Shown here: positions 1 to 64,000 of the stretch, piece by piece
Position numbering within the stretch: the first letter of the stretch is position 1
Layout of the letters: each line of letters begins with the position of its first letter
Source of the DNA: Paludibacteraceae bacterium
GTDB taxonomy: Bacteria; Bacteroidota; Bacteroidia; Bacteroidales; Paludibacteraceae
DNA length: 64,000 bases
Direction: 5' to 3'
Assembly (NCBI GenBank): GCA_024401535.1
Contig: JAKSKX010000005.1
Coordinates: 21,558-85,557, forward strand
The notes under the pieces: generated by a model
Database searches by the model: none
What the model saw: only the letters and a program-made list of their open reading frames with translations
Told to the model about the DNA's origin: nothing
Translations under genes and position numbers: made by a program

Positions 1-417
1 AGTTTCTTGTGCGTCTTCGAGCCAAATCAGATCGTAGGAATCTTTATTGTAGGTTTGATGTCGGAGTTGTTCGCCGCTATTCTTCCTACTTTGTTCTTCG
101 GAATGTTGGGAGATGCTGCAGATTATGGAGAGAAGGTGTTTGGTCGTCGTGCTACTGGTCTTGTTTACTCTGCGGGAAGTTTCGCTACTAAGTTTGGTGG
201 CGGTATTGCAGGTGCAATCATAGGTTGGGTGTTGGCAGGCTTCGGTTATGAAGGAACAGATCCAAATTCTATTCGCGAGGCAGTACCTGGTATCGTAATG
301 CTTATGAGCTGGATTCCTGCTGTAATATGCATAATTTTCGCAGTAGTGATGAGGTTCTATCCAAGCCAGGCTGAGTTTGATGCGCTATCGTCAAAGTCTG
401 TTGCAAATAACGATTAG
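1..417 (+). CDS. GPH-family sugar:cation symporter, C-terminal part
   Basis: This is the 3' part of a gene that runs off the left edge; the frame is open from base 1, so any start inside the window is artificial. The visible 138 residues hold about three hydrophobic segments. The sequence DAADYGEKVFGRRATGLVYS followed by a glycine-rich helix matches the last third of MelB-like glycoside-pentoside-hexuronide transporters (MFS). Such proteins import sugars or glycosides with H+ or Na+ across the inner membrane. The substrate cannot be read from this part. A strong hairpin follows the stop codon, so this gene probably ends its transcript. Confidence 0.8.
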   Translation, partial: SFLCVFEPNQIVGIFIVGLMSELFAAILPTLFFGMLGDAADYGEKVFGRRATGLVYSAGSFATKFGGGIAGAIIGWVLAGFGYEGTDPNSIREAVPGIVMLMSWIPAVICIIFAVVMRFYPSQAEFDALSSKSVANND

Positions 418-432
418 TATTAAATAACATAA

Positions 433-469
433 AATTAAGGTAGTGGAACACGTTTTCACTACCTTAATT
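433..469 (+). terminator. Hairpin after the transporter gene
   Basis: A 13-bp perfect inverted repeat (AATTAAGGTAGTG with CACTACCTTAATT) with an 11-base loop lies 16 bases after the transporter stop codon. There is no long T run, but its place between two genes suits a terminator or an mRNA 3'-end stabiliser. Confidence 0.6.
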
Positions 470-489
470 GTATAATTTCATTTGCAGAA

Positions 490-1491
490 ATGAAACATTC
501 TAGTCTATATATGCTTGTGTTTTCTCTGTTTGCTTTTTCGTCATGCCTTTCATCTGGCAAGACAGCAGAGAAGGAGATAAAGAGGGAAGTAAAACAACCT
601 AAGAAGGTCGAGATAGCTTTCTCAGCCGATTCAGCTTATTCATATACGGCTAAGCAATGCTCGTTTGGCCCTCGTTTGCTCGAGTCTAAAGCTCATGACA
701 AGTGCGTAGAGTATATGGTTGGAAAACTTAAAGAGTTTGGTGGGGACGTCTCAGTGCAGAAGTGTCAAGTTACTGACTGGGCGAAAAAGAAGTGGAATGC
801 CGAGAATGTAATTGCCCATTTCGGAGACGATTCTTTCGCCAATCGCATAGTTCTGTTCTCTCATTATGACTCTCGTCCATACGCTGACAAGGATGCGGAT
901 GAAAGTACACGCCGCACTCCAATAGATGGAGCTAATGACGGTGCAAGCGGAGTTGGTGTTATCCTTGAAATTGCTCGTCAATGGAAGGACTGTAACCCCA
1001 AGTATGGGCTTGACGTAGTGTTCTTTGACGCAGAAGATTTGGGTGAGCCTTCTTTTATTACAGGAGATAGTTCGAACGAGTCTTGGTGCTTGGGTTCTCA
1101 GTACTGGTCAAAAAATGCGGATTTTGGTCGCTATAAAAAGCCTTGTGCCGGTATCTTGCTTGATATGGTCGGAGACAAGGATGCCAGATTCTGTATAGAC
1201 TATGTTTCCAACCACTATGCAAACGATTTGGCTGTGAAAGTCTGGAAAAATGCAAAGGAACTCGGCTACTCAGATATGTTCAGAACCGATGCTAATGGTG
1301 CCGGCTTGATAGACGACCACTATTACGTCAACCTATTGTCAGGTATTCCAACCATAGACATAATCGACTACTATGATCCGAGAGGCGGTTTCCCAGAAAC
1401 TTGGCATACACATAACGATGTAATTGAAAATATTTCAAAATCTACGCTTGAAGCAGTAGGAAAAACAGTTTTATCGTATATAAAACATTAA
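490..1491 (+). CDS. M28-family lipoprotein, glutaminyl-peptide cyclotransferase-like
   Basis: A 333-aa lipoprotein. Residues 1-19 form a signal peptide ending in a lipobox (AFSSC), so it is anchored in the envelope. The mature part is a zinc-dependent M28/glutaminyl cyclase fold. HYDSR (His/Asp), GANDGASG (bridging Asp), DAEDLG (acidic base), LDMVGD (Asp) and WHTHND (His) give the expected metal and catalytic positions in order. The family in Bacteroidales (for example the Porphyromonas and Prevotella enzymes) turns N-terminal Gln of exported proteins into pyroglutamate, which is common where signal peptidase leaves an N-terminal Gln. An aminopeptidase role cannot be fully excluded, but length and motif spacing favour cyclase. 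It is monocistronic, between two hairpins. Confidence 0.85.
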   Translation: MKHSSLYMLVFSLFAFSSCLSSGKTAEKEIKREVKQPKKVEIAFSADSAYSYTAKQCSFGPRLLESKAHDKCVEYMVGKLKEFGGDVSVQKCQVTDWAKKKWNAENVIAHFGDDSFANRIVLFSHYDSRPYADKDADESTRRTPIDGANDGASGVGVILEIARQWKDCNPKYGLDVVFFDAEDLGEPSFITGDSSNESWCLGSQYWSKNADFGRYKKPCAGILLDMVGDKDARFCIDYVSNHYANDLAVKVWKNAKELGYSDMFRTDANGAGLIDDHYYVNLLSGIPTIDIIDYYDPRGGFPETWHTHNDVIENISKSTLEAVGKTVLSYIKH

Positions 1492-1492
1492 A

Positions 1493-1523
1493 AATTATCA
1501 ATTTAAGACGATTGTTGATAATT
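1493..1523 (+). terminator. Hairpin after the cyclase gene
   Basis: AATTATCAA (1493-1501) pairs with TTGATAATT (1515-1523) just after the stop codon. Its 3' arm lies directly before the -33 element of the next transcript, so it may end the upstream mRNA and separate the two units. Confidence 0.5.
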
Positions 1524-1526
1524 AAA

Positions 1527-1558
1527 TTTGGTATTTATAAAAATAGTGCATACTTTTG
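1527..1558 (+). promoter_or_regulatory. Promoter of candidate small RNA
   Basis: TTTG at 1527-1530, a 20-base spacer and TACTTTTG at 1551-1558 match the Bacteroidetes housekeeping promoter (TTG, N19-21, TAnnTTTG). No start codon with an open frame of useful length follows; instead hairpins and a terminator follow. Confidence 0.6.
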
Positions 1559-1563
1559 TATCA

Positions 1564-1680
1564 AATTTCGCTGAGAGCGTAATTTGTTTTAAGTTCGGCT
1601 TAATTAAAACAAGCTATATTTTTGATAAGTGATTTACTAATGGTGAGGCAACCTTGTGAAAAGGAGGCCTCTCTTTTTTT
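1564..1680 (+). ncRNA. Candidate small RNA, about 115 nt
   Basis: Between the promoter at 1527-1558 and a T-rich terminator lie three successive hairpins: CAAATT/AATTTG (1562-1586) with an inner CGCT/AGCG stem, GTTTTAA/TTAAAAC (1586-1610), and the terminator stem at 1645-1671. No convincing ORF is present and the next gene has its own -7 box (TATCTTTG, 1730-1737). I do not recognise an RNA family. The transcription start is inferred from the promoter spacing and could shift by a few bases. Confidence 0.5.
1645..1680 (+). terminator. Intrinsic terminator of the candidate small RNA
   Basis: GAGGC (1645-1649) pairs with GCCTC (1667-1671), with an inner CCTT/AAGG stem, followed by a run of T to 1680. 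This is a classic rho-independent terminator with no gene just before it other than the candidate RNA. Confidence 0.75.
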
Positions 1681-1758
1681 ATAACACCCAATTTTAGTCG
1701 TCATAATCGGTTTATAAATTTATTTTTCTTATCTTTGCAGACAAATACGTATTATAAA

Positions 1759-3087
1759 ATGAAATTAAGTAAGAACTTATCAAGTATATCGTGTAAGTGC
1801 GTTCTTTTATTGACAGCGCTTGCTGGCATTTCTCTGTCTTCGTGCAAGGATGATGACGATGATAAAAAGTTGAGCGATGATCCTCGTGTTCGCAAGGTAA
1901 TGATTTCTGAGTTTTCGGACTACGAGTTTGTTGTCAATGATGCAGAAGGAATAATTTTCAATTATGATTCTTTGCCATACGGTACCAGAGTGGATTCTCT
2001 TGTGCCTTATTTTTATGGTTATTCCTCTACAGATTTGCCTGTTTGTATCAAGAACGAGAACTCAGACATCCTAACACTTTATATGAACAATGCTTCCTTG
2101 GATTTGTCTAGACCTTTGTCTGTGGTTTCTACATCGGAGGATGGCAGACATAACAAGACCTATACTTTTGACCTTAGAGTTCACAAGTATGATGTAGATG
2201 CATTCGACTGGGACGAGATAGCAACTCTTGATTTGGATGGAGATACTATTTATTCTGAGAAATCTATCCTATATGGTAATATTTTCAGTTGGTTTGTCAG
2301 AACTAATCATGGAAGCTTGGTGTTCAAAAGCACAAATGGCAAGGATTGGACAAAGAAGGCTGTTACTTCTCCATCAGATTTGGATTTTGAGAACCTAGTT
2401 CTTTGTGGCGATACCTTATTTGCTACTACAGTGGACAATGTTGTTGTCAAGTCTCCTGCAAGTGGTGAAACTTTCGAGACTGCTTCATTAGGTTCTGCTT
2501 CAGTTGTAGATAGGATTCTTTTCACTATCGATAGTAAAGTTTGGTTTGTCTCAGGAAATAACATCTGTTCATATTCGTCGAAGAAAGAAGGAGTGAGCAA
2601 GGAAATGCCAGAAGATTTTAAGAAATCCATCGCTTCAGGTGAGTTCAAGGCTTTCTCTGCAGCTTCTGGGTACACGACTTTAGGTTATGTATATTGCTTT
2701 ACAGATTCTAAAGCCGATGTGTGGAGCATAGACAGATATGGAAATATCGTGTGCCTTTCTAAAGGAGTGTTGCCAATTCGTAAGTCTCCTATAGTATTCA
2801 ATTATGGTGAGACGCTTGGACTTATAGGTGGATATGATGCAGACAATATACTCAATAACAAGTGCTACAGTTCCAAGAACAGTGGATTGAGTTGGAGTGA
2901 AGACTGGCACAAAGATTTTTCTGAAAGTGTTGGAGCCATAGCAAAGTCTGGTGTTTTCGTAACTTCTGAAAAGGGAGAACTGCTACTTGTTGGAGGATTG
3001 CAAAATGACGGAGTCTCTGCTAAAGTTTATGCCGGCAGACTTCGTATCCTAAAGCAGAAAGAAGAGTTCCTTAATTCTTTAAAGTAA
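1759..3087 (+). CDS. Surface lipoprotein of unknown function, possibly DUF6242-like
   Basis: A 442-aa lipoprotein. I chose the ATG at 1759 because a longer reading from 1735 would begin inside the promoter -7 box TATCTTTG (1730-1737). The signal peptide ends in LSSC, followed by KDDDDD. Lys plus acidic residues after the lipid Cys matches the Bacteroidetes lipoprotein export signal, so the protein is probably on the outside of the outer membrane. The N-terminal 150 residues look like a beta-rich Bacteroidales domain. The rest repeats short patterns such as NGKDWTKKAVTS, CGDTLFATT and NSGLSWSEDW, in the style of sialidase/BNR beta-propeller blades. I suspect the DUF6242 family but cannot confirm it. 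The next gene starts 4 bases after the stop codon. Confidence 0.6.
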   Translation: MKLSKNLSSISCKCVLLLTALAGISLSSCKDDDDDKKLSDDPRVRKVMISEFSDYEFVVNDAEGIIFNYDSLPYGTRVDSLVPYFYGYSSTDLPVCIKNENSDILTLYMNNASLDLSRPLSVVSTSEDGRHNKTYTFDLRVHKYDVDAFDWDEIATLDLDGDTIYSEKSILYGNIFSWFVRTNHGSLVFKSTNGKDWTKKAVTSPSDLDFENLVLCGDTLFATTVDNVVVKSPASGETFETASLGSASVVDRILFTIDSKVWFVSGNNICSYSSKKEGVSKEMPEDFKKSIASGEFKAFSAASGYTTLGYVYCFTDSKADVWSIDRYGNIVCLSKGVLPIRKSPIVFNYGETLGLIGGYDADNILNNKCYSSKNSGLSWSEDWHKDFSESVGAIAKSGVFVTSEKGELLLVGGLQNDGVSAKVYAGRLRILKQKEEFLNSLK

Positions 3088-3091
3088 TGTC

Positions 3092-3301
3092 ATGAAGAAT
3101 AACGGGACTAAAACTCCAGGTTCAATCGGCCGTAAACCTGCCAAAGATAGAAGACTTGTTGTCCTTCTGACGGAAAGGGAGGAGGCTATGCTTCACAAGT
3201 ATTGCGAGCGTAAAGGTATCAAGTGTGGATCCTTTGCCAGGACTGTAATCGTAAATGAAGTCTGGCGTTTGTTAGGAGAGGAAAATCCTACCATATTCTA
3301 G
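3092..3301 (+). CDS. Small basic protein, ribbon-helix-helix/MobC-like
   Basis: A 69-aa protein starting 4 bases after the lipoprotein stop codon, so it is translated from the same mRNA. After a flexible basic N-terminus comes RLVVLLTEREEAMLHKYCER, a strand followed by a helix, and then FARTVIVNEVWRLL. This is the arrangement seen in ribbon-helix-helix proteins and in small MobC/BmgB-type mobilization proteins of Bacteroidetes. No relaxase or plasmid gene is nearby, so a relaxosome role is unsupported; a small transcription regulator is equally possible. It is terminated by the perfect hairpin at 3306-3340. Confidence 0.55.
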   Translation: MKNNGTKTPGSIGRKPAKDRRLVVLLTEREEAMLHKYCERKGIKCGSFARTVIVNEVWRLLGEENPTIF

Positions 3302-3305
3302 AGTT

Positions 3306-3340
3306 ACATAACCAAATAGGGGGCCCCTATTTGGTTGTGT
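3306..3340. terminator. Bidirectional terminator between convergent genes
   Basis: A near-perfect palindrome with arms of about 17 bp (ACATAACCAAATAGGGG facing CCCCTATTTGGTTGTGT) lies between the + strand small gene and the end of rnhB on the - strand. It overlaps the last base of the rnhB stop codon and can serve both directions. Confidence 0.75.
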
Positions 3341-3963
3341 TATTCCTCTCCGAAGTCTATTTTAAGTTGCCTTGCAGTTAGATTGAATGACATTCTATGG
3401 TATGGGGAGGGCCCGTATGTTTCTATTGCCTCGCGATGTGCCTTGGTTGGATAGCCTTTGTTCTTTGCCCAGCCGTACATAGGATACTCCTCTGCAATTT
3501 TGTTCATGAAGTCATCTCGATATGTTTTTGCCAGGATACTTGCAGCAGCTATGGAAAGGTATTTGCCGTCACCCTTGACTATCGTGTGGTGTGAAATGTT
3601 TTTGTATGGATAGAATCGGTTTCCATCGACAATAATATGCTGTGGTTGAGGCTTTAACTGCTCCAACGCTCTGTGCATTGCAAGAATTGAAGAGCGTAGA
3701 ATGTTAAGTTTGTCAATTTCCTCTGCTGTAACTATGCCGACAGCCCAAGAAATGGCACGCTCCTCGATGATGGGTCTAAGTTCGTATCTTTGCTTTTCTG
3801 TAAGTTGTTTTGAGTCATTTAGCGGCTTGTAATAGAAGTCGCTGGGTAATATTACTGCAGCTGCATATACAGGGCCGGCAAGAGGTCCTCTGCCAGCCTC
3901 GTCACATCCAGCTTCTATAACTCCATACGTGTGATAGCTCTCTAAAGGTGCATGTTCTTTCAT
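3340..3963 (-). CDS. rnhB: Ribonuclease HII
   Basis: A 207-aa protein of normal length for RNase HII, which cuts RNA in RNA/DNA hybrids and removes single ribonucleotides from DNA. The catalytic signature [14 protein letters not shown] is at about residues 18-31, with [27 protein letters not shown] and [14 protein letters not shown] following in family order. The start ATG overlaps the stop codon of the upstream flippase by four bases, so the two are translationally coupled at the end of a long minus-strand operon. Confidence 0.95.
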
Positions 3964-5246
3964 GATTCTTTCTGTTTTCCTGATGAAACCGTTAAAATTT
4001 TATTGTTGTAGTAATGAACAATGCTTCCGGAAATTGCAATCTCCAATGCTTCTGCTATTAAGTAAGCGTAGGCTGCTCCTTGTGCGCCGATAGATTCGAT
4101 AAATCCGTTTGTTAAGGTGAAGCACACAGTTAGTGTTATTATGCTGATTGCAAAAGCTATGTTTTGTCTGTTCATTGCATAGAGCCCCTGGACTGTCAGA
4201 AACAATGCAGTTGTGCATAGCAGTGGAGCAGTGCTATAGGCTCTCAGGTATTCTATAGACATTAAGAACCTGGCCCCTAACAGAATCTTTACTGCAAGTG
4301 GTGCGAACAAATATGTTAGCAAACTAATTGCTGTAGAGTAGGCTATCACAATTATTAGACTTTTTCTAAAGTATCTTATTCCTGCTTCTTTGCTTTGCGC
4401 GAATTCTCTCGTTAATTTGGGGAATATTGCCATGGAAACAGGAACATTTGTTATTGCAAGTATAGCAAATATAATCTTGTAGGCCCCTGAAAAATACCCT
4501 ATGTCCAAAGGGTTCAATTTGCTGGCCCCTACGAGTGTAAGTGCAAGAGTTGGGGTGATAGACGAGAAAAGATTAGCTATAAATATAGGTGAAGATTTTT
4601 TTAGTAGATAAATAATGCCCTCTTTATCGGGACTTTTTGTGATTACATTCTCCTTTTTTATGCAATAGTATAGTGTGCCGACAGCTCCTAAGATGTAGGG
4701 TAGTGAATATGTGACAAGGTAAGTTGAGCTGTCATTTTCACTTCTTACGCATGTCACTATAAGTATTGCTCCAGTTAATTTAATCAGGAAGTTTGTTATG
4801 CTCATCACCCCCATCTTTTCTGTCCCCTGAAAATACCAGGAAGGGTATAGACACCATCCAATATTTATTATCCATGCTGCAATGTACATGGTAACTTCTT
4901 CCTGACTGTTTGCGGCAGCAATGCTGTAGGGAATGAATATCAGTGCTGTAACCAGAAGCAATACACTTTTTATTGTGATTGTATTCCAAAAAATTTGGCC
5001 TAGTTTTTCTCGGTCGTTCTTGTATAAGGCAATTTCTTTGGTTGTTGAGTATTCAAAACTGAAGTTTACGAGTATAGTAGCGTAATTAGCGATGTTTTGT
5101 ATGTATGTTACTTTGCCAAAGTTTAAAACCCCGAGTTTGTGTGATATGTACGGGATTATTAGCATCGGAATAATGTAGTTGGCAAACTGAAATATAGTTA
5201 GCCAAACAGCATTTTTTACTACCTTTTTGTTCTCGTTGTTTCCCAT
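3960..5246 (-). CDS. Polysaccharide flippase (Wzx/MATE-like)
   Basis: A 428-aa integral membrane protein with about 12 hydrophobic segments. The N-terminus ([20 protein letters not shown], then [16 protein letters not shown]) is typical of Wzx/RfbX oligosaccharide flippases, which move lipid-linked sugar repeat units across the inner membrane. At 428 aa it is somewhat short for the family. No polymerase or glycosyltransferase genes lie next to it; it sits between an ABC-F ATPase and rnhB with one-base and four-base overlaps, so substrate and pathway are not visible here. Confidence 0.8.
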
Positions 5247-7141
5247 TATGCTTCTGCTTTTTCGCTAAGTTCGAGCCACATCATTTCCTTTTCATCCAGT
5301 TCATTCGACACATGTTCGAAACGCTTGCTCTTTTCAACGATTTCTTCGGAAGAAAGTGTGCCGGATGACATGATTTCCTCCAACTCCTTTTTTTCTTTTG
5401 AAAGGCTTTCTATGTCTATATTTAGCTGTTCCAGAAGCTTCTGCTCCTTGTATGAAAGTTTCTTGTTGCTTGGGTTTTTCTGCTTGTAGCTGTTTGCCGG
5501 AACTTCCTGTTGAGACTTGTTGTTTTTTGCGGTTTCTTCAGCTTTTTTCTGTTCTTCCACTTCAGTGTATATCCTATAGTCTGAGTAGTTTCCAGGAAAA
5601 TCTTTTACTATGCCGTTACCTTTAAACACAAGAAGATGGTCAATTGTCTTGTCCATGAAGTATCTGTCATGACTGACTATAATCACGTTTCCAGGAAAGT
5701 TGGCCAAATATTCTTCAAGTATCGCTAATGTAGTGATGTCAAGGTCGTTTGTAGGCTCGTCCAGAATAAGCAGATTCGGACTGCTCATCAGTACTTCACA
5801 AAGTGCAAGTCTTTTCCTTTCGCCTCCGGACAATTTATATACATAGTCCTGCTGGCGTGAAGGAGAAAACAGAAATTGAGACAGCAGTTGCGATGCTGTG
5901 AATTTTTGTCCTGTTCCCAGGTCAACCACATCAGCATGAGCCTTTACTACATCTATCACTTTTTTGCCCTCTTCTTCGGGTTTTAGTTCTTGGGAATAGT
6001 AACCGATTCTGACGGTTTCTCCTATTACAATTTGTCCGCTGTCTGGCTTTGTTTCTCCTGTTATCATCTTTAGGAGAGTAGTCTTGCCAGATCCGTTCTC
6101 GCCAGTTATTCCAAGCTTCTCATGACGGGCCATGTTATAGTAGAAGTTGTCTAAAATGACCTTTTTATCGAACTTTTTGCTTATATACTGGGCTTCGATT
6201 ATCTTGCTTCCAATGTATGACTTGCTCTGCTTCAGTGAAAGGTCTTCCTCAACTCTTTTGTTTTTGAGCCTAGCTTCGATTTCTTGGAACCTGTCAAGTC
6301 TGTACTTGGCCTTGCCGCCACGAGCCTGAGGCTGTCTTCTCACCCATTCGATTTCGCGCCTGTAGGCATTTCTGAGATGCTGTTCTGTACGTTCCTCGAT
6401 TTCCCTTCTCTGCTCTTTCTTTTCAAGATAGTAGCTGTAGTTACCGATATATGAATATGCTTGAAGGTCTGCTATTTCGATAATCTTGTTGCATACGCGG
6501 TCAAGGAAATATCTGTCGTGGGTTACCATGAGGATTGCCTTTTTCTGGTTGGACAGAATATCTTCTAGCCATTCAACCATGGCAAGGTCCAGGTGGTTTG
6601 TAGGCTCGTCCATGATAAGTATGTCCGAATCGCACATAAGTGCCGCAGCTAAAGCAACTCTTTTTCTGCCGCCTCCACTTAAATTTTCTACCTTTTCATC
6701 GAGGTTTTTTATTCCTAATTGGGAAAGTGTTCGTTTTATTTCGGTTTCTATGTCCCAGGCGTTTAGCCTGTCCATTTCGTGAGTTAGCTTCAAAATAAGG
6801 GCTTCGTCCGAATTCTTATCTATAGCTTCTTCGTACTGTCTAATTATTTTAGCGGTTTCCTTTTGGTTCCTAAGTACGGCTTCTATGACAGTTTCACCGG
6901 CTACGAATTCTGGGTTTTGTGGCAGGTAGCTGATGCGCAAGTCCTTTTTATAGATAATATTGCCTGAATCAGCTTCTTCTTGCTTTAGAATTATCTTCAT
7001 CAGCGTACTTTTGCCGCAACCGTTAGTTCCGACAAGCGCAGTCTTTTCTCCTTCGCATAGTGTGAAGGAAACTCCGTTGAATAGCTCTCTGTCACCGAAT
7101 CTTTTGCTGACGTTTTCTATTCCTATTAAGTTTTCTGCCAT
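5246..7141 (-). CDS. ABC-F family ATPase (Uup-like)
   Basis: A 631-aa soluble protein with two ABC ATPase domains and no membrane segment. Domain 1 has Walker A GTNGCGKST (about residue 38), signature LSGGGRKR and Walker B ILIMDEPT; domain 2 has GENGSGKTT, LSGGERKR and LLILDEPT. The linker between the domains is basic (RREIEWVRRQPQARGGKAKY), as in ABC-F proteins that act on the ribosome. A C-terminal Lys/Glu-rich coiled coil (about residues 535-631) resembles that of Uup, which also binds DNA junctions. The role is probably translation or ribosome related; antibiotic resistance is not implied. It overlaps the flippase by one base. Confidence 0.88.
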   Translation of the reverse strand: MAENLIGIENVSKRFGDRELFNGVSFTLCEGEKTALVGTNGCGKSTLMKIILKQEEADSGNIIYKKDLRISYLPQNPEFVAGETVIEAVLRNQKETAKIIRQYEEAIDKNSDEALILKLTHEMDRLNAWDIETEIKRTLSQLGIKNLDEKVENLSGGGRKRVALAAALMCDSDILIMDEPTNHLDLAMVEWLEDILSNQKKAILMVTHDRYFLDRVCNKIIEIADLQAYSYIGNYSYYLEKKEQRREIEERTEQHLRNAYRREIEWVRRQPQARGGKAKYRLDRFQEIEARLKNKRVEEDLSLKQSKSYIGSKIIEAQYISKKFDKKVILDNFYYNMARHEKLGITGENGSGKTTLLKMITGETKPDSGQIVIGETVRIGYYSQELKPEEEGKKVIDVVKAHADVVDLGTGQKFTASQLLSQFLFSPSRQQDYVYKLSGGERKRLALCEVLMSSPNLLILDEPTNDLDITTLAILEEYLANFPGNVIIVSHDRYFMDKTIDHLLVFKGNGIVKDFPGNYSDYRIYTEVEEQKKAEETAKNNKSQQEVPANSYKQKNPSNKKLSYKEQKLLEQLNIDIESLSKEKKELEEIMSSGTLSSEEIVEKSKRFEHVSNELDEKEMMWLELSEKAEA

Positions 7142-7152
7142 ATCTGTTGTTG

Positions 7153-8109
7153 TTAGTAAACTAATTCTACGTTGTCAACCCAAAACTTGTCGCCGATAGC
7201 GCCCGCAAAAGCTCCGCCGTAGCCGCAAGAAAATCGGATGATGATGTGAGTCGGCGTGTCGTCTATAGTTCCGTATTCAGCCTCGTCTATCTTCATTTTT
7301 TTGCCTTTGCTGTTTTTGCCCCATATAGGGTATCCCTTATAGTTTGCACCCATATAGTCCTTGAAGTCAGGCTCTTTCTCGATGTTTCCGTACTTCAGGG
7401 GCAATGTGTAGTCGTTAACCCAGTCGCTTGTGCTTTCCTTTATTCTGATATAGCCTGTAGCAATTCTTTTAGCATGTAGTTTGCCCGTTTCATCCTCCCA
7501 TCTCTTTTGGAGGATTACCGACACTTCAGCCTCGTTCTTGCCTTCTAGGTCCGTTGTCTTTGTGACGGTTATTTTTTGTCTTTTGCCACCAATGGATGCC
7601 TTATAGTCGAACTTCAATGCCTTCGGCTTTCCGGTAAATGGAATTCCCTGCATCATGTATTGCATAGGTTTGTCCCCGTCCTTGATAGGCTCGTCAAGAT
7701 AACCAGTAAATATGCTTCCGGTTGCAAGACAGCTAAGGTTGATCATTCCGAGAACTTTGACGCTTTCGAGTACGCTTTCAAGTCGTGCACAATATCCGTT
7801 GCCTCTCTTCTCAGGGAATACAGTACTGCTTCCCTTGTCGATTCCGGAAACGTGTGCATATATGCTTGATGTCTCCCACGGCGAGTCACCTCTTTCTCTG
7901 GCTTTTGCCCCTTTTACGGTACCTGGCTTTCCTATTTCATAGACTTCCTTGGTACCGTTTCCGATTATAAAGCTCTCCTCTATAAGCCTCTTCTCCCATG
8001 AATCCATGTCGGAGTATTTTATCTGCTGCGCATTTGCAAGATTCAATCCCAAAAGAATCGAGGCGCATAGTGCTTTCGTCTTGTTTGTTATCTTTCTCCT
8101 TACTATCAT
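7153..8109 (-). CDS. PCMD-domain secreted protein
   Basis: A 318-aa protein with an N-terminal signal peptide (cleavage probably after LANA, residue 27) and no lipobox. The mature part matches the Bacteroidetes putative carbohydrate metabolism domain (PCMD): a paired N-terminal stretch with W..S and GNGYCARLES, the central GIPFTGKPKALKFDY, and a C-terminal IIIRFSCGYGG then IGDKFWVDNVELVY. The fold is a jelly roll thought to bind carbohydrate. No enzyme residues are evident and no exact substrate can be given. It ends 11 bases before the ABC-F gene. Confidence 0.75.
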   Translation of the reverse strand: MIVRRKITNKTKALCASILLGLNLANAQQIKYSDMDSWEKRLIEESFIIGNGTKEVYEIGKPGTVKGAKARERGDSPWETSSIYAHVSGIDKGSSTVFPEKRGNGYCARLESVLESVKVLGMINLSCLATGSIFTGYLDEPIKDGDKPMQYMMQGIPFTGKPKALKFDYKASIGGKRQKITVTKTTDLEGKNEAEVSVILQKRWEDETGKLHAKRIATGYIRIKESTSDWVNDYTLPLKYGNIEKEPDFKDYMGANYKGYPIWGKNSKGKKMKIDEAEYGTIDDTPTHIIIRFSCGYGGAFAGAIGDKFWVDNVELVY

Positions 8110-8203
8110 TATAATTAGTGTAGTTTGTGTTTCAAGTATCTGTTGGTGAAGTTAAAAAACATCGGTTTGATCGTATATTTCTTGGTTATTGCAAGATTCG
8201 GAA

Positions 8204-8656
8204 TCAATTGAATAAAGAAATGGAATAAACTGAGATATACATCCAGCTGACATATCTGATTGTTTTTCCCAATAGGACTGTCATCCAAACTTTCCATTGC
8301 GAAACCTTCATGTATCCAAGTGTCACAACTATTATGTTTCCAAGAACCGGCACCCAAGAAATGAGCCCTAGCCATACTCCATATTTGTCAACCCATACCT
8401 TTGCTTTCTCCACTTTCGTATGGTCTATTTTGTAGTATTTTTCAAGCCACTCTGTTTTTCCCATGTATCCGAGCCAGTAGCAGGTCATTTCGCCTATAGT
8501 GTTTCCTGCTATTGCTGTCCAAACCAGATGCCATTTGTTCGCTCCGGCGAAGATAAGTGCTGTCATTACGCCCTCGGAAGGAACAGGGATTATTGTTCCT
8601 GCCAGGAATGCTGCAATGAACATTCCCCATAGACCGTATTCAGCAAGAAAATCCAT
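8204..8656 (-). CDS. DedA/VTT-domain membrane protein (YqaA type)
   Basis: A 150-aa membrane protein with about four hydrophobic segments. The motif GTIIPVPSEGVMTALIFAG, then GNTIGEMTCYWLGYMG and SWVPVLGNIIVVTLGYMKV, is the VTT/SNARE-associated domain in its short YqaA-like form. Larger relatives are scramblase-like lipid transporters of the inner membrane. The length is normal for the subgroup. It lies between two other membrane or secreted protein genes in the minus-strand operon. Confidence 0.8.
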   Translation of the reverse strand: MDFLAEYGLWGMFIAAFLAGTIIPVPSEGVMTALIFAGANKWHLVWTAIAGNTIGEMTCYWLGYMGKTEWLEKYYKIDHTKVEKAKVWVDKYGVWLGLISWVPVLGNIIVVTLGYMKVSQWKVWMTVLLGKTIRYVSWMYISVYSISLFN

Positions 8657-8665
8657 TGCCTTTGT

Positions 8666-9655
8666 TTACTCGATATACTGCATAATAACGAACGCAGCGT
8701 TGATTACTGCCAAAATTATGGCTATCCATCGGGAAATTAGGTCTTTGTCGAATAGAGCGCTCAGCATACATCCCAGAAACAATGCTCCGAAAGCTGTCAC
8801 TGTATGCAGTGCGTAACCGATGCCGTCCTTGAATATCACGACGAACAGAATACTTATGAAGAACACTGCGAAAAGCAGTGTGAACATTCCTCGTTGCCTA
8901 ACACTTTCATGTGTGAAGAATATGGACAACCTGAATAGGGAGTATATTGAAAGAAGAAGTACGAAAAGTGAGTAAATCTTCTCTATTATGCTCAAATCGT
9001 AGTAGCCGTCAAGCGATACAAGCTGAAGCACTGGTGTGGCTATAGTGCTGAAGTCTATTCCAATATATAGCAGAATGGGAATAGAGTACAGCAGTGTCAC
9101 CAGATAGCCTATTATAAGGGAGAGTAGTGTTCTCACCGAAAATGCGTTGCAGAATCTGAAAAATGACGCAATAGGAACAGCATAGAGAATAAACAAAGGA
9201 AAGTTTATCGACCCCAATGCTATTAGAGCCCCTATATTGAAAGAAATTAGCTCTGAGCGGTTGTCAACGTACGCCAGTGCCAGAATGACTGCAATAAGCA
9301 ATATAAGAGCGTGTATTCCGCCCGCACTGGCCATGTCGTGTGTTGTGAACAAAGTAAGGAAAAAGGCGCCTGTAATCGTAGGCAGCAGCGTTCTGACTCT
9401 GATAAGGCTGAATTTTTCATTTATGATGAAAAGCAGGTATGAAATCAGGAGCGCTCCGATCAGGTTGGCATAGTCTCTGAAGCTTTCGCCAAAATTGACA
9501 TAGTAAAGTACCTGAGACAATACTGATCCGGCTGTTTCGTCCTCGGATGTTAAGGCTATGGTTTGAGGTAGAGTAAGCCACAAAGCTATAGTAACAACTA
9601 TCCATATTGTATAGTTGATAATGCTTGGTTCTATTTTATTTGTCCAATTTCTCAT
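8666..9655 (-). CDS. Multi-pass membrane protein, DUF6427-like
   Basis: A 329-aa protein that is hydrophobic over most of its length, with about nine to ten membrane segments and short polar loops. The overall pattern (NYVNFG-type loop, FFLTLF, LALAYVDNR, SINFPLFILYAVPIASFFRF) resembles the Bacteroidetes family DUF6427. I see no catalytic or ligand motif and assign no function. It is 9 bases from the DedA-type gene, so the two are probably co-transcribed. Confidence 0.5.
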   Translation of the reverse strand: MRNWTNKIEPSIINYTIWIVVTIALWLTLPQTIALTSEDETAGSVLSQVLYYVNFGESFRDYANLIGALLISYLLFIINEKFSLIRVRTLLPTITGAFFLTLFTTHDMASAGGIHALILLIAVILALAYVDNRSELISFNIGALIALGSINFPLFILYAVPIASFFRFCNAFSVRTLLSLIIGYLVTLLYSIPILLYIGIDFSTIATPVLQLVSLDGYYDLSIIEKIYSLFVLLLSIYSLFRLSIFFTHESVRQRGMFTLLFAVFFISILFVVIFKDGIGYALHTVTAFGALFLGCMLSALFDKDLISRWIAIILAVINAAFVIMQYIE

Positions 9656-9677
9656 CCTCTGTCTGATAGATAATAAT

Positions 9678-9713
9678 AAGGAGAATTCGCGGATAAATCC
9701 ATGAATTCTCCTT
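9678..9713 (-). terminator. Terminator after purD
   Basis: AAGGAGAATTC (9678-9688) pairs with GAATTCTCCTT (9703-9713) around a 14-base loop, just downstream of purD in the minus direction and upstream of the membrane-protein operon. Confidence 0.7.
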
Positions 9714-9727
9714 ATTTGTATTATGTT

Positions 9728-10996
9728 TTACAAGTCAAAACCGATGTCTCTTCTGAAGTATTTCTTCTCGAAGTCGATTGTGTTTGCGTTCTTGAACGAC
9801 TGAGCAAGTGCTTCAGCCTTAGTGTTTCCGTAAGAGCTGACAGACATAACGCGGCCACCGCTTGTTACGATGTTGCCGTTTTCAATCTTTGTTCCTGCGT
9901 GGAATACTATGCTGTTCTCTACTTTGTCAAGTCCTGTGATGACCTTGCCCTTCTCGTAAGCCTCAGGGTATCCTCCGGAAACAAGCATTACGGTAACCGC
10001 AGTGCGTGAATCCTCCTCCAACACTCTTGAACCAAGGTTGCCCTCAGCTACGCCTTCAAACAAGTCAACAAGGTCGCTCTTGATACGAAGCATTACAGCT
10101 TCAGTTTCAGGGTCTCCCATACGAACGTTGTACTCGATAACCATAGGCTCGTTCTTGACGTTTATCAAGCCAAGGAATATGAATCCCTTATATGTGATCT
10201 TCTCTTCTTTTAATCCCTTGATTGTAGGGATGACGATACGCTCCTCAACCTTCTTCATGAATGTTGCGTCTGCGAAAGGAACAGGGCTGACAGCACCCAT
10301 GCCTCCTGTGTTCAATCCCTTGTCACCCTCTCCAATTCTCTTGTAGTCCTTTGCAACAGGAAGAATCTTGTATGACTCTCCGTCAGTTAGGACGAATACA
10401 GAACACTCGATGCCAGAAAGGAACTCCTCGATCACTACAGTAGCACTGGCTGCACCGAACTTTCCGTCAAGCATGTTGGCTAGTTCTAACTTGGCTGTTT
10501 CAAGGTCAGGGATGATAAGCACACCCTTTCCGGCAGCAAGACCGTCAGCTTTAAGGACGTAAGGAGCTTCAAGAGTCTCAAGAAACTTCTTTCCCTCCTC
10601 CAAAGTTGCAGAAGTGAAGCTCTTGTACTGGGCAGTAGGGATGTTGTGGCGTATCATGAATGCCTTTGCAAAATCTTTGCTTCCCTCCAATTCGGCACCC
10701 TGCTTCGAAGGTCCAATAACAGGAATGCTCTTTAACTGAGTGTCGTTCTGGAAAAAGTCATATACACCCTTAACAAGCGGATCTTCAGGACCAACAACCA
10801 CCATGTCGATTTTTTTCTCGATGGCAAAAGCCTTGATAGCTTCGAAATCGTCAGCCTTGATGTTAACATTCTGAGCCAATCCTGCTGTACCTCCATTTCC
10901 TGGAGCTACATAAAGATTCTCTACTTTAGGGCTTTGCTTGATTTTCCAAGCCAAAGCGTGCTCGCGTCCTCCGCTTCCTAACAATAGTATATTCAT
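9728..10996 (-). CDS. purD: Phosphoribosylamine-glycine ligase
   Basis: A 422-aa enzyme of normal length for the second step of purine synthesis: phosphoribosylamine + glycine + ATP to GAR. The N-terminus [15 protein letters not shown], the ATP-grasp parts [14 protein letters not shown] and [25 protein letters not shown] and the signature [15 protein letters not shown] are all present. It stands apart from other pur genes and is flanked by a terminator downstream. It may share a transcript with the deacetylase gene 42 bases upstream. Confidence 0.96.
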
Positions 10997-11038
10997 AGTC
11001 TTATAATTATTATCTGGATAAACCTAATGAATTTGAAC

Positions 11039-11668
11039 TTAGAATAGAGGTTTCATCTCTATTTTTTCGAATGAGTAGCCTTGAGATTTCAGCCATTCGA
11101 TAGACTGTGGCAGTGCTGTCTTGAGTTTGTCAATGCTTTTCAGCGAATCATGAAATACGATAACAGATCCGTTTCGTGCATATTTTTTGACATTGTCGAA
11201 CACATCCTGCGCAGTCAGTTTTTTGCTATAGTCTCTGGTCACCACATCCCACATTATAATCCTGCGGGTTCTTCTTAGTATCAGGGCATGAATCTTTCTA
11301 AGCTGTCCGTGTGGGGGCCTGAAAAGATTCGAGTTTATTAGCTTGTCGGCCTCATATATGTTCTTGAAATAGTGCTGACTGCTAACCTTGAATGCTTGGA
11401 GATGGTTGAATGTGTGGTTTCCCACGGAATGCCCTTCGCTGAGAATGTTTGCGAAAAGTTCCGGGTGTTTCCTCACATTATCTCCCACGCAGAAGAATGT
11501 GGCTTTAATGTTGTATTTTCTCAAAGTCTCCAGAATCCATGGGTTAGCTTCGGGAATAGGTCCGTCGTCAAAAGTGAGATAAACCTTTTTCTCGCTGCTG
11601 TTTATTCTCCAGACAGACTCTTTGTACAAGAGGTGTCGGACGAATTCTGGAGGTTGTTCAATAAACAT
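11039..11668 (-). CDS. Polysaccharide deacetylase (NodB domain, CE4)
   Basis: A 209-aa protein. NodB motifs appear in order: TFDDGP (metal Asp and base, about residue 32), HTFNHL (metal His pair), RPPHGQ, a WDVVTRDY region, and VFHDS at the end. CE4 enzymes remove N-acetyl groups from peptidoglycan, chitin or cell-surface polysaccharide. There is no clear signal peptide, so it may act in the cytoplasm or be exported another way. The start overlaps the stop codon of the DUF2723 gene by one base (TAATG), so the two are translationally coupled, which suggests a shared envelope-glycan role. Confidence 0.88.
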   Translation of the reverse strand: MFIEQPPEFVRHLLYKESVWRINSSEKKVYLTFDDGPIPEANPWILETLRKYNIKATFFCVGDNVRKHPELFANILSEGHSVGNHTFNHLQAFKVSSQHYFKNIYEADKLINSNLFRPPHGQLRKIHALILRRTRRIIMWDVVTRDYSKKLTAQDVFDNVKKYARNGSVIVFHDSLKSIDKLKTALPQSIEWLKSQGYSFEKIEMKPLF

Positions 11669-14600
11669 TATCTCTTACTAAAATATTTGGCAAGCTCTCT
11701 GTAAAAGTCATTGACTGTCTGAGTGTTGGCATCAGAGTACTCTGTGTCTTCAGCTCTCTTGGCAGACTCGTTCAAAGAGTCGTACATGCTCCAGTACTGC
11801 GCAACATCGTTGGATGCGCTCTTCTTCTGATTCTCACTAAGCTTGTTGAACCAGTCTCTGTACTGCTTGCAAGTAGTAGTAATTTCATCGCGTAGAGCCT
11901 TGCCTTTTTCTATTTCGCCAAGACCAAGATACATGTTCGAGATACGAACATTTGAATAATCTGCGTACACATTATATGTCGGAAGCTCCTCCATGCACTT
12001 GTCAAGTACTGCAATTGCACTGTCTTTCTTGCCCTCTGCGATTAGGCCGTCAGCCAATCTTAGGAACATGTGTCGGAAAGTCTTACCCATTCTCATGGCA
12101 TTCTCATCCATGTATGTGTTAGGGTCTTTGACGTTACCCCAGGCAAACTTGTTCATCATGTTGTCATACATGATGTCTGTGTCGATTGCGTCAATTCTCT
12201 TGAATGGAGTCACGCGGTAGCCCATACCTTCAAGTCTTAGATAGCTGTAGTCTCCCATTACAGGCTTGCCGTTTTGGTCAACGAACTTTCTGCCGTTCTC
12301 GACTCTCTGCTCAACACTCTCGAACTCACTATAGCTTTCGCTTCCTACAGTGACAGCGAAGTATATAGGAGTCTTCCAGTCCTTGTTCGAGCGGATCAAG
12401 TCAAGAATGAACAAATCCTGCTTGCCAAGATAATTCTTTCCAGAGAAGTCTAAAACCATTGGCTTGATCTTCTTAACTCCGCCTGTAGTGTCTATGTCAT
12501 CAACTGTTGGTTTGAAACCGGCAGCGATTACAGCGTCATAGTCAACAGGAACGATAATCTTTTTTGTAGGAAGAATGTTGATGTTGTCTCTATATCCAAG
12601 ATTCTTGGACAAATTTGTGTTAAGCATGAACTCGAAGGCCTGATCGATAGTTAGTGATTCGAACTTGTCGTCGATGTAAACAACGTCAAGCTTTCCGTTA
12701 GAGTAGTCTGCAGACTTCAGTCCCATAGGAAGAGCCTTTGAATCGTATGCGTCGTTCTGCATTTGGTCAACATACCAGTCCATCTGTAGGTAAGAAAGGT
12801 TACCCACACGCTTGTCTGTTCCCTCGCCTTCTACCTCCTGGTTGTACCAAAGAGGGAAAGTGTCGTTGTCTCCGTTTGTGAATATGATACCCTGGCTTGG
12901 AATAGACCTCAAGTAGTTTGCACCGTAGTCTCTGCAAATGAATCTTCCGCTTCTGTCGTGGTCATCCCAGTTCTGAACGGCCAAAACAGTAGGAACTGAT
13001 GACGACATTGCCAATGCAATGACAGCGCAGATTTTCTTGTTAGAGATTATTTGGTTCAAAAGCTGAGCTATGTAAAGTACACCGAAGCCAATCCATATAC
13101 AGAACGCATAGAAACTACCTGCATACGCGTAGTCTCGTTCACGTGGCTGGTATGGTGTCTGGTTCAAATATACTACGATAGCAAGTCCAGTCATTACGAA
13201 CAACACCAAAGTAAGCCAGAAGCTCTGCATACCCTTCTTGCCTCTGCTGAATTGAGACAAGATACCAAAGATTCCCAAAATCAAAGGAAGGAAGTAGTAA
13301 GTGTTCCTACCTCTGTTCTCCTTCATAATATCAGGAAGTGACTCTTGGTCTCCAACCAATAGATTGTCAATGAAAGGAATACCCGAAATCCAGTTTCCGT
13401 TAGTTATCTCGCCATGTCCCTGAATGTCGTTTTGTCTTCCCACGAAGTTCCACATGAAGTATCTCCAGTACATGAATCCCACTTGGTATGTAAAGAAGAA
13501 CTGCATGTTGTCAGCCTGTGTCGGAGCCGCAATCTTTTTGCCGTTGTCAGCTCTGATTATGTTCTTGTCATTTACACCTCCCCAGCTCTTGTATGCCTTG
13601 ACATGACTCTGCTGTTTGCTATGCATACGAGGGAACAGCATCTGGAACTGAGACTGGTACTGGTATGTTTTCTTTGTGTCGTAAACAATGTACTTGTCAG
13701 CTTCGTTTTCGTTCTTCTTGATAGCCTTTGCATAAAGGTTGTAGCCTTCGTCGTAGGCAACTGTTCCCGAACGGGTTCTCTTGTATTCAGATGCATAGCT
13801 TTCTCCGTAAAGAAGCGGAGTGTCGCCGTACTGGTCACGGTTCAAGTAGCTCTTTAGTGCGAATACGTCGTCCGGAGAGTTCTGGTCCATTGTAGGATTA
13901 GCACACGAACGGATGATTAGCACTGCATAGGTAGAGTAGCCAAGAAGTATCACTGTCAAACAAATCATGATTGTGTTTAGCAATACTACAGGCTTCTTGA
14001 TTACATTTGAGTTCTGGCTGTAGAATAGGAATGCTGCCAATCCTATTGTAAGGACAATTCCTAGGAATATGTGTGTGCCAAAGAACGGAATGCCAAGCAG
14101 CACGACAGAAGCTACGAAGAAGGCAATCTGCTTTGTTGTTAGCTCATCTCCCTTGTTGAATGTAATATAGATGCCATAGATTAGGCAGGCAATCAATACT
14201 ACACTATATATTACAGTTCCTGTGTTGAAACTGCATCCAAGCGTATTTACAAAGAACAGTTCGAACCATCCTGCTGTAGTCACGAAACCTGGAACCACTC
14301 CATAAAGGATTACAGCCAAAAGGAAGCATGAGAAAATCAATGAATAGATGATTCCCTTTGTTGTTGTGTTCTTGTTCTTTCTGAAGTAGTAAACAAGTAC
14401 TAGCGCTGGAATTGAAAGCAGGTTCAAAAGGTGGACACCTATTGAAAGTCCCATCAAGTATGCAATAAGCACAAGCCAACGGTTTGCGTAAGGCTTGTCA
14501 GCAATATCCTCCCACTTCAATATTGCCCAGAACACCACGGCTGTAAACATTGAGGAAGAAGCATATACCTCAGCCTCGACTGCCGAGAACCAGAATGTGT

Positions 14601-15003
14601 CAGAGAAAGTGTATGCCAAAGCACCAATAACACCGCAACTCATGATTACGATTGTCTTGTTGCTTGACACTTCAAATCTGTCTTCGCAGATAGTTACGCG
14701 AACCATGTGTGTAATAGTCCAGAACAGGAACAGAATAGTCAGCGCACTCATTGTTGCCGAGAATATGTTCACCATTTTGGCTACTTCGCTTGCTTCACTT
14801 GCAAAAAGTATGAAGAAACGAGCCATCAACATAAAGAAAGGTGCTCCAGGCGGGTGTCCTATCTCCATTTTATCTGCGGTACTGATAAACTCTCCGCAGT
14901 CCCAAAAGCTTGCTGTCGGCTCTATCGTAAGCAGATAAACTACTAACGATATAGCAAAAACAACCCAACCAGTCAAGTTGTTGATAAACTGAAATCGTTT
15001 CAT
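11668..15003 (-). CDS. DUF2723 large membrane protein (glycosyltransferase-like)
   Basis: A 1111-aa protein. The N-terminal third has about ten membrane segments and begins with the family pattern VYLLTIEPTASFWDCGEFIS, then KMEIGHPPGAPFFMLMAR, where the acidic and glycine residues resemble the active loop of protein O-mannosyltransferases. More membrane segments lie at about residues 560-680. The C-terminal 400 residues are soluble, with NGDNDTFPLWYNQEVEG and TPR-like helices near the end. Members are universal in Bacteroidetes and are candidates for lipid-linked-sugar-dependent O-glycosylation in the periplasm; that role is inferred. A promoter lies just upstream. Confidence 0.85.
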   Translation of the reverse strand: MKRFQFINNLTGWVVFAISLVVYLLTIEPTASFWDCGEFISTADKMEIGHPPGAPFFMLMARFFILFASEASEVAKMVNIFSATMSALTILFLFWTITHMVRVTICEDRFEVSSNKTIVIMSCGVIGALAYTFSDTFWFSAVEAEVYASSSMFTAVVFWAILKWEDIADKPYANRWLVLIAYLMGLSIGVHLLNLLSIPALVLVYYFRKNKNTTTKGIIYSLIFSCFLLAVILYGVVPGFVTTAGWFELFFVNTLGCSFNTGTVIYSVVLIACLIYGIYITFNKGDELTTKQIAFFVASVVLLGIPFFGTHIFLGIVLTIGLAAFLFYSQNSNVIKKPVVLLNTIMICLTVILLGYSTYAVLIIRSCANPTMDQNSPDDVFALKSYLNRDQYGDTPLLYGESYASEYKRTRSGTVAYDEGYNLYAKAIKKNENEADKYIVYDTKKTYQYQSQFQMLFPRMHSKQQSHVKAYKSWGGVNDKNIIRADNGKKIAAPTQADNMQFFFTYQVGFMYWRYFMWNFVGRQNDIQGHGEITNGNWISGIPFIDNLLVGDQESLPDIMKENRGRNTYYFLPLILGIFGILSQFSRGKKGMQSFWLTLVLFVMTGLAIVVYLNQTPYQPRERDYAYAGSFYAFCIWIGFGVLYIAQLLNQIISNKKICAVIALAMSSSVPTVLAVQNWDDHDRSGRFICRDYGANYLRSIPSQGIIFTNGDNDTFPLWYNQEVEGEGTDKRVGNLSYLQMDWYVDQMQNDAYDSKALPMGLKSADYSNGKLDVVYIDDKFESLTIDQAFEFMLNTNLSKNLGYRDNINILPTKKIIVPVDYDAVIAAGFKPTVDDIDTTGGVKKIKPMVLDFSGKNYLGKQDLFILDLIRSNKDWKTPIYFAVTVGSESYSEFESVEQRVENGRKFVDQNGKPVMGDYSYLRLEGMGYRVTPFKRIDAIDTDIMYDNMMNKFAWGNVKDPNTYMDENAMRMGKTFRHMFLRLADGLIAEGKKDSAIAVLDKCMEELPTYNVYADYSNVRISNMYLGLGEIEKGKALRDEITTTCKQYRDWFNKLSENQKKSASNDVAQYWSMYDSLNESAKRAEDTEYSDANTQTVNDFYRELAKYFSKR

Positions 15004-15052
15004 TTTTTAATTGTTGTTCTTATCTAATTATCCGAATTTACTATTTAGTCTG

Positions 15053-15060
15053 CAAATATA
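15053..15060 (-). promoter_or_regulatory. -7 box of the DUF2723 transcript
   Basis: On the minus strand TATATTTG (15060 to 15053) followed by CAGA matches TAnnTTTG, 50 bases before the DUF2723 start. An A/T-rich stretch lies upstream. Confidence 0.5.
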
Positions 15061-15100
15061 GACATTTTTTTTCAATTTCTGGTTACTTGTTGCCTATATT

Positions 15101-15622
15101 CTAATATCCCCACGATTTTATAATTGAATCTGCCTTTACTTTCTCGATTTCTTCGACGCTAATGACCAATAAAGTTCTTTCTTTAGATGCGGAGTCTACA
15201 AAGAATCCATTATATTCATATTGCAAGCATTTCTTTTTATCGAAATGATAGGATATTTTTAATGTGGCATTAAGGTGCCCGTCAATAGTATTGTATAGTT
15301 CTTTGCTTTGGTAGGTGTCAGATTCAGAAAAAATAGTGTCGTTTCTTATTTCTATTCTTTTGCATATTGATTCTGATGATTCAGTTCTGGACTTTTCCCA
15401 GATTATGCATCCGTAATTTTCCTTAGGACTGGTAGGTGTAATTTCTATCATTTTGAATTCGTCTGTTAGTGGAGTCAGTCCAATTATTTCCCTCTCTTTA
15501 TTGAATGATTGGCCATATTTGTCTATGGTATTTTGTGACAATCTGTTGTCATAGAAGCATGAGGGGAAGTGAATTGAAGTAAAAGAAAATGCGATGAAAA
15601 GGAACTTTTTTAGCTGTATCAT
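15101..15622 (-). CDS. Small predicted lipoprotein, unknown family
   Basis: A 173-aa protein with a basic N-terminus, a hydrophobic stretch and a Cys at residue 22 (HFPSC) that could be a weak lipobox. The remainder is polar, with alternating beta-like segments and no motif I recognise. Codon use is richer in A/T-ending codons than that of the neighbouring DUF2723 and metK genes. It is probably expressed alone, since metK has a terminator at 15648-15669. Confidence 0.5.
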   Translation of the reverse strand: MIQLKKFLFIAFSFTSIHFPSCFYDNRLSQNTIDKYGQSFNKEREIIGLTPLTDEFKMIEITPTSPKENYGCIIWEKSRTESSESICKRIEIRNDTIFSESDTYQSKELYNTIDGHLNATLKISYHFDKKKCLQYEYNGFFVDSASKERTLLVISVEEIEKVKADSIIKSWGY

Positions 15623-15647
15623 TTCGTTTTGCTAATAAATAAACGAA

Positions 15648-15669
15648 AGACGGACATAAATGCCCGTCT
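15648..15669 (-). terminator. Terminator after metK
   Basis: AGACGG (15648-15653) pairs with CCGTCT (15664-15669), with an inner CAT/ATG stem, followed on the minus strand by a T-rich run. Confidence 0.65.
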
Positions 15670-15692
15670 CTTTTATGGATTGTGGAGGATTT

Positions 15693-16949
15693 TTATTTGA
15701 AAAGTTTCTTCAAATCCTCGACTTTGTCGGTCTTTTCCCAAGTGAAAAGTTCGACCTCTTTCTTGTATTCCTTGCCGAAAGAGTCTGTGAATGTTTTTGT
15801 TACAACCTTCGGCTCACGGCCAAGATGTCCGTATGAAGCAGTTTCCAAGTACTTCGGCTCGCGAAGTTTTAGTCTGTCCTCGATAGCTTTAGGGCGGAAA
15901 TCGAACAGTCCGCTTATTTGGATCTTTGTTGCGATTTCTCCGTCAGTAAGAGAAACAGTTGATGTTCCGTAAGTATTGATGTAAAGGTTCATAGGCTCGG
16001 CAACTCCGATAGCGTAGGCAACTTGAACAAGACACTCCTTAGCAATGCCTGCGGCTACAATGTTCTTTGCCAAGTGGCGAGCTGCGTAGGCTGCAGAACG
16101 GTCAACCTTGCTTGGGTCTTTGCCAGAGAAAGCGCCGCCTCCGTGTGCGCCCTTACCTCCGTATGTGTCAACAATGATTTTTCTGCCGGTCAAACCTGTA
16201 TCTCCGTGAGGACCGCCGATAACGAACTTTCCTGTAGGGTTTACGAACAGCTTGTAGTCGTTCTTGCTAAGCAGGTCTGCATAGACTTTGGAAATCTTTG
16301 CAACCTTTGGAAGTAGTATGTTCTTGACATCAGCTGTGATTTTATCGACCATCTTTTCGTCTGTATCGAACTCGTCATGCTGAGTGCTGACGACGATATC
16401 GGCGATTCTTTTCACTTTGTTGTCGTCTCCATATTCCACAGTAACCTGGCTCTTTGCATCCGGACGAAGGTAGGTCATTTCCTTTCCTTCCTTGCGAATG
16501 TCAGCAAGAACGCGAAGAATTGCGTGTGAAAGGTCAAGAGTTATAGGCATGTAATTTTCTGTTTCGTCAGTGGCATATCCGAACATCATGCCCTGGTCTC
16601 CAGCTCCCTGCTCCTCGATGTTTTCGCGCTCGACACCACGGTTGATGTCTGCACTTTGGCTATGTAGCGCAGAGAATATGCCGCAAGACTCTGCATCGAA
16701 CTTGTACTCTGACTTGGTGTAGCCAATCTTTGTGATTACTTCGCGAGCCACACGCTGATGATCGACTACAGCCGAACTCTTGATTTCGCCGGCTAGCACC
16801 ACTTGACCTGTTGTGACAAGTGTTTCGCAAGCTACCTTGGAATCCTTGTCTTGAGCAAGGTAGTTGTCCAAAATGGCATCGGAAATCTGGTCGGCCACTT
16901 TGTCTGGATGTCCCTCGGAAACACTCTCAGATGTAAAAAAGTAACTCAT
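15693..16949 (-). CDS. metK: S-adenosylmethionine synthetase
   Basis: A 418-aa enzyme making SAM from methionine and ATP. The start is the ATG at 16949 giving [20 protein letters not shown], the classical N-terminus. Other signatures are [32 protein letters not shown] and [16 protein letters not shown]. The frame is open further upstream to 17222, but that stretch contains the promoter and a structured leader, so it is not coding. The leader carries a SAM-II-like aptamer and an intrinsic terminator, so end-product control by SAM is likely. At 418 aa it is slightly longer than the usual 380-400. Confidence 0.96.
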
Positions 16950-16982
16950 AGTTTGTAATGATTTAACTATTAAATAAAAAAA

Positions 16983-17006
16983 CAGCTCCACCTTTTCGGC
17001 GTGCTG
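16983..17006 (-). terminator. Intrinsic terminator inside the metK leader (attenuator)
   Basis: On the minus strand CAGC-A-CGCC-GAAAA-GGTG-GA-GCTG folds into a compact hairpin followed at once by seven T. It lies about 25 bases before the metK ATG, so it can only act on metK itself. The outer 5' arm overlaps TGCAG (17008-17004), which can instead pair with CTGCA (17039-17035), giving a possible antiterminator. Confidence 0.75.
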
Positions 17007-17059
17007 CATCCATAAAATAATTAAAAAATGTCTTTGCAGTTGAGAAGCATGTTTCTCAT

Positions 17060-17106
17060 CTTTAGCATTTTTTATTGTGGTTGCAATCGCACAAATCCGT
17101 CCACGG
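17060..17106 (-). promoter_or_regulatory. SAM-II (SAM-alpha)-like riboswitch aptamer
   Basis: Read on the minus strand, the segment has CCGTGG, then GGATTTG, ATTGCA, CCAC and AAATGCTAAAG. This matches the order and conserved bases of SAM-II aptamers as I remember them from alphaproteobacterial metA leaders: a GUGG/CCAC stem P1, a loop with GAUUUG and UUGCA, an A-rich linker and a 3' GCUAAA that closes the pseudoknot. It lies just after the metK transcription start and before a terminator. Recognition is from memory of the family; a covariance search would decide it. Confidence 0.7.
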
Positions 17107-17118
17107 TGTTTTCGACTG

Positions 17119-17147
17119 CAAAGATACAACTTATTTTTTAATGCAAA
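17119..17147 (-). promoter_or_regulatory. metK promoter
   Basis: On the minus strand TTTG (17147-17144) and TATCTTTG (17126-17119) are separated by 17 bases, slightly shorter than usual. Transcription would start near 17113, giving a leader of about 164 nt before metK. Confidence 0.6.
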
Positions 17148-17419
17148 GAATTTTTGAAGAAATTTGTTGGCCATAATTTGTGTTCCAGTTTTTGATGTTC
17201 TTTTTATACAGTCAAATTGCAAAAATGAAATTTCAGTTTGCCTTTCTTTTAGTCTGGAATAAGTCCAATGATTCTAATTTTGGTTTTTCTCTTCTGTGAG
17301 TCTTTTGGTTTAATTTGTAAGAAAAAACGTTAGCAACGAATACTATTTTTATAGCCAACAAGTTTAAATTCATAAAAAAAGCAATTGTTGTCTAGTTTTG
17401 GGCTTTGGAACGTGTAGTT

Positions 17420-17435
17420 TGGCACGCTTTTTGCA
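17420..17435 (+). promoter_or_regulatory. Sigma-54 (-24/-12) promoter
   Basis: TGGCACGCTTTTTGCA matches the sigma-54 consensus TGGCACG-N4-TTGCW at every defined position. Transcription would start near 17447. The nearest ORF start is 270 bases away and has its own TAnnTTTG promoter, so the first thing transcribed is the short structured segment up to the T-run at 17584. Confidence 0.65.
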
Positions 17436-17446
17436 TTGTAGTTAGT

Positions 17447-17584
17447 AGAGGTTTAAGCCAATTTGAGAAAACTGACTTGCCTTTTGTAGTTTAGTCCTAA
17501 TATTAAATCCTTTCGCTGCGGGAAACCGTGGCAGTAAAAAGAGCGATAAGCATCTCGGTGTTGATTGTTCTTTTTATTTTTTTT
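17447..17584 (+). ncRNA. Candidate sigma-54-dependent small RNA, about 135 nt
   Basis: The segment after the sigma-54 promoter has no ORF of note. It contains a hairpin with CTGC (17516-17519) and GCAG (17531-17534), then a 9-bp stem AAGAGCGAT (17539-17547) with ATTGTTCTT (17564-17572, two G-T pairs), followed by a long T-rich run to 17584. This looks like a small transcript with an intrinsic terminator. Alternatively the RNA continues as a long leader of the GLUG gene. No RNA family is recognised. Confidence 0.45.
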
Positions 17585-17668
17585 GTTGACTATACTGTAT
17601 ATTTATATACATTATATGTTATAAAATCGACAATAAATTTAAAAAATGATGATTTTGTTTGCTATGTA

Positions 17669-17699
17669 TTGGATTTTACTCTATATTTGCAAAATGGTT
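17669..17699 (+). promoter_or_regulatory. Promoter of the GLUG protein gene
   Basis: TTG (17669-17671), a 20-base spacer and TATATTTG (17692-17699) precede the ATG at 17716 by about 16 bases, giving a very short leader. Confidence 0.6.
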
Positions 17700-17715
17700 A
17701 ACTATTTGACGGGTA

Positions 17716-19038
17716 ATGAGCAATAAATTACAGAACATATTTCTTACTTCTTTGGCTGTTTTGCCCATTGGAGTGATGGCTGTAGAGGATGGCAGCAGAG
17801 ACTTCCCTTTTGTTGTGTCCTCTGTGAATGATTTGATTGCTCTGCAGAAAGCAGTTAACGGAGGAGTGTCTTATCACAAGGCTGAGTTGACTGAAGGTGC
17901 CGAAGGTGCATACTTTATATTGACTCAGGATATTGATTTGACAAAGAATGACCAGCTTCGCAAGCATGGTTGGACACCAATTGGTACTGAGGCAGTCCCT
18001 TTCAAGGGAAAATTCGACGGTAAGGGTAACAAGATCATTTTCGACAGCAAAAAGAACAAAACTCCTTTTGTCTTGTTCGGTAATGCAGATAATGCCGAGA
18101 TCAAGAATGTACTGTTGGACACAAAGAACAGCGAGGCGTTGGGAATAAACAATATCTGCCAGAATGAAGGAACTTCCGTAATATGTAGTTGCGCAGTGAC
18201 AGATACAATGCCTTCTACTTGGTCGCAGTTCGCTCATTCAACATATTCGCATTACGGTGTCAGCCAAGTAAAGGCGCGCGGTTATGAGAATGGCTCTTAT
18301 GAGCACCCTTTTGTGATTGCTGATGAGATGGACTTCCTTCAGCTGAGCAAGGCAATTCGAGGTGGATCTCCGTACCATAATTCTGAAATGGAACTTGGCG
18401 GAAAGAACAGCCATTTCGTGCTTGGTGCAGATATCGATATGAAAAAACTTGTCAGCCGTGGCTATACAAGTTGGATTCCAATCGGAGCTCCAGACATGCC
18501 TTTCAAAGGACATTTCTCTGGAAACGGTCATAAAATCATAAATCTTTCTATCATAACTCCTGATCAAAGTTATTTGGGCTTGTTTGGATATACAGATGGA
18601 GCGGTGATTGAAAACGTAGAGCTATATTCTGCAAGGATTGAAGCTAATTACGATGCAGGTTTCATAATCGGCTATGCGGCAAATTCTGAAGTAAGGAATT
18701 GTGTTGTTCAGGGCGAAATGAACGGTCACCGCTGGTTAGGTTCTATTTGCGGAGAGACCTATAACACACTTGTAGGAACTTGCGAGGTTGATTGTGACAT
18801 CAAGGCCGGAAAGAATTCCTACTCAATAGGTGGAGTTGTGGGTGAAGCGATTAATCAGACTACAGTCTATCAGTGCATGGTTCAAGGTTCTGTGGCCGGT
18901 GCTGTTTCTGTGGGTGATATCTGCGGAACTTTGGAGGATAGCAACATCTACTTGTGCTCTAAGAACAAGGTTGCAACATCCTCTCAGGAAGTGGAGCTTG
19001 TTGATTTGAACAAGAAATTGTTCCAGGTTAGCAAGTAA
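17716..19038 (+). CDS. Secreted GLUG-like beta-helix protein with internal duplication
   Basis: A 440-aa protein with an N-terminal signal peptide (about 22 residues, ending near VMA). Two similar halves follow. Each starts with a F/HPFV-V/I-(N/D) segment, has AVNGGVSYH or AIRGGSPYH, a short G-x-x-FxL-x-x-DIDL/M strand pair, and WTPIG or WIPIG followed by PFKG-FDGKGNKI or PFKGHFSGNGHKI. These are hallmarks of GLUG-motif proteins, which form beta-helices on the cell surface or as secreted adhesins. The second half adds repeats such as VIENVELYSARI and EVRNCVVQG. There is no T9SS or sortase signal at the C-terminus. The substrate is unknown. Confidence 0.7.
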   Translation: MSNKLQNIFLTSLAVLPIGVMAVEDGSRDFPFVVSSVNDLIALQKAVNGGVSYHKAELTEGAEGAYFILTQDIDLTKNDQLRKHGWTPIGTEAVPFKGKFDGKGNKIIFDSKKNKTPFVLFGNADNAEIKNVLLDTKNSEALGINNICQNEGTSVICSCAVTDTMPSTWSQFAHSTYSHYGVSQVKARGYENGSYEHPFVIADEMDFLQLSKAIRGGSPYHNSEMELGGKNSHFVLGADIDMKKLVSRGYTSWIPIGAPDMPFKGHFSGNGHKIINLSIITPDQSYLGLFGYTDGAVIENVELYSARIEANYDAGFIIGYAANSEVRNCVVQGEMNGHRWLGSICGETYNTLVGTCEVDCDIKAGKNSYSIGGVVGEAINQTTVYQCMVQGSVAGAVSVGDICGTLEDSNIYLCSKNKVATSSQEVELVDLNKKLFQVSK

Positions 19039-19080
19039 TTAAGTTGACTTTTCATAATTATAGTTTTAGTTTGTTACCAA

Positions 19081-19117
19081 GTGGTTATTCTCGTGATTGA
19101 GAATGCCACTTTTTTTG
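19081..19117 (+). terminator. Terminator after the GLUG gene
   Basis: GTGG-tt-ATTCTC pairs with GAGAAT-g-CCAC and is followed by seven T. Confidence 0.8.
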
Positions 19118-19171
19118 TGCTGTTCTGCTTATGGTGGTTGCGGAAATGTGCGATGAAATCGAGAAAAATTA

Positions 19172-19203
19172 AAGGAAGAGATTGCGGTCTCTTCCTTTTT
19201 TGT
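19172..19203. terminator. Bidirectional terminator between convergent genes
   Basis: AAGGAAGAGA (19172-19181) and TCTCTTCCTT (19188-19197) form a perfect 10-bp stem with a 6-base loop and a T run on the plus strand; it also follows the AlkD-like gene on the minus strand. Confidence 0.75.
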
Positions 19204-19213
19204 TGGTTTGGGG

Positions 19214-19873
19214 TTATGATGTGAATTCGATGTATGTTTTGACTTCCTCTGTCAGCCATTTGCTTTTGGCGTCTGGTTGGTGGCTTATGGTTTCAAGGGC
19301 TGATTCGACTTGGAGTTTGTGGATTGGATAGGCTCGCTTGAGGAGACTGGCTATGCTGGAGATTTGTCTCTCGTTCAGCTGCTGCGTCTTTGTTTGGGAT
19401 TCGGCTATGAGCGAGGTCACTGATTCGCTGTCACTGCCGCTTAGGAGCAGTCTGGAGGCTAGCGAGTAGCGGATATAGTCGAAGTATTCGCCTTCGTATG
19501 TTGATTCTATGATGCTCCAAGGGTTTGAGATACGTGTTAGGAGGTTGCGTGACAAGTATTCCGCGATTTCCTCGTTGAATGTGTCTTTGATGAGGTAGGG
19601 GATTACGGACTCGTCTATCGGGTGCATGATAATTGTCGCGAGTATCATGGTCTCTCTCTGATGGAGGTTCCACAGGTTCATCGCAAGTTCATAGTCGGGC
19701 TCTATTTTGGCTGAAAGTTCCTTGAGCCTAGGGTATGTTACACCGAATACGAGCTTGTAGCCGAGGTTGCGAAGCCTCTGCGCGGTGATGCCGTCCATCG
19801 AAAGCCTAAGCATTTCCTTGACTCTCCTTACTCGTTCCCTTAGTTCCAAATCTTTTGTGACCTTGTATTCCAT
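19214..19873 (-). CDS. AlkD-like DNA alkylation repair (HEAT-repeat) protein
   Basis: A 219-aa helical protein. The N-terminal part (RLSMDGITAQRLRNLGYKLVFGVTYPRLKEL split by polar turns) followed by PDYELAMNLWNLHQRE-type helices and ATIIMHPIDES resembles the Bacteroidetes branch of the DNA alkylation repair/AlkD family. AlkD removes bulky cationic alkylated bases using a HEAT-repeat fold. I cannot confirm the catalytic Asp/Trp set, so a non-enzymatic HEAT protein is possible. A -7 box on the minus strand (TAAATTTG, 19944-19937) gives it its own promoter. Confidence 0.65.
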   Translation of the reverse strand: MEYKVTKDLELRERVRRVKEMLRLSMDGITAQRLRNLGYKLVFGVTYPRLKELSAKIEPDYELAMNLWNLHQRETMILATIIMHPIDESVIPYLIKDTFNEEIAEYLSRNLLTRISNPWSIIESTYEGEYFDYIRYSLASRLLLSGSDSESVTSLIAESQTKTQQLNERQISSIASLLKRAYPIHKLQVESALETISHQPDAKSKWLTEEVKTYIEFTS

Positions 19874-19936
19874 ATCTGTTTTCTTGTTTTCGTTAGTTTC
19901 TATGCCGGCTTACATCTTCAGCGGCAGTTGGTTCTG

Positions 19937-19944
19937 CAAATTTA
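19937..19944 (-). promoter_or_regulatory. -7 box of the AlkD-like gene
   Basis: TAAATTTG on the minus strand followed by CAGA, 64 bases upstream of the ATG. No good -33 element is seen. Confidence 0.45.
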
Positions 19945-19997
19945 GTCATTTTATCCGATACCTTATTATATATATATCTATTTTTTGCTCTATTTTT

Positions 19998-20333
19998 GGA
20001 AAAAGGCTTTTGTGGATTTACAAGAGGGGGATTTCTTGCGGAAAAGTCCTTTTGCACATCTACAAAACGTGTTTTCTAGTTGGAAAAGTCCTTTTGTACA
20101 TCTACAAAACGGGTTTTCTTGTTGGAAAAGTCCTTTTGCACATCTACAAAACGGGTTTTCTTGTTGGAAAAAGCCTTTTGTACATCTACAAATCGAGTTT
20201 TCTCGTTGGAAAAGTCCTCTTGCACATCTACAAATCGAGTTTTCTTGTTGGAAAAGTCCTTTTGTACATCTACAAATCGGGTTTTCTAGTTGGAAAAGTC
20301 CTCTTGCACATCTACAAATCGTGTTTTCCTTGC
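19998..20333. repeat. 42-bp tandem repeat array, eight copies
   Basis: Eight head-to-tail units of exactly 42 bp start at 19998, 20040, 20082, 20124, 20166, 20208, 20250 and 20292. The first copy is diverged and a degenerate ninth follows to about 20375. Copies 2-8 share GGAAAAGTCC, TTTTG or TCTTG, then ACATCTACAAA and CG(A/T/G)GTTTTCT. The base after the central TTG alternates C, T, C, T, C, T, C from copy 2 to copy 8, so the true period is 84 bp. The first three of these copies have CAAAACG and the last four CAAATCG. Because 42 is a multiple of 3, long ORFs appear in several frames; I treat these as non-coding. The unit is fully conserved with no variable spacer, so it is not CRISPR. Confidence 0.9.
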
Positions 20334-20412
20334 GTCAAGACCCTTTTTTATATGTCAGTTCGGTCTTTTACATAAAAAAACATCTTTTTTTTGATTTTTG
20401 TCAAGAATTTTC

Positions 20413-20442
20413 TTTGCGGAAAGAATTTTATTCGTATCTTTG
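20413..20442 (+). promoter_or_regulatory. Promoter after the repeat array
   Basis: TTTG (20413-20416), an 18-base spacer and TATCTTTG (20435-20442) precede the ATG at 20475 by 32 bases. Confidence 0.65.
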
Positions 20443-20474
20443 CACAAAATCGATTTTAAAATAAAAACAAAGTT

Positions 20475-21545
20475 ATGGCAGAAAAGTTAAACAAGACATA
20501 CAGAGTCATCAACGTTGTCGGCAGCTCGTTCATCAAAAGACTAAGCAACGCCGACCACGCCCACTTCATGATGGAGTTCATCGACCTTTTGCCCATCGGA
20601 CTCTACGACAACAAGCGCCCTCTACTTACACAGCTAGTAAATAACGAGGTAGAGAACATCAACAACTGTCGCAAGAACCACAACAGGGAAGTCTATAACT
20701 CCAAAATCGGAATGCTAAAGAGCGTAATGTCAGCACTTTACCGCATTCTAGTTTCCGAGGCCAAGGCAGGCCACCAGGGTGCGGCCGTAGAGGTTCACTC
20801 GTACGAGGTTCGCGTGATGCCGGAAATCAAGAACAAGGGATACCTTGAGGCTGTGAGCGGATTCCTGCACGCATGGGCCGGAACGGAAAGCCGTGCCGCC
20901 GAGGCTTTGGTCGATGACGCAAGAGACCTCTGCGAAGAGCTTCGCAACGTGGTCCAGTTCATGATGATGGAGGACCTTATGATAAAGAACATCGAGGCGC
21001 AGATTGTCTATCGCGAATCGACTGACGCACTTGTGTTCGACATCATCGCCAAGGCCAGCATCGAGAACTACGAGCTGAGCCCGACTATCGAGAGCGAGGT
21101 TGAAAGACTTGAGCAGGTGAACGAATTCCTTGAGGCATGGATTGGATTCGTCGAGAGAATACGTATCTCTGTCAAGAACTCCGGACCGGAGCCAGGTGAC
21201 GAGCCAGAGCCTCTTTCAACTGTAAAGGATCATAACTTCCCAGTGTCAGCATCAGAGAAAATTGACAGCGAGGAGGCAAAAATGAGCCGTTCCATCAGGG
21301 AAATGGTCTATAACAACATCAAGAGCGAGGACGGTGAGGCGAAAAACCCTAACGATGCCGCAACTCAGGAGGAAAGACAGGCCCTTTACCAGAAACAGCG
21401 CGCTCAGAAGCTTGACGCCTACGAAATCGCCGACCAGGTGATGAAGAATGTCGTTGCAAAGTACGGCTCAAACCTTACTGACGAGGAGCTTCAGAAGTAC
21501 TCTCAGGAGGAGTATGCGCTTTTGACAGCTGATGAAGAGGAATAA
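20475..21545 (+). CDS. Cytoplasmic helical protein, possibly DUF6261-like
   Basis: A 356-aa soluble, mostly helical protein without signal or membrane segment. The N-terminus (RLSNADHAHFMMEFIDLLPI) resembles the start of Bacteroidetes DUF6261 proteins, whose function is unknown; the similarity is from memory and modest. Residues 235-356 are acidic and poorly ordered in look, with a Gln/Arg-rich helix (QEERQALYQKQRAQKLDAY) and an acidic end. Codon choice favours C and G in third position, unlike the genes left of the repeat array. ruvX starts 34 bases after the stop codon, so it is probably the first gene of this operon. Confidence 0.5.
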   Translation: MAEKLNKTYRVINVVGSSFIKRLSNADHAHFMMEFIDLLPIGLYDNKRPLLTQLVNNEVENINNCRKNHNREVYNSKIGMLKSVMSALYRILVSEAKAGHQGAAVEVHSYEVRVMPEIKNKGYLEAVSGFLHAWAGTESRAAEALVDDARDLCEELRNVVQFMMMEDLMIKNIEAQIVYRESTDALVFDIIAKASIENYELSPTIESEVERLEQVNEFLEAWIGFVERIRISVKNSGPEPGDEPEPLSTVKDHNFPVSASEKIDSEEAKMSRSIREMVYNNIKSEDGEAKNPNDAATQEERQALYQKQRAQKLDAYEIADQVMKNVVAKYGSNLTDEELQKYSQEEYALLTADEEE

Positions 21546-21579
21546 CAAAAGACTGATTCTCAAACTATTATATTAAGCA

Positions 21580-22002
21580 ATGGGTCGAATAATTGCGATT
21601 GACTATGGCAAGAAAAGGATTGGCATAGCCGCGACTGACCCCTCTAAAATTATCGCCAACGGACTCACAACAGTGGGCCCTGGCGATATTTTTAAGTTTT
21701 TGGAGGACTATGTCGCAAAGGAAAGCGTCGAAACCATCGTCGTCGGACTGCCCAAGACTATGAGGGGCGAAGCCAGCGAAAGCATGAAGTACATAGAACC
21801 GTTCGTCAAGGGACTCAAGAACAAGTTCCCGAACATAAACGTCGAATACTTCGACGAAAGGTTCACTTCGGTACTTGCAAACCGCGCGATACTCGAGTCC
21901 GGCAAGGGCAGGAAGGAGCGCAGGGAAAACAAGGAGCTGGTCGATATGGTATCGGCAACCATTATCCTGGAGGGATACATGGAGTCAATTCACAATTCAT
22001 AA
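21580..22002 (+). CDS. ruvX: Putative pre-16S rRNA nuclease / Holliday junction resolvase (YqgF)
   Basis: A 140-aa RNase H-fold protein of normal length. IIAIDYGKKRIGIAATD supplies the first catalytic Asp, TIVVGLPKTMRGEASESM the GLP motif, and YFDERFTSVLAN the second acidic site; a C-terminal DMVSATIILEGYM carries the last Asp. In E. coli the protein processes the 16S rRNA 5' end. The last codons and the stop are formed by an AATTCA-type A/T repeat (see the repeat at 21985-22100), so the original C-terminus may have differed by a few residues. Confidence 0.9.
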   Translation: MGRIIAIDYGKKRIGIAATDPSKIIANGLTTVGPGDIFKFLEDYVAKESVETIVVGLPKTMRGEASESMKYIEPFVKGLKNKFPNINVEYFDERFTSVLANRAILESGKGRKERRENKELVDMVSATIILEGYMESIHNS

Positions 22003-22100
22003 TTCACAATTCACAATTCCGTGTCAGCGATGCGATAAATTGTGAATTATGCATTGTGCATTAAGAATTATGCATTATTTTTGCATTATGAATTATGAAT
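21985..22100. repeat. AATTCAC/AATTATGCAT short-repeat cluster
   Basis: TCAATTCACAATTCATAATT and further AATTCACAATTC copies on the left face AATTGTGAATTATGCATTGTG and ATTATGAATTATGAAT copies on the right, so the region is both internally repetitive and palindromic. It overlaps the last codons of ruvX and ends just before def. Such A/T repeats are common between Bacteroidetes genes. It can fold into a large imperfect hairpin and is perhaps a mobile-derived or simple-repeat element. Confidence 0.7.
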
Positions 22101-22119
22101 CTTTAATTATTAGTTGTTT

Positions 22120-22671
22120 ATGATACTTCCAATTACAATATACGGCCTGCCCGTGTTGAGAAAGGTTTGCACACCGATTGACAAAAACTATCCGAACCTC
22201 AAGGAACTGCTTGAGAACATGTACGCAACCTTGACTCACAGCGAAGGCGTCGGCTTGGCGGCTCCGCAGGTCAACCTGCCCATCCGAATATTCATCGTGG
22301 ACCTTGACGTGATGGGCGAGGACGAGCCTAAGTACAAGGGTGTGAAAAAGACGTTCATCAATCCCGTAATCACATGGATGTCCGATGAAACCGAGACTTC
22401 CGGCGAGGGTTGCCTCTCGCTTCCAGGCATTAACGAGAACGTCACAAGGGCAAAGAAGGTGCGCGTGAAGTACCAGGACGAGGACTTCGTGGAGCATGAG
22501 GACGAGTTCGAGGACTTCTATGCCAAGGTTATCCAGCACGAGTACGACCACCTGGAGGGCAAGGTCTTCATCGACAGAATCTCTCCTATCCGAAGAGCCA
22601 TGAACAAGGGCAAAATCGAGAGCATGAAGAAGGGTAAGGTGCGTTGCCACTATAACGTAAAGACAGTCTAG
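22120..22671 (+). CDS. def: Peptide deformylase
   Basis: A 183-aa enzyme that removes the formyl group from nascent proteins. I start at the ATG at 22120 (MILPITIYGLPVLRK), the usual N-terminus, rather than a TTG two codons earlier. The three family motifs are GVGLAAPQ, EGCLSLPG (metal Cys) and QHEYDHLEG (metal His pair and catalytic Glu). The length suits the type I enzyme. The C-terminal tail is basic (RRAMNKGKIESMKKGKVRCH), as in Bacteroidetes relatives. It follows the A/T repeat cluster. Confidence 0.95.
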   Translation: MILPITIYGLPVLRKVCTPIDKNYPNLKELLENMYATLTHSEGVGLAAPQVNLPIRIFIVDLDVMGEDEPKYKGVKKTFINPVITWMSDETETSGEGCLSLPGINENVTRAKKVRVKYQDEDFVEHEDEFEDFYAKVIQHEYDHLEGKVFIDRISPIRRAMNKGKIESMKKGKVRCHYNVKTV

Positions 22672-22688
22672 AACTTTATTTCAAACAC

Positions 22689-22742
22689 AGTGCATAATTC
22701 ACAAATAACCGCCATTCCAACGGGAATTTTGAGTTATGCACT
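22689..22742. repeat. Inverted repeat between def and the DUF1599 gene
   Basis: AGTGCATAATTCACAAA and TTTTGAGTTATGCACT form an imperfect 16-bp stem with a loop of about 20 bases. The arms share the GCATAATTCAC word with the cluster at 21985-22100, suggesting the same repeat family. It may also act as an intercistronic hairpin. Confidence 0.6.
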
Positions 22743-22760
22743 CTTTATTTAGCTTACATT

Positions 22761-23306
22761 ATGACTACAGAGGAACAGTTCGACAAGGCTATAGCAGAGT
22801 GCCGCGGCATATACATCAAGAAATATCACGACTATGGAGCCGCATGGAGAATCATGCGTCCGGAAAGCATTACCGACCAAATCTATATCAAGGCGAACAG
22901 AGTCCGCACGCTTGAAACTACGGGTGTGAGCCTTGTCGGAGAGGGTATCAAGCCCGAACTCATAGGCATCGTGAACTACGCAGTCATGGGAATGGTTCAG
23001 CTCGAGAAGGGGTACAGCGAGAAGGACGACCTCAGCGAAGCGCAGGCCATCGAATTCTATGACCAGCACATGCAGGCGACTCGCAGCCTCATGCTCAAGA
23101 AGAATCATGACTATGACGAGGCCTGGAGAGCCATGCGAACAAGCTCTTATACCGACCTCATACTTATGAAGATATACCGCACGAAGCAGATAGAGTCGCT
23201 CAAGGGCGAAACACTAATCAGCGAGGGCATAGAAGCCAACTACATGGATATGCTCAACTATGCGATGTTCTACCTTATCAAGCTGGACGAGGAAAAAACA
23301 CGATGA
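22761..23306 (+). CDS. DUF1599 protein with duplicated domain
   Basis: A 181-aa soluble protein with two copies of the same unit: KYHDYGAAWRIMRPESITDQ (about residues 20-39) and KNHDYDEAWRAMRTSSYTDL (about 113-132), each followed by a helix with I-x-R-(V/T)-x-x-(L/I)E and a GI(K/E)..(L/M)D..NYA segment. This is the DUF1599 (nucleotide-modification-associated) arrangement found across Bacteroidetes, normally next to the DoxX-type gene that follows here. The biochemical role is not established. Confidence 0.8.
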   Translation: MTTEEQFDKAIAECRGIYIKKYHDYGAAWRIMRPESITDQIYIKANRVRTLETTGVSLVGEGIKPELIGIVNYAVMGMVQLEKGYSEKDDLSEAQAIEFYDQHMQATRSLMLKKNHDYDEAWRAMRTSSYTDLILMKIYRTKQIESLKGETLISEGIEANYMDMLNYAMFYLIKLDEEKTR

Positions 23307-23312
23307 AACCGT

Positions 23313-24446
23313 ATGAATAGCACACTGGCCAAGACATATCACAGGGTTGTGGAGTCGCTAGAGAACCTGACCTTCAGACGCATAGTCATTGTCATATTCC
23401 GACTTGTCGTAGGCTTCGTTCTGCTTAGGGACGGCTTCCTGATAGTCAATGACCCGTATGGAAGCGGAATCGTCGCAGAGGGCATAATCTCGGAGCTAGG
23501 ACTCAGACTGCTCATGCCTTTGAGCCTGGTTCTGGCATTCATAGTCGGCTCGTTCAAGGTCAGTGTTGGGTGCTGCCTGCTGATGGGAACAAACGTCGGG
23601 GTAGCCGCCATGAACCTAATAATCTACCTTTTCATCGAGTTTTTTGTACTTGTGAAGCTCGATAGCCCTACATCGTGGCTCATAGCCAGAAACGTGGCCT
23701 TCATACTGCTCGGCGCACTGATTTTCTATTGGCGCAAGCACTCGGTAAAGATATACACCAAGAGGACGGAATGGGTGATAGAGCTGTATAGCTTTGCGTT
23801 CTCGGTCTTGTTCGCCGCCCACTGCTACATAAGTCTGCCGATGCTGGACACGACTGCGGCAAAAGAGGGAAACTCGATGAAATCGGCATTTTTGACAGAA
23901 GCCAAGGCTCTGGGAATGGACACGGCTAAGGTCGGTAGGGAGCTTGAGTGCCTGGCGGACACGGGATACTCGTTCGTGCTGCTGAGCAGACACCTGCCGG
24001 ACGCATCGACGATGAGGAAGGACGAAATCAACACCCTCTACGAGTACTCTGTGGGGCACGGATATCCGTTCGTGTGTCTGATAGGCGAGGAGGTGACTGA
24101 GGACGAGATGCGCGAGTACATCATAGAGAGCAAATGTGCGGAGTATCCCATTGTCAAGTTCGAGAAAAGCATAATCGAATGCGTGGCGAGGAGCAACCCG
24201 GAGCTTCTAATCATGAAGGACGGAACCATAACGCGAAAGTTCAGCGCCTACAAGATTCCGAAGCTTGAGGATGCGCTCGGCGAGGAGCTCTACGGACACC
24301 AGAGCGAGAGCTCGACGGGAAGAACGATACTGTTCTCGGTGATAGCTTATCTGTTGCCTTTGGTAGTGCTTCTGGCATACGACTACTTGATAGAGCTGTT
24401 GAAGTGGCTGATTAAAAAAATCGTGATGAAATCGAAGAAAAGCTAA
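23313..24446 (+). CDS. BT_3928-like DoxX membrane protein with thioredoxin-like C-terminus
   Basis: A 377-aa protein, 6 bases after the DUF1599 stop codon and surely co-transcribed. Residues 20-190 contain about five membrane segments of the DoxX type (FRLVVGFVLLRDGFLIVNDP at the start). Residues 190-335 are soluble, with the layout of a thioredoxin-like fold but no CxxC (TGYSFVLLSRHLPD, YPFVCLIGEE, NPELLIMKDGTIT). A last membrane helix closes the protein. In other Bacteroidales a triosephosphate isomerase gene follows; here it does not. The function is unknown, perhaps redox or membrane-stress related. Confidence 0.75.
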   Translation: MNSTLAKTYHRVVESLENLTFRRIVIVIFRLVVGFVLLRDGFLIVNDPYGSGIVAEGIISELGLRLLMPLSLVLAFIVGSFKVSVGCCLLMGTNVGVAAMNLIIYLFIEFFVLVKLDSPTSWLIARNVAFILLGALIFYWRKHSVKIYTKRTEWVIELYSFAFSVLFAAHCYISLPMLDTTAAKEGNSMKSAFLTEAKALGMDTAKVGRELECLADTGYSFVLLSRHLPDASTMRKDEINTLYEYSVGHGYPFVCLIGEEVTEDEMREYIIESKCAEYPIVKFEKSIIECVARSNPELLIMKDGTITRKFSAYKIPKLEDALGEELYGHQSESSTGRTILFSVIAYLLPLVVLLAYDYLIELLKWLIKKIVMKSKKS

Positions 24447-24514
24447 TATTGGACGCGACTATACAGCGCCGTAATGGATGTGCAATGAATATATTTTTGG
24501 AACAGGCGCGAAAC

Positions 24515-24548
24515 AAAAAAGAATCCTCCTCACGGGGGATTCTTTTTT
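24515..24548. terminator. Bidirectional terminator after the DoxX gene
   Basis: AAAAAGAATCCTCC faces GGGGATTCTTTTTT with a 5-base loop; T runs flank it on both strands. On the plus strand it ends the ruvX-def-DoxX operon; on the minus strand it would end the candidate small RNA below. Confidence 0.85.
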
Positions 24549-24616
24549 ATTAACATTAACTTTTTATTATGGCTCACACCTTCGGCGAGAAGTGTGTGTA
24601 ATTCTTCACTTTTGAC
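24515..24616 (-). ncRNA. Candidate small RNA on the minus strand, about 100 nt
   Basis: A good promoter points leftward (TTG at 24651-24649, a 20-base spacer, TAATTTTG at 24628-24621). The inferred transcript holds one stable hairpin (CACAC.CTTC with GAAG.GTGTG, 24573-24598) and ends at the bidirectional terminator at 24515-24548. No ORF of note is present on that strand. No known family is recognised. Confidence 0.4.
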
Positions 24617-24620
24617 AATG

Positions 24621-24651
24621 CAAAATTACTGCCGTTCGTAAAAGTCTGCAA
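24621..24651 (-). promoter_or_regulatory. Minus-strand promoter in the 24.5-24.8 kb gap
   Basis: On the minus strand TTG, N20, TAATTTTG followed by CA is a full match to the Bacteroidetes housekeeping promoter. It points away from the glycosyltransferase genes, into the gap. Confidence 0.5.
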
Positions 24652-24673
24652 TACCTAAAAGTTGGTATTTTGC
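24648..24673. repeat. Inverted repeat upstream of the glycosyltransferase genes
   Basis: GCAATACC (24648-24655) and GGTATTTTGC (24664-24673) form an imperfect hairpin overlapping the -33 element of the minus-strand promoter. It could be an operator. The remainder of the 24447-24774 gap shows only a weak TATATTTG box (24750-24757) for the gene on the right. Confidence 0.4.
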
Positions 24674-24774
24674 GTGGTAAAAGTATCAATGTGTAATTTC
24701 AGCCTCCATATTTGTTATAAAAAAGTGAGCTGTGTTAGATAAAATGCTTATATTTGCTTATCAAATCAAAGCAG

Positions 24775-25782
24775 ATGAACTCGAATCTACTAATAGCGGT
24801 TGTACTATACGAGTGCCAGCCCCATATGAGCAGGACAATACAGACACTAAGGTCTGCGCTCAAGGAGGCAGGCGCTGAAGTTCGTGTCGTCGTAATCAAT
24901 AACAGCAGGCATGTGGTCATAGTGCCTAGCTGGGACTTTGAGGTCTATCAGTCAGACTCGAACAGGGGACTAGCTGAGCCGTATGACTTGGCGGCAACTT
25001 TGTGTCTGAGGGACGGAATCGACTACCTGGTGACTTTTGACCAGGACACGGCCGTGACGCTTTCGTATATAAGGGCTATGATTGGAAAATCGGCGTCTCC
25101 ATCGGATAAAGTTGGGGCGTATGTTCCTTTGGTAAGAAACGAATCGAACCATCTTTCACCGGGATACTATAACATTGAAAAGGGACTCTATCATTCCCAT
25201 AAGCCGGTTCTAGGCAACGATGACCTGAACAAACTGAAGAGCCATGAACTTCCATACGCCTTCAACAGCGGAACTATGTGGAACGTGAAGGCTTTGAAGG
25301 ATTGTGGAGGTTTCCCCCAGAGGTATCCGCTTGACATGCTTGACCATGCAATGTTCAGGCGCCTTTACCTGAAGGAATGGAAGGTGGAGGTCGTTGACGA
25401 GCAAAACAGCCTGATGCACGGTTTGAGCATAGAGAGTAAGGAGGGCATGAGCCTTGGAAGGGCGCAGAACTATCTGGATGCAGTTCATCAGTACTATGTG
25501 GAGGAGAGCATGCTTGCCGAGTATTACCATAAGGTTTCACCGGAGTCAAATCTGAAGAATCTTGGAAGCAACTATATGGGAGTGCTTCTGCGCAAGGGAT
25601 TGAAAAGGTTTGTGATGGGAATCTTGGGGCGACAGCTCGGAAACCCTACGACACAGATGTATTTCGACCAGCTGCAAAAGCTTAGAAATCCCGATGAAAT
25701 GCACAGTTTTGTGCCGTTCGAATCTGAAATCCTGGACAAGGTGGAGGACTACACCTCAATTCGCAAAATAAAAGTGTTCTGA
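24775..25782 (+). CDS. Glycosyltransferase family 2 (rhamnosyltransferase-like)
   Basis: A 335-aa GT-A enzyme. I start at the ATG at 24775; a longer reading would begin inside the TATATTTG promoter box. The strand-loop order is LLIAVVLYEC, VVVINNS, DSNRGLAEPYDLA and then the metal motif TFDQDTAV (DxD-like, about residue 90), followed by an acceptor-side region with LPYAFNSGTMW and DMLDHAMFRRLYLKE. This matches rhamnosyltransferase-type GT2 proteins that add sugars to O-antigen or capsule. It overlaps the next gene by one base (TGATG), so the pair is coupled. Confidence 0.8.
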   Translation: MNSNLLIAVVLYECQPHMSRTIQTLRSALKEAGAEVRVVVINNSRHVVIVPSWDFEVYQSDSNRGLAEPYDLAATLCLRDGIDYLVTFDQDTAVTLSYIRAMIGKSASPSDKVGAYVPLVRNESNHLSPGYYNIEKGLYHSHKPVLGNDDLNKLKSHELPYAFNSGTMWNVKALKDCGGFPQRYPLDMLDHAMFRRLYLKEWKVEVVDEQNSLMHGLSIESKEGMSLGRAQNYLDAVHQYYVEESMLAEYYHKVSPESNLKNLGSNYMGVLLRKGLKRFVMGILGRQLGNPTTQMYFDQLQKLRNPDEMHSFVPFESEILDKVEDYTSIRKIKVF

Positions 25783-26684
25783 TGGAGACGACAGTTGACA
25801 TAATATACGTGAATTACAACACCGCCGACCAGATACTAGATTCGGTTGGAACGCTTGACGCGGCATGTGGCAAGTACGGGTTTCGTGTGACTGTGGTCGA
25901 TAACTGTTCGGACGCCGATGCGTGTCTGGAACAGCTCAAGCAGGTTGATGGCTTGAATTATGTTCAGCTGGACAGAAACTATGGGTTCGGATACGCTAAC
26001 AACAGGGGATATGAGCAGACAAGCGCTCCGATAGTCTTGTTCCTGAATCCGGATACGCTCTGCAGAAAGGGAAGCATAGAGTCTATGATTTCATTCCTGC
26101 TTGGTCATGATGGTGTCGGTTGTGTTGGAGCTTCACTGTTTGATGCTGACGACAAGCCTGCTCATTCGTTCAGACGTCTTGACTATGGAGTGAGAATTGA
26201 GCTGAGCAATGCGCTCTGTCACATACCTGCAAAGGTAGCTTACGGCAGAAATGCGGAGCATAACTATACGGGCAAAGAGCTTGATGTCGCCTATGTGTGT
26301 GGTGCGGCAATGATGTGCAAGAGGGATATTCTCGATGAAACGGGAGCTTTTGATGAGAGATTCTTTATGTATTTCGAGGATAACGAACTATGTCGAAGAA
26401 TTAGGATGAAAGGCTTGCGTGTGGTTTCCTTGCCCAATGCGGAGATTGTCCACCTTGAGGGCAAATCAATTTCTCTCAAGGAGACAAGAGAGAAACTGCA
26501 GGAGCAGAGCCGCAGACTGTTCTATGAAATAACGGGGAAGTCGTGGCACAGACCGATTATTGATGCGGTGAACATAGTTCTGCTGACTGTGGGCGAGATC
26601 TTGTGCGGAGTAACAGGCAAGTCCGAAAAGAGAAGAATTTATAGTTTCCGCAAAAAACTATTGCTAAGCAAGGAAATCAATTAA
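25782..26684 (+). CDS. Glycosyltransferase family 2
   Basis: A 300-aa GT2 enzyme, translationally coupled to the upstream glycosyltransferase. It shows VDIIYVNYNTADQILDSV, VVDNCSDAD, NYGFGYANNRGY and FLNPDT (the metal-binding DxD region, here NPD), then a late AFDERFFMYFEDNELCRRIR, where ED..L is the typical catalytic base motif. It is closest in look to WbbL-like rhamnosyltransferases. The pair stands alone, without a full polysaccharide locus, so the acceptor glycan is unknown. Confidence 0.85.
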   Translation: METTVDIIYVNYNTADQILDSVGTLDAACGKYGFRVTVVDNCSDADACLEQLKQVDGLNYVQLDRNYGFGYANNRGYEQTSAPIVLFLNPDTLCRKGSIESMISFLLGHDGVGCVGASLFDADDKPAHSFRRLDYGVRIELSNALCHIPAKVAYGRNAEHNYTGKELDVAYVCGAAMMCKRDILDETGAFDERFFMYFEDNELCRRIRMKGLRVVSLPNAEIVHLEGKSISLKETREKLQEQSRRLFYEITGKSWHRPIIDAVNIVLLTVGEILCGVTGKSEKRRIYSFRKKLLLSKEIN

Positions 26685-26767
26685 CCTATTCCAGCTAAAG
26701 ACTTAACAATTCGCGTGAATGTTAAACTTTTAGCGTGAAAAAGTGTGTGTCGGGGAGTGATTCTTAT

Positions 26768-26775
26768 TATCTTTG
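26768..26775 (+). promoter_or_regulatory. -7 box of the giant T9SS cargo gene
   Basis: TATCTTTG lies 26 bases before the ATG at 26802. The -33 element is weak. Confidence 0.5.
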
Positions 26776-26801
26776 CTTTTGTAAGACACTTTATACTATA
26801 G

Positions 26802-29800
26802 ATGTTTATGATTTATCTAAAAAAGATATTTGTTGGACTTTTAATGATGTTGTCGGCAGGGGTGAATGTCTCTGCTGCAGACTATTTTCTGACAACAGAT
26901 GTCGGTCATGACAAGAACGGAGAGTATTATCTTTGTCAGAATCTGGACGGACTATGGATTATGCCTGTTTGGACGGGAGGCGGGGAAGAGCCTACTGTCA
27001 ATGTGAAATGGTACGCTTCACCGATAAATTCTACGGAAGTTGATATGTCAGCTCCAATCAAGGAGAAGAACAATGTTCTGATTTCAAGTGCCGAGTATAA
27101 CGTGCGTTCAAGTATGTTTGATGTAAGGACTGCACAGACAAGCCAGAGCAGAACATTCAAGGTTGTTACCGAATATGTTGAGACGGGTGATGTGCAGGAG
27201 TCTGAAATAACTATTGTTGCCCGATACGTTCCTCAGCCAACAGAGATAAAGATGCCTTCTTTTTGTGCTGGAGGAGGCACTCTTGCTGCACTAACATTGA
27301 CAAAATTCTTTGATACAGACAAGTACAGCTGGTACGATGAAAATGGAAAGTCTATCAAAGGAATGGCAGAGGTATTGGCTATTTCGCAAAAGCCTGCAGG
27401 CAGCTATACGTATTTTGCAAGTGCAAAAGATGGCAAGTGCTTGAGTGATAAGCTGGAGCTAACACTAAACATAAATGGCAAAGTTCCGGCTGATTTGAAC
27501 TATGCTTTTGTGACATATTCTTCCGATGAAGACTACGAAAATGATGTGCAGCAGCAGTCTTTGAAAATGAATGGTAGATTGCTTGCCGATGGAGAAGGCT
27601 GCAAATACAAATGGTATTCACCAGAGAAGAAGGAACTGACATCTCCATATAAGCCCGAACCAAGGGCAGAAGCAGGACAGACTATGACGGTGGCTTATGT
27701 TTCTCAGGATTGCGGATGTGGATATGGACCTCTGACACCATATACTATTGTATGCAGTAAACTTGCTCCTCCCGATGTCGCTGACTTGAATATGTGTTAT
27801 GACGAAAGCAAGGTAGCCCTCCCTGTTGTTCATAAAGCTACAATCAACACAATCTCTGAATTCGATGAAAAGACGAATTATTATTTGGAATTGAGTGAGA
27901 CACCGGATTTTTCTGTTTCGATAAAAGGTGCGCCAGGTGAAGAAAACCTTGATTTGATGACCGTAGGTGGTAAACCGGGCGTTCATACATACTACTTGCG
28001 CCAGGTCAGATTGGATGGTGCTATGAGTGGAGTGGCTTCGTTCAATGTGACTGTTTTGCAGGTAAGCGAGCCAGGTATGAAGTCTGCTCATGTAAAAGAA
28101 GGTACTTGCAGCCTGAATTTGAACAACTATCTTGACAGTGAAGGATATTCAAACCTTGAGTGGTACGATGCGGCAAAGTCACCATTAGCTTCTTCAACAG
28201 GCATTTCTGTCAGCAATGGTGAAGATAAGGAATTCTATGCAAGAATATTCTCCGATAAAAGCGGAGAAAAATGCTATTCCAAGTATGTTCCGCTGACTAT
28301 TACCGGAGTAGCTTTGAATCCTACTGTTTCCGAAGGAACAAGTGTCTGCTTGAACAGTCCTTTGAAGTTGGTTTCATCAGGAAATAACAAGGACAGCCAC
28401 GTAACTTGGGATAAGGCTCCTTCGTGGGTTGAGTGCAGTTATTCGGCAGATTCCACAGAGAATGTTATCAAGGTCAGCGAGGCCAAAGACTTCACTTTGA
28501 CTTCTACAATTTCACTATATTCTTGCAAGTATGACTATCCTATGGCATTCACTGTAAATACCCCTTCTTTAGAGGGTACAGTGAAGATTGCTAGGGATGA
28601 TAATTCCATAGACAGTTACGAAACTTCGGAGAAACTGCAGTTTAGGTCATGTAACTTAAATTCACGAGTTATTGTGGATGTTCCGCATACAGGCTATGCA
28701 ATAAAAGTCGTGTATCCATCGGGAAAATCAAAGGATTGCCCGTTTTCAATGCCTTTTACTTCTTTTCAAGCAGATGAGTGGGGAACTTACAAAATTTCTT
28801 ATGAGAATGAATGTCCTTTGTCCTTCGAGGTCTCTTTGACAAGACCTTTGGTTGAAGGCGCAAAGCTGACTAAAAATGAGGTTTCCTTCTGTAAGGATGA
28901 AACGCAATCGATTGACTTAAGTTCGTATTTGGTTGGTACTCCTTCTGGTTTTTGGACTGACGATAAGGATAAGGAGCTGGCCAATACGGTGGTCGATTTG
29001 TCTGCAATAGACAAATACGTTAACGAGTTCTCCTTCTATCCAAATACTGTAATATTGTCGCAGAGCGGTAAAGAGACAAAATGTCTCGGGGAACCTATCA
29101 AACTGAAAGTCTTGGTTGATTCGTTAGGCCTTGAGATTAGCGGTGACTCTTTGCTTTGTCCCGATGAAGTGGTGACCTTGTCAGCAAAGTCGCAGGCTCT
29201 GGATTCCAGATCTGTTGGCTACACTTGGAACGTGTCGCCAAGCAATGCAACAGTTTCTTCCAACTTGAGCGGAACTATGATTGATTGTGTCGGCAAGGAA
29301 GATGTTGTTTATGTGACACTTACAGCTAGCACTAAGGTGTGTAGCAAGTCAATTGAAAAGACATTGACTGTTGGACAAAAAGAGGCAAAGGGAACAATAT
29401 CAGCCTTACACAAGGGTGCGGCGGTCAAAACTATAAATGTAGAAGAACAGAACTTCAATATTGCCTATTGTAGCGGTCAGCAGGTTCGTTTTGACTTGGA
29501 ACACACTAAAGACGAATACACCTTGATATTGCCAAGTGGAGTTTCTTCTACAGAAAGTTTTTCAAACAGAACCCCTTTCAGCCTAGTTGCCCCCGGCGTC
29601 TATACTATAAAGTATATGAATGGATGCGAATCGGAGTATTCCTTCGAGGCCTCAGCAGAAAAGCGTCCTCAGCTAAAGGAGAGCGTTGTCCAGGCTTGTC
29701 CTAATTCCTCAACATACATAGAGGTAATGAATACGCAGGGTTGCATTATTGAGTTGGAGGGAGTGTCAGAAAAGTTTACTGACGGGAAGATTCGCTTCGA

Positions 29801-30929
29801 CTCAAAGGGTGAAGGCTCCTATAACAAACTATATAAGGTTACTTGTGACGGCTGTGAGAGAAGGCCTATGGACCAGTTGAACGTAGATGTCATGGATGGC
29901 GGAGGACTAGGAGAGCAGCTTTACGTTGAAACTTATGGAAGCCACATCTGTATTGGTGGAGAAGTGCAGGTGAACCGCGTATATACAGTGCCGCCTTCGA
30001 GGTTTACAATCCAGTGGGAGGATAATCCCGACATTATCGGAGACAGAACTACTCAGCAAATCAAGATAAAACCGAACATAAAAGACTGGAAGCCAGGTGA
30101 GTTGTCCAGAGAGATTCTCTATTCCGCAACGCTTACTTCTACTGACGTATGTGCTGACCCGTCAAAGCGCAAGGCTGTTGACAATGTAAGCATAATAGTT
30201 GGAAGGCCTTTTGACGCTGAGATTGTTGGACCATCTTTGATTTGTTACGGAGAAGAGTCGTTATTGACTGTCCCTAACATGGATTCAAAAACTGTGTACG
30301 AGTGGAAGAGTTCTACTGACGATAAAGTTAACGGTAAAACAACAGGTACAGTTTCCGCAAGTCCTGAAATTGGTACGAATGATTATTCCGTAACTATAAC
30401 CAGAGACGGATGCACTGTTACAAAAACCCATACATTGAATGTGGGCTCTATTCCTCAAATAAACGAGATCAAGCAATCCTCTATGGGAGATGTCAAACTC
30501 TCTGCTTCAAGTTTGTCAGGCAAGCAACTGATATACTCAATAGGAAAGACTGAATTCCCAGACGGAGATTTCGGAAGACTGTCGCCCGGCCAGTATAATG
30601 TAAAGATTAGCGAAGTCGATGGTTGCGTGAACGACACGAACATTGTAGTAGATGAACCGAAGCTTTTGGTTATGCCTTTCTTTACACCTAATGGGGATGG
30701 AGAGAATGATGTGATTTCCATACCGAACAACATGCTCGAATACAAGAACACGGAAATGACAGTGTATGACCGTTGGGGAAAGAAGGTGGCATATTTGAAT
30801 AATGACAATCCCGACTGGGACGGTACGTACAACGGAAAGCCGATGCCAAGTGCCGACTATTGGTATGTCCTCAATGTTAATGAAATACGAAGGTACTATT
30901 CAGGCCATTTCTCGTTGATAAGGAATTAA
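26802..30929 (+). CDS. Giant secreted protein with type B T9SS sorting domain
   Basis: A 1375-aa exported protein. The signal peptide covers about residues 1-26 (cleavage near VSAA); a second ATG at 26808 is also possible as start. The C-terminal 90 residues are the gliding-motility-associated (CHU_C, type B) sorting domain: MPFFTPNGDGENDVISI, MTVYDRWGKKVA and WDGTYNGKPMPSADYWYVL. It should therefore cross the outer membrane by the type IX system. The body is a string of beta-rich segments of about 80-100 residues, resembling Ig/PKD-like repeats, many with a Cys pair (for example SFCAGGGTL and FCKDETQSI). I see no catalytic motif; a surface adhesin or structural role is likely. It is monocistronic with its own terminator. 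Confidence 0.85.
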   Translation: MFMIYLKKIFVGLLMMLSAGVNVSAADYFLTTDVGHDKNGEYYLCQNLDGLWIMPVWTGGGEEPTVNVKWYASPINSTEVDMSAPIKEKNNVLISSAEYNVRSSMFDVRTAQTSQSRTFKVVTEYVETGDVQESEITIVARYVPQPTEIKMPSFCAGGGTLAALTLTKFFDTDKYSWYDENGKSIKGMAEVLAISQKPAGSYTYFASAKDGKCLSDKLELTLNINGKVPADLNYAFVTYSSDEDYENDVQQQSLKMNGRLLADGEGCKYKWYSPEKKELTSPYKPEPRAEAGQTMTVAYVSQDCGCGYGPLTPYTIVCSKLAPPDVADLNMCYDESKVALPVVHKATINTISEFDEKTNYYLELSETPDFSVSIKGAPGEENLDLMTVGGKPGVHTYYLRQVRLDGAMSGVASFNVTVLQVSEPGMKSAHVKEGTCSLNLNNYLDSEGYSNLEWYDAAKSPLASSTGISVSNGEDKEFYARIFSDKSGEKCYSKYVPLTITGVALNPTVSEGTSVCLNSPLKLVSSGNNKDSHVTWDKAPSWVECSYSADSTENVIKVSEAKDFTLTSTISLYSCKYDYPMAFTVNTPSLEGTVKIARDDNSIDSYETSEKLQFRSCNLNSRVIVDVPHTGYAIKVVYPSGKSKDCPFSMPFTSFQADEWGTYKISYENECPLSFEVSLTRPLVEGAKLTKNEVSFCKDETQSIDLSSYLVGTPSGFWTDDKDKELANTVVDLSAIDKYVNEFSFYPNTVILSQSGKETKCLGEPIKLKVLVDSLGLEISGDSLLCPDEVVTLSAKSQALDSRSVGYTWNVSPSNATVSSNLSGTMIDCVGKEDVVYVTLTASTKVCSKSIEKTLTVGQKEAKGTISALHKGAAVKTINVEEQNFNIAYCSGQQVRFDLEHTKDEYTLILPSGVSSTESFSNRTPFSLVAPGVYTIKYMNGCESEYSFEASAEKRPQLKESVVQACPNSSTYIEVMNTQGCIIELEGVSEKFTDGKIRFDSKGEGSYNKLYKVTCDGCERRPMDQLNVDVMDGGGLGEQLYVETYGSHICIGGEVQVNRVYTVPPSRFTIQWEDNPDIIGDRTTQQIKIKPNIKDWKPGELSREILYSATLTSTDVCADPSKRKAVDNVSIIVGRPFDAEIVGPSLICYGEESLLTVPNMDSKTVYEWKSSTDDKVNGKTTGTVSASPEIGTNDYSVTITRDGCTVTKTHTLNVGSIPQINEIKQSSMGDVKLSASSLSGKQLIYSIGKTEFPDGDFGRLSPGQYNVKISEVDGCVNDTNIVVDEPKLLVMPFFTPNGDGENDVISIPNNMLEYKNTEMTVYDRWGKKVAYLNNDNPDWDGTYNGKPMPSADYWYVLNVNEIRRYYSGHFSLIRN

Positions 30930-30954
30930 AGATGCGTTTTACGCATCTTTTTTT
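30928..30954 (+). terminator. Terminator overlapping the stop codon of the T9SS cargo gene
   Basis: AAAGATGCG (30928-30936) pairs with CGCATCTTT (30942-30950), followed by T. The first two bases of the stem are the last two of the TAA stop codon. Confidence 0.85.
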
Positions 30955-30983
30955 CTTTTGTAGAAGTGGATAAAACAAAAAAG

Positions 30984-31005
30984 AAGTCAAACTTTCATTT
31001 GACTT
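30984..31005 (-). terminator. Terminator after tRNA-Pro
   Basis: On the minus strand AAGTCAAA and TTTGACTT form an 8-bp stem followed by CTTTTTT, eight bases past the tRNA 3' end. Confidence 0.8.
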
Positions 31006-31012
31006 CCCCTTG

Positions 31013-31087
31013 TCGAGATGAAGGGATTCGAACCCCCGACCCTCTGGTCCCAAACCAGATGCGCTAACCGGACTGCGCTACATCTCG
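31013..31087 (-). tRNA. tRNA-Pro (anticodon TGG)
   Basis: The minus strand folds into a full cloverleaf: a 7-bp acceptor stem CGAGATG/CATCTCG with discriminator A, a D arm with GTTAGCGC, an anticodon stem CTGGT/ACCAG with loop TTTGGGA (anticodon TGG), and a T arm with GGTTCGAATCC. CCA is not encoded. Promoter and terminator flank it. Confidence 0.95.
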
Positions 31088-31113
31088 AATCGCTTTGTTT
31101 CTCAAAAGCGATG

Positions 31114-31144
31114 CAAAATTACATCTTAATTTTTAATTCGCAAA
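31114..31144 (-). promoter_or_regulatory. tRNA-Pro promoter
   Basis: On the minus strand TTTG (31144-31141), a spacer of 19 bases and TAATTTTG (31121-31114) form a perfect consensus promoter. Confidence 0.75.
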
Positions 31145-31297
31145 CAAATTTGATAAAAAATACTGGATTTTTCTAAAAAAAAGAAAAAATATGCTTCCAA
31201 CTTTGTCTTATGCCGTGAAAAGTAAAGGGAGAAATGTTGACTTCAGCAGGAATTATGCTGCTTCTCTGTGCCTCAAAATAGTTGAAAAATACAATTA

Positions 31298-31331
31298 AAA
31301 CTTGCCATATAACATAAAAAATAGCAAGTTT
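31298..31331. repeat. Inverted repeat between tRNA-Pro and cdsA
   Basis: AAACTTGC (31298-31305) and GCAAGTTT (31324-31331) form an 8-bp palindrome with an 18-base gap, about 60 bases before the cdsA -7 box. It could be an operator. Elsewhere the 31145-31458 gap shows only the cdsA promoter. Confidence 0.4.
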
Positions 31332-31387
31332 AGTCGTTTTACTTGTGGAAAAATAGCATTTCGTTTTGCAAAATTGTTGATTTAAGA

Positions 31388-31395
31388 TATTTTTG
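31388..31395 (+). promoter_or_regulatory. -7 box of cdsA
   Basis: TATTTTTG fits TAnnTTTG; TTTG at 31368-31371 may be the -33 element though the spacing (16) is short. Confidence 0.45.
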
Positions 31396-31458
31396 CACTC
31401 GCTTGTGCGTTTCTTGACGGATTGTGCTTGCGTGAATAAAAATTAAATAGGGGGTATT

Positions 31459-32325
31459 TTGAAGAACTTTTTTAAGCGAGCATTAACAGGATTAGTGCTT
31501 CTGATAATAATGATTTGGGCAATACTGACTCCGGCGATTGGTTTTGGAGCGGTGTTCTTGGCTATAAACATGCTTTGCTTGTATGAGTTTTATGCTATGT
31601 CATACCATATCGAGCAGACGAAACCCATTTCCAAATGGGCAATGGTAGGTGGAGCTATGATGTTCTCCGCCGTATTCTTCGGCATCTACTTGAAGCAGTT
31701 GTGGTTGATTCCATTGATGTATGTGCCGTTTTTTACAGGAACTTTTGTTGTAGAGATTTTTAGGAATAACGGTTCTCCTATATTAAATGTTGCGCTTTCT
31801 ATACTCGGCCATATTTATATATCGTTGCCATTCTCTTGTCTATGCCTTATGGAAAGCTTTGGCGGATGGAATGGCGGAGAATGGAAGGGAGGACTCTTCG
31901 TTCTCTGTTTCTTCATTGCGATTTGGGTATCTGATACAGGAGCCTATCTTGTTGGAATGACAATAGGAAAGCATAAACTGTATGAAAGGGTGTCGCCCAA
32001 GAAATCTTGGGAAGGTTTTTGGGGAGGTTTTGTTTTAGCTTGTTTAGTTGGATATTTTTTGGGAAAATTCCTGGTTGACAGTGACTACAATCCTCATATT
32101 AATGACAGGCAACTCTACTCGCTTGAGTATTGTATATTTTTTGCGCTAGTTAGTGTTTTGGGCACACTTGGTGATTTGGTTGAGAGTTTGTTCAAGAGAT
32201 ATTTCCAAGTGAAGGATTCAAGCAATTTGCTTCCCGGACATGGAGGTTTCCTTGACAGATTCGACAGTGCGTTGGTTGCTGCTCCATTTGCATTTGCTCT
32301 TCTAATTATGTTTTTTTATGCATAA
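31459..32325 (+). CDS. cdsA: Phosphatidate cytidylyltransferase
   Basis: A 288-aa inner-membrane enzyme with about seven to eight membrane segments, making CDP-diacylglycerol from phosphatidate and CTP. The start is a TTG, preceded by AGGGGGTATT; the next in-frame ATG would remove the conserved first helix (KNFFKRALTGLVLLIIMIW), so TTG is preferred. The family signature is complete near the C-terminus: SLFKRYFQVKDSSNLLPGHG followed by GFLDRFDS. It supplies the substrate for the PssA enzyme encoded two genes downstream. Its stop codon lies in the terminator stem at 32320-32348. Confidence 0.93.
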   Translation: MKNFFKRALTGLVLLIIMIWAILTPAIGFGAVFLAINMLCLYEFYAMSYHIEQTKPISKWAMVGGAMMFSAVFFGIYLKQLWLIPLMYVPFFTGTFVVEIFRNNGSPILNVALSILGHIYISLPFSCLCLMESFGGWNGGEWKGGLFVLCFFIAIWVSDTGAYLVGMTIGKHKLYERVSPKKSWEGFWGGFVLACLVGYFLGKFLVDSDYNPHINDRQLYSLEYCIFFALVSVLGTLGDLVESLFKRYFQVKDSSNLLPGHGGFLDRFDSALVAAPFAFALLIMFFYA

Positions 32326-32348
32326 TGTTAGAAAAGTTATGCTTTTTT
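32320..32348 (+). terminator. Terminator overlapping the cdsA stop codon
   Basis: GCATAA (32320-32325) includes the stop codon and pairs with TTATGC (32337-32342), followed by six T. Confidence 0.65.
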
Positions 32349-32379
32349 GTTAAGAATTTGAGAAAAAAAGGTAATTTTG
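32346..32379 (+). promoter_or_regulatory. Promoter of the psd-pssA-kdsD operon
   Basis: TTTG (32346-32349), 22 bases and TAATTTTG (32372-32379). The predicted RNA start near 32385 argues for the ATG at 32423 as the psd start. Confidence 0.55.
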
Positions 32380-32422
32380 CCCCTCAAAATTGAATTCATA
32401 CTACAAAGATATAATCAGATTT

Positions 32423-33091
32423 ATGACTATACATAAGGAAGGAAAAGGAATGTTGTTGGCGTTGTTCGTCATAATAGTGTTGGTAGATGTAGTCGCATAC
32501 ATCTATTTCGGAGACACTAATATGACCGTCGCATACGCTATATTCGGATTGGCTGCTGTGGTCTTTCTTTTCTTCCTTAACTTCTTCCGTAACCCTAAGA
32601 GAGAGTTCGCCGGTTTCGAGGAAGGAATGATTGTTGCTCCAGCAGACGGAACTGTTGTTGTTTCGGAACTTACGCATGAGTCTGAGTATTTCAATGAGGA
32701 CAAGATTCAGGTTTCAATTTTCATGAGCGTTTTGAATGTTCATGCCAATTGGTACCCGACAAATGGTAAGGTTGTTTATTACACACATACTGACGGCGCG
32801 TTCATGAAGGCAAACCTGCCAAAGAGCAGTACCGAGAACGAGCGTTCCACTTTGGTCATAGAGACAAATAGCGGTGTCAGAATCCTTCTTCGCCAGGTGG
32901 CAGGAGCTTTGGCTCGAAGAATTGTCACTTATGCTCGTGAAGGACACGAGAGCGATGTGAATAAGCAGTTAGGTTTTATCAAGTTTGGTTCGAGGGTGGA
33001 TCTTTACTTGCCTACAGATGCAGAAATCTTGGTAGGCCTAAAGCAGAAGGTTACGGCAAACCAGACTGTAATAGCTAGGTTAAAGAAATGA
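32423..33091 (+). CDS. psd: Phosphatidylserine decarboxylase
   Basis: A 222-aa proenzyme that turns phosphatidylserine into phosphatidylethanolamine at the inner membrane. I take the ATG at 32423 (MTIHKEGKG), which fits the usual IHREG start; a TTG at 32390 would fall almost at the transcription start. Two membrane segments are at the N-terminus, then FFRNPKRE and VVAPADGTVV-type motifs (here IVAPADGTVV), SVLNVHANWYP and GFIKFGSRVDLYLP. In this short family the self-cleavage site is G-S, whose Ser becomes the pyruvoyl group. It overlaps pssA by four bases. Confidence 0.92.
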   Translation: MTIHKEGKGMLLALFVIIVLVDVVAYIYFGDTNMTVAYAIFGLAAVVFLFFLNFFRNPKREFAGFEEGMIVAPADGTVVVSELTHESEYFNEDKIQVSIFMSVLNVHANWYPTNGKVVYYTHTDGAFMKANLPKSSTENERSTLVIETNSGVRILLRQVAGALARRIVTYAREGHESDVNKQLGFIKFGSRVDLYLPTDAEILVGLKQKVTANQTVIARLKK

Positions 33092-33819
33092 GTTTGTTTA
33101 CAACGATAAAAAAGAGTATTCCCAACACACTAACATGCATGAGCCTGTTTTGTGGCTGTTTCGCTGTGGTATGTGCGATGAATCTGCTCTTTTTTTATGC
33201 AATGTGCTTTATATTCGTAGGAGCTGTTTTTGATTTCAGCGATGGCTTTGCCGCAAGATTGCTCAATGCAACATCTCCGATTGGCAAGGAACTGGATTCG
33301 CTAGCAGACCAGGTGACATTCGGTGTAGCTCCCGGTTTTGTCGTTTATTTCTGGACAGCGTCCAATTTCGGAGGAAGCCTGCTTCCGTGCATTGCTTTCC
33401 TGATAACGGCATTTTCAGCGCTAAGATTGGCGAAGTTCAATGTTGATGAGCGCCAGACATCATCTTTCATAGGCCTTGCCACGCCTGCAAATGCAATATT
33501 CTTTTCGTCATTGATTGCTGCGAATACAAGTAACGATATGTATGGATTCTTGAAGGAGTCTCCTTGGTACATGGTTACGCTTGTTGTTGGATTTTCATTG
33601 TTATTGACTTCGGAACTTCCTATGTTCTCTTTTAAGTTTAAGCACGGGGGATTTAAGGGTAATGAAGATAAGTTCATTTTGATAGGTTTCGCAGTACTTG
33701 CCATGTTATCCACTTTGTTTATGGAAAATGTGAAAGTGTATAGCGTGATTCCAGTGATAATATTATTCTATATTGTTGTCTGTCTTTTCGAATTGTTGAA
33801 GTCAAAAAAGAAAGCATAA
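33088..33819 (+). CDS. pssA: CDP-diacylglycerol-serine O-phosphatidyltransferase
   Basis: A 243-aa membrane enzyme with about seven to eight hydrophobic segments. It joins serine to CDP-diacylglycerol, giving the substrate of the Psd enzyme encoded just upstream. The CDP-alcohol phosphotransferase signature is intact: FDFSDGFAARLL, then SPIGKELDSLADQVTFG, i.e. D-x2-DG-x2-AR-x8-G-x3-D-x3-D. The gene overlaps psd by four bases and the next gene by one base. Confidence 0.93.
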   Translation: MSLFTTIKKSIPNTLTCMSLFCGCFAVVCAMNLLFFYAMCFIFVGAVFDFSDGFAARLLNATSPIGKELDSLADQVTFGVAPGFVVYFWTASNFGGSLLPCIAFLITAFSALRLAKFNVDERQTSSFIGLATPANAIFFSSLIAANTSNDMYGFLKESPWYMVTLVVGFSLLLTSELPMFSFKFKHGGFKGNEDKFILIGFAVLAMLSTLFMENVKVYSVIPVIILFYIVVCLFELLKSKKKA

Positions 33820-34427
33820 TGATTGAAGATATCAAGAACATAATCAAGCATGAGGCTGAGGCGATTCTAAATCTGCCTGTAGATGATTCCTATGAGAAGG
33901 CTGTTGACCTAATTATAGAGCAAGTCCACAATAAGAGAGCCAAGCTTGTGACTAGTGGAATGGGTAAGGCTGGCCAAATAGCGATGAACATTGCGACAAC
34001 TTTCAGTTCTACTGGAACTCCGGCTGTATTCCTTCATCCAAGTGAAGCGCAGCATGGTGATTTGGGAGTGTTGCAGCCCAATGACATAATGCTTTTGATT
34101 TCTAATTCTGGGAAAACGAGAGAGATTGTCGAACTTATCTCCCTGGCTAGAGGATTGAGACCTGACGTCAAGATAATTGTCATTACAGGAAACAATGAGA
34201 GCCAGTTGGCAAAAGAGTCCGATGTGTGCCTTTATACAGGCAATCCTGCAGAGGTTTGTACACTTGGCTTGACTCCAACAACTTCTACTACAATGATGAC
34301 TGTAATCGGAGACATATTGGTGGTCGGAACAATGAAGAAGATAAAATTCACTAACGAGGAATACGCAAAGAGACATCATGGTGGTTATCTCGGAGTAAAG
34401 TCTCGTGAGCAGGCAGGCAAAAAATAA
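33819..34427 (+). CDS. SIS-domain sugar-phosphate isomerase, KdsD-like without CBS
   Basis: A 202-aa protein consisting of one SIS domain: KLVTSGMGKAGQIAMNIATT, HPSEAQHGDLG, LISNSGKTREIVEL and GLTPTTSTTMM. These match arabinose-5-phosphate isomerases (KdsD/KpsF), which start Kdo synthesis for LPS. The two C-terminal CBS domains of classical KdsD are missing; such short forms are known in Bacteroidetes. It is coupled to pssA by a one-base overlap, placing Kdo supply with phospholipid synthesis in one envelope operon. Confidence 0.85.
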   Translation: MIEDIKNIIKHEAEAILNLPVDDSYEKAVDLIIEQVHNKRAKLVTSGMGKAGQIAMNIATTFSSTGTPAVFLHPSEAQHGDLGVLQPNDIMLLISNSGKTREIVELISLARGLRPDVKIIVITGNNESQLAKESDVCLYTGNPAEVCTLGLTPTTSTTMMTVIGDILVVGTMKKIKFTNEEYAKRHHGGYLGVKSREQAGKK

Positions 34428-34448
34428 AAACCATATAGAAACATAATG

Positions 34449-34485
34449 ACAAAAGAGGATGCAAAACAGCATCCTCTTTTGTTTT
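34449..34485 (+). terminator. Terminator after the phospholipid operon
   Basis: ACAAAAGAGGATGC and GCATCCTCTTTTGT form a perfect 14-bp stem with a 6-base loop, then TTT. Confidence 0.85.
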
Positions 34486-34595
34486 CCCAGATGCTGACAT
34501 TTTGGAGCAAATGTGTCTTGGAATGTCGATTTACTCCATATAAAATGCCCTTCCGCCCACTTTTCTATGGAATGAGTGCTATTTTATCTATTTTC

Positions 34596-34629
34596 TTTGC
34601 CTTTTTATTTAACTTTATTCTTAACTTTG
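34596..34629 (+). promoter_or_regulatory. lysS promoter
   Basis: TTTG (34596-34599), 22 bases and TAACTTTG (34622-34629), 42 bases before the lysS ATG at 34672. Confidence 0.55.
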
Positions 34630-34671
34630 CATTTGGTTTGTGTAAAGAAAAATAGAAAACAATATATTGAT

Positions 34672-36396
34672 ATGGGTTTACTAGATTTAAGTGAACAGGA
34701 GATTCTAAGACGCGAAAGTCTTAAGGCATTGCGCGATATGGGCATTGAGCCATATCCTGCAGCTGAGTATAAGGTTTCTGCATACAGTACAGAAATCAAA
34801 GAGCAGTTTAAGGACGACGCTGAGAAATGGGAGCTTTCCATTGCAGGTCGTATCATGAGCCGCCGTATTATGGGTAAGGCTTCGTTCGCTGAAATTCAAG
34901 ATTCCAAAGGACGTATTCAGGTTTACATCTCTCGCGACGACTTGTGTCCTGGCGAGGATAAGGAGATGTACAACACTGTATTCAAGAAACTTCTAGATAT
35001 CGGTGATTTCGTTGGTATTAAGGGCTACGCTTTCCGCACACAGACAGGTGAGATTTCGGTACATTGTGCTGAACTTACTGTGTTGAGCAAGAGCCTTAAG
35101 CCACTTCCAATCGTAAAATACAAGGATGGTGTTGCTTACGACGCTTTTGATGATCCGGAGCTTCGCTATCGTCAGCGCTATGTTGACTTGATCGTTAACG
35201 ATGGAGTTAAGGATACTTTCCTAAAGCGTGCTAAAATTGTTCGTACTCTACGCAACATCCTCGACAACACAGGTTACACTGAGGTTGACACTCCTATCCT
35301 TCAGAGCATCGCAGGTGGTGCTTCGGCTCGTCCGTTCATCACTCACTTCAACGCTCTAAACCAGGATATGTATATGCGTATCGCTACAGAGCTTTACTTG
35401 AAGAGACTAATCGTAGGTGGATTCGAGGGTGTTTACGAGATGGGCAAGAACTTCCGTAACGAGGGTATGGACAAGACTCATAACCCAGAGTTCACATGTA
35501 TGGAGCTTTACGTCTCTTACAAGGATTTGAACTGGGGTATGGACTTCACAGAGAAGATGCTTGAGGAGATCTGTATCGCAGCCAACGGTAAGCCAGAGGT
35601 TGAGATCGACGGTAAGGTTATCTCATTCAAGGCTCCATTCCGTCGTCTTCCTATCCTTGATGCTATTAAGGAGAAGACAGGTTACGACCTATATCCAATG
35701 AGCGAGAATGAGATCCGTGAGACAGCAAAGAAACTTGGTATCGAGGTTGATGAAACAATGGGTAAGGGCAAGCTTATAGACGAGATTTTCGGCGAGACTT
35801 GCGAGGGTACATTCATCCAGCCTACATTCATAACAGACTACCCAGTGGAGATGTCTCCACTTACTAAGATGCACCGTTCTAAGCCAGGTTTGACAGAGCG
35901 TTTCGAGCTTATGGTCAACGGTAAGGAGCTTGCTAATGCATATTCAGAGCTTAACGACCCAATTGATCAGGAACAGAGATTCATCGACCAGATGAAGCTT
36001 GCGGACAAGGGTGACGACGAGGCTATGATTATCGACCATGACTTCCTACGCGCACTTCAGTACGGTATGCCTCCAACATTCGGTATCGGTATCGGTATTG
36101 ACCGCTTGGTAATGCTTATGACTGGTAAGTTCGCTATCGGTGAGGTTATGTTGTTCCCTCAGATGAAGCCGGAGACTACACAGGCTAAGGACGGAGCTTC
36201 AAAGTACGTTGCTCTTGGTATTCCTGAGGCTTGGGTTGAGGTTATCCAAAAGGCTGGCTTCTTGACAGTCGAGAGCCTAAAGGAGTGCAATCCTAACAAG
36301 CTTCATCAGGATATCTGCGGATTGAACAAGAAGTTTAAGCTTGACTTGGCTAATCCAACTAAGGAGGAAGTTGCCGAGTGGGCGTCAAAAGCCTAA
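34672..36396 (+). CDS. lysS: Lysyl-tRNA synthetase, class II
   Basis: A 574-aa enzyme. I take the ATG at 34672 (MGLLDLSEQEILRRE); the frame is open upstream but that stretch contains the promoter. An OB-fold anticodon-binding domain (IAGRIMSRRIMGKASFAEIQ) is followed by the class II core: motif 2 GKNFRNEGMDKTHNPEFT and motif 3 GIGIGIDRLVMLMTG. The last 70 residues (from SKYVALGIPEAW) form a small C-terminal extension typical of Bacteroidetes LysS. Codons are strongly biased to the preferred set, as expected for a highly expressed gene. Confidence 0.97.
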   Translation: MGLLDLSEQEILRRESLKALRDMGIEPYPAAEYKVSAYSTEIKEQFKDDAEKWELSIAGRIMSRRIMGKASFAEIQDSKGRIQVYISRDDLCPGEDKEMYNTVFKKLLDIGDFVGIKGYAFRTQTGEISVHCAELTVLSKSLKPLPIVKYKDGVAYDAFDDPELRYRQRYVDLIVNDGVKDTFLKRAKIVRTLRNILDNTGYTEVDTPILQSIAGGASARPFITHFNALNQDMYMRIATELYLKRLIVGGFEGVYEMGKNFRNEGMDKTHNPEFTCMELYVSYKDLNWGMDFTEKMLEEICIAANGKPEVEIDGKVISFKAPFRRLPILDAIKEKTGYDLYPMSENEIRETAKKLGIEVDETMGKGKLIDEIFGETCEGTFIQPTFITDYPVEMSPLTKMHRSKPGLTERFELMVNGKELANAYSELNDPIDQEQRFIDQMKLADKGDDEAMIIDHDFLRALQYGMPPTFGIGIGIDRLVMLMTGKFAIGEVMLFPQMKPETTQAKDGASKYVALGIPEAWVEVIQKAGFLTVESLKECNPNKLHQDICGLNKKFKLDLANPTKEEVAEWASKA

Positions 36397-36408
36397 TAAA
36401 ACTATTAC

Positions 36409-36444
36409 GGGTTAGGAATTGGGCTAGCGCTTGATTTCTAATCC
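36409..36444 (+). other. Intercistronic hairpin between lysS and gpsA
   Basis: GGGTTAGGAAT and ATTTCTAATCCC form an imperfect stem without a T run. It may modulate read-through or mRNA stability between lysS and gpsA. Confidence 0.4.
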
Positions 36445-36464
36445 CTGATTATAAGAAACAAATT

Positions 36465-37466
36465 ATGCAGGATACAACGAAAAGAATAGCAGTGATGGGA
36501 GGAGGTAGCTGGGCTACGGCCTTGGCTAAAATCTGCATGTCTGACAACAACAGACACATCAATTGGTATATGCGCAGACAAGAGCAGATTGATGAGTTCA
36601 AATTGCATGGACATAATCCTTCTTATCTCGTATCAGCACAGTTTGATATAGACAGAATTACTTTCTATTCTGATATTGATGCTGTCGTAGAAAACTCTGA
36701 TATTCTTATTTTTGCCACTCCTTCTCCTTTCTTGAAGTCACATTTGGAGAAGCTTCATGCTTCTTTGGAGGATAAGATTGTAGTGTCTGCCATCAAGGGA
36801 ATCGTACCTGACGAGAACATGATTATTTCCGAGTATTTCAAGATGAAATACGGTGTCAAGGATGAAAATATTCTTGTCATTTCCGGACCAACTCATGCTG
36901 AGGAAATCTCTATGGAACGATTGTCATTTCTTACTGTAGGCTGTAGCTCGGAGGAGAGAGCAAGAGAGATCGGTGAAATTTTGAACTGCCACTATTTGAA
37001 GACTCGTATTCTTGACGATGTGTTTGGAATAGAGTACGCCTCGGTCTTGAAGAACGTGTATGCCATAGCTGCAGGTATCTGTCATGGTATGAAATGTGGA
37101 GATAATTTTCAGGCTGTGCTTATTTCTAACGCTATTCAGGAGATGGATAGATTCTTGCACGTTGCTACAAACAAGATTCGCAACATCAACGAGCCTGTAT
37201 TCCTAGGTGACCTTCTTGTTACCGGTTATTCAAAGTTCTCACGAAACCGTCTGTTCGGTTCAATGATAGGAAAAGGCTATTCAGTAAAGGCTGCTCAGGT
37301 TGAAATGGAGATGATTGCCGAAGGATACTACGGTACCAAGTGCATCTCAGAAATCAACAAGAAGTATAATGTAGATATGCCTATTCTTGAGGCTGTCTAT
37401 AATATTCTTTACAACAAGCAGTTGGCGGTAAGCGAGATTCGTAAATTGACAGCGAAACTAAAGTAA
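36465..37466 (+). CDS. gpsA: Glycerol-3-phosphate dehydrogenase [NAD(P)+]
   Basis: A 333-aa enzyme making sn-glycerol-3-phosphate for phospholipids from dihydroxyacetone phosphate. It has the N-terminal nucleotide-binding loop AVMGGGSWATALAK, then VVSAIKGIVPDE, ISGPTHAEEI and the catalytic Lys region YASVLKNVYAIAAGI, followed by FLGDLLVTGYSKFSRNRLFG. Normal length. It fits the order lysS, gpsA, small protein, pgi. Confidence 0.95.
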   Translation: MQDTTKRIAVMGGGSWATALAKICMSDNNRHINWYMRRQEQIDEFKLHGHNPSYLVSAQFDIDRITFYSDIDAVVENSDILIFATPSPFLKSHLEKLHASLEDKIVVSAIKGIVPDENMIISEYFKMKYGVKDENILVISGPTHAEEISMERLSFLTVGCSSEERAREIGEILNCHYLKTRILDDVFGIEYASVLKNVYAIAAGICHGMKCGDNFQAVLISNAIQEMDRFLHVATNKIRNINEPVFLGDLLVTGYSKFSRNRLFGSMIGKGYSVKAAQVEMEMIAEGYYGTKCISEINKKYNVDMPILEAVYNILYNKQLAVSEIRKLTAKLK

Positions 37467-37473
37467 ATTTGGT

Positions 37474-37866
37474 ATGAGAAGACTTGTTTTATTTATCATA
37501 TCGCTTCTTACTTTTGTTTCAATAGAAGCCAAGACCACTTTTATGGTGGAAGGTGCATCGAGGTGGTACAAACACATTCGTGTCATCAATCAAACTACTC
37601 AGGAGAATTTTTCTTGCAGGCTTGTGACGTTGACAGTAAATGAAGATGGCTCGTTTACACGTGGAGAGGTCTATGGAATCTATAATTTAAAGAAAAAGAA
37701 CGATATAGACACTAACACAAAATATATCAAACGTGGAACTTTGGTTGGCGTAGAAATGCCTGCAGATTTCCCGGAAGATGTTGAGGCCGTTGTCGAATAT
37801 GGTACTTTTGTCAACACAGTACGTGTTACTCTGGTTAGTAAAAATAAAAACTTTGAGTCTTTTTAA
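37474..37866 (+). CDS. Small secreted protein of unknown function
   Basis: A 130-aa protein with a clear signal peptide (residues 1-19, cleavage after IEA) and a beta-rich mature part of about 110 residues. It has no Cys for lipidation and a single Cys inside (NFSCRL). It begins 7 bases after gpsA and ends 48 bases before pgi, so it belongs to this transcript. I do not recognise a family; it resembles a single small beta-sandwich. Confidence 0.6.
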   Translation: MRRLVLFIISLLTFVSIEAKTTFMVEGASRWYKHIRVINQTTQENFSCRLVTLTVNEDGSFTRGEVYGIYNLKKKNDIDTNTKYIKRGTLVGVEMPADFPEDVEAVVEYGTFVNTVRVTLVSKNKNFESF

Positions 37867-37914
37867 TCATTGCAAATTTTAATTTTAAGAAAAATAAAAA
37901 CAAATAAAGAATAA

Positions 37915-39276
37915 ATGGAAAACATGAAACTTAACGTGGAGAACGCCTTCGTTTGCAAGGATCTTCACATTTCAATGTCTGCTGTAAAGGGTTACGAGCA
38001 GGCTGTAGCTGAGGCACAGGAGATGCTTCACAAGGGTACTGGTCTTGGTAACGACTTCCTAGGTTGGTTGACTTTGCCTTCTTCTATCACAGAGCAGTTT
38101 ATGGACGAGATCATCGCTGCTGCTAAGGTTTTGAGAGAGAAGTGTGAATACGTTGTTGTTGCTGGTATCGGAGGTTCTTACCTTGGTGCTCGCGCAGTAA
38201 TCGAGGCTCTTTCTAACTCTTTCTCTTCATACATGAAGAGTTCAAAGAACCCAACAATCCTTTACGCTGGTAACAGCATCTCTGAGGATTACCTTGCTGA
38301 GCTTTCTTCATTCTTGAATCGTAAGAAGTTCGGTATCATCAACATCTCTAAGTCTGGTACAACAACTGAGACTGCTCTTGCATTCCGTATCCTTAAGACT
38401 CAGCTTGAGGAGCAGGTTGGTAAGGACGAGGCTCGTCAGAGAATCATCGCTGTAACTGACGCTAAGAAGGGTGCTCTTCGCACACTTGCTACAAAGGAGG
38501 GTTACAAGACTTTCGTTATTCCTGACAACATCGGTGGTCGTTTCTCAGTTCTTACTCCAGTAGGTTTGCTTCCTATCGCAGTAGCTGGTTTCGATATCAA
38601 GAAGCTTGTTGCTGGTGCTGCTTCAATGGAGAAGCTAACAGCTCAGGATGTTCCATTCTCAAAGAACCCATCTGCTATCTACGCTGCTACTCGTAACGAG
38701 CTTTACCAGAAGGGTAAGAAGATCGAGATCTTGGTTAACTACAACCCTAAGTTGCACTACATCGCAGAGTGGTGGAAGCAGCTTTACGGTGAGTCAGAGG
38801 GTAAGGATCTTAAGGGTATTTTCCCAGCTGCAGTAGATTTCTCTACAGACCTACACTCAATGGGTCAGTGGATTCAGGAGGGTGAGCGTTCTATCTTCGA
38901 GACTGTTATCTCAATCGCTCGTCCATCAAAGAAGATCCAGGTTCCTATGGATGCTGAGAACCTTGACGGTCTTAATTTCGTAGGTGGAAAGAATGTTGAC
39001 TACGTTAACAAGCAGGCTGAGCTAGGTGTTATCATCGCTCATACAGACGGTGGTGTTCCTAACCTACACATCAACTTGCCTTCACTTAACGAGTTCTACA
39101 TCGGTCAGTTGTTCTACTTCTTCGAGAAGGCTTGTGGTATCTCTGGTTACCTACTTGGTGTTAACCCATTCAACCAGCCAGGTGTTGAGGCTTACAAGAA
39201 GAACATGTTCGCTCTACTAGGCAAGCCAGGTTACGAGGAGGCTACAAAGGCTATGAATGCTCGTCTTGGAAGATAA
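37915..39276 (+). CDS. pgi: Glucose-6-phosphate isomerase
   Basis: A 453-aa enzyme of the short bacterial type. [16 protein letters not shown] and [16 protein letters not shown] form the phosphate-binding SIS sites; [24 protein letters not shown] and [12 protein letters not shown] complete the active site. Codons are extremely biased to GGT, GCT, CTT and GAG, the strongest in the window, indicating very high expression. A terminator follows. Confidence 0.97.
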
Positions 39277-39302
39277 TTCTGATTAAAGAATCATTAAATA
39301 TG

Positions 39303-39332
39303 AGAGACGCGAGAAATCGCGTCTCTTTTTTT
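39303..39332 (+). terminator. Terminator after pgi
   Basis: AGAGACGCG (39303-39311) and CGCGTCTCT (39318-39326) with a 6-base loop and seven T. Confidence 0.9.
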
Positions 39333-39381
39333 GTAGTTATTCCGACAGAATATCTATCTTTGTTCCGTTAAAGTTTGAATT

Positions 39382-40209
39382 ATGAGGTATATTATAGCGA
39401 TTGTTTCATGTCTGCTTGCAGTTGTGTCCTGTTCCCGACAGAATGTTGAGAGCAAGGAAGTAGAGGTGCAGGACTCTATTGTGGTTGGCTCAAAAGATAC
39501 GGTTGTAGTGGAGCTTTCAATAAATAATAACATTAAAAGTGACACTGTGATTCGAGTATCGGATGGTGATAGTGCGATTAGTATTACAGATACTTTCCTG
39601 TTAAAGGACGCCGACAGAAGTGTTTTTGATTGGTTGAGAATAGATATCAGATCATGTCTGTTGAATGATTGGGAATATTCCGAAAATGCAGAGTATGTAG
39701 TGACCAAAGTAGAGTGGGAGGATGATTCTGGTTGCCACGGAGATTCAATGTTTGCCTACAGAAACGGAATAAAGATCATGAAGTATTCTTATGATGCGTG
39801 TGGTGACATGGGCGGTGATAAACTTGAATGTTACTATGACAATGGTATAATAGGTTACGAAGAAAGAGAATACGGACAATTTGGAGGAGGATTTGCTAGT
39901 AACTCAAAATCCGTTAAAGAATACTCAAAAGATGGAAAATTTATATATGAGATTGATTGCTCAAAAAACGAAGTTCCAGTTTATAATGATTCTACGGAAT
40001 ATGATGAAACATCCTACACATCAATATTGAAAAGGGATGGACAGGAAGTAACGATCAATCGACAAGACACTACAATCTCCTGGACAATCATATACCCTGA
40101 CGGGGGGGGAATACATATAATTCCGATGATTATACTTCTATTGACGAGGCAGAAAAATTTGCTTGGCCCAGGATTGTTTATGAAACCATGGATCAATGTA
40201 AAAGTATAA
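39382..40209 (+). CDS. Lipoprotein with 8-G tract and abnormal C-terminus
   Basis: A 275-aa lipoprotein of unknown family. The signal peptide ends in AVVSC; the mature part is acidic, with a Ser/Asp/Val-rich spacer and a domain with YGQFGGGFASNS and several Cys. A run of eight G (40102-40109) encodes GG(G). After it, the reading frame gives hydrophobic IHIIPMIILLLTRQKN and a short tail ending at 40209. If the run were six or nine G, the frame would continue as NTYNSDDYTSIDEAEKF... to a stop at 40235, a polar, better-looking C-terminus. The gene may be phase-variable at this tract or carry a sequence error. Confidence 0.55.
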   Translation: MRYIIAIVSCLLAVVSCSRQNVESKEVEVQDSIVVGSKDTVVVELSINNNIKSDTVIRVSDGDSAISITDTFLLKDADRSVFDWLRIDIRSCLLNDWEYSENAEYVVTKVEWEDDSGCHGDSMFAYRNGIKIMKYSYDACGDMGGDKLECYYDNGIIGYEEREYGQFGGGFASNSKSVKEYSKDGKFIYEIDCSKNEVPVYNDSTEYDETSYTSILKRDGQEVTINRQDTTISWTIIYPDGGGIHIIPMIILLLTRQKNLLGPGLFMKPWINVKV

Positions 40210-40245
40210 TGAATGAATACAAATTAGATCAATAGTTGTTTGAAT

Positions 40246-40283
40246 AAAGGTTCAATCTTTATAAGGTTGGACCTTTTTATTTT
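40246..40283 (+). terminator. Terminator after the G-tract lipoprotein
   Basis: AAAGGTTCAATC (40246-40257) pairs along its whole length with GGTTGGACCTTT (40265-40276, with G-T pairs), followed by T-rich sequence. The rest of the 40236-40458 gap shows no clear consensus promoter. Confidence 0.75.
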
Positions 40284-40458
40284 TAGAAAAAGACCTTGAA
40301 AAGAGATAGAAATACCATAGATTTAGTCGCGTATTTATGTCTTACAACATAGATAATACGAAATTACTTTTATTTGGTACGATTTTCCCTTTTGGTATTA
40401 CTTTTTTTTGACAATTTTGTGGCACACTTAATTCTAATACATAAAATCTGAAAAGCTT

Positions 40459-43266
40459 ATGAAAAGACTTTATGCCATATTTTGGGCAGCATTGTTGCCG
40501 CTATCTTCATCTTTCGCTGCACGACAGATGGAGAACTTGTCGCGCGGAGTACACGCTGTAAAGACAAGTAACGGAGTTTATATCTCTTGGCGCTTTCTCG
40601 GTACTGATGCCAAGGGAACAGCTTTCAATGTCTATAGAGATGGCAAGCTTGTAAATTCTTCGCCTATTACTGGTGCCACAAACCTTGTGGATGCAGGCGG
40701 TAGCACTTCCTCTTCATATATAGTAAAGACTGTTGTAAATGGCAAAGAGGTGGCACAGAGCGATGCGTGCAAGCCATGGGCAGATTGGTACAAGAGCATT
40801 CAGCTTTCTCGCCCTGCCAACGGTACAGGCGGCTGCACTTATACACCTAACGACATGAGTGTCGGAGATGCTGACGGAGACGGAAACTATGAACTATACG
40901 TGAAGTGGGACCCAAGCAACTCAAAGGATAACTCCCAGAGTGGTGTGACAGGTAATGTTTACATCGACTGCTACAAGCTTGACGGTACAATGCTTTGGAG
41001 AATTGACCTAGGTCAGAATATTCGTGCGGGTGCCCATTACACTCAGTTCCAGGTCTATGACTATGACGGGGACGGAAAGTGCGAGGTTGTAATGAAGACC
41101 GCTCCGGGAACAAAGGATGGCCAAGGAAAGTATGTTTTGATGGGTAATGACGACCCTAAGGCTGACAATAGAAACAGTGACGGCTATATTCTTTCTGGAT
41201 CAGAGTATTTGACAATATTCAACGGCTTTACCGGTGCAGAGATAAATACAGTAAAATTTTATCCGGAGCGTGGTACTGTGTCAAGTTGGGGAGACAAGTA
41301 CGGAAACCGTGTTGACAGATTCCTTGCCTGCACTGCATACCTTGACGGACAGCATCCGAGCATTGTAATGTGCAGAGGCTACTATACTCGTTCAACTATC
41401 ACTGCCTGGGACTTCAAGAACGGAAAGCTTGTACAAAGATGGTACCATAATTCCCCTACAAGTGGACAAGGAGCATACGGTGAGGGTTTCCATAATGTTT
41501 CGGTAGCTGATATTGACAATGACGGTTTTGATGAGATTATCTATGGCTCGGCAACTATTGACCATGATGGAAATCTATACAGCCGCACAGGTTACGGACA
41601 CGGAGATGCCCAGCATGTAAGCCGAATGTTCCCTAATGACAACGACTTCTACGGATGGTTTGTTCACGAAGAGAAGACAAGCGCATACGGATATGAGTTG
41701 AGAAACCTTCGTACAAACGAGGTTGTTTTCGGAAAGAAGACCGGTACAGACAACGGCCGTGGCTTTGCCGCAGATGTTGACCCGAACAATCCAGGCTTTG
41801 AGTTCTGCAGTACAGCCGATGGCAACTATTACAACAAGGCTGGAGAAGTGGTAGGCTCACGTTCAAGCGTGAACTTCCGACTATATTGGGATGGAGATCT
41901 TCAGGACGAAATCTTTGACGGTCAGGGAACAGGTGCAAAGATTGCAAAGTTCAATGCAACATCAAAGAAACAGCAGGATATGGTAGTGCTTGGCAACTAC
42001 GGAAACGGTTCTTCGTGCAACACTACAAAGTCAACTCCTTGTCTTACTGCTGACCTTTTCGGAGACTGGCGTGAGGAGGTGATACTTTATGATGCAAACG
42101 ACCCGAGCAAGATAAACATCTATACAACTACAATAGAGACTAAGTACCGTTTGTTCACACCTATGCACGACTATGTATATCGTCTTGGTGTGGCTTGGCA
42201 GAATACTTCGTACAACCAGCCTCCTCATTTGTCAAACTATATAGGCGGAGGTGTGGACAAGATTGCTCAGCCCGACATTTACACACCGGGCAATGCGGTC
42301 AAGATTGAGCCAGCTCGCAGAGTGTTCAATCGTGCTGCAGAGAATTCTGACTGGAGTGACTCTAACAACTGGGTGGGCGGCGTAGTGCCTTCGAGCATTG
42401 ACACTGCTGTGATTACAACCGGAGAGGTTGACATTAACGGCTCCTATGCGCAGAGGATAGAGGTAGCCAATGGAGGTAAGTTGCGTGTGCGTGGAAACTC
42501 AACACTTTCGGATGTCTTGTTTAACGGCGGAGGAATAAGTGTCGCTTCATCTACACTGCAATTCGACTTGAACATTGCCAAGATGGAAGTGGCTAAGGAT
42601 GCAAGCATTTCCATCAGCAAGTCTGCTGACAACCATTTGACTTTGAAGGGTGGCGAAATCTATGGCTCTGGAAATATCATCAAGTCAAATGTCGGTTCCC
42701 TTGATATAAATATGTCGGCCAAGAACTTTACAGGCAAGTATATCGTTAGCTCAGGCTTGTTGTACCTTAATGCTGATGAGTCTATAGGAAAGAGCGGTGC
42801 AGAGGTTTCTAGCGGTGCTACATTGGTTAACAACGCAGTAAACACTACCGAGGCAATAGTGATTTCTGAGTCTGCTTCTTTGGTATTGAACAAGAATTTG
42901 ACAGTCAACTACGCTACTGTGACTAATGACGATGGAACTTCAAGCTCGCTTGCCCCTGGAACATACACAGCAAAAGACTTTGCTTGGATATCTGGAAACG
43001 GAAGCTTGACAGTGTCAGTTGGCGTTATTACAGACTTGCCGGAAACTATGGCGGACAAGGTTAGTGTCTATCCAAACCCCGCGCAGAACGAGGTGTATTT
43101 TGTCGTTCCGAATGCTGACGGAGAGAATGTTGTTCGACTTTACGATATGAACGGCAGAATGGTCATAAACTCGAAGTTGGTCGGCTCGATAAATATATCT
43201 TCGTTACAGAACGGTCTGTACCGATACGAGATAAACGGAGATTCGGGTTTGATAATAAAGAAATAG
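40459..43266 (+). CDS. Rhamnogalacturonan lyase (PL11) with type A T9SS signal
   Basis: A 935-aa secreted enzyme. A signal peptide (about 20 residues, ending SFA) is followed by a beta-propeller catalytic region (about 24-620) typical of PL11 rhamnogalacturonan lyases: RQMENLSRGVHAVKT at the start, several DxDxDG calcium loops (DADGDGNYELY, DYDGDGKCEVV), RAGAHYTQFQVYD and GNYGNGSSCNT. PL11 enzymes cut rhamnogalacturonan I of pectin. Next come a beta-helix-like segment (about 625-860, NWVGGVVPSSIDTAVI) and a C-terminal type A sorting domain (VSVYPNPAQNEVYF, VRLYDMNGRMV, LQNGLYRYEI). The type IX system should export it. It stands alone, with no SusC/D pair nearby. Confidence 0.9.
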   Translation: MKRLYAIFWAALLPLSSSFAARQMENLSRGVHAVKTSNGVYISWRFLGTDAKGTAFNVYRDGKLVNSSPITGATNLVDAGGSTSSSYIVKTVVNGKEVAQSDACKPWADWYKSIQLSRPANGTGGCTYTPNDMSVGDADGDGNYELYVKWDPSNSKDNSQSGVTGNVYIDCYKLDGTMLWRIDLGQNIRAGAHYTQFQVYDYDGDGKCEVVMKTAPGTKDGQGKYVLMGNDDPKADNRNSDGYILSGSEYLTIFNGFTGAEINTVKFYPERGTVSSWGDKYGNRVDRFLACTAYLDGQHPSIVMCRGYYTRSTITAWDFKNGKLVQRWYHNSPTSGQGAYGEGFHNVSVADIDNDGFDEIIYGSATIDHDGNLYSRTGYGHGDAQHVSRMFPNDNDFYGWFVHEEKTSAYGYELRNLRTNEVVFGKKTGTDNGRGFAADVDPNNPGFEFCSTADGNYYNKAGEVVGSRSSVNFRLYWDGDLQDEIFDGQGTGAKIAKFNATSKKQQDMVVLGNYGNGSSCNTTKSTPCLTADLFGDWREEVILYDANDPSKINIYTTTIETKYRLFTPMHDYVYRLGVAWQNTSYNQPPHLSNYIGGGVDKIAQPDIYTPGNAVKIEPARRVFNRAAENSDWSDSNNWVGGVVPSSIDTAVITTGEVDINGSYAQRIEVANGGKLRVRGNSTLSDVLFNGGGISVASSTLQFDLNIAKMEVAKDASISISKSADNHLTLKGGEIYGSGNIIKSNVGSLDINMSAKNFTGKYIVSSGLLYLNADESIGKSGAEVSSGATLVNNAVNTTEAIVISESASLVLNKNLTVNYATVTNDDGTSSSLAPGTYTAKDFAWISGNGSLTVSVGVITDLPETMADKVSVYPNPAQNEVYFVVPNADGENVVRLYDMNGRMVINSKLVGSINISSLQNGLYRYEINGDSGLIIKK

Positions 43267-43299
43267 GCTTTACAAAATAAAGAAGCCATATCAGGCAGG

Positions 43300-43333
43300 C
43301 AGAAGGGCAGGAAATAACTTGCCCTTCTGCTTT
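43300..43333 (+). terminator. Terminator after the rhamnogalacturonan lyase gene
   Basis: CAGAAGGGCA (43300-43309) and TGCCCTTCTG (43320-43329) with a 10-base loop, then CTTTT. Confidence 0.8.
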
Positions 43334-43551
43334 TGTTTTAATTATATCTTCAAATTCGGTCTGTGGCTTGCAGCAAGCTGATTTTTACGGTCAATTTTAT
43401 AGTTCGTTTTTTTATGTTCAGTCTCCTATTATTAAGATTGCAGGAAAAATGGAGATTCAGCAATTTGGAAGAAAAATTTGTTTACATCCTGTTTGTACAA
43501 AAGATTTTTTTTCACCTTTGCATGTATTAGAATAAAGTTGGATTTTTTATT

Positions 43552-44448
43552 ATGAAAGCGGAAAACATAAATAAAACTGAACTATTAGAATTAGCTTCCA
43601 GAATTGATAGTATATCAATTAATTCTGTAAGTGCATTACTTAATTTTATTTCCGATCCACATAGAATTTTATATGCTCACTTTGCATTTCAATATTTCGT
43701 ATTCGGAGAATCAAGAACTCCAGATGAAGTTAAAAATTATCCGAAAGGTAGCATTTTTGCAAGTTTACAAATATATGGCAGTTCAAAACAAATAAAGGAG
43801 TTGTAAATATAAAAGGAGAAGTCACTCTTAATACAATGTTTCATTCAATAGAACCATTGTGTGGGAAGTTAGTAAAAGTGAAAAGAAATAATAAATATGG
43901 CGTTTATAATTTGGATGGTGGTATAGTATGCTCTATCGAGTATGATGAGATTTATGATTGTAGAGAAGGATTGTTTGGTGTTAGAAGAAATAACAAAATT
44001 GGGTTTATGGATGTCTCTGGTAATCTAATTATTCCATTTAGCTTTGATTATAATAATCCTGATAATGCCGAGAATGTACATACTTGTGATCCCTTTTTTT
44101 TCTAATGGGTTAGCTTGTGTTTACAAGGAGATATCAAAAAATGTTGGGCGATTTGGATATATTAATCATTCTGGTGAAATTATAATTCCTTTTGATTTTG
44201 ACCAAGATTATGCATTTACCGAAGATGTTATCATAAACTTTCATACGGAATATTTTGGTGATGACTATAGACGTGATGAATATAGATTATGGTCAGATGG
44301 AAGTATAGAGCTAGTAGATTCTGAGTATATTGATAATTTTAATTATACTGAATATGAGCTTTCTTTGGGTTCCTGTCATGACTATGATTATGATGATCCT
44401 CTCGATGCATATGAAGGGGACGAGTCTAATAAATGGAATACTGATTAG
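43552..44448 (+). pseudogene. WG-repeat protein gene with two frame breaks
   Basis: Three consecutive open segments in frames 1, 0 and 1 read as one protein of about 300 aa. The start (43552-43806) ends in a false stop; near 43785-43790 a shift inside an A run (4 A where 5 would keep frame) leads into TNKGVVNIKGEVTL in the next frame. The middle part carries WG/KWG repeats: YGVYNLDGGIVCSIEYDEIY and IGFMDVSGNLIIPFSF. It stops after FFF at a run of eight T (44094-44101); seven T would continue as SNGLACVYKEI and FGYINHSGEIIIPFDF. The acidic C-terminus ends at 44448. WG repeats are beta-rich surface or scaffold modules; no function is assigned. It is A/T-richer than its neighbours. It is either decayed, slippage-controlled, or affected by homopolymer errors. 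Confidence 0.7.
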
Positions 44449-44639
44449 TAGAAAGTATATTATTATAGACATAGGATAGTACATTATTTGCCTATTATAT
44501 CCTATATGTAGACAACTATGAAGAGAATGTCTATGTTGACGAAGACGCGTTTCGTGGTCGCGTGTTTGTGAATTGAAAAGAGTAAGTAGTGCATTGATTG
44601 GAATAAAGAAGGCGGCAGAAACATCTGTCGCCTTTACTT
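44449..44639. other. Short gap between the WG-repeat gene and the CYTH gene
   Basis: It holds an 8-bp palindrome (ATAGGATA 44471-44478 with TATCCTAT 44498-44505), which may terminate the WG-repeat transcript, and the CYTH terminator on the right. No gene is seen. Confidence 0.4.
44609..44634 (-). terminator. Terminator after the CYTH gene
   Basis: AAGGCGGCAGA and TCTGTCGCCTT form an 11-bp stem with one mismatch, just downstream of the CYTH gene in the minus direction. Confidence 0.65.
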
Positions 44640-45098
44640 TTACCAGTTTTTGTATGGATTCTCTGCGAGGTGAGAGTTGTAGTATCGTTTGTCTCCGGTC
44701 ACCTCTGCGCCTATCCATTCGGGCTTGTCGAACTCTTCGTCCTCGCTGTTAAGCTCGATTTCCGCTATAACAAGTCCCTTGTTGTCGCCGAGGAACTCGT
44801 CAACCTCCCATATATGCCCTGCGAATGGAATTTTGTAGCGGAATTTCTCGACAACGGCTGTATGGCTGAACTCGAACAGCTCCTTGGCGTCCTCCAGAGG
44901 AATCTCGTATTCAAACTCTTTTCGGCTGAAACTCTGAGTCTTTCCCTTTATTGTAATGTAACCATGCTCGCCGGCAATACGCACTCTGATTGTGCTTTTC
45001 TTCTGGTTAAGGTAGCACTGCGCGTAATGAGTGCCCTCGACAAGTCCTCTCCAGTTGTCGTTCTTTAGCAGAAATTTGCGTTCTATCTCTATGTTCAT
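44640..45098 (-). CDS. CYTH-domain protein (triphosphate tunnel metalloenzyme)
   Basis: A 152-aa soluble protein beginning with IEIERKFLL, the ExExK signature of CYTH proteins. It continues with alternating charged strands that line the tunnel: TIRVRIAGEHGYITIKGK, FEYEIP, VEKFRYKI, WEVDEFLGDNKGLVIAEIEL. Bacterial members hydrolyse inorganic tripolyphosphate or similar substrates; adenylate cyclase activity is less likely for this short type. It is transcribed away from topA. Confidence 0.88.
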   Translation of the reverse strand: MNIEIERKFLLKNDNWRGLVEGTHYAQCYLNQKKSTIRVRIAGEHGYITIKGKTQSFSRKEFEYEIPLEDAKELFEFSHTAVVEKFRYKIPFAGHIWEVDEFLGDNKGLVIAEIELNSEDEEFDKPEWIGAEVTGDKRYYNSHLAENPYKNW

Positions 45099-45282
45099 GT
45101 TCCAAATTAAATTTAAGAGTTAAAAGCGAGCCAAAATTAGTTATAATGTTTTATTTTATCGGGTCAAAGTAGCCAAAAATAAAAAAATACAAAAAAAATG
45201 TTGTTTTGTGTGCGTTTATATATACTTTTTTACTTACTTTGCACCACAAAAGATGTTTAGGCTCAAACAAAAATAGGTTTTT

Positions 45283-47697
45283 ATGCAGAAAAATTTGGTC
45301 ATAGTCGAGTCTCCTGCAAAAGCGAAGACAATAGAGAAATACTTGGGAGAAGGTTATACTGTCAAGTCAAGTATGGGCCATATTAGGGATTTGAATGAGA
45401 AAAATCTATCGATTGACTTAGAAAATAATTTCCAACCTATATATTCGATTGACCCCGAGAAGAAAAAGCTCGTGGCAGAATTGAAAAAACTGGTAAAAGA
45501 ATCCGACTTGGTTTGGCTAGCATCCGATGAAGACCGCGAGGGAGAGGCTATAGCATGGCACTTGTTCGAGGTTCTCGGACTTCAGAAAGAAAACACACGA
45601 AGAATTGTCTTTCATGAAATCACCAAGGATGCCATTTTGAACGCAATAAAAAATCCAAGAGACATAAAGACTGACCTTGTTGACGCACAGCAGGCCAGAA
45701 GAGTCCTTGACAGAATCGTAGGCTACGAACTCTCGCCTGTATTGTGGAGGAAAATCAGGAGGGGACTTTCGGCCGGTCGTGTCCAGTCTGTAACAGTCCG
45801 TCTGATTGTAGATAGAGAAGAAGAGATAAAGAACTTCAAGAGCGAGTCTTCGTACAAAGTTCAGGCAATCTTTAATGTCGTTTCAAACGGAAAGAAGACT
45901 CAGATCAAAGCTGACCTAAATGTCAAGCTAAAGACCAAGGAGGAGGCCATGGCTTTCCTTGAGGCTTGCAAGGGAAAGAACTTCAAGATTGAGGATGTTT
46001 CGGTAAAACCTGCGAAGCGTTCTCCAGCAGCACCTTTCACAACTTCAACACTTCAGCAGGAAGCGTCAAGAAAACTTGGCTTTTCTGTCTCGCAGACTAT
46101 GAGCGTTGCCCAGAAGCTATACGAGGCCGGAAAGATAACATACATGCGTACAGATTCGGTAAACTTGTCAGATTTGGCGATAAATACAGCGCGTCAGGCT
46201 ATTGACGCAAACTATGGAAGCCAGTATGCACAAACAAGAAGATACCATACGAACAGTAAGGGTGCCCAGGAGGCTCACGAGGCTATCCGACCTACATACC
46301 TTGCAAACGCAACAGTTGACGGAACTGCGCAGGAAAAGAAGCTCTACAGCTTGATATGGAAGCGTACAATCGCCTCGCAGATGGCTGACGCACAACTCGA
46401 GAAGACTACCGTGACAATCGGTTTCGACGGAGAGAGCCGCAAGTTCGTTGCAGAGGGTGAGGTTATCAAGTTCGACGGTTTCCTAAAAGTCTATATGGAG
46501 AGCACTGATGACGAGGAGAAGGAGGATTCAGCAATGCTTCCACCATTGAACAAGGGTGACATGATAGGCATGGCTGAGCTTATAACTGCCACACAGAAGT
46601 TTACACAGAGACCTGCAAGATATACAGAAGCTTCCTTGGTGCATAAAATGGAGGAGATCGGAATAGGTCGTCCTTCAACATACGCATCTACCATTTCCTC
46701 GGTGTTGAAGCGCGGATATGTGGAGAAAGGCAATGTGGAGGGCGTGAAGCGTGAGTTCAACCAGCTTTCACTAAAGGCTAATCTCATCACTGACGAGGTG
46801 AAGGTTGAAACAGTAGGTGCGGATAAGGACAAGTTGCTGCCTACAGATATAGGCTTGGTTACAAACAAGTTCCTTATGAACAATGTGCCGGACGTGATGG
46901 ACTATAACTTTACCGCTCAAGTCGAGAAAGGATTCGACGAGGTGGCAGAGGGTAAGATAGAATGGCAGAAGGACATTGCTTCGTTCTATGCAGGTTTTCA
47001 TCCGCAAGTGGAGAATGCAGGCAATGTCGCACCAGAAAATTCAGAGAAGGTGCTTGGAGTGGACCCAAAAACCGGACTTCAGGTTTCAGTACGTCTTGGA
47101 AAGTACGGCCCAATGGTTCAAATCGGAACTGCAGAGGGAGATTCTACACCAAAGTACGCATCGCTTAGCAAAGGACAGAGAATAGATACAATAACTTTGG
47201 ATGACGCATTGAAGTTGTTCGAGCTTCCTCGTACACTCGGAGAGTTCGAGGGAATGGAAGTTATTGTAAACAAGGGATTTTATGGTCCGTATGTATTGCA
47301 TAACAAGGTGTTTACAACAATACCAAAGGCTTACGATCCAATGTCTATCGACTTGGACACAGCAATAACTCTAATCCAGGACAAGAGAGAGAAGGAGGCT
47401 AACAAGAACATAGCTTCATTTGACTTGAACGGCAGTGTTGTTGAAATCCTTAACGGAAGATACGGCCCATATTTCACTTATAACGGTTTTAACTATCGTA
47501 TTCCTAAGGATACAGATCCGAAGAGCCTTACTCCGGAGATTTGTGCCAAATTGGTGGCAGAGCAGCCGGATGCAAAGCCTGTGAGAAAGTCTGCAAAGGT
47601 TAAAACAGAGGATTCTGCTGAGGACAAGTCTAAGGCTAAGAAAAAAACTACAGCCAAGAAAACTACAAAATCGTCGGCAGTAAAGGCTAAAAAATAG
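45283..47697 (+). CDS. topA: DNA topoisomerase I
   Basis: An 804-aa type IA enzyme that relaxes negative supercoils. The TOPRIM domain starts with VIVESPAKAKTIEKYLG and has ASDEDREGEAIAWHL; the active-site Tyr is in ITYMRTDSVNLS (about residue 290). KMEEIGIGRPSTYASTISS follows. Instead of zinc fingers the C-terminus has repeats of the type LGVDPKTGLQVSVRLGKYGP and EILNGRYGPYFTYNG, and a Lys/Thr/Ala tail (KKKTTAKKTTKSSAVKAKK) that should bind DNA. This layout is typical of Bacteroidetes. The stop codon lies in a 13-bp direct repeat (see findings). Confidence 0.96.
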   Translation: MQKNLVIVESPAKAKTIEKYLGEGYTVKSSMGHIRDLNEKNLSIDLENNFQPIYSIDPEKKKLVAELKKLVKESDLVWLASDEDREGEAIAWHLFEVLGLQKENTRRIVFHEITKDAILNAIKNPRDIKTDLVDAQQARRVLDRIVGYELSPVLWRKIRRGLSAGRVQSVTVRLIVDREEEIKNFKSESSYKVQAIFNVVSNGKKTQIKADLNVKLKTKEEAMAFLEACKGKNFKIEDVSVKPAKRSPAAPFTTSTLQQEASRKLGFSVSQTMSVAQKLYEAGKITYMRTDSVNLSDLAINTARQAIDANYGSQYAQTRRYHTNSKGAQEAHEAIRPTYLANATVDGTAQEKKLYSLIWKRTIASQMADAQLEKTTVTIGFDGESRKFVAEGEVIKFDGFLKVYMESTDDEEKEDSAMLPPLNKGDMIGMAELITATQKFTQRPARYTEASLVHKMEEIGIGRPSTYASTISSVLKRGYVEKGNVEGVKREFNQLSLKANLITDEVKVETVGADKDKLLPTDIGLVTNKFLMNNVPDVMDYNFTAQVEKGFDEVAEGKIEWQKDIASFYAGFHPQVENAGNVAPENSEKVLGVDPKTGLQVSVRLGKYGPMVQIGTAEGDSTPKYASLSKGQRIDTITLDDALKLFELPRTLGEFEGMEVIVNKGFYGPYVLHNKVFTTIPKAYDPMSIDLDTAITLIQDKREKEANKNIASFDLNGSVVEILNGRYGPYFTYNGFNYRIPKDTDPKSLTPEICAKLVAEQPDAKPVRKSAKVKTEDSAEDKSKAKKKTTAKKTTKSSAVKAKK

Positions 47698-47771
47698 TTG
47701 TAAGGCATATTTTGAACTTAATGACCAATTTTTTTTTAGATGTTGGTTTAAAAAATAGTTGCAAAATATGC
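47688..47771. repeat. 13-bp direct repeat and nested 10-bp inverted repeat after topA
   Basis: TAAAAAATAGTTG occurs at 47688-47700 (containing the topA stop codon) and again at 47749-47761. Directly inside and after these lie GCATATTTTG (47705-47714) and CAAAATATGC (47762-47771), a perfect 10-bp inverted repeat, with a further CCAA/TTGG pair inside. It may act as the topA terminator; the direct repeat suggests a small local duplication. Confidence 0.6.
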
Positions 47772-47790
47772 GTGAATTTCAACAATTTCT

Positions 47791-47798
47791 TATCTTTG
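47791..47798 (+). promoter_or_regulatory. -7 box of the Ala-rich lipoprotein gene
   Basis: TATCTTTG, about 68 bases before the ATG at 47866. Confidence 0.5.
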
Positions 47799-47865
47799 CC
47801 TACGTTATTGCATGATAACACTTCAAAGTTAGAAAAATAGTTAACATTTATAAATTAATTTAGAA

Positions 47866-48240
47866 ATGAAGAAGATTTTATTCGTTAGTGCTGCTGCTTT
47901 GGCACTACTTGCTACTTCTTGTAAGAAGAGCGCTGAGAAGGTAGAGGAGTCTGCTACTCAGGTTGAGGCTGCTGTAGAGAACGCTGCTGCTGAGGCTGCA
48001 GATCAGGCTGCTCCTGTTGTTGAGAGCGCTGCATATCAGGAGATTAATACTGCTCTTGTTGCTATTAAGGATGCTGCTGCAAATGCTACAAAGGAGGATG
48101 TTGCTTCTCTAGTTGCTAAGCTTGCAGAGGTTAAGACTCAGTTCGAGAGTAAGGCTGCTGACATGAGCGAGGAGGAGCAGGGTCTTATCAAGACTTTCTT
48201 TAACGAGATCGCTGATCTTGTAAAGTCTAAGAACAACTAA
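47866..48240 (+). CDS. Small Ala/Glu-rich lipoprotein
   Basis: A 124-aa lipoprotein: signal peptide with LLATSC lipobox, then KK, an Ala/Glu/Val-rich low-complexity helix (residues 20-60) and a second helical part (ALVAIKDAAANATKEDVASL, then TQFESKAADMSEEE). It resembles small helical envelope lipoproteins abundant in Bacteroidetes. Codons are highly biased (GCT, CTT, GAG), suggesting strong expression. No enzymatic motif is seen. It has its own promoter and terminator. Confidence 0.6.
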   Translation: MKKILFVSAAALALLATSCKKSAEKVEESATQVEAAVENAAAEAADQAAPVVESAAYQEINTALVAIKDAAANATKEDVASLVAKLAEVKTQFESKAADMSEEEQGLIKTFFNEIADLVKSKNN

Positions 48241-48263
48241 TCAGTTATCCTGATAAGTACGGA

Positions 48264-48297
48264 GAGCATTGGAGATTTCTCCAATGTTCTTTATTTA
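48264..48297 (+). terminator. Terminator after the Ala-rich lipoprotein gene
   Basis: GAGCATTGGAGA (48264-48275) pairs with TCTCCAATGTTC (48278-48289), then a T-rich stretch. The terminal loop is tight, so the innermost pairs probably do not form. Confidence 0.75.
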
Positions 48298-48325
48298 TTT
48301 TAACTACAACTAAAATTTTGTAACA

Positions 48326-48556
48326 ATGGCAATTTATATTGTAAACACACAGTCTTCTAACTTGAATGTTAGAAAGGAGCCTAACACATCTTGCGAGATC
48401 GTTGGTAAGCTTGCTAAGGGTACAGAGGTTGAGGTTTCAAGTGTTAAGGACGGTTGGGCTACTCTTAGCTTCAATGGCCAGACTGCTTATGCTTCTGCTG
48501 ACTACCTAAAGCTTAAGGAGATATCTAACGCTGATATCGACGCTCTTAAGTTCTAA
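48326..48556 (+). CDS. Small SH3b-domain protein without signal peptide
   Basis: A 76-aa protein that is almost entirely one bacterial SH3 domain: SSNLNVRKEPNTSCEIVGKL, AKGTEVEVSSVKDGWATLSF and QTAYASADYLKL. Such domains usually bind peptidoglycan and carry a signal peptide; this one begins directly at the domain, so it should remain in the cytoplasm or leave by another route. A short acidic tail follows. Codon use is strongly biased, as in the lipoprotein gene just upstream. Confidence 0.75.
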   Translation: MAIYIVNTQSSNLNVRKEPNTSCEIVGKLAKGTEVEVSSVKDGWATLSFNGQTAYASADYLKLKEISNADIDALKF

Positions 48557-48580
48557 TCTTTAGAAGATAAAGGCAAAATA

Positions 48581-48614
48581 AAAAACACCTGCTCATTGTA
48601 GCAGGTGTTTTTTT
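48581..48614 (+). terminator. Terminator after the SH3b gene
   Basis: AAAAACACCTGC and GCAGGTGTTTTT form a perfect 12-bp stem with an 8-base loop and further T. Confidence 0.9.
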
Positions 48615-48923
48615 CTCGATATGATTTGTAAGATTCTGCAAAATCTCCTTATTTAATAATAAGCTTTTTAAAATATATTTATATTGCATGTGAGTTATTT
48701 GTTTTATATATCTTTCTAATTATAAAACAATAATTTAAGACAATGGACACTGGTAATATAAATGGTCATGTTTTTGTTGTTTTAATGATTCCAGTGCAGT
48801 AGTTGACATTTATCCTATAAGTTATGAATATTCTGTTCGTCCTGTTTGTGTGGTATAATTTAAGTTTGTAAGATTTAATATTTTTGTTTATACAGTACTA
48901 TCTTAATTATAAGGAAATATATT
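48615..48923 (+). other. Non-coding gap before the leucine-rich-repeat gene
   Basis: A/T-rich gap of about 310 bases. A 6-bp pair CACTGG (48748-48753) / CCAGTG (48791-48796) and a TATTTTTG -7 box (about 48879-48886) for the gene on the right are the only signals seen. No ORF or RNA is supported. Confidence 0.4.
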
Positions 48924-49748
48924 ATGGCTGACAATTTTAAACTAGAAAACGGACATCTTGTTATTAAGGATGGCACAACAAGTGTCAATGGTTTCTGTGG
49001 TAGAGAAGATATTTTAAGCGTCGAGATTCCCGATTCAGTAACCGAGATTGCAATTGGCGCATTTCAGAGATGTGTGAACTTGACAGAAGTGGAGATTCCT
49101 GACTCGGGTGTAGATATTTTGCCAAGTGCTTTCAAAGACTGTAAGAGTCTTGTATCAATTTCAGTGCCTCAAGGAATTGAAGAATTAGGGGATTTAACTT
49201 TTTCTGGATGTGAAAGTTTGGAGAACGTGTCTCTACCAGATACATTGGAGAGAATATGTGTATCAACATTCGGTGACTGCAAAAGTTTGAAATCAATAAA
49301 GTTTCCAGAATCACTCATTGATATAGAAATATATGCCTTTGAAAATTGTACTAGTTTGAAGCAGATAGAACTGCCCGCTTCAATAATTTGGTTTGATCCA
49401 CAAGCTTTTGCCGGTTGTGACAATATCAAAAAGGTTATCTTGCACTGTGATTTGGACGAAGATGAGATTGCTGAGGTTCTGCCTAACGCAAAGATTGTAA
49501 AGCAGTTGCCTCAAGGTTATAAAAGACCAGAAGTGTGGGATGAGAAAGATGATGAATGTGACAATAAATCTGATGTGGAAACAAGGTCTGGTAAAGATAT
49601 AAACACAGGCAAGGGTAATGACAAGATGTTCAGGAATAAGTTTGAGGAATGGGCTCTTTACATTATTATTTTGGGTTTAGTGTTATTTATGCTTTATGAG
49701 ATAATTCTAATTATTTGGACGATAGTAAAATCAATCTTCTTCGAATAA
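48924..49748 (+). CDS. BspA-type leucine-rich-repeat protein with C-terminal membrane anchor
   Basis: A 274-aa protein. Residues 5-180 contain about six LRR_5 (BspA-like) units of about 23 residues such as AFQRCVNLTEVEIPDSG, AFKDCKSLVSISVPQGI and AFENCTSLKQIELPASI. A charged linker (about 195-235) leads to one strong membrane helix near the C-terminus (WALYIIILGLVLFMLYEIIL) and a short tail. There is no signal peptide. BspA proteins are normally secreted adhesins, so this arrangement suggests a tail-anchored protein with its repeats facing the cytoplasm. The function is unknown. Confidence 0.75.
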   Translation: MADNFKLENGHLVIKDGTTSVNGFCGREDILSVEIPDSVTEIAIGAFQRCVNLTEVEIPDSGVDILPSAFKDCKSLVSISVPQGIEELGDLTFSGCESLENVSLPDTLERICVSTFGDCKSLKSIKFPESLIDIEIYAFENCTSLKQIELPASIIWFDPQAFAGCDNIKKVILHCDLDEDEIAEVLPNAKIVKQLPQGYKRPEVWDEKDDECDNKSDVETRSGKDINTGKGNDKMFRNKFEEWALYIIILGLVLFMLYEIILIIWTIVKSIFFE

Positions 49749-49754
49749 AAATAG

Positions 49755-49778
49755 AAGGCACATTTTGAAATGTGCCTT
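49755..49778. terminator. Bidirectional terminator between convergent genes
   Basis: AAGGCACATTT and AAATGTGCCTT form an 11-bp stem with a TG loop between the LRR gene and the TauE gene. Confidence 0.75.
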
Positions 49779-49780
49779 TG

Positions 49781-50518
49781 TTATTTTGCTAATATTATCA
49801 CTCCCGAAACAGCAAGGAAGGCATAGACAATTTTGCGCAGAAGAGTGGTGTCTATCCTGTCGAATATCTTTTCTCCGATTCTAAGTCCTATTAGCGTGCC
49901 AACAATCGCAATGAGGTACAGTTTTAGGACGTTGGACGTAATGATGCCTTCCGTAGCTCTATGACATGTCATAAACAAGTTTCCTAAAAAGAATATTGTC
50001 TGGCATTGTGCCATATAGTGAGTCTTGCTTGGTTCTGTCGCAAGGTAGTACAGAACAAGAGGAGGCCCTTGCATAGAGAACATTCCTCCCATAATTCCGC
50101 TTACCGTTCCACAGGCTAAAGTCACCCACTTGTTTATTGTCAACTTTATGTTCTTTTGAAAGAATGTGAAATAGATGCTGAGTGCAATCAGAGTGAGACC
50201 AAGTACAACCTTCAGCGTGTTTGTTTTCATTGAAAGCATGTATTCCCCAGCCAAATATGAAATGGGCATGAAGATGAAAAGCAACGGTAGAACTCTTTTC
50301 AATGCCACATATTCCCTAAGTTTTATAACGGTTATGAGGCTAAGGGTGGCGGCGAGCATTGTCGAGAGAGAGATCGTTTCTGCATAGCATTCGCCTATGC
50401 CTATGAGTGTAAGTAGCGGAATTAGGAATATGCCGAATCCGAATCCCGTAGTCCTCTGCACTATTCCTGCTCCGCAAGCTGAAATAGCCATAAGTATGAA
50501 AGGCAGGTATTCTTCCAT
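49781..50518 (-). CDS. TauE/SafE-family membrane transporter
   Basis: A 245-aa protein with seven to eight membrane segments. The family repeat is visible twice: an N-terminal GIVQRTTGFGFGIFLIPLL and a second half GTVSGIMGGMFSMQGPPLVL. TauE/SafE proteins export sulfite, sulfoacetate or related organic anions, or serve as anion channels. No sulfur gene is adjacent, so the substrate is open. The start is 1 base after the SDR gene, so the two form an operon. Confidence 0.85.
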   Translation of the reverse strand: MEEYLPFILMAISACGAGIVQRTTGFGFGIFLIPLLTLIGIGECYAETISLSTMLAATLSLITVIKLREYVALKRVLPLLFIFMPISYLAGEYMLSMKTNTLKVVLGLTLIALSIYFTFFQKNIKLTINKWVTLACGTVSGIMGGMFSMQGPPLVLYYLATEPSKTHYMAQCQTIFFLGNLFMTCHRATEGIITSNVLKLYLIAIVGTLIGLRIGEKIFDRIDTTLLRKIVYAFLAVSGVIILAK

Positions 50519-50519
50519 A

Positions 50520-51293
50520 TTATTTCTTGTATTTTGAAATCTTTTTGTCGATAAATCTGACTAGAGGGTCTGGCAGAATCTTTATTATTGGCAGCAGGAC
50601 TGAGTATAACAAGCCCGGAGTATAGTGAGTCTTGCCTTTCCTGACTTTTCTTATAGCGTCTTTTGCCAGTTTTTCGGGAGTTCTTGAGACATGTAGCAAC
50701 AATGCCAGTTTCCTGTATTTGTTAGGTAGTCCGTAAAGGGTGGTGTCTATCGCTCCAGGTTCACAACTCATTACTTTTACACCCTTCTCATACACTTCGT
50801 TGTGGAGAATTTCCATGAACCTGCCAACAAAAGCTTTTGTTGAACTGTATATCGCAAGTCCTGGCATTGGAGTGTGTCTAGCAAAACTTGACATTGCGAT
50901 AATTTCTCCTTCTCCAACCTCCTCGATTTGAGGCAGAAGTGCGATAGTAAGTTGTAATGGTTGTGTTGTGTGAAGGTGATGAATCAGCAACATCTTGTTC
51001 ATGTCACTCTTGTCTATGTCCTGGTAGCTGAACAGTCCAGCTGTATGAACTAATGAACGGCATATAAGGCCGTTTGATTTCAAAAAATCCAGTATTGTTT
51101 CAGTTGAATTTTGCTGAACAAGATCAATCGATAACGTAAATGCTTCAACCTGTCCTAAGTCGTTCTTAAGTTTTTGCAGAGAGTTTTCGTTCTTGTCAAC
51201 GAGGACAAGTGTTGAGGATTCCTTGGCATATTCTTTTGCAAATGCTTGCCCAATTCCCCCTGCAGCACCGGTTATGATTACAGCTTGTTTCAT
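50520..51293 (-). CDS. Short-chain dehydrogenase/reductase
   Basis: A 257-aa SDR. The Rossmann motif ITGAAGGIGQAFA, the HTAG segment (VHTAGLFSY), catalytic Ser in AMSSFARH and YSSTKAF (YxxxK) are in place, followed by EPGAIDT. The acidic D at the end of strand 2 (LVDKNE) favours NAD(H). The C-terminal region (LYSVLLPIIKILPDPLVRFI) is hydrophobic, as in classical SDRs that act on lipids or steroids. The substrate is unknown. Confidence 0.85.
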   Translation of the reverse strand: MKQAVIITGAAGGIGQAFAKEYAKESSTLVLVDKNENSLQKLKNDLGQVEAFTLSIDLVQQNSTETILDFLKSNGLICRSLVHTAGLFSYQDIDKSDMNKMLLIHHLHTTQPLQLTIALLPQIEEVGEGEIIAMSSFARHTPMPGLAIYSSTKAFVGRFMEILHNEVYEKGVKVMSCEPGAIDTTLYGLPNKYRKLALLLHVSRTPEKLAKDAIRKVRKGKTHYTPGLLYSVLLPIIKILPDPLVRFIDKKISKYKK

Positions 51294-51418
51294 TTAGTCT
51301 CAGTTTGAAATCTCTGCAAATTTATGAAATAATATGCAAATGCGCGAGTCTCGTGTCCTAAAATCGTTCACTCATGTAGAAAAAATCCACATTTTTTTAT
51401 TTTGTTGTGCATTTTTTC

Positions 51419-51426
51419 TATCTTTG
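51419..51426 (+). promoter_or_regulatory. -7 box of the coiled-coil protein gene
   Basis: TATCTTTG followed by CATAT, about 60 bases before the GTG start at 51487. It also rules out the longer reading that would begin at 51334. Confidence 0.55.
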
Positions 51427-51486
51427 CATATCTATGCGAACTTTGCCCAAGTGGTAAAGCGGTATGGAAGGAAATTTTTAGGAATA

Positions 51487-54189
51487 GTGGAATTAAGGAG
51501 ACTTATCAAGATATTAGCAATATTTTTATTATGCGTGGTGCAGATACCTCTTATGGTTTTTGCACAAGATGAGTCTTCCCTACAAGATACAGAAGAGAAT
51601 CCAGTCGCTGCAGAAGAGCCTGTAAATAAAAAGAAGCAGCGAGAGGAACAAAAAAATGATCGTCGTCGTGCCCAGCTTGAGGCAATACAGCGATCTAGAC
51701 AGGCTGCAAATATCCAACAAACACCAGAGAAGAAAGAGGAGGAGCCTCCGACCTATGCAAGTGAGGCTGAACGTATTAGGGCTGAGCGTGAGGCCAATGT
51801 CAAACGTATCAGAGAGGAAAACGCCAGACGTTCAGAAGCTTTGAAAGAGCAGCAGAGGGAACGTGAGGAGCAATTGAAACAGCATAGAGAGGAACAGAAA
51901 AGACTAGCTGCTGAGAAGCTGGAACAGCAGAGACAGGAACGAGAATTCCGCAAACAGAAGGAGCGTGAAAAGGAAGCCGAACTAAAGGAGAAGTGGGCTG
52001 AAAAGAAGCGTGAAGAGAATGAAATCCGTGCTGCAAAGCTGCAAAAAGAGAAGGAGCGCAAGGCTGCCATAAAAGAGCGTGAAGCCCAAAAGAAGGCTGC
52101 TGAGATGGAGGCAAAACAGCGCGAGCGCGAGAAACGTATGGCTTTGGAGCAGAAGCAGAGAGAAATAAAAGCCCGTGAGGCAGAGAAAGAGGCTGAGCGC
52201 CGGGCGAAAATGGCAGAGATTCGCCAGCAAAAAATCCAAAAGCAACAAGAAGAGCGCCAGCGCAAAATAGACAAGATGGCTGAGCAGCGCGAAAAACACC
52301 GCCAGCGCCAGGAGCAGGAAATGCTTAACCGTCAGAAAAAGAGAGAGGAAGAAGCCAGACGCCGTGAAGAAATAGAAATACAGAAACAGAAACATGCTGA
52401 ACTGAAGGCGAAGCGTGACTCTGTTCAGGCGGCTCGTAAGGTTGCAGAAGCGGAAATGCTGAAAAAGCAGGAACGCAATATGCTTGAAGCAAAGAAGCAG
52501 GAAGAGGCTATAAAGGAAGCAAGGAAGCAGGCGGAAAAGATATACAAGAACAAGTCAAAAATCCAAAAGGCTCAGGACAAGGCATTGGCAGACGAGGAGG
52601 ACCGACGTCAGAAGGAGTTTGATAGGGCGGCTCAGGATTCTGCAGATTATGCTTTGGCAAAGGCTATTGCCGAAGGAGACTCTACTGCAATGGTCGGTGT
52701 CAGCGCCAAGAGACTGAAGAAGTTGCCTCAAGTGGTGGCAAAGCATCCGGATAACGGTGAGTTGTCAGAGGAAACACCTTTGCAGGAGCCAGAAGAAAAA
52801 GTTGATCCAACGCGAGCTACTATCGAAGCTGTGTTGCAGAGAAGAAAGAAAGCGGCGCAAAAAGCCGTGGCAGAAGCTGCCCGTGCCGACTCTATAGCCC
52901 GTGCTGCCGCAGCTGACACCACTGCAGGTGCAAATGAAAATCCTTACGAGTCGTCGCCTTCAGCAGAAAACGAGAAGAGTGATAATGCCCGTGAGATGAA
53001 CGCCGATTCACTGAATAATGAGGAGTTCATAGAAGGTGAGGATAGCATTGACATTGATGATTTGCGTGCCTATGCGCTTCAGGATAGTTCTCTGTTGGCT
53101 CAACAGTTGGCTGAACTTGAACAGGAAATGCAGAACATCGCAGATTTGAAGGCTGCAGAAAAAGCTCAAAAGGAAGGCAAGAGCGAGGAGATTGTCATTA
53201 AGGTGAAAATCCCTAAGTGCCGATATTTGAACGAGGTTCATTACGAGAGGGACAAGTTCCGCTTTATTTACGACTATGATTTCTTCTTGTACTACTGGCA
53301 TCAGAGGTATTTCCACAAGAAGAAGTTCTATAACATCAACGACAGCACGCGTGTTGTTGCTCAATACTTGATGGAGCAGGTTGGAAACACCAAATACCGC
53401 AGAGTGTTGTTCAACACTGTGGTTGATTCCGTGTCTCATCTGTTGCCTGAGGAATACGGTCCGATAGACACTTTGGTTGATTCAATCATGACGGAACTTA
53501 ACCTTGAGTATTTATCAACCGGTGAAATCAAGGTGTTCTACAAGAACAGAAGACAGCGTAAGATTGTTGCCAAGGTGCGTCCTACCGGCGAATACTATCA
53601 GCCTATAGGAAACATCAAGTTCTATACGTCAAACAGAAGAAAGATTATCGAGGAGCTTGATGGTTCTCCTTATGACTCTTTGATTGCGGCAATGCAAGAT
53701 ACTGTGGACGAGAACATCGAGTTCTTGACTGACTCTTTGGAGCGTTTGAAGATGGCTATCGATGCTTCTTCATTGGTTCTTGACAGCCTTGAGGTCGAAA
53801 GTGACCGTGAACATGAGGCTCGTAAGTTGAGAGAAAAGGAGCGCCAGCGTCAGGAACTACAGGAACGTATCGACCGTGCTACCCGCAAGAAATTGGAGGA
53901 GGAACAACGCAAGGAAGAGGAAGAGCGTTTGAGAAAGGAGGAAGAGGAGCGCCTTCGCCAAGAGGAATCAAAGAGGCACAGGTTCCCTCTATTCCCAACA
54001 GTAACGTCTAACTCGGATGCAGAGGCAGCTCCGACAGTCTTGACACCGCAAGTTGATGAAGATGATGCGGAGATAACCGACGATGAAGATGACGACAGCA
54101 TTTCAAAGAAGCGTAAGCGAAGTCGTCGAAGTCGAAAAAAGGTCGAAGATGACGATGATGATTCTAGTGACGATGACTCAGAAGAATAA
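51487..54189 (+). CDS. Large exported coiled-coil protein (TolA-like composition), unknown
   Basis: A protein of 900 aa from a GTG start, which gives a proper signal peptide (ELRRLIKILAIFLLCVVQ, cleavage near VFA-QD); the longer ORF would start before the promoter. Residues about 45-390 are one long Glu/Lys/Arg/Gln/Ala-rich coiled coil. About 571-740 is a globular, aromatic-rich domain (PKCRYLNEVHYERDKFRF, YDYDFFLYYWHQRYFHKKKF) followed by a beta part. A second charged helix (about 770-830) and a very acidic Ser/Asp tail (about 855-900) end the protein. I do not recognise the globular domain. The composition suggests a periplasm-spanning or envelope-linking structural protein. A terminator follows. 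Confidence 0.6.
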   Translation: MELRRLIKILAIFLLCVVQIPLMVFAQDESSLQDTEENPVAAEEPVNKKKQREEQKNDRRRAQLEAIQRSRQAANIQQTPEKKEEEPPTYASEAERIRAEREANVKRIREENARRSEALKEQQREREEQLKQHREEQKRLAAEKLEQQRQEREFRKQKEREKEAELKEKWAEKKREENEIRAAKLQKEKERKAAIKEREAQKKAAEMEAKQREREKRMALEQKQREIKAREAEKEAERRAKMAEIRQQKIQKQQEERQRKIDKMAEQREKHRQRQEQEMLNRQKKREEEARRREEIEIQKQKHAELKAKRDSVQAARKVAEAEMLKKQERNMLEAKKQEEAIKEARKQAEKIYKNKSKIQKAQDKALADEEDRRQKEFDRAAQDSADYALAKAIAEGDSTAMVGVSAKRLKKLPQVVAKHPDNGELSEETPLQEPEEKVDPTRATIEAVLQRRKKAAQKAVAEAARADSIARAAAADTTAGANENPYESSPSAENEKSDNAREMNADSLNNEEFIEGEDSIDIDDLRAYALQDSSLLAQQLAELEQEMQNIADLKAAEKAQKEGKSEEIVIKVKIPKCRYLNEVHYERDKFRFIYDYDFFLYYWHQRYFHKKKFYNINDSTRVVAQYLMEQVGNTKYRRVLFNTVVDSVSHLLPEEYGPIDTLVDSIMTELNLEYLSTGEIKVFYKNRRQRKIVAKVRPTGEYYQPIGNIKFYTSNRRKIIEELDGSPYDSLIAAMQDTVDENIEFLTDSLERLKMAIDASSLVLDSLEVESDREHEARKLREKERQRQELQERIDRATRKKLEEEQRKEEEERLRKEEEERLRQEESKRHRFPLFPTVTSNSDAEAAPTVLTPQVDEDDAEITDDEDDDSISKKRKRSRRSRKKVEDDDDDSSDDDSEE

Positions 54190-54201
54190 TGACTATTTTT
54201 G

Positions 54202-54231
54202 AAAGAGGTGGTTCTTCCCACCTCTTTTTAT
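54202..54231 (+). terminator. Terminator after the coiled-coil protein gene
   Basis: AAAGAGGTGG and CCACCTCTTT form a 10-bp stem with a small loop and a further T run. Confidence 0.85.
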
Positions 54232-54250
54232 TGTCCGATTGTAATTTTTT

Positions 54251-55351
54251 ATGAAGCAGATACAAAAAGAAATAAGGGAAAGACTTACTGAACTATACCG
54301 AAAAGGCAAGGTGCCGCATGCAATGCTCTTCGCAGGGCCGCGTGGCGCCGGCAAACTGTATATGGCAATAGAGTTCGCAAAACTGTTGCTTTGTGAGAAC
54401 AGTAAGGACTCAGAGCCATGTGGAGAGTGCCCTTCATGTAAGATGACTTCAAATCTGTTTCATCCCGATTTGTTGTTTGTGTTCCCTACTATAAAGAAGG
54501 ATAGTAACGACAAAAGGTTAAGTCAAGACCATCTGCAGACTTTTGTGGAGTTCTATAACCAGAGACCATTCTTTTCTTTGGACGACTGGACAAATTATGC
54601 TTTCGAGGATGGCAAAATGCCGAACATATATAATGCAGAGGCAGTTTCTTTGCTTGAGAGGGTTGAAAATAAGCCTGCAAGAGGGAAGCGAGTCGTGATT
54701 TTTCTTTGCCCTGAGCTTATGAATGCTGAGTGTGCAAACCGCCTCCTTAAAACAATAGAAGAACCGGAGGGAGCAAACATATTTATATTTGTGAGCGACC
54801 ATCCAAACGATATTCTAGAGACTATAATCAGCCGTCTTCAGCGTATTTACTTTCCTCCATTGACGGAGTCGGACATTAAAAGACTGATTCCTGAAGCGTC
54901 TGATAATGTGGCAAGTATATGCCATGGTGATATGTGCAGTGCAATGCACTTGATGGAAGGAAGCGAGGAGCTGACACGTAATCACGAGGCTTTCATTCAG
55001 TTGATGAGGTGGAGCTTCCAGAAGGATGTTGACTCGATGTTGAAATGGTGCAATGACGATGTTTCAAAGCTTTCCAGAAAAGAACAGATAGGAATGCTAG
55101 AGTCGTTCATAGACATAATTCGCGAGATTCAGATGCTGAAGCTTGGTGCGTCAGAGGTCTCGTATTTGAGCGATGACTTGAAAGTTTTTGTTTCTAAGTT
55201 TATGCCGTTCTTGTTTGAGGAGAGGGTTCCCCAGTTTGTGGAGATTTTTTCTGACGCTATAGTCAGCATTGGCCGAAACTGCCAGTCAAAGCTCGTGCTG
55301 TTCGATATGTGCCTAAAAACTTTGGTGCTGATTCCAAGGAAATTAGGATAA
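54251..55351 (+). CDS. holB: DNA polymerase III delta-prime subunit
   Basis: A 366-aa clamp-loader subunit. The AAA+ part has a Walker A-like GPRGAGKLYMA in which the usual Thr/Ser is Leu, fitting the inactive ATPase site of delta-prime. A four-Cys zinc module (CENSKDSEPCGECPSC) follows, then ICPELMN-type strand FLCPELMNAECANRLLKTIE and SDHPNDILETIISRLQRI (sensor and SRC-like SR.Q). It helps load the sliding clamp. A terminator follows the gene. Confidence 0.92.
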   Translation: MKQIQKEIRERLTELYRKGKVPHAMLFAGPRGAGKLYMAIEFAKLLLCENSKDSEPCGECPSCKMTSNLFHPDLLFVFPTIKKDSNDKRLSQDHLQTFVEFYNQRPFFSLDDWTNYAFEDGKMPNIYNAEAVSLLERVENKPARGKRVVIFLCPELMNAECANRLLKTIEEPEGANIFIFVSDHPNDILETIISRLQRIYFPPLTESDIKRLIPEASDNVASICHGDMCSAMHLMEGSEELTRNHEAFIQLMRWSFQKDVDSMLKWCNDDVSKLSRKEQIGMLESFIDIIREIQMLKLGASEVSYLSDDLKVFVSKFMPFLFEERVPQFVEIFSDAIVSIGRNCQSKLVLFDMCLKTLVLIPRKLG

Positions 55352-55374
55352 TTTTTTCAAGAGGAATACTAGAG

Positions 55375-55406
55375 GAGCGAATTGCGTTTTGCAGTTCGCT
55401 CTTTTT
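55375..55406 (+). terminator. Terminator after holB
   Basis: GAGCGAA-TTGC pairs with GCA-G-TTCGCTC (55375-55401), followed by TTTTT. Confidence 0.85.
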
Positions 55407-55613
55407 CATTTTGGAAGCATTGTATTAAGCTTTGTATTGTAAAAAACTTTGCTTGTCGGGTTTTGCAGTCGTCCTCATTTTTCGGTTTGATCCATGTCTT
55501 GTTTGGGATGCTTTCTGAAAATCACAAAACGAAAGGTTTTGCCTTTTCGACCTAATATGAAATTTTGTGAAAGTAACCTGGAAGAAATTGCTCCAAAAAT
55601 GCGGTTTTCGACT

Positions 55614-55630
55614 CCACTTTAACCCACTTT
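55614..55630 (-). promoter_or_regulatory. MraZ-box-like direct repeat, distal copy (minus orientation)
   Basis: On the minus strand this reads AAAGTGGGTT AAAGTGG, two 10-bp-spaced AAAGTGG units. Known MraZ operators are tandem TGGGN or AAAGTGG repeats with about 10-bp period. This copy faces the proximal copy at 55765-55784. Confidence 0.5.
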
Positions 55631-55692
55631 TTATTGAAATATCATGAAAATGTATCTAAGTTATTGAAAATCAGCAAATATGTATATTTTAT

Positions 55693-55729
55693 AGTTATCA
55701 ACAGTTTGTTAATAACTATGTTGATAACT
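55693..55729. repeat. 11-bp inverted repeat (TTATCAACA) upstream of mraZ
   Basis: AGTTATCAACA (55693-55703) and TGTTGATAACT (55719-55729) are perfect inverted copies 15 bases apart; a third GTTGATAA lies at 55754-55761. The 9-mer TTATCAACA differs from the DnaA box TTATCCACA at one base. The rest of the 55407-55836 gap has no ORF. Confidence 0.6.
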
Positions 55730-55764
55730 CTGTTGAAATTGTGTTATTTAAGGTTGATAAAAAT

Positions 55765-55784
55765 AAAGTGGGTAAAAGTGGGGC
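55765..55784 (+). promoter_or_regulatory. MraZ-box-like direct repeat, proximal copy
   Basis: AAAGTGGGTA AAAGTGGGGC, two tandem 10-bp units directly upstream of the mraZ -7 box TAATTTTG (55803-55810) and over the -33 position, where binding would block transcription. The next gene encodes MraZ, which is known to repress its own operon through such repeats. Confidence 0.65.
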
Positions 55785-55802
55785 GAATTAACCAAAATGT
55801 TG

Positions 55803-55810
55803 TAATTTTG
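55803..55810 (+). promoter_or_regulatory. -7 box of the dcw operon
   Basis: TAATTTTG, 26 bases before the mraZ ATG. The -33 region falls in the MraZ-like repeat. Confidence 0.55.
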
Positions 55811-55836
55811 TAACGCAATAAAAAGTTATTAACGAT

Positions 55837-56271
55837 ATGCAGTTTTTAGGCAACATAGATGCAAAGGTGGACAACAAGGGACGCGTGTTCGTTCCTGCGT
55901 CTTTCCGTCGTATTCTCGGCGAGGATACGTCGTTGGTGTTGCGTCTGACTGCAGATCCGGGTTATGCAAAACTTTATCCTGTGTCCGAGTGGGAGAAGAT
56001 TAATGAGGAGTTGAAGTCCAAGCTTAATCTTTGGAACAAGAAGGACCAGGCTGTTTACCGCCAGTTCACATCTATGGCTGAAAATATCGAGCTTGATGTG
56101 AACGGACGTATGCTGTTGTCGAAAAAGAATATGGAGGCTCTGGGTGTTGATGGTGATGTGGTGTTTGCCGGAGTCGGTGATTATATTGAGTTGTGGAGCA
56201 GAGACAGATTTGAGGCTACTATGCTTGACGAGGGAGATTTGGAAGCAGCTCTTGAGGATATAATGAAGTAA
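55837..56271 (+). CDS. mraZ: Transcriptional regulator / division cluster protein MraZ
   Basis: A 144-aa protein with two SpoVT/AbrB-like swapped-hairpin halves: NIDAKVDNKGRVFVPASFRR at the start and IELDVNGRMLLSKKNMEALG in the middle, each with D-x-(K/N)GR. MraZ forms rings and represses the dcw operon that it heads. It is the first gene of the division and cell-wall cluster. The start of rsmH follows 4 bases after the stop codon. Confidence 0.93.
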   Translation: MQFLGNIDAKVDNKGRVFVPASFRRILGEDTSLVLRLTADPGYAKLYPVSEWEKINEELKSKLNLWNKKDQAVYRQFTSMAENIELDVNGRMLLSKKNMEALGVDGDVVFAGVGDYIELWSRDRFEATMLDEGDLEAALEDIMK

Positions 56272-56275
56272 ACGT

Positions 56276-57196
56276 ATGGAAATGGCAGAGACTGTATATC
56301 ATATTCCCGCAATGCTTGAGCCTTGTATGGAGGGCCTTAGCATAAACCCAGACGGAGTTTATGCTGATTTGACTTTCGGAGGCGGCGGACATTCCAGAGC
56401 TATACTTAGCAGACTAAGCAAGAAGGGAAAGCTGATAGTGTTCGATCAGGACATGGATGCGTACGCAAATGTGCCCGATGACGACAGAATTATTTTCTGC
56501 CACTCTAATTTCTGCTACTTCGCAAATTTCCTTGACTATTACGGATTCCCCAAGATTGACGGTATAATCGCGGACTTGGGAGTTTCCTTCCATCATTTTG
56601 ACGAGGCGGAGAGAGGCTTTTCGTTCAGGTTCGACGGGCCTTTGGACATGAGGATGAACAGAGACAGAAGGAAAAGTGCAGAGACTGTCCTTAACGAATA
56701 CGCAGAGGACGAGCTTACAAACATATTCCGTCTGTATGGCGAGATGAACAACGCCAAAAAGATAGCCCAGACAATAGTGAAAGCCAGAGCGTCTAAGCCA
56801 TTGACTCAGATTTCCCAGCTGAACGCCATCCTTGAACCAATGGTTGGAGCAGACAGGCAAAAGAAAGATTTGGCTAAGGTGTTCCAGGCCATCCGAATCG
56901 AGGTGAACGATGAGATGGATACGCTGAAGCGAATGCTCGAAAGTGTGCCGGGAGCGCTGAAGGAGGGTGGCAGACTGGTAGTTTTGACCTACCATTCGCT
57001 AGAAGACAGACTTGTGAAGAACTTCGTCAAGGTAGGAAACTTTGACGGGAAACAGGAAAAAGACTTTTACGGCAATGCGGTCAGACCGCTTGAACCGATA
57101 GGAAAGGTTACGGGGCCTGATGATGAAGAAATCGAACGGAATCCACGTTCGAGAAGTGCAAAGTTGAGAGTAGCCGAGAGAACCGCCAATGACTAA
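56276..57196 (+). CDS. rsmH: 16S rRNA (cytosine-1402-N4) methyltransferase
   Basis: A 306-aa SAM-dependent enzyme (MraW). The motifs DLTFGGGGHSRAIL (SAM-binding loop), GIIADLGVSFHHFDEAERGF, DGPLDMRM and LVVLTYHSLEDRLVKNF are in family order, and the C-terminus NPRSRSAKLRVAERT is the usual ending. It lies in its conserved dcw position between mraZ and ftsL. Confidence 0.95.
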   Translation: MEMAETVYHIPAMLEPCMEGLSINPDGVYADLTFGGGGHSRAILSRLSKKGKLIVFDQDMDAYANVPDDDRIIFCHSNFCYFANFLDYYGFPKIDGIIADLGVSFHHFDEAERGFSFRFDGPLDMRMNRDRRKSAETVLNEYAEDELTNIFRLYGEMNNAKKIAQTIVKARASKPLTQISQLNAILEPMVGADRQKKDLAKVFQAIRIEVNDEMDTLKRMLESVPGALKEGGRLVVLTYHSLEDRLVKNFVKVGNFDGKQEKDFYGNAVRPLEPIGKVTGPDDEEIERNPRSRSAKLRVAERTAND

Positions 57197-57222
57197 TTTA
57201 ATTTAACAATAAACAAAGAACG

Positions 57223-57558
57223 ATGAAAGAAAAATTATCTAACTGGCTCTCTAAATTCTCTTGGAAGAAGATCAAGAGCGGCTACACGTTTTCGCAATTG
57301 CTGTCAAAGTATGCTGGCGAACTTATGTTTGGTGTTGTTTTGTGTGTGCTGTTGATTCACAACCAGTATGTCTGTAACGACTATGTTTCGCAGCTTGCAA
57401 AATGTGAAGTGCAGTTGAAGAATTACAAGTTCGAGGCTCTTACAAAAAAGTCTCAGCTGACAAAGAAGATACAGCAAAGCCATGTCAAGCACTTGGTGGA
57501 CGAGAAGGGATTGCGTTTGGTCGAGAGTACTTACCCGCCCTATGTGTTGGACAAATAA
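57223..57558 (+). CDS. FtsL-like cell-division protein
   Basis: A 111-aa bitopic membrane protein: a basic cytoplasmic part of about 35 residues, one membrane helix (LMFGVVLCVLLIHNQYVCND region, about 40-58) and a periplasmic heptad-type helix (LAKCEVQLKNYKFEALTKKS). Size, topology and place between rsmH and ftsI identify it as the FtsL-type protein of the divisome; the sequence itself is poorly conserved in this family. Confidence 0.8.
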   Translation: MKEKLSNWLSKFSWKKIKSGYTFSQLLSKYAGELMFGVVLCVLLIHNQYVCNDYVSQLAKCEVQLKNYKFEALTKKSQLTKKIQQSHVKHLVDEKGLRLVESTYPPYVLDK

Positions 57559-57570
57559 TTAGGATGGGTT

Positions 57571-59697
57571 ATGGCAGAAAAAAGATATAATTCGTTCTAT
57601 GTCCGGTTGGTGTTCTTGTTGCTTTTGTTCTTCTTGGTGGTCCTTTGGATTGCATTCGGTCTTTATAAGATTATAGTTGTCGAGGGTGATTTCTGGAGAA
57701 GTCACGCCACTGCAAAGAACGATACGATTACAGTGTATCCTCCGCGAGGAAACATTTATGACTGCAATCGTAACCTCCTTGTCAGTTCGTTGCCAAAGTA
57801 TAAGGTTTTTGTGGATTTCGACGCTGAAAAGCTTTGCAAGAACGAAGCCAAGTTCAAGCACGATATCGACTCCCTTTGTATTCATGCATCCAGAATCCTG
57901 AATGTTGACAGGACAAGGCTGAAGAACAGAATACTTGACGAGCTGTCGAAACCCAAGCGGAAGAGAAACAGAAGATGCGAGATTTTTGGAATATCCGAGA
58001 TAGATCATCCGACAAAGAACGCATTGTTCAATTCCAAGTTCATCTCTGACTACAACTGTTTCTATACAGAGAAACGAATCAAGAGAGAGAAGCCTTTCGC
58101 TACATTGGGTAGCCGTACTCTTGGTGGTGTATATCAAGATGCCCAGACAGAGGGCAAGGGTGGAAATTCCGGCTTGGAACTCTATTATAATGAGGAACTG
58201 AAGGGAAAGACAGGCGTCGCAAGAAAGCAGCGAATCCGAAACAGAAACTATCACGTTTCTATGATTGAGCCTGAGGAGGGTTGTGACTTGATTACAACTT
58301 TCGACGTGAAGATGATGGATATTGTCGAGTCCGAGCTGAAGTCGGTAATGACTAAAGACCATACTGACCATGCCTGTGCAGTAGTGATGGATGTCAAGAC
58401 TGGCGAAATAAAGGCTATGAGCAACCTGAAAATGAATTCTTCGGGAGAATTCTCTGATGAGGAGAATTATGTTATGACCAGCTTGACCGAGCCAGGTTCT
58501 ACGTTCAAAGTTGCTTCAGTAGTTGCTCTTTTGGAGTCAGGAAGAATTGATACCTCGTACCGAATAGATACAGGTGAAGGAATTTGGCAGCTTCCAAACT
58601 GGGACAAGCCAATGCGAGACCACAACTATACCAAGGGCGGTTACGGAGAGATTTCTCTTGCTCAGGCTATCTGGTTTTCTTCAAACATCGGTATCTCGAA
58701 ACCGGTGAGAGAGGTGTTCGGATTAAGCAGGGATTCAGCAAAAAAATTCGTGGATAGATTATATTCCATGAAGCTCAACGAGAAACTTAATCTCGAAATA
58801 CCGGGAGTGGCAAAGCCAAACATTCCTCATCCTACGGACAAGGGAGTCAAATGGTCGGGAATGTCGTTGCCATGGATGAGTATAGGCTATGGTGTTCAGG
58901 TTCCTCCTATCTACACCTTGACATTCTATAATGGATTGGCCAATAACGGCAAGATGATCAAGCCGGTATTTGTCAGGACAATAGAAAAGGACGGAAGAGT
59001 AGTGAAGAGCGTAAATACAGAGGTGCTGAATCCAAAGCTGTGCAGCAACAGTACTCTGTTAAAAGTGAAGGATATGCTCAGGGGCGTTGTTACCAACGGT
59101 ACGGGAAAACTTGCCAATTCCAGCATTTTGCCGCTTGCAGGCAAGTCCGGAACTTCTCAGATGTATGTCAAGAACGTGAGGGTCGGATATCAGCTTTCGT
59201 TCTGTGGATACTTCCCTGCCGACGAGCCTAAGTACTCCTGCATCGTAGTGATGTGGCAGGATCATACAAGCGTCAGCCCTTCAGTAGCGTTCGGTAAAAT
59301 AGCTGAGCGAATCTATGCAATGGGAGAGAAGGAGATTGTTCGTCCTGAGGATGAATACAGAGCAAAACCTTATATTGCAAAGGTGAAACATGGCAGAACA
59401 AAGGATGTGGATTATCTTCTTGACAAACTTGACCTGCAAACGAAATCATCGAATGTTGATTCCGAGTGGTGTTTGGTCGAGAATAGGGATAGCGTCGAGG
59501 TAATGAAGCCGTTGACAACCAAAATGTCAGTAGTTCCTAATGTGATAGGCTGGGGTGCCAAAGATGCGATATACATGCTTGAGAACCGAGGTTTGAAGGT
59601 GGAGGTGCAAGGCCGTGGCAAAGTTGTCCAGCAGTCCGTTTCGCCAGGAACCACGATAACTAAGGGCGGAGTTATCAGAATTGTTTTAAAAAGTTAA
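57571..59697 (+). CDS. ftsI: Penicillin-binding protein, division transpeptidase with PASTA domain
   Basis: A 708-aa class B PBP that cross-links septal peptidoglycan. It has an N-terminal membrane helix (about 13-33), a pedestal region with PPRGNIYDCNRNLL, the transpeptidase domain with EPGSTFKVASVV (catalytic Ser, SxxK), WFSSNIGIS (SxN) and AGKSGTSQMY (KSG), and a C-terminal PASTA-like domain (VPNVIGWGAKDAIYMLENRG). It sits in the usual dcw place, 12 bases after the ftsL-like gene and just before murE. Confidence 0.95.
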   Translation: MAEKRYNSFYVRLVFLLLLFFLVVLWIAFGLYKIIVVEGDFWRSHATAKNDTITVYPPRGNIYDCNRNLLVSSLPKYKVFVDFDAEKLCKNEAKFKHDIDSLCIHASRILNVDRTRLKNRILDELSKPKRKRNRRCEIFGISEIDHPTKNALFNSKFISDYNCFYTEKRIKREKPFATLGSRTLGGVYQDAQTEGKGGNSGLELYYNEELKGKTGVARKQRIRNRNYHVSMIEPEEGCDLITTFDVKMMDIVESELKSVMTKDHTDHACAVVMDVKTGEIKAMSNLKMNSSGEFSDEENYVMTSLTEPGSTFKVASVVALLESGRIDTSYRIDTGEGIWQLPNWDKPMRDHNYTKGGYGEISLAQAIWFSSNIGISKPVREVFGLSRDSAKKFVDRLYSMKLNEKLNLEIPGVAKPNIPHPTDKGVKWSGMSLPWMSIGYGVQVPPIYTLTFYNGLANNGKMIKPVFVRTIEKDGRVVKSVNTEVLNPKLCSNSTLLKVKDMLRGVVTNGTGKLANSSILPLAGKSGTSQMYVKNVRVGYQLSFCGYFPADEPKYSCIVVMWQDHTSVSPSVAFGKIAERIYAMGEKEIVRPEDEYRAKPYIAKVKHGRTKDVDYLLDKLDLQTKSSNVDSEWCLVENRDSVEVMKPLTTKMSVVPNVIGWGAKDAIYMLENRGLKVEVQGRGKVVQQSVSPGTTITKGGVIRIVLKS

Positions 59698-59703
59698 GTG
59701 CTT

Positions 59704-61158
59704 ATGAAGCTTGGTAAACTAATAGAAAGAATCAAACCGCTTAAAGTGGTTGGCAAAAATATTGATGAAGTAGAGGTTACTTCTGTGTGTGCCGATTCCC
59801 GAAAGGTTGGGGAGGGTGCATTGTTCATAGCAACTGTAGGAACTGCGGTCGATGGCCACTCGTTTATTGCAGGTTGCATTGACAATGGTGCAGTTGCTAT
59901 TGTTTGCCAGAAGCTTCCGTCGGACTTGTCTGACAAATGCACTTATGTTCAGGTTGCAGACTCTTCAGAGGCACTTGGTCTCATAGCCTCTGCTTGGTAC
60001 GGTTATCCGTCTGAGTCCTTGACTTTGGTTGGTGTGACAGGAACTAATGGTAAGACAACTATTGCGACGTTGCTTTATAAGATGTTCCTTTATTTCGGAC
60101 ACAAGGCAGGTCTGCTAAGTACAGTCTGTAACTATGTCAACCTTGAGGCAGTGCCTTCGACTCATACTACGCCAGATCCATTGTCATTGCAGAAACTTTT
60201 GGCTGACATGGTTGAGGCTGGATGTGAATATGCGTTCATGGAGGTTAGCTCGCACAGCGCTGACCAGAAGAGAATCGCCGGTATTCAGTTCGATGGCGGT
60301 ATCTTTACAAACATTACTCGCGACCATCTGGATTACCACAAGACTTTTGACAACTACATCAAGGCAAAACAGAGCTTCTTTACATCTTTGCCAAAGAATG
60401 CTTTTGCTTTGACAAATGTGGATGACAAGAACGGATTGGTAATGACACAATGCTCTAAGGCTAATGTCAAGACTTATTCAGTAAGGCAGATCGCAGACTA
60501 CAAGGCAAAGATTGTTTGTGACAGCTTCGAGGGTATGGAGCTTGAAATATCGAACAAGAGTGTATTTACTCAGTTTGTGGGTAGATTCAACGCTTCTAAT
60601 CTTCTTGCAGTGTATGGCGCATGCAGGTTGCTAGGCAAGGAGGAGCAGGAGACTTTGGTGGCTTTGAGCACTATGGTTCCTGTGAACGGAAGATTCGAGG
60701 CAATTACGTCACCTTCCGGCTACGTGTCTATTGTGGATTACGCACACACTCCGGATGCCTTGATGAATGTTATATCAACAATTAACGAGGTGAAGAATGG
60801 CGATTCAAGATTGATCACAATCGTCGGTTGCGGCGGAAACAGAGATAAAGGCAAGCGACCTATCATGGCGCAGGAGGCTGTCAAGGCTTCCGATATCGTG
60901 ATGATTACTTCCGACAATCCAAGAAACGAAGAGCCTATGGACATTATAAACGACATGCTTGCCGGTTTGAACACTGAGCAGCAGAAGTCTGTTATGGTGA
61001 ATCCTGATCGCGAGCAGGCAATCAAAACTGTCATGATGATGGCTCAGAAAGGCGATGTAGTGCTTGTCGCTGGAAAGGGTCACGAGGACTATCAGGAGAT
61101 AAAAGGGGTAAAGCACCATTTCGACGATCACGAGGTTATTAGAAAATATATGAGATAA
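59704..61158 (+). CDS. murE: UDP-MurNAc-tripeptide synthetase (meso-DAP adding)
   Basis: A 484-aa Mur ligase. I take the ATG at 59704 ([15 protein letters not shown]); a GTG two codons earlier directly follows the ftsI stop codon. [17 protein letters not shown] is the ATP loop, [11 protein letters not shown] the substrate loop, and [10 protein letters not shown] contains DNPR, the marker for diaminopimelate rather than lysine. So the peptidoglycan should contain meso-DAP. The order ftsI, murE, mraY, murD is the conserved one. Confidence 0.95.
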
Positions 61159-61177
61159 GAAAAGGAGGAAAAAGATT

Positions 61178-62380
61178 ATGTTCTATAGTTTGTTAAGAGA
61201 GATTTCAATACCAGGTTCAAACTTGATCAGTTATGTGACTTTCCGTTCTGGTCTTGCTTTTGTATTGTCTTTGCTTTTTGTTATCTGCTTCGGCAAGAGA
61301 CTTATCCAGTGGTTGCAGAAACACCAGTTGGGAGAGATTGTCAGAGATTTGGATCTAGCAGGACAGATGTCCAAGAAGGGTACTCCAACTATGGGAGGTA
61401 TCATCATCATCGGTGGTATTGTAGTTCCTTGCCTCCTTGTCGGTGATCTTTCCAATATCTATATGATAATAATGCTCATTACTACTTTGTGGCTTGGAGC
61501 GTTAGGTGGTATTGACGACTACATCAAGTGCATCAAGAAGGACAAGGAGGGACTTCCTGGAAGGTACAAGATTGTAGGTCAGGTTGGTATAGGTTTGATA
61601 ATTGGCCTTGCTCTTTACATGAACAATGATGTTGTAATCAGAGAGAATACAGCTACAGTTAAGCAGAACGTGGAGGTTGTTGAGTACGCCAAGAGCGAGA
61701 AGTCAACAAAGACAACTATCCCCTTCGTCAAGAACCATAACTTTGACTATTCCTCGATATTCAGTTTTGCCGGTGAGAATGCGCAGACTCTTGGCTGGAT
61801 ATTCTTTGTCCTTGTAACAATCTTTGTGATTACTGCAACAAGTAACGGAGCAAACCTAACAGATGGACTTGACGGACTAGCTGTAGGAACTTCTGCGATA
61901 ATAGGTGTGGCGCTTGGTATTCTTGCCTATGTGTCATCGCATCATGAGTTTGCAAGTTACCTGAATATTATGTATATACCGAAGTCGGAGGAATTAGTGG
62001 TATTCCTTTGTGCTTTCGTCGGAGCAACACTAGGTTTCTTGTGGTACAACTCTTTCCCAGCACAAATCTTTATGGGAGATACAGGAAGCCTTATGCTAGG
62101 AGGTGTGATTGCTGCGGTTGCAATGATTATACGTAAGGAGCTTCTGCTTCCAATCCTTTGCGGTGTGTTCTTTGTAGAAAACCTTTCGGTAATGCTTCAG
62201 GTGTCTTACTTCAAATATACAAAGAAAAAATATGGCGAGGGCAGAAGAATCTTCCTTATGTCTCCGCTTCACCACCATTACCAGAAGAAGGGAATACCGG
62301 AGTCAAAGATTGTGACAAGATTCATTATCGTGGGTATCCTTCTTGCTGCACTGACTTTGGTAACATTGAAGATCAGATAA
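61178..62380 (+). CDS. mraY: Phospho-N-acetylmuramoyl-pentapeptide transferase
   Basis: A 400-aa inner-membrane enzyme with about ten membrane segments that makes lipid I. Signatures are [47 protein letters not shown] (catalytic DD region) and [16 protein letters not shown] with [11 protein letters not shown]. The length, slightly above the 360 aa of E. coli, reflects a longer loop at about 160-200 that is usual in Bacteroidetes. Confidence 0.96.
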
Positions 62381-62445
62381 TAGAATTGAATGTTATTTTG
62401 TAGAGTCAAAATAAAAGAGAATAAAAGATAAAGATATAGAGAAAA

Positions 62446-63780
62446 ATGAAGAGAATTGTTGTACTTGGAGCAGGAGAAAGCGGAGTAGGTTCTGCAATCT
62501 TGGCACAGAAGCAGGGGTTCGACGTGTTTGTGTCGGACATGTCTGCAATCAAAGACAAGTATAAGGACGAGCTTAACCGTCATGCCATTTCCTGGGAGGA
62601 GGGCAAGCATACTGAGGAACTGATCCTTAATGCTGACGAGGTTATAAAGAGCCCTGGTATTCCTGAGACAGCTCCCCTTATTCTTAAACTAAAGGCTAAG
62701 GGAACCAGTATCATTTCAGAGATAGAGTTTGCAGGCAGATATACTAACTCAAAGATGGTTTGTATTACAGGTAGTAACGGTAAGACTACCACTACTACGC
62801 TTGTTCACTACATATTCTCTCGTGCAGGTCTTGATGCTTCTTTGGCAGGAAATATTGGTTTCAGTTTGGCTCGTCAGGTAGCAGAGGATCCACACGACAT
62901 CTATGTCATCGAGTTGTCAAGCTTCCAGCTTGATGGAATGAAGGAGTTCAAGGCTGACATAGCAATACTATTGAATATTACTCCAGACCATTTGGACAGA
63001 TACGACCATTGTTTCCAGAACTACATCGACTCAAAGATGAGAATCGTTCAGAATATGACAGAGAACGATCACTTTATCTTCTGGAATGATGATCCTATTT
63101 TGAAGAAGGAGATAGCAAAGAGAGACATCAAGGCTCAAATGCATCCTTTTTCTATAACAGAGAAGGACGGTATGTCTGCATACTCAGAGAATAATAAAAT
63201 GATAATTAACGCTAATAACACAAAGTTCGAAATGAATATAGAGGATATCTTGCTAAAGGGACAGCATAACACATATAACTCAATGTCAGCTGGTATTGCT
63301 GCACAAGTACAGAATATTACTAACGAGAGCATCCGTAACGCCTTCTCCAGCTTTACTGGTGTGGAGCACAGACTTGAACCTGTGGCAAAGGTTCGTGGCG
63401 TTATGTTCATCAATGACTCTAAGGCTACTAATGTTAATTCATGCTGGTATGCGCTTCAGTGTATGACTACTCCTGTTGTACTTATCCTAGGAGGTAAGGA
63501 CAAGGGTAACGACTATTCAGAGATCGTTCCTTTTGTAAAGGAGAAAGTCAAGGCTATTGTTTGTCTTGGAGTTGATAACAGCAAGCTTCATTCAGTATTT
63601 GACGGAATGGTACCTAACATCGCTGATGCTTCCTCAATGCAGGAGGCAGTAGAGAAATGTTTCGCATTTTCTGCCAAAGGCGATACTGTTCTTCTTTCAC
63701 CTTGTTGTGCAAGCTTCGATTTGTTCAAGAGTTACGAGGACAGAGGTGCACAGTTCAAGGATTGTGTGAAGAATCTATAA
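62446..63780 (+). CDS. murD: UDP-MurNAc-L-Ala:D-Glu ligase
   Basis: A 444-aa Mur ligase that adds D-glutamate. It has the N-terminal IVVLGAGESGVGSAILAQK, the ATP loop CITGSNGKTTTTTLVHY, ELSSFQLDGM, LNITPDHLDRY, HRLEPVAKVRGVMFINDSKA (HRxE) and GGKDKGNDYSEI. Normal length. It ends 86 bases before ftsW; the gap contains a long hairpin. Confidence 0.95.
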   Translation: MKRIVVLGAGESGVGSAILAQKQGFDVFVSDMSAIKDKYKDELNRHAISWEEGKHTEELILNADEVIKSPGIPETAPLILKLKAKGTSIISEIEFAGRYTNSKMVCITGSNGKTTTTTLVHYIFSRAGLDASLAGNIGFSLARQVAEDPHDIYVIELSSFQLDGMKEFKADIAILLNITPDHLDRYDHCFQNYIDSKMRIVQNMTENDHFIFWNDDPILKKEIAKRDIKAQMHPFSITEKDGMSAYSENNKMIINANNTKFEMNIEDILLKGQHNTYNSMSAGIAAQVQNITNESIRNAFSSFTGVEHRLEPVAKVRGVMFINDSKATNVNSCWYALQCMTTPVVLILGGKDKGNDYSEIVPFVKEKVKAIVCLGVDNSKLHSVFDGMVPNIADASSMQEAVEKCFAFSAKGDTVLLSPCCASFDLFKSYEDRGAQFKDCVKNL

Positions 63781-63789
63781 GGAATAAAA

Positions 63790-63828
63790 AGGGAAGAAGA
63801 GAACTCCCCGTTTGTTCTATTCTTCCCT
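63790..63828 (+). other. Long hairpin between murD and ftsW
   Basis: AGGGAAGAA-G-AGAAC (63790-63804) pairs with GTTCT-A-TTCTTCCCT (63814-63828). It lacks a T run, so it is more likely a processing or attenuation structure in the operon than a full terminator. Confidence 0.5.
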
Positions 63829-63866
63829 CATTATACAAAGAACAATTTTAATAACAAAGAATTACA

Positions 63867-64000
63867 ATGACAGCACAAACAGGAATTAAATCCTTCTTGA
63901 ATAATCTCTGCCAAGGTTCGAAAGGAATTTGGTGGGTTGTCGGTATCCTATACCTTATATCGTTTGTTTCAGTTTACGGCTCTCTGGAGTCGATTCGTGG
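63867..64000 (+). CDS. ftsW: Cell-division protein FtsW, N-terminal fragment
   Basis: The gene runs off the right edge; 44 residues are visible. After a short cytoplasmic part comes a first membrane helix (GIWWVVGILYLISFVSVYGS) like the first helix of SEDS-family FtsW. The place directly after murD is the conserved one for ftsW. FtsW is the septal glycosyltransferase partner of the ftsI product. The call relies mainly on position. Confidence 0.75.
   Translation, partial: MTAQTGIKSFLNNLCQGSKGIWWVVGILYLISFVSVYGSLESIR

Follow-up and report, generated by a model that had tools for sequence, protein, structure and literature searches.

A SAM-II (long loop) aptamer and a probable intrinsic terminator as parts of a putative attenuator upstream of metK in a Paludibacteraceae bacterium

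We analyzed a 64,000-nucleotide stretch of DNA (the window) from a Paludibacteraceae bacterium whose draft genome is 91.5% complete. On the minus strand, from position 17147 down to 15693, a promoter is followed by a SAM-II aptamer and a 6-bp hairpin; then come an A/T-rich stretch, a second hairpin with a run of seven T, and metK. The metK gene (15693-16949, minus) encodes a methionine adenosyltransferase of 418 amino acids, identified by a TIGR01034 match of 496.6 bits and by three S-AdoMet_synt domains; its ATG start codon lies at 16949-16947 and the start reads ATGAGT. The second open reading frame 3' of metK on the same strand (11668-15003, minus) encodes a protein of 1111 aa in which a TMEM260-like O-mannosyltransferase domain (PF11028) was recognized. 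The elements that an initial annotation had reported between 16950 and 17147, namely a promoter, the motifs GTGG, GGATTTG, TTGCA and CCAC, a hairpin and seven T, were all found within that interval.

The aptamer (17052-17110, minus) was identified by the Rfam covariance model RF01726, SAM-II long loop, with a score of 56.7 bits for a cut-off of 44 and an E value of 3.2e-8 for the entire 64 kb; the alignment spans the whole model (1-60). The initial annotation was right to propose a SAM-II aptamer in a Bacteroidota metK leader, and to place it far from the start codon, as 102 nt separate its 3' end from metK; the model it had named as a check, RF00521, was however not reported at its gathering score. 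This was the only RF01726 match in the genome at E <= 0.001, and no SAM-I riboswitch (RF00162) was found elsewhere in it (0 of 1 genome). P1 is formed by the strands GTGG (17101-17104) and CCAC (17077-17080), while GGATTTG occupies 17098-17092 and TTGCA 17086-17082. The conserved pseudoknot strand AAATGCTAAAG (17060-17070), which was read from the sequence and the RF01726 alignment, is presumably the SAM-binding core, from what we know of the family. The same alignment places the conserved core letters TTGCAACC and AAATGCTAAA in the window, which we take to be pseudoknot P2b and the SAM site, the pseudoknot itself being predicted by membership of the family. P2a is not formed in the window, where its pairs 1 to 3 read G-A, C-T and G-G, and a local 6-bp hairpin (TGAGAA/TTCTCA, 17041-17058) is predicted at the expected site of the P2a partner strand. 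Since P2a is lost, the affinity of this aptamer for SAM may be reduced. Its score is the lowest of six in the genus, the five congeners reaching 68.1-69.7 bits. We also observed an in-frame ATG (17068-17066) inside the conserved strand AAATGCTAAAG, and a 12-codon open frame, ATGAGAAACATG...TTTTAA, directly 3' of the aptamer (17021-17059, minus). Leader-peptide attenuation was rejected, as by eye the five congeners do not conserve the frame ATGAGAAACATG...TAA.

RF01726 matches above the cut-off were found in 46 of 61 genomes in a mixed set of relatives, and metK lay 3' of the aptamer on the same strand at 45 of these 46 loci, the remaining one (L008) being on a contig that ends before metK. The corresponding counts, which like the first include the genome of the window, were 225 of 300 genomes for the family, 163 of 247 for the order and 6 of 9 for the genus, where the three genomes without match are 64-78% complete. 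The loci fetched for comparison were the best-scoring among the matches listed, and 250 of 256 could be read as aptamer-metK leaders. L008, L047 and L112 were left out with no metK in the fetched DNA, together with L174, L187 and L194, in which the core pattern TTGCAACC...TGCTAAA is absent. The last three score above the RF01726 cut-off, do have metK and possibly represent aptamer variants. In L112 (G381:C269), from a genome of the order, a second SAM-II copy (match 291-349) precedes a non-metK reading frame on the plus strand (311-1699), whose motifs lead us to presume a MetH-like homocysteine methyltransferase. The core pattern was also present in 39 of 80 metK loci from public records, including Tenacibaculum and Winogradskyella, which we take to be genera of the Flavobacteriia.

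Covariation among the metK leaders of relatives, which the initial annotation had proposed to look for, was observed for P1 and for one pair of P2a, the other three lacking it. The 249 leaders compared contain 26 distinct pairs of P1 strands; all four inner pairs form, pair 3 varying between TA, AT and CG and pair 4 between GC and AT. For P2a, 184 distinct strand pairs were compared in a fixed register: pair 3 was formed in 96 of them against 74.2 expected (0 of 1000 permutations), and pairs 1, 2 and 4 showed no excess over permutations. No excess appeared in a free register either (79 of 500 permutations). Since only pair 3 covaries across the 184 strand pairs, we regard P2a as optional.

Upstream of the aptamer, TTTG (17144-17147, minus) and TATCTTTG (17119-17126, minus), spaced 17 nt apart, correspond to a -33 type box and to a -7 box of the form TAnnTTTG, and we take them to be promoter boxes of the Bacteroidetes type. 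TAnnTTTG occurs at most about 50 nt 5' of the aptamer in 226 of the 250 metK leaders, compared with 171 of 2500 shuffled sequences, an enrichment that agrees with the promoter announced before the aptamer. A sigma-70-like consensus scan of 16800-17400 produced 2 matches for 1.7 expected; the sole one on the minus strand lies at 17300-17271, not at the TTTG and TATCTTTG boxes. Over 9 bp, the sequence CTTTGCAGT (17123-17115, minus), at the -7 box, matches exactly the reverse complement of ACTGCAAAG (17040-17032, minus). This complementarity is likely due to chance, full transcription of both segments being improbable.

Between the aptamer and metK lies a probable intrinsic terminator, made of the hairpin CAGCACGCC-GAAAA-GGTGGAGCTG (16983-17006, minus; predicted energy -10.6 kcal/mol, or -12.8 kcal/mol with the flanking A/T pairs) and of the T7 tract (16976-16982, minus). 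The 25-nt terminator piece has a z score of -2.17, equalled by 8 of 200 shuffles. A strict-stem consensus scan of both strands of 16800-17400 returned no terminator site and missed this hairpin, in our reading because its stem has an internal loop. Leaders were compared with a fixed rule requiring at least five pairs, three contiguous closing pairs and at least six T of eight, and 246 of the 250 entered the count, four shorter than 30 nt being dropped. Terminators of -8 kcal/mol or below were found in 35 of the 246 leaders, window included, against 31 of 4920 shuffles, and terminators of -10 kcal/mol or below, the class of the window hairpin, in 21 leaders against 3 of 4920 shuffles. At -8 kcal/mol all six leaders of the window's genus (g1) were positive, so that the link drawn in the initial annotation between aptamer and terminator recurs throughout these leaders. 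Genus g21 gave 18 of 23 at this threshold (23 of 23 at -6 kcal/mol, where shuffles give 96 of 4920), followed by g15 (3/5), g57 (3/6), g10 (1/1) and g20 (1/4); the other 23 genera that the sample of the family comprised gave none, and leaders of other families 3 of 139. This clustering by genus indicates a lineage-specific platform, present in the genus of the window.

The covariance-model aptamer, metK, the hairpin with its T-tract and predicted folds that exclude one another are thus assembled at the locus, and we consider it probable that they constitute a SAM-responsive OFF switch acting by transcription attenuation upstream of metK. From the promoter boxes we infer that transcription would start just 5' of P1. 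When SAM is abundant, P1 and the pseudoknot would form on it soon after their synthesis, leaving the segment 17030-17001 free; the 3' part of this segment could then enter the hairpin 17006-16983, which together with the T7 tract would end transcription ahead of metK. When SAM is scarce, 17030-17001 would instead pair back onto the aptamer, destroying both aptamer and terminator, and metK would be transcribed. This anti-aptamer (17001-17030, minus) overlaps the 5' arm of the terminator, and in the absence of SAM it is predicted to pair with 17092-17066: GUGC (17092-17089) would face GCAC (17004-17001), UGCA (17085-17082) would face UGCA (17008-17005), CCA (17080-17078) would face UGG, and the A-rich strand with UG would face CAUUUUUU. 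The predicted fold-back excludes the aptamer and the terminator because it uses the loop, the P1 3' strand, the pseudoknot strand and the terminator 5' arm.

Folds of the growing transcript showed local structure first, then the fold-back onto the aptamer once 17030-17001 emerges, until the T-tract is made. With the transcript extended up to the terminator loop, the antiterminator fold has a z score of -2.63, equalled by 2 of 200 shuffles. At 16970 the antiterminator is predicted at -33.0 kcal/mol and P1 with the terminator at -31.4 kcal/mol; the latter combination reaches -22.5 kcal/mol if the loop and pseudoknot strands are left free, a value that excludes the energy of the pseudoknot and of the ligand, so that SAM would have to add about 10 kcal/mol or act kinetically. 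When the transcript is extended to 16949, the predicted minimum (-37.0 kcal/mol) holds the terminator and not the antiterminator. The model therefore needs the decision to be taken at the T-tract, as attenuation requires.

In all six leaders of the genus, folds up to the terminator loop contain 9-12 pairs between the aptamer and the arm or loop, compared with shuffle means of 3.0-5.5, and the six share a common antiterminator topology. The five congeners fall into two groups of near-identical sequences, so that the genus represents about three independent designs. The plain duplex between aptamer and anti-aptamer of the window (-18.1) does not exceed chance: 203 of 1000 shuffles of the downstream piece did as well, as did 43 of the 216 other aptamers. 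For the five congeners these figures were 85-110 of 500 shuffles and 6-14 of the 216 aptamers. Taken alone, the antiterminator of the window is only moderately better than chance. Over 40 leaders with a terminator the mean number of aptamer-arm pairs (5.18) equals that of shuffles (5.14), because 15 of the 23 g21 leaders show no such pairs, and a swap test on 20 terminator arms was not significant (-9.2 vs -8.95, 545 of 2000 permutations). By eye, many g21 leaders have, just 3' of the aptamer, a CTTGTG able to pair with the 5' arm of the terminator, which in this genus seems to use a different antiterminator. Outside the genus of the window, the terminator arm of L149 (family f9) forms with its own aptamer a duplex of -20.7 kcal/mol that beats the 19 other aptamers tested. 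In this leader (G424) the aptamer sequence GGAGAGATTT has a perfect antisense in AAATCTCTCC, the 5' arm of the terminator, and the duplex is the strongest of the 20 tested.

Complementarity between aptamer and leader was also observed beyond the leaders that carry a terminator. In 186 leaders, obtained by thinning 245 by leader similarity, the 5' half of the aptamer forms with its own leader a mean duplex of -15.7, compared with -13.48 after swapping (0 of 2000 permutations), a result that supersedes an earlier set of 60 leaders (own -15.45, cross -13.18). The 166 leaders without terminator gave -15.78 against -13.5 (0 of 2000 permutations). A second set, 29 leaders kept as new and distinct from the 39 public records with the pattern (L268 being skipped), gave -16.1 against -14.26 (0 of 5000 permutations). 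In these permutation tests kinship was handled by similarity thinning only, so that the remaining shared ancestry stays in the figures. For about one leader in three, the duplex with its own aptamer was among the best 10%. As an average over leaders, a downstream antisense segment thus covaries with the 5' half of the aptamer in Bacteroidota metK leaders. Whole-leader folds of the 246 leaders contain a mean of 22.4 pairs between the aptamer and the downstream region (16.7 in shuffles), with a mean energy z of -2.02 and 60% of leaders below -1.64. With 17.7 pairs in the window's genus and 7.9 in g21, the count falls below that of shuffles (22.6 and 11.7, respectively); in these two genera the terminator takes the arm, and the count is therefore contrary or uninformative.

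The covariation in the 166 leaders without terminator (0 of 2000 permutations) is one argument for translational control, on which many relatives lacking a terminator must rely and in which the segment freed by SAM would pair near the start codon, or the structure at the start would change, the hairpin and T being incidental or secondary. The low frequency of terminators in other families (3 of 139 at -8 kcal/mol) is another, and own leaders pair with the start region better than swapped ones (-7.15 vs -6.25, 0 of 2000 permutations, n=166). ATGGG starts are moreover associated with TCCC upstream (58/82 vs 27/84) and with CCCA (30/82, compared with 2/25 for ATGGC starts). However, the converse covariation is absent, GCCA accompanying ATGGC in 4 of 25 cases against 8 of 82, and the association may reflect shared ancestry, which permutations leave in. 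Start-codon pairing is partly supported as a general mechanism; without the converse covariation, we keep it only within the translational explanation and the broader reading of the platform given below. For the window itself translational control is unlikely: the hairpin and T7 are present, likewise in the five congeners, and the start, ATGAGT, pairs with the leader in an ordinary manner (z -0.4).

It is less probable still that the riboswitch is drifting and that, with P2a lost and SAM poorly bound, the terminator acts as a constitutive partial block setting metK expression. The missing P2a pairs 1-3, a window score that is the lowest of six in the genus and the weak antiterminator statistics would fit such a drift, whereas the core positions TTGCAACCAC and AAATGCTAAAG and P1 are intact and the covariance score exceeds the cut-off. 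The least credible explanation is the switch suggested by the initial annotation, in which TGCAG (17008-17004) alternates between the terminator 3' arm and CTGCA (17039-17035). Both sequences are present at these positions and are complementary, but their pairing is predicted at -26.9 kcal/mol, against -33.0 kcal/mol when the arm is paired with the aptamer. It lies wholly outside the aptamer, which can form alongside (P1 with this pairing, -25.9), and as it never touches the aptamer it provides no direct coupling to SAM. CTGCA:TGCAG was rejected as an antiterminator on these two grounds, its energy (about 6 kcal/mol worse) and its lack of coupling.

Attenuation by the anti-aptamer remains our preferred reading for the window, and it provides a model for metK feedback, open to test, in one family of the Bacteroidota. 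More tentatively, and with somewhat less than even confidence, we propose that Bacteroidota SAM-II aptamers may share an undescribed platform in which the aptamer 5' half has, at a short distance downstream, a diffuse antisense copy that coevolves with the aptamer. Freed by SAM, this segment would repress translation at the start codon in lineages without terminator, and would serve as terminator arm in the window's genus and in L017 and L149 (f9), g21 using another antiterminator; repeated moves between translational and transcriptional control would follow. Behind one aptamer and one gene, the 250 leaders make platforms with and without terminator comparable, which bears on how a regulatory mechanism changes under a constant sensor. 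The covarying antisense segment found in many relatives is a more interesting by-product than the switch of the window. No description of it was found in the literature listings searched or in passages of the open papers PMC2864571, PMC2258182, PMC1273637, PMC9373788, PMC10907184 and PMC12121620; the last, an RNA-seq survey of riboswitch transcription termination that includes Bacteroides, does not contain "SAM-II" in its main text.

The SAM-II type, the terminator mechanism and the long loops of Bacteroidetes are already known. The initial annotation had set a terminator-linked SAM-II apart from the usual action of the class on translation, but such terminators were proposed in 2005 (PMC1273637) and 2007 (PMC2258182); a SAM-II terminator platform in the window's family is, as far as we searched, undescribed but expected. 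In Weinberg et al. 2010 (PMC2864571), a table lists the SAM-II long loop for Bacteroidetes and marine sequences; the window resembles this RF01726 element in its whole-model match (1-60) and differs in that P2a is not formed. An intrinsic terminator was the first mechanism proposed for SAM-II, according to Corbino et al. 2005 (PMC1273637), and terminators were counted as the commonest SAM-II mechanism in alpha- and beta-proteobacteria in PMC2258182 (2007). The alphaproteobacterial metA element (RF00521), as described in PMC1273637, also has a probable start a few nt before P1, then the aptamer, and, after P2 but ahead of the open reading frame, a putative intrinsic terminator, the whole being proposed as an OFF switch; the window differs from it by its gene, metK, its long-loop variant and its Bacteroidetes-type promoter. 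For metZ of Sinorhizobium meliloti, Scheuer et al. 2022 (PMC9373788) predict that on binding of SAM a terminator of the Rho-independent type forms and a short RNA results. Likened by this description, the two systems differ in phylum and gene and share a predicted SAM-induced terminator.
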